Shown piece after piece: positions 1 to 32,230 of a stretch of 32,230 bases of DNA. How positions within the stretch are numbered: position 1 is the first letter of the stretch; each line of letters begins with the position of its first letter. The notes below the pieces were generated by a model, which made no database searches, had not been told where the DNA came from, and was given only the letters and a program-made list of their open reading frames with translations. The DNA is from Methanobrevibacter sp. GTDB taxonomy: Archaea > Methanobacteriota > Methanobacteria > Methanobacteriales > Methanobacteriaceae. The translations under genes and the position numbers were made by a program. Location: contig NZ_JAFSNZ010000071.1 of assembly GCF_017447225.1 (NCBI RefSeq), positions 1 to 32,230 on the forward strand, written 5' to 3'.

Positions 1-87
1 AAAGTACTTAATAATTATATTAAGCCCATAATAAAAAAATTAAATCCAAAACACAATACTGAATGGGAAGTCCAAAAAATTAGTTAA
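1..87 (+). CDS. C-terminal end of a gene entering from the left (partial)
   Basis: The frame starting at base 1 is open for 28 codons and closes with TAA at 85-87. The residues are mixed charged and hydrophobic (it ends ...NTEWEVQKIS) and the stretch is less AT-rich than the spacer that follows. This suggests the end of a real protein whose body lies outside the window. No family can be named from so little. It could also be a chance open frame. Confidence 0.35.
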   Translation, partial: KVLNNYIKPIIKKLNPKHNTEWEVQKIS

Positions 88-497
88 AAATAGAATAAAT
101 TATATTTAAATAAATAAAATTAAATATGCAATTTACTATAATCAAATACCAACAAATCATCGATTAAGAAAGTTTATATTGATTTATATATTTGTAGTAG
201 AATATATATAAAGATTGCCAAAAAAATATTAAACAATTAATAATAATTATAAATATTTATTATATATACATATAATTTTTTATAATAAAAATTAGCTATT
301 GTTTAGTTTTTAGTATATTGAATTAGCGATTAATAATTCCACATATATCACATATAGTTTGCATATAATGAAACAATAAATCAAAATTATTAAAAGTAAC
401 TTGAAGTAATTTAACATGAAAATAAATTTTGAATTATGATAAGTATTTTATAAATAACCCACAAATATTATAACAATATATACGAGAGTGGGCTATT
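88..497. other. AT-rich intergenic spacer
   Basis: About 410 bases that are extremely AT-rich, with no convincing frame, RNA gene or ordered repeat. It holds scattered T-tracts (for example around 275-283) that could end transcription from the left. The promoter of the cysteine-synthase gene lies at its right end, with TATA-like TTTTATAAATA at about 446-456. Confidence 0.6.
454..496 (+). promoter_or_regulatory. Inverted repeat between TATA box and start codon of the cysteine synthase gene
   Basis: ATAACCCAC (454-462) and GTGGGCTAT (488-496) are complementary at 8 of 9 positions and are separated by 25 bases. The right arm ends one base before the ATG at 498 and covers the place where a ribosome site would lie. 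The left arm abuts the TATA-like TTTTATAAATA. It could be a split operator or, if the transcript starts far enough upstream, an RNA stem hiding the start. The dyad is directly visible; its role is inferred. Confidence 0.45.
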
Positions 498-1457
498 ATG
501 AATATTGGGAATTTAATCGGCAATACGCCAATGATAAAGATTAATTATGAATATGAAGGAAAACCTGGAAGCATTTATGCTAAACTTGAATATTACAACT
601 ATACTGGAAGCATAAAAGATAGAATTGCACTTTATATAATAGAAAAGGAAAGGGAAAACGGAAACTTAAAACCTGGACAGGCAATTGTTGAAGTTACAAG
701 CGGAAACACAGGAATATCATTCAGCGCAATCGGTGCACTTTTCGACCATGAAGTACACATATTCATGCCAGATTGGGTATCCCTGGAGAGAAGAAACCTT
801 ATTGAAATGTACGGTGCACAGGTTCACCTTGTATCCAAAGAGGAAGGCGGATTTAAAAAAGCATTGGAACTTGCAGAAGAATTCGCCATAAAAAACAATG
901 CATTCAGACCACTCCAATTTGACAATCCACTAAACGTTGACGCCCAATACAAAACCACCGGACAGGAAATAATAGATACCATACCTGATGTGAATGCTTT
1001 CGTTTCAGGAATCGGAACCGGCGGAACATTGATGGGTATAGGCAAAAAATTAAAAGAAAATGATCCGTCATCAAAGATATTTGCTCTGGAACCATCCACA
1101 CTCTCAATTCTCAAAATGGGCATGGAAGAGGGATCACACATGATTGAAGGAATCGGTGATGACTTCATTCCGGGAATTGTCAATGAAGATATTATCGATG
1201 ATATTGTACTGATTGATGACTGCGATGCAATCAACATGTCCAAAAGAATAGCCAAGGAATTTGGCCTGGGAATAGGAATTTCAAGCGGAGCAAACTTTTT
1301 GGCAAGTGTGCTTATGGACAGCGATGATTTAACGGTTGCAACAGTCTTTGCAGATGACAACAAAAAATACATTACAACAAAGCTATCAGAAATTCAGGAT
1401 GAAAATCCTAAACTGATTTCAAACAACATTAGACTAATTGACTTTGAGGTGCTTTAA
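498..1457 (+). CDS. cysK: Cysteine synthase family PLP enzyme (CysK/CysM-like)
   Basis: A 319-residue fold-type II PLP enzyme. The family replaces an activated serine (O-acetylserine, or O-phosphoserine in some archaea) with sulfide to make cysteine in the cytoplasm. Visible motifs are TGSIKDR with the PLP lysine at about residue 40, TSGNTG at 67-72 binding the substrate carboxylate, and the glycine loop GTGGT at 172-176 holding the PLP phosphate. GISSGAN near residue 260 is also typical. Length is normal for CysK. The preferred acceptor cannot be read from sequence, so a cystathionine beta-synthase-like or OPS-type activity remains possible. The next gene starts one base after the stop, so the two are probably translated from one message. 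The leader carries an inverted repeat, and no strong Shine-Dalgarno site is seen. Confidence 0.85.
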   Translation: MNIGNLIGNTPMIKINYEYEGKPGSIYAKLEYYNYTGSIKDRIALYIIEKERENGNLKPGQAIVEVTSGNTGISFSAIGALFDHEVHIFMPDWVSLERRNLIEMYGAQVHLVSKEEGGFKKALELAEEFAIKNNAFRPLQFDNPLNVDAQYKTTGQEIIDTIPDVNAFVSGIGTGGTLMGIGKKLKENDPSSKIFALEPSTLSILKMGMEEGSHMIEGIGDDFIPGIVNEDIIDDIVLIDDCDAINMSKRIAKEFGLGIGISSGANFLASVLMDSDDLTVATVFADDNKKYITTKLSEIQDENPKLISNNIRLIDFEVL

Positions 1458-1458
1458 A

Positions 1459-1722
1459 ATGAATTATGAAGAGATGAACTTCTGCCAGTCATGCGCAATG
1501 CCAATGGCTGAAGATGACTGTGGAACACAAAAGGATGGCTCCAAAAGTCCTGATTACTGCAAATACTGCTATCAGAATGGTGAGTTTACAAAGTACGTGA
1601 CTATGGAAGAGATGATTGATTTTTGCGTTCCGAAAACCGCACAGGCAACAGGCATGAGTGAAGATGAAGCAAGAAAAATGTCAGAAGATATTTTCCCAAA
1701 ACTTAAACGATGGATGAAATAA
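1459..1722 (+). CDS. Small zinc-ribbon protein
   Basis: An 87-residue protein. The ATG at 1459 is chosen because it follows the preceding stop by one base and begins a compact Cys-rich module; an in-frame start at 1438 lies inside the upstream gene and is unlikely. Cys-x2-Cys pairs appear at the N-terminus (FCQSC) and near residues 35-39 (YCKYC), with another Cys between them, as in the putative zinc-ribbon domain family often annotated as transcriptional-regulator-like. The C-terminal half is helical (EEMIDF, DEARKMSEDIFPKLKRW). It is probably a cytosolic metal-binding protein of unknown role. Its tight coupling to the cysteine-synthase gene suggests a link to sulfur or metal handling, which is an inference. 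Confidence 0.75.
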   Translation: MNYEEMNFCQSCAMPMAEDDCGTQKDGSKSPDYCKYCYQNGEFTKYVTMEEMIDFCVPKTAQATGMSEDEARKMSEDIFPKLKRWMK

Positions 1723-1735
1723 ATCCATCATTTTT
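1709..1735 (+). terminator. Hairpin-T terminator of the cysK operon
   Basis: GATGGAT (1709-1715) pairs perfectly with ATCCATC (1723-1729) and is followed by ATTTTT (1730-1735). The stem overlaps the end of the zinc-ribbon gene and its TAA. The run ends where the opposing acetyltransferase gene ends, so it separates convergent genes. Confidence 0.65.
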
Positions 1736-2142
1736 CAAGTCCACAATTCTGTAATAAACATTGGACTTGCATCATCAGCTTTTTCAAAACCGCAATTTTC
1801 ATAGAATTCAATTTCATCATCATAAGCTACAATGACAATGCGCAAATAGTCCTTATAATGATTTTTCATTTTCATAACCAATTCTTTTCCAATGCCTTTT
1901 GACTGATATTCCGGCATTACAAGAAGATAATGAATATAAGCAGTCATTATCCCATCATCCATTGCACAAATCAGGCCAACCAATTTGTCCCCATCCCATG
2001 CGGAGAATACTGTTTCAAAGTTTTTCATTGCAATTACAAGTTTATCCGAAAAATAACCTGAGGACCATCCTACAGAACAGAAAAGTTCTTTTAAATCATT
2101 TCTTTTGAATTCATGAGTATCATCATATAAAATTTCACACAT
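1735..2142 (-). CDS. GNAT-family N-acetyltransferase
   Basis: A 135-residue single-domain GNAT protein that would transfer an acetyl group from acetyl-CoA to an unknown amine. The acetyl-CoA loop is visible as Q-S-K-G-I-G at about residues 80-85 after beta-strand 4 (YIHYLLVMPEY). The late YENCGF motif, followed by an acidic stretch, is typical of the fold's C-terminus. The start has a GGTGA site five bases before the ATG. It converges on the cysK operon with a 12-base gap. The substrate (amino acid, antibiotic, protein N-terminus) cannot be told from sequence. It is followed on its strand by nothing obviously co-transcribed. Confidence 0.8.
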   Translation of the reverse strand: MCEILYDDTHEFKRNDLKELFCSVGWSSGYFSDKLVIAMKNFETVFSAWDGDKLVGLICAMDDGIMTAYIHYLLVMPEYQSKGIGKELVMKMKNHYKDYLRIVIVAYDDEIEFYENCGFEKADDASPMFITELWT

Positions 2143-2278
2143 TTTTTCACCATCAAATAAATTGATTTATGATTAAGCTAATCACTTTAAATTTCATTAA
2201 TGTTATAATAATTGATCTCATTTTGAATTTTATTGAACTTAATTCGAAAACAACTATTAATTTTAATTGTAATGTAGA

Positions 2279-2316
2279 TATAAAAAAATAAAAAAGTAAA
2301 AAATAAACAAAACCGG
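2279..2316 (-). terminator. T-rich terminator after the adhesin gene
   Basis: Read on the minus strand, the bases just after the adhesin stop are several T-runs in a row (plus strand: A-runs between 2279 and 2316). Archaeal RNA polymerase terminates at such tracts without needing a hairpin. No strong stem is seen. Confidence 0.5.
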
Positions 2317-2324
2317 AGTTCTGC

Positions 2325-4496
2325 CTATTTCATAGTAGCTACTGCACCGCCATGCAGGAACTGGTATACTAGACCTTCAGTTGACGGATATGAACAGTGC
2401 TTAATGTTATTTGAACTCAGATACTGAGCGACATTGCTGATATAAGGGTCGTTAATACTGAAGTTGTCATCCCAGGCTCTTTGAGCTGAATAACCTGTGA
2501 AGTCACCATAACGGTACGGACCCATTCCATCAGGATTTGTCCAGTTGATTGTATCCCAAACAGGCACACATACAACGTTTTTGGATTTCAGGACATTCTG
2601 AATATAACTTGAAGCAAGCTCTCTTATGGTTCCTGCGCAGAATCCGTTATAGATGTTTATGAGAACATAATTCGCTGGAGTATTGAAGTAATCCTTATAA
2701 TGTGAGTTACTGTCAGTTTCACCTACCTTAACATTCCATCCAGCGGCAGTCAATGCCCTTGCAAGATCCCATTTTTTATCGTCTGATCCGCCATCGGCAT
2801 CAATATAGACATTCTTGCCTGATATGCCATAAGGATTGTTGATATTTTTCAATGCATCCTGAGAAATAACAGTTACAGAATCCGCCAAATCAGCGTCATA
2901 GTCCCAGACGAAGGACATTACACGTGTAGAGATAAGCAGATAATCATTGAAGCTAAGCTTGCCCATTGGGGTGTCAACAGTGCTTGGAACCTTATTGTCT
3001 TTAGCTATTTGAGATGAAAGATTATTTGCAATGCTTACGAATTCATCTTTTTTAAGCAAACATGAATCAGTAGTAGCTGCACTTGTTGAATCTGGCCCTT
3101 TGACACCATCAATTATTTTAATGTCTGAATAATTTGAGGATCCTAATTGGGAAATTGCCTTGTTCATCAGATAGAAGAATTCGGGCATGGTAAATCCATA
3201 GAAAGGAGCCTTGATTGTAGCTGGGAATTTGCCGTTTTTCTCATAATATGCATTCAAGTCATTTGCAGCTTTAGCAATATCATAAACAGAAAGTGTAACT
3301 GGCTTGACAATTACCTTATTTGATATTGCAGAACCGTTGAACATAGAAGTTATGATGTATTCAGCCGGAAAGAGATTAATGTTGAGCTTTACCTGGCCGC
3401 TGGCATTGGTTGTCCTGTGATATAGCACTCCGTTAATATTGAACATCACATCCTGATTTGGATATAACTTACCCTGGCCATCAAGCAATGTAGCAACAAA
3501 AGGTTCGGAATGGCCGTAATATTTAACCAGGTCGTCTGCATACAATATAGGAAGAACCTTAATATTGTTTGACACAATGCTTCCGAGATACTGTGCGGAA
3601 ATCACATAATCTCCCGGAGCTAAGTTAATGTTCAGTTTACATATGCCGCTTGAGTTAACAGTACGATCATAAAAGACTCCATTAATATTGAATGTTACAT
3701 TTTCGCCGACTGCGGGCTTTCCGTCATTGCCGTAGACCTTCAAAGTATACTGGGTAGCGTTTTTAAAGTACTTTACAATATCCCTGTTTTCGCCGAATTT
3801 GGAAATGACCGTGATATTATTGGATTTCATCTCACCAGTAATTAAATTCAGTGCAGTGATAATATAATCTCCAGAGCCCAGATTAATATTTAATCTGGCC
3901 AAACCTTCATTGCCGTTGATTTGACGATTGTATAAAACGCCGTTGATATTGAATTGGATGGTAGTACCATTTGCAAGATAATTGCCTTTTCCGTCACGGA
4001 ATGTGGCATAGTACTGAGTATCATTTTTTTCCATTTTAACAATGTCAGTTCCGTTTATCGTGTCCAAAACAGTTACTGTGGAATTGATTATATGAATCTT
4101 ATATGATGAGGTGACGGGATATTCGCCGGGTCTTAGATTTAAAGCGATTGAAGCAACACCATTGGAATTGGTGATTCTATTGTAGTTAACACCATTGATT
4201 TTAATTGTTACGCTTTCATTGGAAATAGGATTGCTGTTGCTGTCCAAAAGAGTAACATTGAATCTTTCATTTCCGCCGAAATATTTGGTAATATCCGGAG
4301 CAGTTATTATTGCATCACCGGATTCATTATCATTTGCTGATAATAAGTCTTCATTTTCAGATAAATCAAGATTAATGTCTGAGTTGTCAGATGACAGAGT
4401 ATCTGAATCGGACTGAATGAAATCATCACTAGCACAAACGCTAGAAATTGATAAAATTAAAAATAAAGAGCAAATCAATATAAATTGCTTTTTCAT
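2325..4496 (-). CDS. Secreted adhesin-like protein with Ig-like repeats and pseudomurein-binding repeats
   Basis: A 723-residue exported protein. Residues 1-23 form a signal peptide ending in Cys-Ala-Ser. An acidic Ser/Asp-rich linker follows to about 65. Four Ig-like repeats then lie at roughly 67-145, 150-232, 238-315 and 320-398, each with a core like NINGVLYxR...LNINLxPGDYxI. Two segments at about 402-455 and 480-535 match the pseudomurein-binding repeat (YDIAKAANDLNAYYEKNGKFP, then a MPEFFYLMNKAI-type helix), which anchors proteins to the Methanobacteriales wall. The last 165 residues are a separate alpha/beta domain with GKNVYIDADGGSD and several Trp/Cys/His residues. It does not show the Cys-His-Asp pattern of pseudomurein endopeptidases that I would expect. 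It is probably a wall-anchored surface protein, and a hydrolytic role for the end domain is open. The start is preceded by GGAGTG. Confidence 0.8.
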   Translation of the reverse strand: MKKQFILICSLFLILSISSVCASDDFIQSDSDTLSSDNSDINLDLSENEDLLSANDNESGDAIITAPDITKYFGGNERFNVTLLDSNSNPISNESVTIKINGVNYNRITNSNGVASIALNLRPGEYPVTSSYKIHIINSTVTVLDTINGTDIVKMEKNDTQYYATFRDGKGNYLANGTTIQFNINGVLYNRQINGNEGLARLNINLGSGDYIITALNLITGEMKSNNITVISKFGENRDIVKYFKNATQYTLKVYGNDGKPAVGENVTFNINGVFYDRTVNSSGICKLNINLAPGDYVISAQYLGSIVSNNIKVLPILYADDLVKYYGHSEPFVATLLDGQGKLYPNQDVMFNINGVLYHRTTNASGQVKLNINLFPAEYIITSMFNGSAISNKVIVKPVTLSVYDIAKAANDLNAYYEKNGKFPATIKAPFYGFTMPEFFYLMNKAISQLGSSNYSDIKIIDGVKGPDSTSAATTDSCLLKKDEFVSIANNLSSQIAKDNKVPSTVDTPMGKLSFNDYLLISTRVMSFVWDYDADLADSVTVISQDALKNINNPYGISGKNVYIDADGGSDDKKWDLARALTAAGWNVKVGETDSNSHYKDYFNTPANYVLINIYNGFCAGTIRELASSYIQNVLKSKNVVCVPVWDTINWTNPDGMGPYRYGDFTGYSAQRAWDDNFSINDPYISNVAQYLSSNNIKHCSYPSTEGLVYQFLHGGAVATMK

Positions 4497-4568
4497 AATC
4501 TAAACACTCCATTTTTTGTATATTATAAAAATATATATTTAAAATAATATTAAAGATTATTGGTAATA

Positions 4569-6017
4569 TTATAAGTCATAGTGTATGTTGTGCAATTTAT
4601 AAAGACATACTGAACTGCTTGAAGGGAATGCGTAAATCATGTAGTCGAGCTCTTCCAATGTTATCTTTTTATTGATTATGAATGCGAACATGTTCGCCAC
4701 ATTTTCCGCATCTGCAGCATATATTTCAGCTCCTACAATCTGGAGATTCTTATCTACAATGACCTTGGCCTCAGCAGTGGTGTCATTTTTAAGCTCCAGT
4801 GAGTATGAGTTTCCGTATCTGATTGTATGGACATCATATTCATCTGATTCATCTGCAATGTATGCTGGAACACCGACTGTAGCTATTCTTGGAATTGTGT
4901 ATGCAACTGCAGGAACCACAGGATAGGTTATCTCATCAGCCTCACCCAACAGCTCTTTAGCAAGATATTTTGAGTGATGTATTGCAACAGTCACCAGTTT
5001 GGCAACTCCTGTGTCTGCAACATCTCCTGAAGCGTAGATGTTTGGAATTTCTGTCTGGAGATGTCCGTTGACCTTTATTCCGCTTTTAGTATGAGTTAAT
5101 CCAACATTTTCAAGACCGATATCGGCAACGTTGGCTTCCCTTCCCATAGCCGCCACAACATAGTCTCCGGTTAGTGACAATCCGCTTTCACAGATTACTG
5201 TAAATCCGTTTTCATAAGCTCTGTTGTCTGTTTTAGCTTCAGGGTCTCTTAGCAGTTCATCGCAGTTCTGTGCATTTTCAAAATTTAGAATCTTATCTTC
5301 TGGATCATCAATTTCAACATTGCTTATTACCTTTTTGACCTGCTGGTTGAAATGGAAGCGTATGTTTTTCTGCTTTAATATTTCAATGACTCTTTGGACA
5401 TATGGCTGGTGGAAATACTTCAGTGCCATATCTCCTCTTATTATAACGTCAGCTTCACATCCCGCTTCGGCAAGTATTGATGCAAATTCCATTCCGACAA
5501 AACCTGCCCCAATGATTATGGCATGCTTTGGAAGCTCATCGATGTCCAGGTAATCGGTACTGTCATGGAGAAACTCCTTACCCTCAATATCAGGAATTAC
5601 AGGCTTTAAACCTGTGCATATCACGATTTTATCTGTTGTGTATTTCTCATCGCCGACCTGAACAGTGTGTTCATCTATTATTACGCCTTTTCCATGGGCC
5701 ACATCCAAATTGTATTCCTTGAATTTGCCGTCAAGGAATGGTGCCATGTTTGCAATGCGTTTTCTTTTGAATTCCATCAGTGCTGGCCAGTCCACTTCAA
5801 AGTTTCCTGCTTTTCCAACGCCTTCAAAGTTATCTGTCAAAGCCTTGATTTCATATGGTGCGTCAAGAAGTGCTTTGGAGTTGCAGCCCCTGTTTGCACA
5901 TGTTCCGCCATACAGACTTTCCTCTACGATTAATATCTTAAGACCTTCCTTTCTTAAAAAGCGTGCTCCCTGCCAGGACGCATTTCCGCTTCCAATATAA
6001 ATTATATCATAATCCAT
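4569..6017 (-). CDS. FAD-dependent pyridine nucleotide-disulfide oxidoreductase relative
   Basis: A 482-residue flavoprotein of the dihydrolipoamide dehydrogenase/mercuric reductase/glutathione reductase class I family. The FAD-binding GxGxxxxxA motif is at residues 9-18, the redox-active pair Cys40-x4-Cys45 sits in GGTCANRGCNSK, the NAD(P)H Rossmann loop IIGAGFVGMEF lies near 167-177, and ASGDV near 330 binds the flavin ribityl. The C-terminal dimer domain is present. The usual HxHPTxSE signature there reads like IYAFPSSSS, so both His and the Glu acid/base residues appear to be replaced. The disulfide-exchange chemistry of the family may therefore differ, and naming it as a lipoamide or mercuric reductase would be unsafe. 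AGAGGTTAA precedes the ATG. It is divergent from the TPR-HIRAN gene. Confidence 0.8.
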   Translation of the reverse strand: MDYDIIYIGSGNASWQGARFLRKEGLKILIVEESLYGGTCANRGCNSKALLDAPYEIKALTDNFEGVGKAGNFEVDWPALMEFKRKRIANMAPFLDGKFKEYNLDVAHGKGVIIDEHTVQVGDEKYTTDKIVICTGLKPVIPDIEGKEFLHDSTDYLDIDELPKHAIIIGAGFVGMEFASILAEAGCEADVIIRGDMALKYFHQPYVQRVIEILKQKNIRFHFNQQVKKVISNVEIDDPEDKILNFENAQNCDELLRDPEAKTDNRAYENGFTVICESGLSLTGDYVVAAMGREANVADIGLENVGLTHTKSGIKVNGHLQTEIPNIYASGDVADTGVAKLVTVAIHHSKYLAKELLGEADEITYPVVPAVAYTIPRIATVGVPAYIADESDEYDVHTIRYGNSYSLELKNDTTAEAKVIVDKNLQIVGAEIYAADAENVANMFAFIINKKITLEELDYMIYAFPSSSSVCLYKLHNIHYDL

Positions 6018-6062
6018 GAATTAACCTCTTTTTTGAAATTACTTCTATATTTGTCAAAAATT

Positions 6063-6094
6063 GTATAAATATATTTGAACAAAAAAGTCTACTA
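6063..6094 (+). promoter_or_regulatory. TATA box of a probably leaderless transcript
   Basis: GTATAAATATATT at 6063-6075 is centred about 25 bases before the ATG at 6094, and no Shine-Dalgarno site lies between. The spacing predicts transcription starting at or next to the start codon. Confidence 0.5.
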
Positions 6095-6924
6095 TGAAAA
6101 ATAATGATTATCTTCAAAAGGATTTAAAGGATAAGATTGACCGTGACAATACTTACCAGTCAACATTTAAGGTTTCACAAACATCCAAAATCGAATATCT
6201 GATAAATGAAGGTTCATATGATGAGGCGCTGCCATTAATAGATAAAATCATTGTTAATGAAGATAATTATAACAATTGGAATCTTAAGGGAATCATTCTG
6301 GAGAACTTATCAGAATATGAAAAGGCCGTTGAGTCTTTCAACAGAGCTTTAGCTTTAAATAAAGATAGTGAAGTATTATTGAATAAGATTAACTGCCTCT
6401 ACAAATGGGCTAAGGTGTCTTATTTTCCGGATTTGAAATATGATTTGGCCTTAAGGTTGATTGATGATGCTCTTGAGATAATTCCCGAAAGCGAAGACCC
6501 TTCAGAATTTTATTTTTTAAAAGCGGAAGTTCTCGAATCAATGGGAGAGCGGATTGAGTCCAGAAAGAATTATTTTATTGCATACAAGGAATTCGATAAG
6601 CTGAACGAGTTTCAACGCCAGCTTGACTATCTTGAAAGCACCACAGATTTGTTGATTAACATTACCGGAAGCTATTATCATAACTACACTCCAAATCCTG
6701 GAGATATCGTTAAATTGGTCGGAGAGCCTGAAAACGAACATGACAGCGATGCTATTGCAGTTTATCTTGACAGCGATAAAATAGGTTATGTTGCAAACAG
6801 TGAATATACTCTTTTTGACAAGGTTAAAAGTGCATCTAAGATAAAACCTGAGATTGACGGTGATTGTAAAGCCGAAATACTTTTTGTTTACCTGGATGAA
6901 TATGTTATAGCTAAAGTCATTTAA
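6094..6924 (+). CDS. TPR-HIRAN fusion protein
   Basis: A 276-residue cytosolic protein. Residues about 28-100 form tandem tetratricopeptide-type helix pairs (YNNWNLKGIILENLSEYEKA, then a FNRALALNKD turn). A further helical pair spans about 110-180. The last 90 residues match the HIRAN domain: GSYYHNY...GDIVKLVGEPENEHDSDAIAVY...IGYVANS. HIRAN domains bind DNA 3' ends or damaged/stalled DNA in SWI2/SNF2-type helicases and also occur alone in prokaryotes. TPR modules mediate protein contacts. The combination suggests a DNA-linked adaptor, but that is inference. It stands alone between a divergent oxidoreductase gene and the next adhesin gene, and appears leaderless. Confidence 0.75.
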   Translation: MKNNDYLQKDLKDKIDRDNTYQSTFKVSQTSKIEYLINEGSYDEALPLIDKIIVNEDNYNNWNLKGIILENLSEYEKAVESFNRALALNKDSEVLLNKINCLYKWAKVSYFPDLKYDLALRLIDDALEIIPESEDPSEFYFLKAEVLESMGERIESRKNYFIAYKEFDKLNEFQRQLDYLESTTDLLINITGSYYHNYTPNPGDIVKLVGEPENEHDSDAIAVYLDSDKIGYVANSEYTLFDKVKSASKIKPEIDGDCKAEILFVYLDEYVIAKVI

Positions 6925-6925
6925 G

Positions 6926-6961
6926 GTAATGTTTATATTACATAAGTAATATAAATATTAC
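6926..6961. promoter_or_regulatory. 36-bp near-perfect palindrome before the second adhesin gene
   Basis: A 16-base arm (6926-6941) and its complement (6946-6961) match at 15 of 16 positions around an ATAA spacer. It starts two bases after the TPR-HIRAN stop and ends two bases before the GGTG ribosome site of the next gene. It contains the only TATA-like sequence (TTTATATTA) for that gene, so it is either a large operator or a read-through stem between the two genes. Confidence 0.6.
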
Positions 6962-6972
6962 TGGTGAAGTTT

Positions 6973-7950
6973 ATGAACAAAAAAATCTTAATTTTTTCAT
7001 GTTTGATTTTGATATTCTTTTCAATTTCAGCAGTATCGGCAAGTGAAGAATTGACAAATGAAACAAATGATGATAACCAATATGATATTGAAGAAAATAT
7101 TAATTTAGAACCTCCAAAAGTATCCCTACAAACGGATAACCTGACAAAAATCTATAAAAACGACTCCCAATTCAATGTGAAGATAATACGGGAATATGAT
7201 CCAAATCAATTTTTCATTGTGACACCAATAGTAGGAGGAATATCATACGTAACATTTGAAGTGAACGGTATTTTATATTATAGACAAATCGAAAACAACA
7301 CATCTAAGCTCAACATTAATTTAAGCCCTGGAACTTATGTCATAACAACATACTACGGCATAATTAAAAAAACAAATACAATTACAGTTTTGCCATCAAT
7401 AATAGAAAACAGTGATTTGACAAAATTCTATAAAAATGATTCACAATATAGTGTCAAAATCTTGAATAAGGAAGGAAAAACAGTTGGTGCTGGAGAAAAT
7501 GTTACGTTTAATATTAATGGAGTTTTCTATACACGCCAAACCAATGATGAAGGAATAGCTAAATTAAATATTAACTTACAGCCTGGAAATTACGTCATAA
7601 CTGCTGAATATGAGGGCTGCATGGTTTCAAATAAGATTATCGTTAGGCCTACACTAATGTATTATCCTCAAGTTTCATATGGAAGCGGAATAATAAGTGT
7701 TCGTGTACTTGACGGTAAAGGAGAAGGTTTAGCTAATGCACCAATTAGCATCAATATCAATGGAGTGATATATGAATTCAAAACAGGCGATAATGGGATC
7801 TTTGTAGCAGATGGACTTACAATTAGACTTCCACCAGAAGATTACCTTTATACTGTAAGTTATAATGGAGATTCTATTTCGGATATATGGCATCTTCATG
7901 GTTTTATGCTAAACCACAACACTACCTCATTGATTTTGAACAGAATTTAA
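6973..7950 (+). CDS. Secreted adhesin-like protein with Ig-like repeats
   Basis: A 325-residue exported protein. The ATG at 6973 is preferred to the GTG at 6964 because that GTG is part of the GGTG ribosome site six bases upstream. A signal peptide of about 22 residues ends in AVSAS, followed by an acidic Asn-rich linker. Three repeats follow, at about 42-130, 134-215 and 217-300. The second is closest to those of the large adhesin at 2325-4496 (ENVTFNINGVFYTRQTNDEGIAKLN-type core). Unlike that protein, it has no pseudomurein-binding repeat, transmembrane anchor or extra end domain, so how it stays on the cell is unclear. It may be released, bind another surface protein, or be a truncated relative. 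Function (adhesion or surface layer) is by analogy only. Confidence 0.7.
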   Translation: MNKKILIFSCLILIFFSISAVSASEELTNETNDDNQYDIEENINLEPPKVSLQTDNLTKIYKNDSQFNVKIIREYDPNQFFIVTPIVGGISYVTFEVNGILYYRQIENNTSKLNINLSPGTYVITTYYGIIKKTNTITVLPSIIENSDLTKFYKNDSQYSVKILNKEGKTVGAGENVTFNINGVFYTRQTNDEGIAKLNINLQPGNYVITAEYEGCMVSNKIIVRPTLMYYPQVSYGSGIISVRVLDGKGEGLANAPISININGVIYEFKTGDNGIFVADGLTIRLPPEDYLYTVSYNGDSISDIWHLHGFMLNHNTTSLILNRI

Positions 7951-7982
7951 TTCGAAATTATTATTTTTTTGAAAAAATTTTT

Positions 7983-8000
7983 AACTAACAACCGTTAGTT
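7983..8000. promoter_or_regulatory. Operator 1 of the TetR gene (AACTAAC-N4-GTTAGTT)
   Basis: A perfect dyad with 7-base arms AACTAAC (7983-7989) and GTTAGTT (7994-8000) around AACC. It lies directly against the TATA box TTTATAAAATA at about 7999-8010, where the TFB recognition element would be. A second copy with the same arms lies 43 bases downstream. Confidence 0.75.
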
Positions 8001-8025
8001 TTATAAAATATAATTAAGATATTAT

Positions 8026-8043
8026 AACTAACAAGTGTTAGTT
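8026..8043. promoter_or_regulatory. Operator 2 of the TetR gene (AACTAAC-N4-GTTAGTT)
   Basis: The same perfect 7-base arms (8026-8032 and 8037-8043) around AAGT. It lies 25-30 bases downstream of the TATA box, at the expected transcription start, and ends nine bases before the TetR ATG. Two identical sites flanking the core promoter are the pattern of an autorepressed TetR gene. Confidence 0.75.
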
Positions 8044-8052
8044 TATGATATT

Positions 8053-8667
8053 ATGACAGGTACTAAAGAAAAGATTTTCAACATATCAATAGATTTATTT
8101 TCCGAATATGGGTATGACGGTGTTTCAATACGCCAAATCGCAAAAGAAGTGGGAATAAAGGAAAGCTCCATATATAACCATTACAAAAGCAAGGAAGCTA
8201 TTCTGGACAGCATTCTTGAATTCTACATTAATGAGATGACTAATGATGAAATACCATTGTCAAAGGCTGATGAAAACCTTGATGTGAACTTCGATTATTT
8301 TTATAATGCAGGATTGGAACTCTACATGTCAAAATTAAAAAATCCTCAAATGATGAAGATAACAAGACTCATTCTAATCGAATCATATCACAATGAAAAA
8401 ATCAACGGATTTCTGAAAAAGGCAATGCTTGAAGGACCTGTTAAAGGCTGGACGGAACTTTTCAATTTGATGAAAACCAAAAAGTTAATAAAATCCGATT
8501 GTGATACAGTACAGCTTGCGGAATCATTCTATTTTTATGGTTTTTTCCTTATTTATCAGCATTTCATAGTAAATTATCCTGAAGATGATGAGGAATTTTT
8601 AAAGGAATTATCAGAAAAATCCAGAAGACAAATCAATCTAATCTACAATTCAGTTAAGGTGGTGTGA
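8053..8667 (+). CDS. TetR/AcrR-family transcriptional regulator
   Basis: A 204-residue repressor. The N-terminal helix-turn-helix is clear (IFNISIDLFSEYGYDGVSI, then RQIAKEVGIKESSIYNHYKSKEAIL), which is the TetR signature. The remaining 150 residues are the helical ligand-binding and dimerisation domain, whose ligand is unknown. The ATG at 8053 is preferred over the GTG at 8035, which lies inside operator 2. Twin AACTAAC-N4-GTTAGTT dyads around its promoter suggest self-repression. The flavoprotein gene starts two bases after its stop behind AAGGTGGTG, so both are probably controlled together. The inducer could be an electrophile, an oxidant or a flavin/quinone-type compound, judged only from the redox neighbours. 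Confidence 0.85.
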   Translation: MTGTKEKIFNISIDLFSEYGYDGVSIRQIAKEVGIKESSIYNHYKSKEAILDSILEFYINEMTNDEIPLSKADENLDVNFDYFYNAGLELYMSKLKNPQMMKITRLILIESYHNEKINGFLKKAMLEGPVKGWTELFNLMKTKKLIKSDCDTVQLAESFYFYGFFLIYQHFIVNYPEDDEEFLKELSEKSRRQINLIYNSVKVV

Positions 8668-8669
8668 AA

Positions 8670-9398
8670 ATGAACTATCTAATAATCAACGGATCTCCAA
8701 GAAAGAAAAATACCTGGGCGATAGCAGAGCAGGTCAAAAGCAATCTTAAAGGCGATTTTGAAGAGATACATTTATCCGAAGAGGATATTCCATTATGCAG
8801 GGGCTGTCAAAACTGCATAATGAACGGAGAGAAATACTGTCCACATTATAGCCAGATTAAAGACATCATAGAAAAGATCAGGAAATGTGACGGTATAATT
8901 ATCGCTTCACCAGTCTATGCGATGAATGTGACAGCATTGTTGAAAAATTTAATAGACCATACCGCTTATCTATATCACAGACCCGAATTTTTCACAAAAA
9001 AGGCTCTGGTTGTCGTATCCACTGCAGGAGCCGGACACAAAAAGGTAGCAAATTACATTGATGAGACATTAAGGCACTGGGGAATTAATAAAGTCTATAA
9101 AATAGCTGTTCAATGCGGAGGCAAGGATTCTCTTGAAACAAAAGATATTGATAAAACCTCTTTAAAATTTAGAAAGGACGTTGAATCAAAGAAAATGCAT
9201 TCACCTAAATTGTCAGACATCATATTTTTTGATGTATGGAAAGCAATGGCTCTTACAGATGATCCCATCAAAGCAGATAGACAATTCTGGTTTGAAACAG
9301 GTCTGGTGAATAATGACTTTTCGCCTGAAGTCAAATTAGGTTTTTTAAAAAGAATGTTTTCTAAAATAATGTTCAATATAATGAAAAGAGTAATTTAA
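8670..9398 (+). CDS. Flavodoxin-fold NAD(P)H:FMN / iron-sulfur flavoprotein
   Basis: A 242-residue protein of the NADPH-dependent FMN reductase-like family. The FMN phosphate loop GSPRKKNT is at residues 8-15, and ASPVYAMNVTALLKNLIDH matches the flavin-binding SPVY motif. Cysteines 43, 46, 49 and 57 form C-x2-C-x2-C-x7-C, the compact cysteine motif of methanogen iron-sulfur flavoproteins (Isf), so a 4Fe-4S cluster next to FMN is likely. Isf proteins accept electrons from ferredoxin and reduce O2, H2O2 or other acceptors. The C-terminal 70 residues are less typical. The ATG at 8670 is chosen because AAGGTGGT lies six bases upstream. It is coupled to the TetR gene, so it is probably its main target. 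Confidence 0.8.
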   Translation: MNYLIINGSPRKKNTWAIAEQVKSNLKGDFEEIHLSEEDIPLCRGCQNCIMNGEKYCPHYSQIKDIIEKIRKCDGIIIASPVYAMNVTALLKNLIDHTAYLYHRPEFFTKKALVVVSTAGAGHKKVANYIDETLRHWGINKVYKIAVQCGGKDSLETKDIDKTSLKFRKDVESKKMHSPKLSDIIFFDVWKAMALTDDPIKADRQFWFETGLVNNDFSPEVKLGFLKRMFSKIMFNIMKRVI

Positions 9399-9424
9399 TA
9401 TCCTTTCACTACATAAATAATATT

Positions 9425-9895
9425 ATGTTCAGAAATATGAGAAGAAAAAAACAGGAACTGTCCGAAGATGAATGCATTGACATATTAACTAATCAGCCTA
9501 GAGGCGTCCTGGCGTTGATAGGTGATGATGACTATCCGTATACCGTGCCTATGAGCCATGTTTATGTGGACGGCAAAATATACTTCCACGGAGCAAAGGA
9601 AGGTCATAAAAACGATGCTGTAAAGAGAAATTCCAAAGTGTCATACTGCGTTGTCAATGACGGCGTTAAAAAAGAAAATCAATGGTGGTACACCTTCAAA
9701 AGCGTCATTGTATTTGGAAAAATCAAAACATTAACTGACGACAGCGAAAAGATAGATAAACTGACTCATCTGGGCGATAAATTCTTCCCGACACATGAAG
9801 AAACAGTCGATGAAATCAACAGATTATTAGACAGAACAGAAGTGTTCGAAATAACAATTGAACATATGAGCGGGAAAAAAGTAATAGAAAAATAA
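9425..9895 (+). CDS. Pyridoxamine 5'-phosphate oxidase-like flavin-binding protein (NimA-type)
   Basis: A 156-residue split-barrel protein. The pattern RGVLALIGDDDYPYTVPMSHVYVDGKIYFHGAKEGHK followed by SYCVV is typical of the PNPOx-like/5-nitroimidazole-resistance group, which bind FMN or F420 and reduce small acceptors. It is not the vitamin B6 oxidase, which has a longer chain and other PLP residues. WWYTFKSVIVFGK in the middle is also typical of this group. It lies 26 bases after the flavoprotein gene on the same strand with no clear Shine-Dalgarno site, so it is either read from the TetR operon or from its own leaderless start. Convergent with the flavin reductase gene across a 10-base gap. 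The substrate is unknown. Confidence 0.75.
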   Translation: MFRNMRRKKQELSEDECIDILTNQPRGVLALIGDDDYPYTVPMSHVYVDGKIYFHGAKEGHKNDAVKRNSKVSYCVVNDGVKKENQWWYTFKSVIVFGKIKTLTDDSEKIDKLTHLGDKFFPTHEETVDEINRLLDRTEVFEITIEHMSGKKVIEK

Positions 9896-9905
9896 AATTT
9901 TCCCC

Positions 9906-10481
9906 TTATTTTCTAAATTTTAAACCAACCTTAAAAGCATCAGCTATTTTTTCACCAGTCCTATAATAAGAATGAGTTATATCATCATAAGCCAAAGGAT
10001 CAAGCTTTAAAAAGTCTATTTTGTTATTGGTCATCACATCCTCATCAGATTGAACATTAACTATTTCACCTGTGATTTGAGTGTGGGATCCAACTTCTGC
10101 AATATGCATTACCCTGCATTCCACAGACACCTTGAACTCATTTATTATTGGTGCGTTAACCTTTTCACCCCTTTGATGGGTGAAACCGATTTTGGCGAGT
10201 TTGTCCTCTTTATAACCTGACTCTATTCCTAAATAATCCACTTCAGCCACATGTTCCACACTCGGATAAGCTAAACAGAACTCCTTTGAATGCAATATGC
10301 TTTTTAAGGTTTTTCTTTTCAGAGTTGAATTGATTGCTATCATTACTGCCGGCGGATGATGGGAACACATTGTCGCAAATGCCAATGTACATGCGTCGGC
10401 ATTTCCGTCCTCATCATATGCGCTTGCAACGACAGCCGGTGCGGGATACATCATTGTATGGTTTTTAACATTAATCTTCAT
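9906..10481 (-). CDS. Flavin reductase-like FMN-binding protein
   Basis: A 191-residue split-barrel flavin reductase-like domain protein. The start (YPAPAVVASAYDEDGNADACTLAFATMCSHHPPAVMIAI) matches the beginning of this family, where the main chain binds FMN, and K-x-T-x-x-S-I-L follows as expected. Archaeal members include the ferric reductase-type FeR. They pass electrons from NAD(P)H or F420 to flavin, iron or other partners. No partner oxygenase is present. It lies 22 bases after a hypothetical gene on the same strand with no clear ribosome site, so it may share that gene's transcript or be leaderless. It adds a fourth flavin enzyme to this block. Confidence 0.8.
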   Translation of the reverse strand: MKINVKNHTMMYPAPAVVASAYDEDGNADACTLAFATMCSHHPPAVMIAINSTLKRKTLKSILHSKEFCLAYPSVEHVAEVDYLGIESGYKEDKLAKIGFTHQRGEKVNAPIINEFKVSVECRVMHIAEVGSHTQITGEIVNVQSDEDVMTNNKIDFLKLDPLAYDDITHSYYRTGEKIADAFKVGLKFRK

Positions 10482-10503
10482 AGTGTAAATTATGTAAATT
10501 GCA

Positions 10504-10938
10504 CTAAAATAACTTTTCCAAATTCAGATGCAGAGTAATGTCAGCCATGAAAAATGTATCATTGATTCTTTCAATGACATTATATTCCCTTTCAAGGCGA
10601 TTCATCATCGTAATATAACAAAAATATTGTCTTGAAGACTTATCAACAAATTTTGGAAGTGAAAACATGTATGCACCTGAAATCGGATTTAGGATAAGAT
10701 TGAATGAAGCTATTTTAATTTTTTTTAAAGCGAATCTATTGTCAACTTCAAAAAATTCATTCAAGGATTTTTCCAAAGTTTTTCTTAACTCTTTTTTCTC
10801 ATCAAGCAATGACTTAATTGAGTTAAGGGAATTTTTGTAATCTTCGCACAGCAATTGGGGATCATATGCGGATACAAGTGACTCGTCAATGCGTATCATT
10901 TCCCGGATTGTTGAATCGATCTCTTTAATATCTACCAT
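10504..10938 (-). CDS. Hypothetical helical protein
   Basis: A 144-residue protein I do not recognise. The first half is predicted helical with heptad-like charge (residues about 25-65: NSLNSIKSLLDEKKELRKTL). The second half holds aromatic and small residues (NPISGAYMFSLPKF) and a further helix (YITMMNRLEREYNVIERIN). No signal peptide or cysteine motif is seen. AGGTGA lies five bases before the ATG, so translation is well supported. It sits 22 bases upstream of the flavin reductase gene, possibly one operon. Its upstream region carries inverted TATACATAG motifs that could be an operator. Confidence 0.6.
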   Translation of the reverse strand: MVDIKEIDSTIREMIRIDESLVSAYDPQLLCEDYKNSLNSIKSLLDEKKELRKTLEKSLNEFFEVDNRFALKKIKIASFNLILNPISGAYMFSLPKFVDKSSRQYFCYITMMNRLEREYNVIERINDTFFMADITLHLNLEKLF

Positions 10939-11181
10939 ACTTCACCTCAGTTGCACAGCATATAACATGGATAGAGATTTCCAAATTCAAAATTCAAAAA
11001 ACAAACTAATATATTATCTAATGGTGATGTATACATAGCAATAACTCCTTATTTTATTGAATATACTATGTATATTATTCTATTTAAGCTTAACTAAATT
11101 GTCCTCACTTATAAATATTGTTCTGACTTGTAAAAATTGTTTTGGGTGAAACATAGTATTTATAGTTTTCTAAGAAATCAT
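10939..11181. promoter_or_regulatory. Intergenic region with repeated ACATAG motifs
   Basis: TATACATAG (11030-11038) and CTATGTATA (11066-11074) form an inverted repeat 27 bases apart, and a further ACATAGTA occurs near 11153. The left copy includes the palindrome ATGTATACAT. The region follows the ferredoxin-nitroreductase gene and precedes the hypothetical gene, so the dyad would lie upstream of the latter's promoter. No gene is seen here. Confidence 0.4.
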
Positions 11182-11982
11182 TTACATATAAGTTAACTTG
11201 ATTTTCTCATGAGGTCTTGTACGTCTATATCTGACGCGAGGATAACCTATGACAAACGTAGCATACATATGCTTATCCTTATCAATTTGCGGGAAAAATT
11301 CCATTAGCTTGTCATGATTGACCTCATCTGCCATTCCAATAAATAGTGAGTGAAAACCGCCCAAGCCTAATGTGTATGCTAAAAGCTCAATTCGAGTCAT
11401 TGCAATAACGGCATCTGTTTTTGCCTCTGAAAACGCTAAAATCAACTGGTGGCCTTCCCATAATAAAGGATGTCTTTTAGGGTCTCGATTTTCATCTCTC
11501 AAATAATCCCCCAGCTGAGCGATTCTGAAAAACTCCCCCTCTTTTGCAGAAATTATTTCATAGATGTGGTCAATGAACTCATTTAATTTTTCATCGACAA
11601 CAACAAACTCCACATCCTGAATATTCTGCCTATTAGGGCTGTAATATGCAGCCTCCATTAATTTGTCGAAAGTTTCACTGTCAATTTTTTTGCTTTTAAA
11701 CCATCTGCAGGTTCTTCTCTGTTTTAAAAACTGTAGCATGTCATCATAGGAAACAGGAATCCGGCGCGGATTGTACTCTTCAACTCTGTCCATTTGATCC
11801 TGATATGCTTTGATGATGATTGCATTTTGTTTGCAGATTGTTGAGCATTGCCCGCAGTCAAAACAGTTGCTTTCAATATCAGTTGCTGTTCCATCAATAA
11901 TTTCAATATTATCCCTTATACAGACTGATTTGCAGATTCCACAGCCACTGCATTTTTCAGCATCAATGATTAAATGTTTCAT
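11182..11982 (-). CDS. Nitroreductase with N-terminal 2x[4Fe-4S] ferredoxin domain
   Basis: A 266-residue fusion. Residues about 10-60 hold two ferredoxin motifs, C-x2-C-x2-C-x3-C (CSGCGICKSVC) and CFDCGQCSTIC, each with a following Asn/Pro-region typical of bacterial-type 2x4Fe-4S proteins. From about 85 on is a nitroreductase fold with RRTCRWFKSKKID and AAYYSPNRQNIQ, the FMN phosphate and active-site region. Such enzymes reduce nitro- or quinone-type compounds or F420-linked substrates using ferredoxin electrons without NAD(P)H. No Shine-Dalgarno site is present, and a TATA box at about 12001-12013 lies 25 bases before the ATG, so a leaderless transcript is likely. Confidence 0.85.
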   Translation of the reverse strand: MKHLIIDAEKCSGCGICKSVCIRDNIEIIDGTATDIESNCFDCGQCSTICKQNAIIIKAYQDQMDRVEEYNPRRIPVSYDDMLQFLKQRRTCRWFKSKKIDSETFDKLMEAAYYSPNRQNIQDVEFVVVDEKLNEFIDHIYEIISAKEGEFFRIAQLGDYLRDENRDPKRHPLLWEGHQLILAFSEAKTDAVIAMTRIELLAYTLGLGGFHSLFIGMADEVNHDKLMEFFPQIDKDKHMYATFVIGYPRVRYRRTRPHEKIKLTYM

Positions 11983-12006
11983 AATATTAATTTTGTATTT
12001 AATAAT

Positions 12007-12039
12007 ATAAAAAAAGTAGAAGTAAATTTAAGTTACTTC
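12007..12039 (-). terminator. Hairpin-T terminator of trxB, overlapping the next promoter
   Basis: On the minus strand a stem formed by GAAGTAA (12019-12025) and TTACTTC (12033-12039) is followed by TACTTTTTTTATATT (12007-12018). The same T-tract ends in the TATA-like element of the ferredoxin-nitroreductase gene downstream, so terminator and promoter share bases. Confidence 0.6.
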
Positions 12040-12046
12040 CGAAAAA

Positions 12047-12964
12047 TTAGTTGTTTTCTTTGATTTCATTGAAGGCAGTTGTTGCTGCAACCGCACCTTC
12101 ACCGCATGCCACTACCCATTGCTTCAATCCAATGCATACATCCCCAACTGCATAGACATATTCGACATTTGTCTTTTGGTCCTTATCGATTATGATGTGG
12201 CCTGATTCATCCAAATTGACACCTAATTGGGTAGCTATCTCCGTATGAGGAATATAACCGACACTGATGAAAACACCACTAATCGGCATTTCGGTCAAAT
12301 CTCCGGTTTGAGTGTCTTTAAGCACAACTGACTCGACCAGCATATTGCCTTTTATCTCTTCTACAGTCGCATTATAGATGACATCAATGCCTTCCTGTTC
12401 AATCATGTTCTGGAGGTGCTTTTGGGCTCTGAATTCATCCCGTCTGTGGACTAATGTAACATTTGCCCCCAAGTTTTTAAGGTAAAGCGCTTCCTGAAGC
12501 GCACTGTTTCCACCTCCCACCATGATTATGTCTCTTCCCTGGAAGAAAAATCCGTCGCATGTAGCGCAGTAGCTGACGCCTTTTCCTGCGAATTTATCTT
12601 CGCCTGAAGCGTTCAGATGTCTGTGTGAGCTTCCGGTAGCTAGAATAATGGTCTTTGATTTGTATTCTGCCTTGTCGGTTTTGACAGTGAACTTATATTC
12701 ACCTTCAGTTCTGATTACTTCAGTTACGTTTTCGTTTTCATGAAGTTCACAGTTTTTTATAGCCTGCTCTTTCATGGTTTCAACAAGCTTCAAGCCGGAA
12801 ATACTTTCAAATCCAGGATAGTTCTCCATTTGCGGAACTTCACGGCCGATTCCGCCTGCCAGTCCCCTGTCCAGAATCAGGTTTTTTGTTCCCTGACGGC
12901 CTGCATATATTCCTGCAGTAAGACCTCCGGGACCTGCTCCGATAATTATAATGTCATATTCCAT
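12047..12964 (-). CDS. trxB: Thioredoxin reductase
   Basis: A 305-residue low-molecular-weight thioredoxin reductase, which passes electrons to thioredoxin through FAD and a Cys pair. Visible are the FAD loop GAGPGG at 9-14, the redox-active C-A-T-C at 133-136 followed by DG, the nucleotide-binding GGGNSA at 150-155 and HRRDEFRA at 173-180. The last two are the NADPH-type signatures, unlike some methanogen homologues thought to use F420H2. YAVGDV near the end binds flavin. Length is standard. GAGGTAA precedes the ATG. It follows the peroxidase gene by 18 bases, which suggests a peroxide-detoxifying operon, although no thioredoxin gene is in the window. Confidence 0.92.
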   Translation of the reverse strand: MEYDIIIIGAGPGGLTAGIYAGRQGTKNLILDRGLAGGIGREVPQMENYPGFESISGLKLVETMKEQAIKNCELHENENVTEVIRTEGEYKFTVKTDKAEYKSKTIILATGSSHRHLNASGEDKFAGKGVSYCATCDGFFFQGRDIIMVGGGNSALQEALYLKNLGANVTLVHRRDEFRAQKHLQNMIEQEGIDVIYNATVEEIKGNMLVESVVLKDTQTGDLTEMPISGVFISVGYIPHTEIATQLGVNLDESGHIIIDKDQKTNVEYVYAVGDVCIGLKQWVVACGEGAVAATTAFNEIKENN

Positions 12965-12982
12965 AGTTTACCTCAAAAAAGA

Positions 12983-13522
12983 TTAAATTAATTCTTTGAC
13001 AGCTCCTTTAACGTCTGCTAAGTCTTCAGTCGGCTCGAATCTTCTTACAACATTACCTTCACGGTCAACTAAAAACTTGGTGAAGTTCCATTTGATGTCA
13101 TTGTTGTCTTTGTAATGTCTGTCAACTGCTTTTAATACCAGCTTGAGTTTTGTTGCACCTTTTCCGGTGATATCATTAAATGGCTGTTCGTTTTTAAGGT
13201 ATTCGAATAATGGATCTGCATTTTCTCCGTTAACGTCAATCTTATCAAATATTGTGTATGGAACCAGCCATTTGTTGCGGCAGACTTCCTTGATTTCTGA
13301 GGTTTCTCCAGGTGCCTGATTACCAAACTGGTTGCATGGGAAATCCAATATTTCAAAACCCTGTTCGTTGAATTCAGCATAAATTTCATTCAATTCAGTG
13401 TATTGTGGTGTAAATCCGCATTTGGTTGCTGAATTTACAATCAACAATACTTTATCCTTGTATTCAGATAAGCTTACTGTGTTTCCTTCTCCGTCTTTTA
13501 CTTCAAAATCATAAATTGACAT
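12983..13522 (-). CDS. Glutathione peroxidase family (BtuE-type) thiol peroxidase
   Basis: A 179-residue peroxidase of the glutathione peroxidase fold, reducing H2O2 or alkyl hydroperoxides. The peroxidatic residue is Cys35 in NSATKCGFTPQY (Cys, not selenocysteine). FPCNQFGNQ with the second Cys and Gln, and WNFTKFLVDREG with Trp-Asn, complete the catalytic tetrad. Most prokaryotic members use thioredoxin, not glutathione, which fits trxB 18 bases downstream. The ATG at 13522 is chosen over the in-frame GTG at 13531 because that GTG is part of the AGGTGA ribosome site. A perfect dyad overlies its promoter. Peroxidases of this type are unusual in strict methanogens and may derive from gut bacteria. 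Confidence 0.88.
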   Translation of the reverse strand: MSIYDFEVKDGEGNTVSLSEYKDKVLLIVNSATKCGFTPQYTELNEIYAEFNEQGFEILDFPCNQFGNQAPGETSEIKEVCRNKWLVPYTIFDKIDVNGENADPLFEYLKNEQPFNDITGKGATKLKLVLKAVDRHYKDNNDIKWNFTKFLVDREGNVVRRFEPTEDLADVKGAVKELI

Positions 13523-13548
13523 ATTTATCACCTATAGAATAATATGGA

Positions 13549-13563
13549 CTTAACCAAGTTAAG
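13549..13563. promoter_or_regulatory. Operator-like dyad of the peroxidase-trxB promoter
   Basis: CTTAAC-CAA-GTTAAG is a perfect dyad with 6-base arms. It lies between the minus-strand TATA box (plus strand TAAATATTTATAAC, 13571-13584) and the start codon, at the predicted transcription start. A related palindrome AGTTAACT is at 13588-13595, just upstream of the TATA box. The adjacent MarR gene is the obvious candidate regulator. Confidence 0.6.
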
Positions 13564-13603
13564 GCTTGACTAAATATTTATAACAATTATCATATAAAGT
13601 TAA

Positions 13604-14059
13604 CTATTGCAAATCGGCAGATTCCAAAGTCAAATGATAAAGCATTTCCTTTAAATCACAATATTTGTCATTGGAAAGTTCCTTTGCAATCTTGCGCTCC
13701 CAACCAAAAGTCAAAAGGTTGATTTTATCAAAAGCCTCTTCACCTTTTTCTGTTAATGAAATTACATTACGGCTCTTGTTGTTTTCATCCTTCTGCTTTT
13801 CAACAATCCCCTTATTTACAAGCTTTTTAATCATCTTGGCAACATTGGCTTCGCTTACATAAAGCCTTTCAGCCATCTGCCTTTGGGAACTAGGCCCATA
13901 ATACTTAATGGAATAGATATAGGTCAGCTCACCATAAGTGATGTCCACATCTTCCAGATTGTTCTTCAAATAATTGTTGTAGCTCAATAGAATATACTCC
14001 ATATACAGGTTAAGCGGAGTAAACATGATCCTGTCTTCCTTCCAGTTCTCATCAACCAT
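13604..14059 (-). CDS. MarR-family transcriptional regulator
   Basis: A 151-residue winged-helix regulator. The recognition region is clear: GPSSQRQMAERLYVSEANVAKMIKKLVNKGIVEKQKDENNKSRNVISLTEKG includes the recognition helix and the Asp/Asn-Arg wing. The flanking helices form the dimer interface. GGTGA lies before the ATG. It follows DUF169 by 16 bases and so is probably co-transcribed with it, and lies directly upstream of the peroxidase-trxB promoter, which has matching dyads. MarR proteins often sense oxidants or phenolic compounds. That this one controls the redox operon is inference from position. No obvious regulatory cysteine is seen. Confidence 0.85.
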   Translation of the reverse strand: MVDENWKEDRIMFTPLNLYMEYILLSYNNYLKNNLEDVDITYGELTYIYSIKYYGPSSQRQMAERLYVSEANVAKMIKKLVNKGIVEKQKDENNKSRNVISLTEKGEEAFDKINLLTFGWERKIAKELSNDKYCDLKEMLYHLTLESADLQ

Positions 14060-14075
14060 TTTTTCACCATATAAA

Positions 14076-14879
14076 TCATTTTTTCAAATAATTTTTAAAA
14101 AGTTCAGTTTGAAGCAGACTTTTTTTACTGACATCCTCCAATTTCAAAAAGAGCTTCCAGGGCATTGCCAAAGTCAGATATTCATCCGGAATGAAATGTC
14201 TTGTCTTGGACTTGCCTGCAAAGTCAATTGAACCTAAAATAGGCTTTGGATCATCACTTTCATCCTGCTCGAATACAAATGATCCTATGGACTGGCATGA
14301 TGATGCCTGAGGAGTCAGCACATATGCATCCTTTGTCCTGAAAGAGGAGTTAATCTGAATAAGGGCAGTCATTTCCAATGGATTTAGTGTAAATATTACT
14401 GATTTAGGAATTTCACCATCTTCAAGATTTTCCAATGCCTTAAAAATCACATATTGGCCTTCGTCATATATCGGCCTGTTTTTGATGTTTGTTATGGCTG
14501 TGTCAAAGTCAGCGTAAATCCTTTCGCCTTCTATAAACATTTCACTTACTCTTGGCATTCTATCCAGTCTCTTCTGATAGCTTTCCTTATCCGGAGCGGA
14601 TTCAAGTCCGCATGAAAGGAAAGTTGCCTGGAAATCCATATCTTCCTGTGTGGAGAATCCGTCTCCCCATCCGAATCCTGTTGCAATTCCGCCGCAGGTA
14701 ATGTTTTCACGGCCGAAACATGTTGTGTTTCTTTTTGCAATGGTCTGTGCTACAAAGCTCATAACACATCCGCCACGGCCTGGTTTTGGTCCTTTTGCAT
14801 CTGAAGGCTTTTCGTCTGATTTTAGAAGAACTATAGGTGCAAACTTCAATCCCAATTCATTTGAAATATAACTTTCCAT
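14076..14879 (-). CDS. DUF169 family protein
   Basis: A 267-residue protein of the DUF169 family, widespread in methanogens and anaerobes and of unknown function. Typical features are the early LGLKFAPIVLL, a Gly/Cys stretch PGRGGCVMSFV, then C-F-G-R-E-N-I-T-C-G-G and the Gly/Phe-rich GFGWGDG. Later QASSCQSIG and the end motif FIPDEYLTLAMPW match the family. Several conserved cysteines (in GGCVMSF, TTCFGREN, TCGG, SSCQS) suggest metal or thiol chemistry. CAGGAGTTG precedes the ATG. MarR follows by 16 bases. A 12-bp palindrome lies immediately upstream of its TATA box. Confidence 0.8.
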   Translation of the reverse strand: MESYISNELGLKFAPIVLLKSDEKPSDAKGPKPGRGGCVMSFVAQTIAKRNTTCFGRENITCGGIATGFGWGDGFSTQEDMDFQATFLSCGLESAPDKESYQKRLDRMPRVSEMFIEGERIYADFDTAITNIKNRPIYDEGQYVIFKALENLEDGEIPKSVIFTLNPLEMTALIQINSSFRTKDAYVLTPQASSCQSIGSFVFEQDESDDPKPILGSIDFAGKSKTRHFIPDEYLTLAMPWKLFLKLEDVSKKSLLQTELFKNYLKK

Positions 14880-14913
14880 TTTAACAACTCCTGTTTAATA
14901 ATTTATAGATTTG

Positions 14914-14925
14914 AATTCATGAATT
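14914..14925. promoter_or_regulatory. 12-bp palindrome upstream of the DUF169-marR promoter
   Basis: AATTCATGAATT is a perfect palindrome located just upstream (minus strand sense) of the TATA-like CTATAAATTATT at about 14897-14908. It is a plausible autoregulatory site for the MarR protein in the same operon, though palindromes this short occur by chance in AT-rich DNA. Confidence 0.4.
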
Positions 14926-14956
14926 TCTTATCCAAAAATTTTCTAATATTTTTAAA

Positions 14957-15463
14957 TCACCATTTAATTTGTTTCATTAATGAATACATTTCTTCATCAG
15001 AGATATCCAAATTACTATCATCATAAATATTAGTATAAAAATATTTATTGATTTGCCATATCCTTTTTTTATAGGTATTATGAGATAAATTATATGATTC
15101 TAATTTTTTTTGAGAAAAATCGTGAATTAAATCAATTTTTAAGGACAACAATTCATTAAATGATGTTAAAAGATCTATTGCAAAATCCAAATGACCAAAT
15201 GCATTATCTTCACAATTATGATATACAATATAGAGAACATGATCTTTTATTTCCAAAAATTCAACATATTCATTGTATAATATTTCATCACTTTTTAAGT
15301 TAAATGATATTTTATCAAATTCATCATTCAATTGATAATAAAATTCAAAATTATCTTTAGATTCAGGAAAAATTAAATTTTTTATTTTGTTAATGATTAT
15401 GTTAATTATTTCCATTATTTTCATTATGATGGTTGTATCGATTTTATTATTAACAAATTTCAT
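14957..15463 (-). CDS. Hypothetical protein
   Basis: A 168-residue protein that I do not recognise. The ATG at 15463 is preferred over the in-frame start at 15493 because GGCGGGAT lies just before it. The N-terminus has a hydrophobic Ile-rich stretch of about 20 residues (residues about 12-30, MKIMEIINIIINKIKNLIF) that could be a membrane-associated or amphipathic helix. The rest is predicted helical, charged and rich in Asp, Asn, Tyr and Leu (for example FAIDLLTSFNELLSL). No motif is visible. The coding stretch is more AT-rich than its neighbours, which fits a recently acquired or fast-evolving gene. Confidence 0.5.
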   Translation of the reverse strand: MKFVNNKIDTTIIMKIMEIINIIINKIKNLIFPESKDNFEFYYQLNDEFDKISFNLKSDEILYNEYVEFLEIKDHVLYIVYHNCEDNAFGHLDFAIDLLTSFNELLSLKIDLIHDFSQKKLESYNLSHNTYKKRIWQINKYFYTNIYDDSNLDISDEEMYSLMKQIKW

Positions 15464-15742
15464 GTTATCCCGCCTAAAAATTATAATCAACACAATTTTT
15501 AAAGAAAATATTATAGTATATTACTAAAATATATGTCTAGCAAGTTAATATAAATGTTCTAATATTCAGTAATTCTGTAAATTTAAGAATTTTTTACATT
15601 TCACTTGTTTTTTCCAAATTTAGTTCTTTTTTTAAAAATAATCTTTTTAAAAATCAAATGATTCATATATTTCAGCTAAAAAAAATCCAATAATCTAATC
15701 AATAGTAAATTCTATTAGGATTACCCAACAAAATATTAAGCA

Positions 15743-16297
15743 ATGAAAATTACTGAAGAAAATATCAGAAAAATTCATGAAAAGCTCAATGAAGTCTCAC
15801 CGGTTAACTATGACTGTGGAAAGCTCTGTGGTGAAATATGCTGTGTTTATGACAGTGAGGAGTATCGCAACGACGATTTGATAATCTATCTGCTTCCTGG
15901 AGAAGAAACGTTATATAAAAACAGCGAATCATTTGAGCTCAGACACTTCAAAATCCGCGAAATCAAATATCCTCGTTCCTGGAAGGATGGTGTCTACACA
16001 GTGAAATGCATCAATCCGCCCAATTGCGAGCGTGAAATAAGACCTATCCAGTGCAGAACTTTTCCATTAATTCCCCATATCACCAAAGACAGGCGTTTTC
16101 ATCTTATTTTTGATGACACCCAGTATCCGTACAAGTGCCCTTTAATCAAGGACAATATTGAACTGAATGAGGATTTTGTAAAAGAGACATATAAAACCTG
16201 GAGATTTCTTTTGAAAAACAGATTAATATATGATTTGGTGGATATGGATTCAAGAAAACGGGAAAACCACAAAATAAAATATAAAATCATCATTTAG
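15743..16297 (+). CDS. YkgJ-family cysteine-cluster protein
   Basis: A 184-residue protein of the zinc/iron-chelating YkgJ-type family. It carries CGKLCGEICC near residues 25-35, then KCINPPNCEREIRPIQCRTFPL (residues about 90-112) and PYKCPL. The pattern of a Cys cluster, C-R-x-F-P-L and a final Cys is typical of this family, whose members bind a metal and may act in protein modification. No Shine-Dalgarno site is visible at the ATG; the first 20 residues (ITEENIRKIHEKLNEVSP) are a typical N-terminal helix. The gene converges with the large membrane protein gene and overlaps its end by 8 bases. The function is unknown. Confidence 0.75.
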   Translation: MKITEENIRKIHEKLNEVSPVNYDCGKLCGEICCVYDSEEYRNDDLIIYLLPGEETLYKNSESFELRHFKIREIKYPRSWKDGVYTVKCINPPNCEREIRPIQCRTFPLIPHITKDRRFHLIFDDTQYPYKCPLIKDNIELNEDFVKETYKTWRFLLKNRLIYDLVDMDSRKRENHKIKYKIII

Positions 16298-18386
16298 AAT
16301 ATGACACTTCATATATCTTGGATATTCCATCATCATATATCTTATTGAACGTCACGTTTTCGTTGTTGAATACTTCCAAATCATAGTTTGAAGCAATATA
16401 TGTAATATTCAATTTGGACAGGTCATTTACATTGAGATCAACATTAAAAACATCAGGCGAAACCAGATTAAAGCTTGTATCGCTATCATTTATAAGATTA
16501 ACTGTAATGTGTGAATACCTGTTGTATATATCCTGGCTTTCATTGTTAATGTCAAATTGCTGCCATTTATCCAAATCAGGATAGACATTTACTGAATTTA
16601 CTGTTCTTGCACCGAAAATAGTCAGATAGTCTATGCTTACGCTTTGTGCTATCCAGTTGGCATCAGGGTTTTGACTGACTATGCTTTCCACTTCATGGGC
16701 AAAGTCATTTTCATACAATACATCGGTTCCGTAATCAATAGGATTTACCAGTCCTCCGGCCACCAGAGACATTAAAATGACTGATATTAAAAATACCCTT
16801 TTGCCCCTATCATTATGAGCCATAAATATTGAAGCAAAAGCAATTGAATAAATGATAACTAATGCTAGAAGCATCCATGTAACGTAATAGTCGACAAAAT
16901 AGAATTTAGACAGATAAACCATTGCAACTGACAGAATTATGGACAATACAACAATCAGTTTACTGTTTCCGATTTTCTTAAGGCTTGCAAGTGACCTTAT
17001 CAGAATCAATACTGATATGAAGCTGATGACTGTGAAAAGCCTTGATGTTTTCATATGATTTCTGAATGTAATGGAGATTATTGAATCCGGAAGAGGGATA
17101 AAGTAAAACACTACAAACAATGCATATAATGCAACAAGACCAATTAGCAATTTATCCTTTGTTTTTTGCTTGAATAGAACAATAAATGCAATAATCAATG
17201 AAACAGGGAAAAAGTCAATGAATACAGAATGTTCGACCACATTGATTGGAAGATTGACAAGCTGCATCGGATAAAAGAGTGAAGGTATGTAATTTACAAA
17301 ATAACCCAAATCTCCGCCGGCATTGAATACTTCAGAACCCGGATATGCAGTGTTGAAAATTATTCTGATTGTTTCCATGGAATTATCTAAAATATGAATC
17401 ATTATCAGTGAAAAAATAATCAGCACAGCTAAAGCAATGACCAAATCCTTTTTATCATAAACAAAATTGCCTCTATTTTTGAGAAATATCCAAAGAGCCA
17501 TCATCACAAAGACATATGCAAATGGAATCTGCCATGATGGATAAAATACAATCAGAAATCCTCCGACGCATATCATCATCAAAAAGGCATATATTGTCCT
17601 TTTTAGATAATCCTGAGTGTTCATATAGAAATGGATTAGCAGAACTCCAAGCTGGCCAAAGATAAGCTGCTCGACAAGGCCGTTAATTGCAAACCACCAC
17701 TGAACCAGAGGAGATAATGTTATTAGAAAGGCATATGCGAGAGACAGGGTTTTGTTTTTGTTTGTTATAAGCATTCCAGCTTCAAATGATATTAATGCCA
17801 AAACGACAAATCTGGAAACCCAGAAAAATGACAGTCCCATAGCAGGACTTAAAAAGAGATATCCTATATTGAATGGTCTGAATATCACTGCAATATCCAT
17901 AATGGCCTGTCCGTAAACAATAAACATGTCTGTGGGAACTGCACGAATGATATTGGAAAAATAACCGAAATTATTCGGATACTGTGAAAATGCAAGAAGG
18001 GTGTTTACTACATATTCATCAGACCTGATTGATCTTGAAATACCCAATAAGGGATTGTGGTTAACATTAAAGATATTCAGCTCATTTATTGATGAGCCGT
18101 GAATTTGAAAAATGACACAGACAGCAATAACAACTAAAGAAATGCAATATCTGTATTTATAAATAAAATCAAAGACTTTTACTCTTAATTCATCATCATA
18201 AAGTATTCTAAATAATATAAAAGAAATTATTAAAAATAAAATAAATTTTTTAAATGAAAATGCCTGAATAAAAATATCAAAATTAAGGCTAGTTTCAACA
18301 GCCAGCACATAAACTTCCGCAAAAAAAGCTGCAAAAACGGCTGTTATAAAAGAAATTAGTAATCTTTGATTTTTATTCAAGTGCAT
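16290..18386 (-). CDS. Large polytopic membrane protein, GT-C/YfhO-like
   Basis: A 698-residue integral membrane protein with roughly 12-14 predicted hydrophobic segments over residues 10-560. The last about 140 residues are a hydrophilic outside domain rich in Asn and Asp. The first long loop carries SRSIRSDEYVVNT, and an Asp-Glu or Glu in that loop is typical of GT-C type glycosyltransferases that use lipid-linked sugars. FYPSWQIPF and LVQWWFAING are further loop motifs of related uncharacterised proteins. It may add sugars to surface proteins, such as the adhesins nearby, but this is inference. No ribosome site is seen; a TATA-like element at about 18398-18412 is 25 bases before the ATG, so it is probably leaderless. 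Confidence 0.7.
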   Translation of the reverse strand: MHLNKNQRLLISFITAVFAAFFAEVYVLAVETSLNFDIFIQAFSFKKFILFLIISFILFRILYDDELRVKVFDFIYKYRYCISLVVIAVCVIFQIHGSSINELNIFNVNHNPLLGISRSIRSDEYVVNTLLAFSQYPNNFGYFSNIIRAVPTDMFIVYGQAIMDIAVIFRPFNIGYLFLSPAMGLSFFWVSRFVVLALISFEAGMLITNKNKTLSLAYAFLITLSPLVQWWFAINGLVEQLIFGQLGVLLIHFYMNTQDYLKRTIYAFLMMICVGGFLIVFYPSWQIPFAYVFVMMALWIFLKNRGNFVYDKKDLVIALAVLIIFSLIMIHILDNSMETIRIIFNTAYPGSEVFNAGGDLGYFVNYIPSLFYPMQLVNLPINVVEHSVFIDFFPVSLIIAFIVLFKQKTKDKLLIGLVALYALFVVFYFIPLPDSIISITFRNHMKTSRLFTVISFISVLILIRSLASLKKIGNSKLIVVLSIILSVAMVYLSKFYFVDYYVTWMLLALVIIYSIAFASIFMAHNDRGKRVFLISVILMSLVAGGLVNPIDYGTDVLYENDFAHEVESIVSQNPDANWIAQSVSIDYLTIFGARTVNSVNVYPDLDKWQQFDINNESQDIYNRYSHITVNLINDSDTSFNLVSPDVFNVDLNVNDLSKLNITYIASNYDLEVFNNENVTFNKIYDDGISKIYEVSYSK

Positions 18387-18418
18387 ATTTATTATATTAA
18401 TATTATTTAAATAAATAA

Positions 18419-18841
18419 TTAATGGAAAATTTTATCGATAATATAACCTATGACAAAACCGATAACTGCAACGGGAATTGCAAACAATGCTCCAAACATT
18501 ATCGCAATAAAGACTGCAGAAGCAATACCGGATGAAGTGAATGAACTGACCATCAGTCCGAAAATTGTAAATGCACAAAATACGACAATGGTGGCGCATT
18601 TTGTTTTTGCAAGTCTCAGCTTTCCGGTGTGCCTGTCATGTTTGTACATCAATTTTGCCTGAATGGAGTTTTCGGGAGGTGCAGGATAAGATTGTCTTTT
18701 ATTGACAACCCTAAATTTCCTGTCCAAAACTTCAGCGTTTTTCTTGAAGTTTTTTGAATCATCCTTTTTCAGATTTACGCCACATTCATGGCAGTATGTT
18801 GCTTCATCAGCGTTTTCAAAGCCGCAATTATGACATTTCAT
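18419..18841 (-). CDS. Zinc-ribbon membrane protein
   Basis: A 140-residue protein. A zinc ribbon with Cys3-x2-Cys6 and Cys18-x2-Cys21 (KCHNCGFENADEATYCHECG) opens the chain. A charged linker to about 78 follows, then two or three hydrophobic segments over residues about 80-138. Such zinc-ribbon plus membrane proteins are common in archaea and have no assigned role. Its ATG lies two bases after the TelA-like stop, so the two are co-transcribed and probably translationally coupled. That suggests the pair act together at the membrane. Confidence 0.75.
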   Translation of the reverse strand: MKCHNCGFENADEATYCHECGVNLKKDDSKNFKKNAEVLDRKFRVVNKRQSYPAPPENSIQAKLMYKHDRHTGKLRLAKTKCATIVVFCAFTIFGLMVSSFTSSGIASAVFIAIMFGALFAIPVAVIGFVIGYIIDKIFH

Positions 18842-18843
18842 AT

Positions 18844-19974
18844 CTAATCATTTGAAGTCTCAATTTTTTCAACAACCTTTTGTCCTTCATCGGCCATATT
18901 GCTGAACATTGCAATGGTCTCTTTCATTTGAGGAAGTGCCTGTTCCTTGTAGTTGCTTACCTCTTCAATAGCTAGAAGTGCTTCCCTGAATGAGTTTTGA
19001 AGTATTTCAGGTGAAATCATTGCTTCACCGCTTGATTTTTGGATTTCAGCACCCTGTTCATGAAGCATGTGTGAAGTTGACTCGATAATGTTTCCTGTAG
19101 TCTCATTTAAAATATTGATTTTGTCCATTACAAGTTTCTGGTCGTACAGTGCACTTGCAACCATTACACCTGTTCTCAGTGCAGTTACGGTCACGTTTTT
19201 AGCACGGTTAACACCTCGAATAAGTTCCTTGTTGTTTCTTCTGATTACATTTAATGAAACAATTCCCTGCTGGTTGATTACAATCATCTGCTGCATATCC
19301 ATGATTCTTTGCCTTAACGGGAATAAAACCTCTTCTTTAACGAATGCGATTTTTTCCGGATCAACTCCCTGAAGCTCTGCATTCTGTATCTGCATCTCAA
19401 TGGATTCGTCCATCTGCTTACCCAATTCAATGTCAGCAAGAAGCTTGTTGGTGACTTCTCTTAAGTTGTTTTCCTCAGCAACCAATGTTGTATTGTCATT
19501 TTGCAATATTTTGCTGCTGTGGTCAAGTGATTCAAGGATTTCAGAAATGGCGGCATCAGCTTTCTGATATCTTGAGAAATATTTTCTGACAGGATTAAAA
19601 ATATCTCCCAAAACGCCTTTTTTGGTGAAATCGACTTTACTTGGATCAATATCCTTTAACTGAATGTTGAGTTCATTTAATTTATCACCAATGTTTTCTG
19701 ATTCAGTTCCTCCTTTATTAAAATCAACAAAACGTGTGCTTAAGAGTTTGTTTTTTTGTGATGAACGGTTCATATCATTTAAACCAAAGCTATCTAATGG
19801 CTTTAGAATGTTTTCCCTTTCGACAGGATTGTTCAAATCCGCATCAAAAATAGCTACTGCATTGTTTTCAGCCTGAGTCTTAAGATTAGAATTCTGCAAT
19901 TTTTCTTGCTCTACCTTAATGGTATCTTCTACTTCATTTTCTATTTGATCAATGTTTAGTGAAAATTCAGCCAT
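18844..19974 (-). CDS. TelA / toxic anion resistance family protein
   Basis: A 376-residue cytosolic helical protein of the TelA (tellurite/toxic anion resistance) family. Features are the ending of the N-terminal part in SFGLNDMNRSSQ, the helical core RKYFSRYQKADAAISEILESLDHSS, and the late segment RNNKELIRGVNRAKNVTVTALRTGVMVASALYDQKL, which matches the family's conserved RxxLxRGxxRAxxVTxTAL-like stretch. TelA proteins are linked to resistance to tellurite, colicin or cell-envelope stress, with an unknown mechanism. Starts behind GAGGTAT. Order on this strand: coiled-coil protein, TelA, zinc-ribbon membrane protein, consistent with one functional unit. Despite the name, a tellurite role here is not supported by anything else. 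Confidence 0.85.
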   Translation of the reverse strand: MAEFSLNIDQIENEVEDTIKVEQEKLQNSNLKTQAENNAVAIFDADLNNPVERENILKPLDSFGLNDMNRSSQKNKLLSTRFVDFNKGGTESENIGDKLNELNIQLKDIDPSKVDFTKKGVLGDIFNPVRKYFSRYQKADAAISEILESLDHSSKILQNDNTTLVAEENNLREVTNKLLADIELGKQMDESIEMQIQNAELQGVDPEKIAFVKEEVLFPLRQRIMDMQQMIVINQQGIVSLNVIRRNNKELIRGVNRAKNVTVTALRTGVMVASALYDQKLVMDKINILNETTGNIIESTSHMLHEQGAEIQKSSGEAMISPEILQNSFREALLAIEEVSNYKEQALPQMKETIAMFSNMADEGQKVVEKIETSND

Positions 19975-20055
19975 TTTCTATACCTCATTAAAACAGTAAA
20001 TATAATAATATATATGGTGTGGTTTATTATAAAAGTTATTGTATGTAAATTGTTA

Positions 20056-20730
20056 TTAATCATATTTCTTGACGGAATCTATCAAATTCTTCATGTCCTC
20101 AAGGAGATTTTCAACGTCAGTGTCGCTTTCCTTATTGGAGCTTAAACTGATTATGAGCTCATTTGTCAAATCATCAATATATGAAATGATTGCTTTCATA
20201 TTGGAAATCTTGTTTTCAAGTTCCGTGTCAATTCTTGGGGTTTCACGGGTTGCCAGCCTGACAATATTCATTGCCCCGTCATATTCTGAAGTGAAAACCT
20301 TTGTTGAAGTTTTAACATGATCCATGAACTTGTCATATGTAATCTGCGGCGGAGCGAATGACTTTTCAATCAGGTTGACGACAACCTTTTCTTTAGCTTC
20401 ATATTCAACTTTCAGGGATTTGATTTCCTCCTCGAAGTGGTGAAGGGGACCTGTGGTTGCAGCGGGCTTTTGTGTAACTTCAGGAGTTTTTTCCGTATCT
20501 GAAGTTTTTTTAGCGTTCTGCTTAATCAGATATCGAAGCCTTGTTTCAAGGCCTTCCTCACTGACTATGTTCAGCTTGATTTCTTCCTTAAGCTGATTTT
20601 TGATGTGTTCTCCTACGGAAAACTCTATATTGTTTGCTCTTAAAAGTGCCTTGTACTCATCGCTTAAGATAAATCCGCCGGTCAAATCCTCCAGCTTTTG
20701 CTCAGCCGGACTTTTAGAAAACATACCCAT
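20056..20730 (-). CDS. Coiled-coil protein of the TelA operon
   Basis: A 224-residue protein that I do not recognise as a named family. Residues 1-30 include a short SHOCT-like segment (AEQKLEDLTGGFILSDEYKALL). A Thr/Pro/Lys-rich linker spans about 78-95. Residues about 98-222 are helical with coiled-coil character, ending in DVENLLEDMKNLIDSVKKY. AAGGTG lies before ATG-GGT-ATG, so the first or third codon could be the start. TelA follows after 81 bases on the same strand. In many genomes TelA is paired with a helical partner of the XpaC type; this protein may fill that place, but similarity to XpaC could not be confirmed by eye. Confidence 0.6.
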   Translation of the reverse strand: MGMFSKSPAEQKLEDLTGGFILSDEYKALLRANNIEFSVGEHIKNQLKEEIKLNIVSEEGLETRLRYLIKQNAKKTSDTEKTPEVTQKPAATTGPLHHFEEEIKSLKVEYEAKEKVVVNLIEKSFAPPQITYDKFMDHVKTSTKVFTSEYDGAMNIVRLATRETPRIDTELENKISNMKAIISYIDDLTNELIISLSSNKESDTDVENLLEDMKNLIDSVKKYD

Positions 20731-20757
20731 TATTTAAACACCTTATAATTTTTTTAA

Positions 20758-21735
20758 CTAGTTAATATATGATATCTGCTCATCCGTTATCAGTTTATAA
20801 TTTATCAGTTCATCTGAATCCAAATCTTCGCTCATGAGTTTTACTGCCGTAATCTGACTGTTTGTATATGTCCTGTAATAGAGTATTGCATCTGCAGTGT
20901 TATAGCATGATGTGTAGATTGTATATTCATACAAGTCAGGATCATTTATGAATGTGCAGCCGTTTTGCTGTTCAACAGAGCCTAAAATGTGGAAGAACTG
21001 GTTGACGCTGGCCTCTTCGCTGTCACCGGAATATGAATTTGCCCTTGTAAAAGCGACTTTAGCAAATCTTGAAGAAGAGGACAAGTCTCCCGGAAGACCG
21101 ATAGCTCCCATTCCCCTTGAATACTCATCTAAATCAAAGGAATCACTGAATTTGTTTTCAGGATTTCTGTTGGAAAGGCTTCTGTAGTCATTCAATGTAA
21201 ACAGCTGTTTGTCGAACGGAGGATTGTTAGTCAATACTCCGACAGGATTGTCGAATACCTTAAGTCCGTCTTCCATAGGTTCAACGACAATTGCTGCGCT
21301 TTCATCAGAAATCATCCAGTGAAGTGGAGATAACGGCAACTCTTGTGAAAAGTTGATGTTTACAAGATTGATGTTTTCAAGAGCCTCTTTTACTTCACTT
21401 ACTGTTGAGAAGTTGCTTAAAAGATAAGGAATGAATTCAAATGGAGTTATGTTAATCATTCCTTCCTTTTCATCAAGGTATTTTGCGTTTCCTGCAAAAT
21501 TAAGTCCTGCAATGGACAGTCCTTTTTCATTGCAAGCATCATAGTATAAAGGATATACGTCAACGCCTGCAGCAACACCGATGATTGCATAGTGGCTTTC
21601 GATTGAATCAATAAGCTTAAAATCAAACTTATAGTTTCGGGGAGTTATAGTCACCCTTTCATTATATGATATTTCATAATCAAAATTACGGCCAAAATAA
21701 TGCTTTTTAGTTATATAATTGCTTGCTGTACACAT
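20758..21735 (-). CDS. cbh: Choloylglycine hydrolase family enzyme (bile salt hydrolase-like)
   Basis: A 325-residue Ntn-hydrolase; the family cleaves amide bonds in conjugated bile salts, penicillin V or acyl-homoserine lactones. After removal of Met1, Cys2 becomes the nucleophile. All the catalytic positions expected from bacterial bile salt hydrolases are visible: Cys2, Arg16 and Asp19 (YFGRNFDYE), Asn79 (AGLNFAG), Asn170 (VGVLTNNP) and Arg223 (SSSRFAKVAF). The start is fixed because Cys2 must follow the first Met, and AGGTGA lies six bases upstream. Gut Methanobrevibacter are known to carry a bile salt hydrolase, so deconjugating bile salts is the best guess. It starts 8 bases after an amidohydrolase gene, so the two are co-transcribed. 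Penicillin V acylase activity cannot be ruled out. Confidence 0.88.
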   Translation of the reverse strand: MCTASNYITKKHYFGRNFDYEISYNERVTITPRNYKFDFKLIDSIESHYAIIGVAAGVDVYPLYYDACNEKGLSIAGLNFAGNAKYLDEKEGMINITPFEFIPYLLSNFSTVSEVKEALENINLVNINFSQELPLSPLHWMISDESAAIVVEPMEDGLKVFDNPVGVLTNNPPFDKQLFTLNDYRSLSNRNPENKFSDSFDLDEYSRGMGAIGLPGDLSSSSRFAKVAFTRANSYSGDSEEASVNQFFHILGSVEQQNGCTFINDPDLYEYTIYTSCYNTADAILYYRTYTNSQITAVKLMSEDLDSDELINYKLITDEQISYIN

Positions 21736-21743
21736 AAAATCAC

Positions 21744-22541
21744 CTATTCCAATTTAAGAAGCTTTGCAGCATTTTCATATAAAATCATTGATCGCTCTTC
21801 ATCAGTTAAATCAATCTTGTCAAAGTATTCCATTTCAGATACTGCATCCCACATCGGATAATCCGTTGCCCATAAAACCCTATCGGCACCATATGCATGA
21901 ATCAGGTCCCTGGCTGTTTCGGCTGAAAGCGCATATAAGCTGGAACTTAAATCAACGTAAAGATTATCTCTTCCTGCAAGCTGTCTTGTGGCCTCTTCCC
22001 ACATGCTCCATCCAGCAAAATGTGCTCCGATAACAGTCATGTCCGGAAACTCATCCAAAAGTGGAATCAGCTGTTCTGGATTTGAATAGTTATATCTGAA
22101 ATCTCCGCAATGAATCATCAAAGGAACATTTCCTTCATTTATAACCTCAGCCAATGCAAAGGCCCTTTTTTCATTTAAGGCAAACTGCTGGAAATCCGGG
22201 TGAAGCTTGACGCCCTTAAGGCCCAAGTCAATGAGATGATTGAAGTCCCCTTCAATGTCATCACTGTCAGGGTGAAGGGTTCCGAAACCTGTAAACAAAT
22301 CAGGATGGGATTTCACTTCACTTGATATGAATTCATTTATGGATTTAACCTGTTTTGGGGTGGTTGCAACTGAATGAACCAGGTAATGAACTACACCAAC
22401 TCTGCTGCCGTCCCTTATCAAGTCATCAGTCTTTCCGTTCAGGGACATGTTCAAATCATAAAAGTTTTTAATTCCTTCAACGGCTTTTGATGCAATCTTT
22501 TCGGGATAGATATGACAATGTGCGTTTATTACTTTCTGCAT
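21744..22541 (-). CDS. Amidohydrolase-family metal-dependent hydrolase
   Basis: A 265-residue TIM-barrel hydrolase of the amidohydrolase 2 group. Metal-binding motifs are visible in order: H-x-H at residues 8-10 (NAHCHIYP), KLHPDF near 113, a His in MIHCGD (about 143) and in IGAHFAG (about 172), and the catalytic Asp of LWATDYPMWD near 226. Family members hydrolyse or decarboxylate small acids and amides. The substrate here is unknown. AGGTGG lies nine bases before the ATG. Because the bile-salt-hydrolase-like gene begins eight bases after its stop, a linked role in handling a host or dietary amide or acid is possible. Confidence 0.8.
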   Translation of the reverse strand: MQKVINAHCHIYPEKIASKAVEGIKNFYDLNMSLNGKTDDLIRDGSRVGVVHYLVHSVATTPKQVKSINEFISSEVKSHPDLFTGFGTLHPDSDDIEGDFNHLIDLGLKGVKLHPDFQQFALNEKRAFALAEVINEGNVPLMIHCGDFRYNYSNPEQLIPLLDEFPDMTVIGAHFAGWSMWEEATRQLAGRDNLYVDLSSSLYALSAETARDLIHAYGADRVLWATDYPMWDAVSEMEYFDKIDLTDEERSMILYENAAKLLKLE

Positions 22542-22599
22542 TATATTTTACCACCTAATACTAATCTAATATATTTTATAGGTTTTTTAGGTAAAATAG

Positions 22600-22629
22600 T
22601 TTATTGAAAAAAAATAAGAAAAAAAGAGT
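22600..22629 (-). terminator. T-rich terminator of the coiled-coil gene
   Basis: On the minus strand the stop of the coiled-coil gene is followed by CTCTTTTTTTCTTATTTTTTTT (plus-strand A-runs over 22605-22625). This is a classic archaeal T-tract terminator with no strong stem. The TATA box of the amidohydrolase gene (CTATAAAATATA) follows at about 22570-22582. Confidence 0.55.
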
Positions 22630-23004
22630 TTAGAATTTGAAGAAATCTTTAGTCCAGTTAATGTTGTGCTTAACGTCCTGAACCTTCATTTCATAAGATT
22701 CATCGACATCCCCATATTCCTTTTCAAGGATTTTAAGCTTTTGCTCTACATCCAAACTTGCATCCTTTAGCTGGGAGTATACGGATATCTCCTTATTAAT
22801 GTTTTCAAGTTGTTCTTCAAGCTCTTCTCTTTGTTTGTTTGCTTGGTTAATTTTGTTTTCAAGATATTGGGCTTCCTGCTGATATGACTGTTCTTTTGCT
22901 TCAAAAAGCATGTCAATAGCAGTTCCCACATCAATATCGTTTTTCTTTAAGATTTCAACTTTTTTAAGCTGTTCATCCGTCAGTTCAATTTCGATTTTAG
23001 CCAT
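22630..23004 (-). CDS. Short coiled-coil protein
   Basis: A 124-residue protein that I do not recognise. Residues 1-40 begin with a ribbon-like MAKIEIELTDEQLKKVEIL segment that resembles a small DNA-binding or dimerisation strand-helix. Residues about 42-95 form a strong heptad coiled coil (QQEAQYLENKINQANKQREELEEQLENINKEI). A second helix ends the protein. No cysteine and no membrane segment are present. The ATG at 23004 is chosen over a GTG at 23013, because AAGTGAT with that GTG forms the ribosome site. A hairpin terminator separates it from the antiporter gene upstream, so it has its own promoter. A structural or regulatory role is possible. Confidence 0.55.
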   Translation of the reverse strand: MAKIEIELTDEQLKKVEILKKNDIDVGTAIDMLFEAKEQSYQQEAQYLENKINQANKQREELEEQLENINKEISVYSQLKDASLDVEQKLKILEKEYGDVDESYEMKVQDVKHNINWTKDFFKF

Positions 23005-23016
23005 TTCAATCACTTG

Positions 23017-23049
23017 AAAAAATTAAAAATGAATGGATTTAATCCATTC
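23017..23049 (-). terminator. Hairpin-T terminator of the NhaC-type antiporter gene
   Basis: GAATGGATT (23031-23039) and AATCCATTC (23041-23049) form a near-complete palindrome with a single-base centre, overlapping the antiporter's last codons. On the minus strand it is followed by ATTTTTAATTTTTTC (23017-23030). The structure closely resembles the terminator at 1709-1735. Confidence 0.65.
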
Positions 23050-24787
23050 ACGTAGCCTCTTCAGTTTCGACCTCATCGAAATCTACTTTCTCACCAAGAA
23101 CTCTTAATCCGACATAGAGTACTACAGCTGCTATTGGGATTGAAATGTACCATGCAACACCGAGACCGGCTGGAAGGTAACCGAAGACGATTGCTACGAT
23201 TGCAACGAATATAGCATAGTAGATTTGCGTCTGAACGTGGTTAATATGGTTACAGCTTGATCCCATCGATGACAGAATCGTAGTATCTGAAATCGGTGAA
23301 CAGTGATCCCCGAAGATTGCTCCGGTCAATACACCACTGGTACATACGACTGTGAATGTCATGTCCGGACATACTGCCCATGCAAGAGGAATAGCCAAAG
23401 GCATCAGGATACTCATTGTACCGTATGCAGTACCTGTTGCAAATGAAATGAGTGCTCCTAAGATGAAAATCAGACTCGGAAGGACAAATGCAGGGATTGC
23501 TCCTTTTAGGACTCCTACAAGATAGTCTGCGGTTCCGACTTCACCGATGACCCCACCTAATGACCATGCAAGTAATAGAATTACACCGGTAATTACGATT
23601 GTTTTCATACCGCCAATCCATTCGGATATTGCATCCTCAATAGTGAGTATTTTCTGACCGACTGCCATGACGATTGCAACGATTGATGCGAGCAATGCTG
23701 CCTGGAACAAAGCGACTGATGCGTCAGATGCTGCCAGAGCTTCAAATATACCGTTGAATGACAATGGAGCAGTGTGCATCAATTGAATGAGAGCTGCGTC
23801 CTCTCCACCTAAAATGGTGGTGTAACCGCTCCAGTAGAATGCTATCAGTGCACCAACAATCAGTGTTCCTATAGGAATGATTGCATTCCAGATGGATAAT
23901 TTGATTCCTTCAACAGGTTTGACTTCATCAAATCCAGGAGCTGAAGCCTCAATGACCTTTTCGTTTTCTTTTCTTTTACGGGCTTTTTTCTCTGCATCTT
24001 TCATTGGTCCGAATTCATATAATGTTAAAGCTGAAATAACAATGAATATTAAGATGAATATGTTATAGAACCTGTATGGAATGGTTTGAAGGAATACTCC
24101 GAAACCTGTGACGTTTGTAATACCGATGGATTCAAATCCTGCAGCAATCAAACTGACTTCCAAACCGATCCAGGTTGAAATAATAGCAAGACCAGCAATA
24201 GGAGCTGCGGTTGCGTCAACAATGAATGCTAATTTTTCTCTGGATACTTTGAGTTTGTCCATAACTGGTCTCATGATAGGACCGATGATTAAAGAGTTTG
24301 CATAGTCGTCGAAAAATACACATAATCCTAAGAACCATGTGATGAGCTGAGCTTTACGAGGTGTATTTGCACGTTTTGAGAATGTGTTTGCCAATGCCTG
24401 TGCACCACCCATTTTGGTGATTAACTGAATTACACCACCAATGAGCAGACATTGAAGGATAATACCTGCATTCCAAGGATCAGCCATACAAGCGATAACT
24501 TCATTACCGATACCTAAAAATGCGTTTACAGCGGAGCTGATAATGTTCAAGTCATTTACACAAAGCATAAATTCCCCAACAAAAACACCGACAAATAACG
24601 ATAGAACAGTTTCTTTTGTAATAAAAGCTAATGCAATAGCGATAAGAGGCGGCAACAATGTCAAGATTCCAAAACGAACAGAGTTTTCGCCTTCAGGCAT
24701 TTGTGTAATAATCAGTGACAACACAAATAAACCGATTATAGCAATAGCTGTTACTAAACCTAATTTCATATTGTGATTTAAATTCAT
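23048..24787 (-). CDS. NhaC-type Na+/H+ antiporter or related organic-acid exchanger
   Basis: A 579-residue membrane protein with about 12-13 hydrophobic segments. It contains the family signature areas LCVFFDDYANSLIIGPIMRPVMDKL (residues about 168-195) and ISFATGTAYGTMSILMPLAIPLAW plus GDHCSPISDTTILSSMGSSCNHINHVQTQI. The last is typical of NhaC family members, some of which exchange malate/lactate or take up other organic acids with sodium. The ATG at 24787 is preferred over the in-frame start at 24844, because GGTGTGA lies seven bases upstream. It stands alone on its strand, with its own terminator. Sodium handling is central to methanogens, so a Na+/H+ role is likely; the substrate is not proven. 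Confidence 0.8.
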   Translation of the reverse strand: MNLNHNMKLGLVTAIAIIGLFVLSLIITQMPEGENSVRFGILTLLPPLIAIALAFITKETVLSLFVGVFVGEFMLCVNDLNIISSAVNAFLGIGNEVIACMADPWNAGIILQCLLIGGVIQLITKMGGAQALANTFSKRANTPRKAQLITWFLGLCVFFDDYANSLIIGPIMRPVMDKLKVSREKLAFIVDATAAPIAGLAIISTWIGLEVSLIAAGFESIGITNVTGFGVFLQTIPYRFYNIFILIFIVISALTLYEFGPMKDAEKKARKRKENEKVIEASAPGFDEVKPVEGIKLSIWNAIIPIGTLIVGALIAFYWSGYTTILGGEDAALIQLMHTAPLSFNGIFEALAASDASVALFQAALLASIVAIVMAVGQKILTIEDAISEWIGGMKTIVITGVILLLAWSLGGVIGEVGTADYLVGVLKGAIPAFVLPSLIFILGALISFATGTAYGTMSILMPLAIPLAWAVCPDMTFTVVCTSGVLTGAIFGDHCSPISDTTILSSMGSSCNHINHVQTQIYYAIFVAIVAIVFGYLPAGLGVAWYISIPIAAVVLYVGLRVLGEKVDFDEVETEEAT

Positions 24788-25106
24788 AAGATTCACACCA
24801 TTTTCACTAAAACATATATAAAAAATCAAAAATTCCCTTTTCAATTTATTATATTACATATAACTATTTTAATTTTGTTTTATTTAAATATTAGTCATTT
24901 TAATGTGAATTTTTGGTGATTGATGATACATTTTGAAAAATTATAAGTGATTTTTATAGAAATCATATGTTTAAAATAACACAACACTGCTTCCCACACA
25001 AAGCACAACAACAAAAATAACACAACACTGCTTTACACACAAAGCATTCAAATATAACGATAAAAATTTAAATAAGAAAAAGAGGGGAATAATCCCCATT
25101 ATTTTT
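24788..25106. other. Intergenic region between antiporter and efflux pump genes
   Basis: About 319 bases with no credible gene. It holds, from right to left, the efflux-gene terminator (25070-25108), a tandem 33-bp repeat (24973-25046), a plain AT-rich stretch and the antiporter promoter, with a TATA-like TTTTTTATATATG on the minus strand at about 24811-24822. Confidence 0.6.
24973..25046 (-). repeat. Two tandem 33-bp hairpin repeats
   Basis: Copies at 24973-25005 and 25014-25046 match at 31 of 33 bases, with a period of 41. Each contains TGCTT...AAGCA arms around a CACACA core. The right copy has a perfect 6-bp stem. In the left copy, the sixth pair becomes C-A on the plus strand but U-G on the minus strand, so the fold is kept only for a minus-strand RNA. 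On that strand each stem is followed by GTGTTGTGTTATTTT. They lie after the efflux-gene terminator. Role unknown. Confidence 0.6.
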
Positions 25107-25108
25107 TT
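25070..25108. terminator. Bidirectional hairpin terminator
   Basis: GGGGA (25084-25088) pairs with TCCCC (25093-25097). On the minus strand it is followed by TCTTTTTCTTATTT, ending the efflux gene. On the plus strand ATTATTTTTTT (25098-25108) follows, so it could act in both directions. Confidence 0.6.
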
Positions 25109-26486
25109 AAACATTGAACTTGTCTTTTGACCTGATTCCCACAAGTGAAGCGAAAATGGACAGTACACATGCGGCAGTTGAAATTGCACAGATTATATGT
25201 GAAGACTCAACAATCAAGCCGGCATGCTGTGTAGCCAAAGGCAGACTGCCCATAACCCAAGCAAATATCAAAGTCAAAAGACCTAAACTCATGGTCTGGC
25301 CTATAGTTCTCATAGTTGCCTGTGAAGCGGAAGCCGTTGGAGCATCCTTTGGCGGAACGGAACTCATTATCGCATTCATGTTCGGGCTTGAGAACAATCC
25401 CATACCTATACCCTGAAGAATCATTGCCAGAATCACCATGTAAAGCGGAGTGTCCTTTGTAAGAAATGTTAATATTAAAAGAGCCACCGTAGCTATTGCC
25501 ATACCTGCAGCTGCAAGTTTCTGGGGATGAATCCTGTCTGAAAGCTTGCCCGTATTCGGTGCAAGGATTGCCATGATGATTGGAGTTACTATTAGAATCA
25601 TACCTGCAGACTGGGCATTCCATCCTCTCACATACTGGAAATGGTAATTTAGGATTGTCGTAACCACCATAATCGCCAGATAACTGCACAAAGCGGCAAT
25701 GTTAGATGATGTGAACTTCATGTTCTTAAACAGATTCATGTTAAACACAGGTGAAATCTGTCTTAGCTCCCAGATGGCAAATACCACAAGTAATATAATT
25801 CCTGCAACTGTGAATATAACACCCATCTGATTGACAAGGTTGGTAAATCCGTAAATGAAAAGGAGGATTCCTATGGAGTATAATACGGATCCAAATGTAT
25901 CAATCTTGTCATCCTTATATGTTTGCCATTCCTGAGGTATTTTTAAAATCATAATCAGAATACATAATATCAAAAACGGAATAACTATATAAAATATTGA
26001 TCTCCAGCCCAAATTATATACCAAAAATCCGCTTATTACAGGAGAAAGTGATGTTGCAAGATAAACTCCGGTTACAGTAAAACCTAAAGCCTTTCCCCTG
26101 CTTTGAGGTTTTACGGCAGACACAATCATAGCCATTGCAGCTACATTGACAAAAGCTACACTTGCACCCTGGATTATCCTAGACAACATGAATGATTCCG
26201 TTGAAAATGATATTGCCGCACCGACAGAACCTATTAAAAACACGATAACTCCTATGAGCAGTGACTTTTTAACACCATATTTTCCTGAAATCTGTCCTGC
26301 AGGAACCGTGAATACGGCCATTGCAAGGAAAAATATTGTTGGAATCCAGTTTTGAATAACATTGTTCATTGCAAAGTCGCTTGCAATCGCCGGAACTCCA
26401 ATGATGATACCATTTGAAAGAAATACTCCGAAAAATGAAGTCAGAAATGATATCAGTATAACATACGTCTCATATTCTATTTTCAT
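25107..26486 (-). CDS. DHA2-type MFS multidrug efflux transporter
   Basis: A 459-residue major facilitator protein with about 12-14 transmembrane segments, of the EmrB/QacA drug:H+ antiporter type. The loop 2-3 motif appears as GQISGKYGVKKSLLIG, and a motif C-like glycine stretch follows (VTGVYLATSLSPVISGFLVYNLGWRSIFY), which is the hallmark of antiporters. The ATG at 26486 is chosen over 26528 because AGAGGTTT lies eight bases upstream and because the longer start would sit deep within the MarR gene. Its first 17 bases overlap the end of that gene, so translation is coupled. It probably exports a toxic small molecule that MarR senses. The substrate is unknown. Confidence 0.85.
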   Translation of the reverse strand: MKIEYETYVILISFLTSFFGVFLSNGIIIGVPAIASDFAMNNVIQNWIPTIFFLAMAVFTVPAGQISGKYGVKKSLLIGVIVFLIGSVGAAISFSTESFMLSRIIQGASVAFVNVAAMAMIVSAVKPQSRGKALGFTVTGVYLATSLSPVISGFLVYNLGWRSIFYIVIPFLILCILIMILKIPQEWQTYKDDKIDTFGSVLYSIGILLFIYGFTNLVNQMGVIFTVAGIILLVVFAIWELRQISPVFNMNLFKNMKFTSSNIAALCSYLAIMVVTTILNYHFQYVRGWNAQSAGMILIVTPIIMAILAPNTGKLSDRIHPQKLAAAGMAIATVALLILTFLTKDTPLYMVILAMILQGIGMGLFSSPNMNAIMSSVPPKDAPTASASQATMRTIGQTMSLGLLTLIFAWVMGSLPLATQHAGLIVESSHIICAISTAACVLSIFASLVGIRSKDKFNV

Positions 26487-26949
26487 AATAAACCTCTTTA
26501 TTGTTAATTTTATTAGCTTTAAATGCAATTTCGATTAGTCTTTTTTTGAACTCCCCATCCTCATTATTTATGCCGACTTTCCTTTCCCATTCCTTAGAGA
26601 TTTGCCTGTATTTCGGAACGAGTTCATTGCCCTTATCTGTTGTCATCAGCATGTATTTACGTCTGTTTGTGGGATTGATCTCTCTTTTAATAAATCCTTC
26701 GTCCTCAAGTTTTTTAAGTACTTTGGCAACGTTTCCCTTGCTTTGGCAAAACATATTAACCAGATCGTCCTGTGAACACTTAGGATTGTCATGGATATAC
26801 ATAATATAGCGAACATTATGGCCCAAATCCAAATCTTTGATTTTTGAATCCATGTATTTCTGCTGATTCAGGGAAATGTTATGTATCCAAGCAATCAGGG
26901 GAGAATCATCTTTGATAGCTTGAAAAACTTCTTCACTCATTTTTCTCAC
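26470..26949 (-). CDS. MarR-family regulator of the efflux pump
   Basis: A 159-residue winged-helix regulator. The helix-turn-helix and wing are clear: CSQDDLVNMFCQSKGNVAKVLKKLEDEGFIKREINPTNRRKYMLMTTDKG, with the Arg-Arg-Lys wing tip. The N-terminal helices (IAWIHNISLNQQKYMDSKI) belong to the dimer domain. Its stop overlaps the efflux gene start by 17 bases. The promoter has a TATA-like element at about 26970-26982, flanked upstream by GTTTC/GAAAC dyads. The arrangement repressor-then-pump with dyads at the promoter is the usual drug-responsive local switch. Confidence 0.85.
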   Translation of the reverse strand: MRKMSEEVFQAIKDDSPLIAWIHNISLNQQKYMDSKIKDLDLGHNVRYIMYIHDNPKCSQDDLVNMFCQSKGNVAKVLKKLEDEGFIKREINPTNRRKYMLMTTDKGNELVPKYRQISKEWERKVGINNEDGEFKKRLIEIAFKANKINNKEVYYENRI

Positions 26950-26983
26950 CTAGGTATTAATTTATTTGATATATGATATAAAT

Positions 26984-27013
26984 GTTTCTTTTGAAACAGT
27001 TTATTATGAAACT
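26984..27013. promoter_or_regulatory. Paired GTTTC/GAAAC dyads upstream of the marR-efflux operon
   Basis: GTTTC-TTTT-GAAAC (26984-26997) is directly followed by AGTTT-ATTATG-AAACT (26998-27013). GAAAC/GTTTC elements are repeated in alternating orientation over 30 bases. They cover the region just upstream of the minus-strand TATA box, where the TFB recognition element would be, so a MarR dimer here would interfere with promoter opening. Confidence 0.55.
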
Positions 27014-27120
27014 AATATATAAAGGATGTAAAAAATCACACGAGCACACAGTCGCACTTCAACAATTTATAAGAAAAATCCTGAGTAAAATAATATTGCA
27101 ATTGATTATGGAGGCTGAGT

Positions 27121-27968
27121 ATGAACAAATTTGAACGAGAAATCTATCATAACCGAGACAAGAAATATAAGCTTTCCTGCTTTTTCACATTCAATACATC
27201 TTTGAACTGAATAATCTTAAAGAAAAAGTAGTTGGAATATTACCTACCGAATATATAGACATGAATTTCTCAGAAAAAAGAATGGATTTCGCAGTAGTTT
27301 GTGAATCCGGCAATATTTATGATATTGAATGTGAAACTTCATCCGTTGATGAAAACACCGCCGACAAAACATGGAATTATGTAAAAGCCTTGCACTGGAA
27401 GTATGACAACGATATTTACAGCTTAATTATTGCATTATCTGAAAAAAACAAAAATCCTAAAAAACAGATTGGAACAACCACACATAACCCATTATTATGT
27501 GAAATGAAAAAATTTGATGGTGAAAAAAATTTAAATAATATAAAAAAGAAATTTGAATCCAACAAAGAATTAACCAGCCATGACTGTGCAATAATAGAAA
27601 CCATACCAGATATGCGAAATTCTCGAAATCCTGAAGTTATTGTTGAAGAACTGTGTTACATCATCAAAAAAGGGAAAATAAGCATCGAAAACAGAATTAT
27701 ATTGCAGGCAACAATGTGGCTAAACATAGATTACTATGTTAAAAACAAAAAGAAACGAAAAGAATTAATGGAGATGATTAAAGTGGAAAAATCATTGAAT
27801 TCAGAATTCTACGAATGGCAAGAAGAAACTAAAAACGAAGGAAGAAAAGAAGAAATAGTTGAAATAGTTACAGCAATGTTGGAAACGTTAACGCCAAAAG
27901 AAATAACAAAACTAACCAAAATACCATTATCAGTAATAAACGAAATAGCAAAACAAATTAACATTTAA
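27121..27968 (+). pseudogene. Rpn-like PD-(D/E)XK nuclease gene with an N-terminal frameshift
   Basis: An ATG at 27121 follows ATGGAGGCTGAG (a good ribosome site) and reads MNKFEREIYHNRDKKYKL before meeting a stop at about 27208. The second frame then continues in phase from LFHIQYIFELNNL (from about 27180), with a later ATG at 27261, to 27968. Joining the frames gives a protein of about 280 residues. RMDFAVV...GNIYDIECE resembles the D...ExQ/K core of the Rpn/PD-(D/E)XK transposase-like nuclease family, with the last residue Glu in place of the usual Gln or Lys. The tail has a helical LTPKEITKLTKIPLSVI motif. One base missing or two extra at about 27172-27186 would explain the break. It could be a true pseudogene, a sequencing error or a programmed shift; family assignment is moderate. 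Confidence 0.55.
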
Positions 27969-28022
27969 TTGGAGAAAAATAACTTCCCCAATTAAAAAAA
28001 ACACCTTAAAGGAGATAAAAAA

Positions 28023-28514
28023 ATGAAAAACCATCCACTATCAGAATTTTGTATGTGGCAAAAAGCATATGAGAAAAAAGGAGAAAAAAAAGGACTAAAA
28101 GAAGGATATGTCATTGGAAGGTTGAAAGTTGAAACTGAAATAGATACAGAACCCTTTGAAAAAATGAACATTTATGAACTGGAAAAACTAACAGAAATCC
28201 TTATTTCAGTTTTTGGAAACAGAAAACAAAGATACTGGTTGAAGATTAAAAAAATCATACATTTAAAAAAGATTAAAACTTTCTATTACACCACCAAATC
28301 AAGAATCTATGACAAAATGTTAATGAGGTTGCTTTGTGAATACACTGAATCCGAAGATTATATCAGAAACATTAAGCTTGAGGAAGGCATTGAAAGAGGA
28401 AAAAAGAAAGCCGAAATGGAAATTATTTCAAATATGCTTAAAACCATGACACCAATGGAGATATCACAAATAACAGAAATTCCACTAGAATCAATTAAAA
28501 AAATAAAAAATTAG
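28023..28514 (+). CDS. Rpn-tail-like helical protein lacking the nuclease domain
   Basis: A 163-residue basic, helical protein with AGGAGAT seven bases before its ATG. It has a Lys/Gly-rich repeat EKKGEKKGLKEGY of the kind found in Rpn tails, then YTESEDYIRNIKLEEGIERGKKKAEMEIISNMLKTMTPMEISQITEIPLESI. The end closely matches the end of the neighbouring gene: both read M-L-x-T-x-T-P-x-E-I-x-x-x-T-x-I-P-L. No nuclease motif is present. It follows that gene after 54 bases on the same strand. It may be a decayed duplicate or a separate inhibitor-type partner. Confidence 0.5.
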   Translation: MKNHPLSEFCMWQKAYEKKGEKKGLKEGYVIGRLKVETEIDTEPFEKMNIYELEKLTEILISVFGNRKQRYWLKIKKIIHLKKIKTFYYTTKSRIYDKMLMRLLCEYTESEDYIRNIKLEEGIERGKKKAEMEIISNMLKTMTPMEISQITEIPLESIKKIKN

Positions 28515-29032
28515 ATTAAAAAATGAATCTGACTTTTGTCCATATCATCTAATGTATGGGGCTTTACTTCACCATCAGGAATACCTAAGGCTAAAATACC
28601 TACAATGCGGAAATAGTCATCAATTTTTACAACGTCTCGAACCAGCTTTTCAGCGTCTTCGCCTTCAGAGGATTTTCTTAGGTGAATCTGTATCCAGCAG
28701 CTTCCAACGCCGACATTTGCAGCCATTAAATGCATAAATGACAATGCAATTGATGAGTCCTCTATCCAGGTGTCCGCTTTTAAGGTGTTTGCAATGACAA
28801 CTATTGCCTTATCTGCACCGGCCAAAAACTGGGAGCCGTGCTGTTTTACCTCAGACAGTTCCTTTAATGTTTCTTTATCTGAAACTACAAGAAAGTTGCA
28901 TGGTTTTCTGTTCATGCTTGTAGGAGCCAGAAGACCTGCCTTTAATATTTCATTCAGTTGATTTTTTGTAACCTCATCGCCTGTGAATTTACGTACACTT
29001 CTTCTTTTAAGCAAAACTTCATCAAAATCCAT
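28511..29032 (-). CDS. Nitroreductase-family NAD(P)H/FMN oxidoreductase
   Basis: A 173-residue single-domain nitroreductase. It starts with DFDEVLLKRRSVRKFTGDEV, the FMN phosphate-binding R-x-S-x-R-x-F/Y motif, followed by LAPTSMNRKPCNFLVV. The late GSCWIQI and LALGIPDGEVKP segments are family-typical. Such enzymes reduce nitro, quinone or flavin substrates and are typically dimeric. Its ATG follows the dtd stop directly (TAAATG), with GGGGATGA in the dtd end as ribosome site, so dtd and this gene form a tight operon. Substrate unknown. It is shorter than the ferredoxin-fused nitroreductase at 11182-11982 and not a duplicate of it. Confidence 0.85.
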   Translation of the reverse strand: MDFDEVLLKRRSVRKFTGDEVTKNQLNEILKAGLLAPTSMNRKPCNFLVVSDKETLKELSEVKQHGSQFLAGADKAIVVIANTLKADTWIEDSSIALSFMHLMAANVGVGSCWIQIHLRKSSEGEDAEKLVRDVVKIDDYFRIVGILALGIPDGEVKPHTLDDMDKSQIHFLI

Positions 29033-29479
29033 TTAATCATCCCCAAATTCCTTTTCAAGCAATATTGTAACCGGACCATTGTTTAGAAGTGAAACTTTCA
29101 TGAATGCACCGAATTGGCCTGTTTCTACTTCAATTTCCTCACTGCATTTTTCAACAAAGTAATCAAAGAGCATTGTGGCGTCTGATGGATTTAATGCCTT
29201 ATGAAATGAAGGCCTGTTCTTTTTTACCTTGCCGTATAATGTGAACTGGGGAACTAGCAATAGCTTACCGGACACATCCTTGACGGATTTATTCATTTTC
29301 CCATCTTCATCTGCAAATATTCTGAGCTTTACAAGCTTTCGTGCCAGATAATCGGCTTCACGGGTTGTGTCGTTTTCGCCGAAACCCACAAGAACCATAA
29401 GTCCATCATCGATTTCGCCTACAGTATCATTTTCAACTTCAACGCTTGCGCTGGTGACTCTTTGAACAACTAGTTTCAT
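29033..29479 (-). CDS. dtd: D-aminoacyl-tRNA deacylase (bacterial-type DTD)
   Basis: A 148-residue homodimeric hydrolase that removes D-amino acids (and glycine from tRNA-Ala) wrongly attached to tRNA. The N-terminus MKLVVQRVTSASVEVE is standard. The two active-site motifs are PQFTLY at 77-82, where the usual first residue is Ser (SQFTL), and NNGPVT at 133-138 (usual NxGPxT). The catalysis is largely main-chain based, so Ser-to-Pro may be tolerated but is odd. This is the bacterial/eukaryotic type. Most archaea use the unrelated DTD2, so this gene may be laterally acquired. GGAG precedes the ATG. A nitroreductase gene abuts its end. Confidence 0.88.
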   Translation of the reverse strand: MKLVVQRVTSASVEVENDTVGEIDDGLMVLVGFGENDTTREADYLARKLVKLRIFADEDGKMNKSVKDVSGKLLLVPQFTLYGKVKKNRPSFHKALNPSDATMLFDYFVEKCSEEIEVETGQFGAFMKVSLLNNGPVTILLEKEFGDD

Positions 29480-29492
29480 GAAAAATTACTCC

Positions 29493-29525
29493 AAAAAAAG
29501 AATATTGTGGGAAAATTTAATTCCC
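29493..29525 (-). terminator. Hairpin-T terminator of the GGGtGRT gene
   Basis: On the minus strand, just after the stop at 29529, GGGAA pairs with TTCCC (29509-29513 and 29521-29525), followed by ACAATATTCTTTTTTT (T-run at 29493-29499). The plus strand has a shorter TTTTT run on the other side. Confidence 0.55.
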
Positions 29526-29528
29526 TTT

Positions 29529-30530
29529 TTATTTGTTCATTGCTTTTTCAACGGCCACTGCCACAGCTACGCTTGCACCGACCATCGGATTGTTACCCAT
29601 ACCGATCAGTCCCATCATTTCCACGTGAGCAGGAACTGAAGATGAACCGGCAAACTGGGCATCTGAATGCATTCTTCCCATAGTGTCTGTCATACCATAG
29701 GATGCAGGACCTGCAGCCATGTTGTCAGGGTGCAGGGTTCTTCCGGTACCTCCTCCGGATGCAACTGAGAAGTATTTCTTGCCCTGTTCTATGCATTCCT
29801 TCTTATAGGTTGCAGCCACAGGATGCTGGAATCTTGTCGGGTTTGTTGAGTTACCTGTAATTGACACGTCAACTCCTTCAAGATGCATTATAGCAACACC
29901 TTCACGAACATCATCGGCACCGTAACATCTTACCTTTGCCCTTTCGCCATCGGAGTATGCCTTTTCACGCACAACCTTAACTTCACCGGTAAAGTAGTCG
30001 AATTCAGTCTGAACATAGGTGAAACCGTTGATTCTTGAAATGATTAATGCAGCGTCCTTTCCAAGACCGTTGAGTATAACCCTTAAAGGCTCTTGGCGAA
30101 CCTGGTTTGCTGAGTTTGCAATTCCTATTGCTCCTTCAGCAGCTGCGAAACTTTCGTGGCCTGCAAGAAATGCAAAGCAGCTTGATTCTTCACTTAAAAG
30201 CATTGAAGCAAGGTTACCGTGACCTAATCCGACTTTCCTGTCATCTGCAACACTTCCCGGAATACAGAATGACTGAAGTCCTTCACCTATTGCTTTTGCA
30301 GCGTCTGCAGCTTTGGTGCAGTCCTTTTTGATTGCAATTGCAGCTCCAACAGTATATGCCCAGCAGGCGTTTTCAAAGCAAATCGGCTGAACGCCCTTTA
30401 CGATTTCATATGGGTCGAAACCTTTGTCAAGACAAACCTGTCTTGCTTCCTCAAGATCCTTAATGCCATATTCGTTAAGTACAGGAAGTATCTGATCTAT
30501 TCTTCTTTCATAACTTTCAAATAAACTCAT
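29529..30530 (-). CDS. GGGtGRT protein
   Basis: A 333-residue protein of the GGGtGRT family, named for the motif seen at residues 259-265 (SVASGGGTGRTLHPDN). The family is found with an NifU-like scaffold gene, and the gene directly upstream here is one. The chain has two earlier Gly-rich segments (GLGHGNLASM near 101-110 and FLAGHESFAAAEGAIGIANS near 121-140) and conserved cysteines (33, 51, 56, 71, 89, 118). No transmembrane segment is present. The biochemical role is unknown; a role in Fe-S or thiol cofactor handling is suggested by its partner. The ATG at 30530 is preferred over the GTG at 30539, because GGTGG with that GTG forms the ribosome site. It starts 16 bases after its partner. 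Confidence 0.88.
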   Translation of the reverse strand: MSLFESYERRIDQILPVLNEYGIKDLEEARQVCLDKGFDPYEIVKGVQPICFENACWAYTVGAAIAIKKDCTKAADAAKAIGEGLQSFCIPGSVADDRKVGLGHGNLASMLLSEESSCFAFLAGHESFAAAEGAIGIANSANQVRQEPLRVILNGLGKDAALIISRINGFTYVQTEFDYFTGEVKVVREKAYSDGERAKVRCYGADDVREGVAIMHLEGVDVSITGNSTNPTRFQHPVAATYKKECIEQGKKYFSVASGGGTGRTLHPDNMAAGPASYGMTDTMGRMHSDAQFAGSSSVPAHVEMMGLIGMGNNPMVGASVAVAVAVEKAMNK

Positions 30531-30545
30531 AAATTCCACCCATAA

Positions 30546-31238
30546 TCATTCTTTTCTAGGATCAATTGTTTTGACAGCATCATCAAATCTTCCGTACTGC
30601 CCGCTTGCCTTTTCAATAGCTTCTGCAGGGTCAACACCGTCTTTGATGGCGTCAAGCATGATTCCCAGATTGATATATTTATATCCTATAATTTCGTCAT
30701 CTTCATCAAGAGCTATTTCGGTAATGTATCCTTCGGTAAGCTCCAGGTATCTTGGGCCTTTCCTGTTTGTTGAATAGATTGTGCCTACCTGGCTTCTGTG
30801 GCCTTTACCTAAATCCTCAAGGCCTGCTCCTATAGGAAGGCCGTCTTCTGAAAATGCTGACTGAGTTCTTCCGTAAACGATTTGCAGGAAGAGTTCACGC
30901 ATAGCAGTATTGATTGCATCGCACACCAGATCGGTATTCAATGCTTCAAGAATGGTTTTTCCAATCAGAATTTCACCGGACATTGCTGCTGAGTGAGTCA
31001 TGCCTGAGCATCCGATAGTCTCAACCAGAGCTTCCTCAATAATACCGTTCTTAACGTTTAAGGTTAATTTACAGCACCCCTGCTGAGGTGCACACCAGCC
31101 TATACCATGAGTCAAACCGGAAATGTCAGAGATTTCCTTGGATTTAACCCACCTGCCTTCTTCAGGTATTGGTGCAGGACCGTGATTTGCCCCTTTAGCA
31201 ACAGGACACATATTTTCTACTTCATTTGAATATATCAT
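30546..31238 (-). CDS. NifU-like iron-sulfur cluster scaffold protein
   Basis: A 230-residue protein with an IscU/NifU-like scaffold domain at about residues 40-140. Cysteines 11, 49, 55, 56 and 77 are visible; Cys77 sits in ETIGCSGMTHSAA, which is the conserved scaffold C-G-S/C-S-x-x pattern, and WCAPQQGCCKLTL is typical of the methanogen form paired with GGGtGRT proteins. The 90-residue C-terminal extension (GPRYLELTEGYITEIALDEDDEIIGYKYINLG...) is specific to this subtype. The ATG at 31238 is chosen over a TTG at 31244 because AGGAG lies eight bases before it. It starts the operon with GGGtGRT. Upstream lie two copies of a structured element (see 31323-31612). Confidence 0.85.
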   Translation of the reverse strand: MIYSNEVENMCPVAKGANHGPAPIPEEGRWVKSKEISDISGLTHGIGWCAPQQGCCKLTLNVKNGIIEEALVETIGCSGMTHSAAMSGEILIGKTILEALNTDLVCDAINTAMRELFLQIVYGRTQSAFSEDGLPIGAGLEDLGKGHRSQVGTIYSTNRKGPRYLELTEGYITEIALDEDDEIIGYKYINLGIMLDAIKDGVDPAEAIEKASGQYGRFDDAVKTIDPRKE

Positions 31239-31244
31239 TTTCAA

Positions 31245-31322
31245 TCTCCTGAATAATTACTAGTATATTTGTCCATTCATAATATTAAATTATTCTAAAA
31301 AAAGTTGGGAATAGTTATATTT
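31245..31322. other. Promoter-proximal spacer of the scaffold operon
   Basis: On the minus strand this contains a TATA-like TTATAAATATA (about 31314-31324), which abuts the end of the structured element, and a T7 run (31297-31303). Transcription from this TATA would start near 31290, giving a leader of about 50 bases; transcription from further upstream would instead include the structured copies. Confidence 0.4.
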
Positions 31323-31420
31323 ATAATCAATGTCTTAATTTGAGATTGAAAAAACCTCACAAAATTCCCGAGACATTGAATTCATCATCAAAGTTTGTTT
31401 AGTGAAATAATAATTTCACT
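31323..31420 (-). ncRNA. Structured RNA element, copy 1
   Basis: 98 nt, nearly identical to copy 2 (31515-31612). On the minus strand it has a 5' hairpin AGTGAAAT/ATTTCACT (8 bp, 4-base loop), a variable linker, and a closed domain. That domain has an outer stem TCAATGTCT/AGACATTGA (9 bp) enclosing GGGAATTT and a hairpin TGTGAG/CTCA with a U-rich loop. A T7 run follows 20 bases after (31297-31303). The minus strand is preferred because copy 2's change in the outer stem keeps pairing only there. It lies 85 bases upstream of the scaffold gene start. No known class is recognised; it may be an sRNA or a leader/riboswitch-type element. Confidence 0.5.
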
Positions 31421-31514
31421 ACAATAACTAATATAAAATATCTAATATTTAAAAATAATCATTTCCCTTTAAATTAACTACAAGAAAAATTACAGTACAA
31501 AAAAAGTATTTCAA

Positions 31515-31612
31515 ATAATCAATGCCTTAATGTGAGATTGAAAAACCTCACAAAATCCCCGAGACATTGATTTACCACATTCCAAGTTTGTTTAGTGAAA
31601 TAATAATTCACT
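31515..31612 (-). ncRNA. Structured RNA element, copy 2
   Basis: Same 98-nt length as copy 1, with a period of 192. Differences: one outer-stem change giving U-G in place of U-A (a mismatch if read on the plus strand), one change that makes the inner stem TGTGAG/CTCACA perfect, single-base indels in the loop and 5' hairpin, and a divergent linker. A T7 run follows 10 bases after its 3' end (31499-31505), as in copy 1. A strong TATA-like ATAAATATATATA (31658-31670, minus strand) lies upstream, predicting a start near 31635. The conserved fold with changed linker is the pattern of selection on structure. Confidence 0.5.
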
Positions 31613-31735
31613 TCGAATTATTAAAATAATTCTATTAATTAATTTATTACTTACTCCTATATATATTTATTTGAATTTGTGTGAAAATTGATTATAATCC
31701 ATTTCAGAAGGGAAAATATACCTCTTATCAATAAA

Positions 31736-31764
31736 GTATTATAATACGGGAAATATTATATTTC
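31736..31764. repeat. Adjacent short palindromes
   Basis: GTATTATAATAC (31736-31747) is a perfect 12-base palindrome, immediately followed by the dyad GAAATA-TTA-TATTTC (31750-31764). They lie in the gene-poor stretch between the structured copies and the small ORFs. AT-rich palindromes can occur by chance, so no function is assigned. Confidence 0.35.
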
Positions 31765-31817
31765 AATCATCATTAATATCCTATAATCAAAAATTCACAC
31801 TCTTAGGAGATGAAAAA

Positions 31818-31961
31818 ATGAATCACGATATTTATACCATAATCTTAATTAAAATTAGGACAAATATCATTAAAAGCCTAAATGAAAGGTCTTTAACAAC
31901 CAAGTTGAAATTCAACTTGAAATCCATAATTTTCACCTCCCAACCTTGGAATGTAAGCTGA
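31818..31961 (+). CDS. Small ORF (47 codons) antisense to the membrane-peptide ORF
   Basis: An ATG at 31818 with TTAGGAGATGA eight bases upstream, a good ribosome site, begins a 47-residue frame (MNHDIYTIILIKIRTNIIKS... ending QPWNVS). It covers the minus-strand 31-codon ORF completely. The product would be basic and moderately hydrophobic with no known motif. Both strands carry a ribosome site, so at most one may be real. This strand's site is slightly weaker than that of the minus-strand ORF. Confidence 0.3.
   Translation: MNHDIYTIILIKIRTNIIKSLNERSLTTKLKFNLKSIIFTSQPWNVS
31832..31927 (-). CDS. Small hydrophobic peptide (31 residues)
   Basis: The ATG at 31927 follows GGGAGGTGAAA by about six bases; GGAGGTGA is a full match to the archaeal anti-Shine-Dalgarno and is the strongest ribosome site in the window. 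The peptide has a short amphipathic start (MDFKLNFNLVVKDLSF) and then a single hydrophobic helix of about 14 residues ending IKIMV, so it would sit in the membrane. The in-frame start at 32014 has no ribosome site. Codons 4-10 fall in a perfect 9+1+9 inverted repeat (31901-31919), which could fold in the message. No family is recognised. Confidence 0.5.
   Translation of the reverse strand: MDFKLNFNLVVKDLSFRLLMIFVLILIKIMV
31901..31919. repeat. 19-bp perfect inverted repeat within the small ORFs
   Basis: CAAGTTGAA-A-TTCAACTTG has perfect 9-base arms around a single A. On the minus strand it falls just after the start codon of the 31-residue ORF and its good ribosome site, so it could act on translation as an RNA stem or be an operator-like site. 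Confidence 0.5.
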
Positions 31962-32230
31962 AATAATAGATTAATACTACAATCACAAATATGAATGAAT
32001 GCAGTTAATATCATATCATTTTCAGTAGGTTATTTTTGAGGCATATTTTCAATTAATATGTTGAATTTCAAAATATATAAACTTTTTTGACGATTTAAAG
32101 ACCTTAAAATTACTATCTGATTAAAATATTGCTTTAGGAGAGTAAAATTGTACCAACTCGTAAAACAATTAATTTCACATAAAAAATAACCCTATGTTAA
32201 AATGAATTAATGATTAAATACACGACAATA
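31962..32230. other. AT-rich right end with no clear gene
   Basis: No convincing frame or RNA is seen. AGGAGAG at about 32136-32142 precedes a TTG-initiated 13-codon frame, too short to support. The end of the window cuts the spacer, so a promoter for a gene to the right may lie here. Confidence 0.4.

Follow-up and report, generated by a model that had tools for sequence, protein, structure and literature searches.

A structured RNA of Methanobrevibacter as candidate antitoxin in a type I toxin-antitoxin-like unit with a short hydrophobic peptide

The last 986 nt of the window analyzed here (the whole 32,230-nt stretch of Methanobrevibacter contig NZ_JAFSNZ010000071.1) lie upstream of a nifU-like gene and carry two copies of a structured RNA on the minus strand. 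We judge it probable (about 0.72) that this RNA is half of a type I toxin-antitoxin (TA)-like module whose other half encodes a short hydrophobic peptide. The RNA occupies one half of a unit of ~600 nt, and a peptide open reading frame (ORF) lies ~300 to 355 nt upstream of it on the same strand. An earlier note on this DNA had described the RNA copies and had left two choices for them, tandem small RNAs or a sensing leader. Three features go beyond that note: the peptide ORF at 31832 to 31927, a TATA-like box for the RNA, and an inverted repeat between the RNA's linker and the peptide ribosome-binding site (RBS). The RNA features in the window, with putative promoter and predicted RNA ends, are as follows.

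31499 to 31633, minus strand: small RNA (sRNA) B, ~135 nt, predicted from a match to model R2, covariation, and linker/peptide-RBS pairing
31615 to 31632, minus strand: hairpin 1 of sRNA B
31595 to 31611, minus strand: hairpin 2 of sRNA B
31573 to 31594, minus strand: putative targeting linker of sRNA B, complementary to the peptide RBS
About 31515 to 31572, minus strand: core stem of sRNA B
31499 to 31505, minus strand: run of seven T's close behind the stem of sRNA B, as in relatives
31654 to 31671, minus strand: TATA-like box of sRNA B, AATAAATATATATAGGAG, a box enriched across copies
31323 to 31419, minus strand: sRNA copy A, a probable diverged duplicate matching model R2
31402 to 31419, minus strand: hairpin 2 of copy A
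31382 to 31401, minus strand: linker of copy A
About 31323 to 31381, minus strand: core of copy A
31297 to 31303, minus strand: run of seven T's 3' of copy A, probably within the upstream element of the nifU-like gene

Gapped BLAST placed the copies at 31323 to 31420 and 31515 to 31612, with 89% identity and starts 192 nt apart, bearing out the 98-nt length and 192-nt period first described. Model R2 scored copy B at 78.3 bits and copy A at 64.3 bits. Both fold on the minus strand in the order already described, a hairpin, a linker, and a two-stem domain (shuffle z scores of −2.3 and −3.4 for the 98-mers). On the minus strand, the T/C difference in the outer stem is one of U-A against U-G, and on the plus strand it gives C-A, in line with the earlier view that pairing is kept on the minus strand only. 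Covariation across 54 copies agrees. The minus-strand reading is right because 96.8% of cells in these copies were paired, compared to at most 43.8% when the stem was slid. Of the note's two choices, the first is supported, with the small RNAs lying in tandem and read from the minus strand. Its remark that the copies differ mainly in the linker was a useful hint, since the linker appears to be the targeting region.

The first covariance model, built from seven copies, matched 33 of 67 genomes of the genus. The refined model, built from 54 copies and run on 151 genomes of the order at an E value of ≤1e−3, matched 49, comprising 44 of the 67 and 5 genomes of a second genus, g9, with no match in the other 17 genera. 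The covariance searches found more than 140 RNA copies, patchily distributed and up to 11 per genome, including copies in the single-contig genomes G004, G007, and G085. Within the 54 copies, both sides had changed in 14 of 19 pairs, a pairing record matched by 0 of 500 shuffles; no more than 1 of 500 shuffles reached any of five covariation measures, and sliding the partner by 1 to 3 columns cut pairing to 34 to 44%. A further 94 matches, mostly outside model building but with an alignment fitted to the model and hence leaning towards it, had 92.6% of cells paired and double changes in 18 of 19 pairs. The earlier note proposed to look for the fold and for pair-preserving changes elsewhere; the model matches 49 of 151 genomes, other genomes do show pair-preserving changes, and strong covariation supports the predicted fold at the sequence level. 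A TATA-like box at −130 to −45, mostly 60 to 90 nt ahead of the core, was found in 120 of 140 copies, compared to 20 ± 4 in shuffles. In a tandem copy in G003, the duplication runs from the TATA-like box onward, which would follow if a whole small gene had been duplicated.

Rfam searches of the window and of seven further loci gave no family at the gathering threshold, and at an E value of ≤5 the region of the RNA copies yielded nothing beyond chance matches, consistent with the earlier impression that no known RNA class fits. BLAST with the 301-bp region returned mostly AT-rich spacer matches plus four true relatives within the genus; the one in G016 had compensatory-looking changes and a second unit. 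Viral contigs gave 17 exact pattern matches, none with a stricter pattern and none with the covariance model, and genome-wide pattern matches outside Methanobrevibacter were taken as mostly chance. Two other loci in the window's genome, G000, were seen in these searches. L095 (C31, 3029 to 3097) is a long hairpin matched by models R1 and R2 on both strands, probably terminator-like and outside the family. L079 (C60, 2730 to 3018) holds a second tandem RNA pair with identical linkers and without a clear cognate peptide.

The genes downstream of the two copies define the setting for the note's second choice, a two-copy sensing leader.

30546 to 31244, minus strand: nifU-like gene, with a weak NifU_N match
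29529 to 30539, minus strand: GGGtGRT gene (PF14057, E value of 1e−198)

An aptamer or attenuator leader for this Fe-S/GGGtGRT operon would fit the presence of RNA copies upstream of the nifU-like gene, with T-runs behind them, in G000, G018, G005, G016, and G003. Most copies, however, lie at other, unrelated loci, and in 54 of 137 cases the gene that follows the RNA lay on the opposite strand, out of reach of a same-strand 5' UTR. Where the nifU-like gene does follow, its distance from the RNA ranges from 70 to ~900 nt among species. A TATA-like box and a T-run belong to the RNA itself, a separate conserved element precedes the nifU-like gene, and the variable linker follows the peptide RBS rather than nifU, leaving the leader very improbable. 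Both T-runs named in the earlier note exist; the one behind copy A probably belongs to the upstream element of the nifU-like gene. An element, TTTTTTTAGAATAATTT, that includes the T-run at 31297 to 31303 recurs in L019 and L003 at a distance from any RNA copy, and this run is therefore probably not the terminator of copy A. Elsewhere in the window, 2325 to 4496 on the minus strand encodes a large adhesin-like protein that has Ig-like repeats and weakly matches a pseudomurein-binding repeat.

The proposed toxin gene and the site facing the RNA linker lie further upstream.

31832 to 31927, minus strand: ORF for a hydrophobic 31-residue peptide, MDFKLNFNLVVKDLSFRLLMIFVLILIKIMV, a toxin candidate with homologues in G018 and G016
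31931 to 31954, minus strand: putative antisense target, ACATTCCAAGGTTGGGAGGTGAAA, an arm of the inverted repeat that holds the Shine-Dalgarno (SD) sequence GGGAGGTG at 31934 to 31941

The peptide has a GRAVY score of 1.53, and its SD a ΔG of −15.8. Alignments of the ~600-nt unit contained a short, SD-led hydrophobic ORF before the RNA in three sequence groups, encoding peptides of 25 to 34 residues, mostly with GRAVY values of 0.6 to 2.1 and with a strong SD. In the 140 units with enough upstream DNA, an SD-led hydrophobic ORF of 20 to 45 residues at −420 to −240 was found in 84, compared to 8 when the reverse strand was read and 4 in shuffled sequence, at thresholds that overlook some peptides and admit a few wrong starts (MVIWV and MEKFK). 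At these thresholds a peptide ORF is missing for about 40% of the RNA copies, some of which are true orphans. Pfam and NCBIfam had no family for the unit peptides. Synonymous changes outweighed nonsynonymous changes between the window peptide and its G018 homologue (pS, 0.32; pN, 0.06), and a purifying trend (dN/dS, 0.43) was seen in pairs picked by protein similarity. Without that choice, differences at codon positions 1, 2, and 3 numbered 971, 690, and 1,082, a weak and mildly suggestive pattern.

BLAST with the 31-residue peptide found only four loci, and profiles were therefore used. A profile of group-2 peptides, built without RNA information, gave 64 matches at an E value of ≤2.2e−4, and in 59 of them the RNA lay 200 to 245 nt downstream on the same strand. 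Two of the other five were at contig ends, two had weaker RNA matches where the RNA was expected, and one had none. The RNA is thus present ~200 to 245 nt downstream in 61 of 62 assessable peptide loci, as expected of an antitoxin that accompanies its toxin, and by sequence peptide genes without the RNA are nearly absent. In the exception (L243, G012:C73, about 1015 to 1090, group 2), the usual 3' UTR is replaced. A near-identical peptide with its RNA lies on C57 of the same genome, and protection from the C73 peptide in trans is therefore possible.

The link between the two halves is a 24-nt inverted repeat joining linker and RBS (31577 to 31600 and 31931 to 31954). In the window, linker B and the preceding hairpin arm can pair with ACAUUCCAAGGUUGGGAGGUGAAA, covering the SD, and the predicted duplex of linker B with the target has an energy of −26.6 kcal/mol, matched by 1 of 500 shuffles. 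The same layout in the second genus gave −26.6 kcal/mol in G085, with a 16-bp run and 0 of 500 shuffles. The single copy in G007 gave no pairing signal (351 of 500 shuffles). Its locus, L099 (C1, about 1,576,680 to 1,577,066), keeps peptide and RNA with linker/RBS complementarity absent, and the unit is perhaps decayed or differently regulated. At L004 (G016:C82, 1000 to 2480), two full peptide-RNA units stand one after the other ahead of the nifU-like gene, and the best partner of each RNA there is its own peptide RBS.

Copy A pairs weakly with the window peptide RBS (−14.9 kcal/mol, 25 of 500 shuffles) and better with the peptide RBS of L063 from a related species (−21.9 versus −14.9 kcal/mol on its own), weak hints that it has another or a lost target. 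As a candidate regulator of another gene it was set aside, its 17-nt pattern occurring perfectly nowhere else in the genome. Because of this weak pairing and the lack of an adjacent T-run, copy A looks like an extra or decaying, diverged antitoxin copy, and copy B is the candidate cognate antitoxin of the window unit.

Pairing was also specific to the unit across the family. The RBS with the 5' domain and linker had a predicted energy of −17.06 kcal/mol for cognate pairs compared to −13.1 ± 0.3 kcal/mol for permuted pairs (0 of 2,000). Permutation controls for shared ancestry only in part, and the cognate advantage persisted when it was confined to one peptide group (0 of 2,000). The same test showed no cognate effect for core stem, ORF, or upstream control segments. 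Sliding windows placed the effect at −30 to −10 of the mRNA and in the 20 nt preceding the core stem, with position-scan peaks at mRNA −30 (z score, −15) and linker −20 (z score, −12). Within a genome, the best RNA partner was the cognate one for 30 of 38 RBSs. ORFs with the MVIWV and MEKFK starts are still included in the permutation, sliding-window, and best-partner tests. They were removed before three others: a per-unit test against shuffled linkers, in which 55 of 71 units reached a P value of ≤0.01 and 16 failed; a map of 806 window pairs; and the upstream-ORF count given below. The median longest helix was 11 versus 8 in shuffled linkers. The map had a single dominant peak, linker against RBS (z score, −14.7), weaker peaks for an mRNA 5'-3' fold-back (−4.8) and an ORF-start/3' UTR stem (about −4), and two further cells (−5.2 and −4.7) that fit no proposed element and may reflect shared ancestry. 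On this evidence, the linker is the predicted targeting region, complementary to the RBS of the peptide mRNA from the same unit.

These pairing tests also bear on another reading, a non-autonomous dispersed repeat of MITE or REP type with accidental ORFs. The copies are indeed many, AT-rich, and intergenic, and they are dispersed, as in the counterexample raised by the earlier note, but not at random, being half of a conserved peptide-RNA unit. Species share sites (the nifU locus and the same flanking genes at L066 in G012 and L070 in G015), compensatory changes occur in stems and in RNA-mRNA pairs, and SD-led ORFs are far above chance. The dispersed-repeat reading, disfavored by the cognate-pairing test, is barely credible.

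The peptide mRNA is itself predicted to be structured.

32069 to 32082, minus strand: TATA-like box of the peptide mRNA, GTTTATATATTTTG, a putative promoter at a position conserved in group-1 relatives
32038 to 32050, minus strand: 5' fold-back arm, GAAAATATGCCTC, from the minimum free energy (MFE) fold and a pair-map peak
31712 to 31724, minus strand: 3' fold-back arm, GAGGTATATTTTC, from the MFE fold and the pair map
31806 to 31818, minus strand: 3' UTR anti-SD, TTTTTTCATCTCC, predicted to pair with the SD in cis
31782 to 31800, minus strand: 5' arm of a possible 3' UTR inverted repeat, GTGTGAATTTTTGATTATA, seen in the sequence and outside the MFE fold
31679 to 31696, minus strand: 3' arm of that repeat, TATAATCAATTTTCACAC

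With assumed ends at 31679 and 32052, the window mRNA folds at −100.6 kcal/mol (z score, −5.8), and its SD pairs with the 3' UTR anti-SD at a probability of about 1. Pairing of RBS and 3' UTR is cognate specific across units (0 of 2,000), and the predicted folds place the SD in sequestration in cis. An SD-led upstream ORF that starts ~100 nt before the peptide ORF and reads across the peptide start was found in 47 of 70 units, mainly in group 2, compared to 0.4% in the control. Group 1 had it in 1 of 8 units, and none is clear in the window unit.

These elements suggest a mechanism in which both RNAs are transcribed and pairing represses translation. The first gene would give an mRNA for the very short hydrophobic peptide, silent at full length, with its ends paired and its SD held by the anti-SD of its own 3' UTR. 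A second gene further down that strand, which carries a separate TATA-like box and T-run, would give the ~135-nt RNA. This RNA combines one or more small hairpins with a linker that is unpaired and specific to the unit and with a stable stem domain. Once the mRNA was processed or refolded, the linker (in group 1 joined by the 3' strand of the hairpin before it) would pair just upstream of and over the SD, covering the RBS and keeping ribosomes from loading. Loss of the RNA would set free the peptide, which presumably enters the membrane and does harm when overabundant. Antitoxin-only copies should then be tolerated and toxin-only copies should not.

The same anatomy could serve a peptide that is no toxin but a small regulatory membrane protein, for instance a component or modulator of some membrane complex, with a base-pairing sRNA devoted to switching its translation. 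A harmless membrane protein under sRNA control would be indistinguishable here, as all the pairing evidence is equally expected for it; the hydrophobicity is a prediction, and the peptides lack a family in Pfam or NCBIfam. Against this stand the patchy, multicopy distribution, the use of one RNA scaffold by dissimilar peptide groups, the unit-specific targeting, and the RNA being tolerated alone while the peptide almost never is. Together these traits are typical of addiction-type loci, and we regard a nontoxic peptide as unlikely. For the type I TA-like module, three defining traits are present in the sequences: a small hydrophobic peptide, a complementary RNA, and an RNA that accompanies the peptide.

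On balance, we favor the view that these loci are the first archaeal type I TA family, with a hok/mok/sok-like logic that would have evolved independently, an RNA encoded behind the peptide gene in the same orientation, a single scaffold whose changeable linker chooses the toxin, and surplus copies of the antitoxin alone, copy A among them, which may act in trans. A 2025 paper places type I TA systems in three bacterial phyla only, plus its own cyanobacterial case (PMC12390103), and no report of an archaeal one was found in the open-access library searched. If this view is right, more than 140 loci in gut methanogens extend type I TA to a second domain and supply archaeal base-pairing sRNAs with known natural targets and targeting that can be read from sequence. 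TAfinder 2.0 (TADB 3.0) requires a toxin gene and its antitoxin RNA to lie on opposite strands (PMC10767807), whereas here they share a strand, by construction in the unit search and independently in 59 of 64 peptide matches. This is a search rule and not a mechanistic requirement; it would hide these loci and, if they are TA modules, explains why strand-based finders miss them.

The closest parallel is hok/mok/sok of plasmid R1 in Escherichia coli, which likewise has a short hydrophobic peptide, an antisense RNA at the translation-initiation region, and a structured mRNA with a hidden SD. Paired ends, as in hok mRNA, are also predicted here, and most units have a mok-like overlapping upstream ORF, unlike the window's group-1 unit, which has no clear one. 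The behavior of hok/mok is summarized in PMC4147584. The systems differ in that sok overlaps its target on the opposite strand, in that complementarity here is ~10 to 16 bp rather than tens of nucleotides, and in the archaeal promoter-like elements of these units; Pfam, NCBIfam, and Rfam showed no homology of peptide or RNA to hok/sok.

A hydrophobic peptide with a separate sRNA gene of limited complementarity also recalls tisB/IstR-1, to which shoB/ohsC and zorO/orzO are comparable. To our knowledge, known pairs of this type are divergent or otherwise placed. The TisB peptide has 29 residues, and IstR-1 and tisB share 21 nt of complementarity in the 5' UTR (PMC4147584). The Microcystis pair msoT1/msoA1, the first type I TA reported beyond Proteobacteria, Firmicutes, and Tenericutes (PMC12390103), similarly carried type I TA to a new phylum from genome evidence; it is bacterial and was assayed in E. 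coli, whereas the loci predicted here are archaeal. In archaea, sRNA162 of Methanosarcina mazei also base pairs with mRNAs, but it is not a peptide-linked multicopy module, and its authors draw a contrast between it and a type I TA system (PMC3510493). From tisB/IstR-1 the units described here differ in an RNA that lies downstream on the same strand and in a scaffold that is conserved across dissimilar peptide groups.
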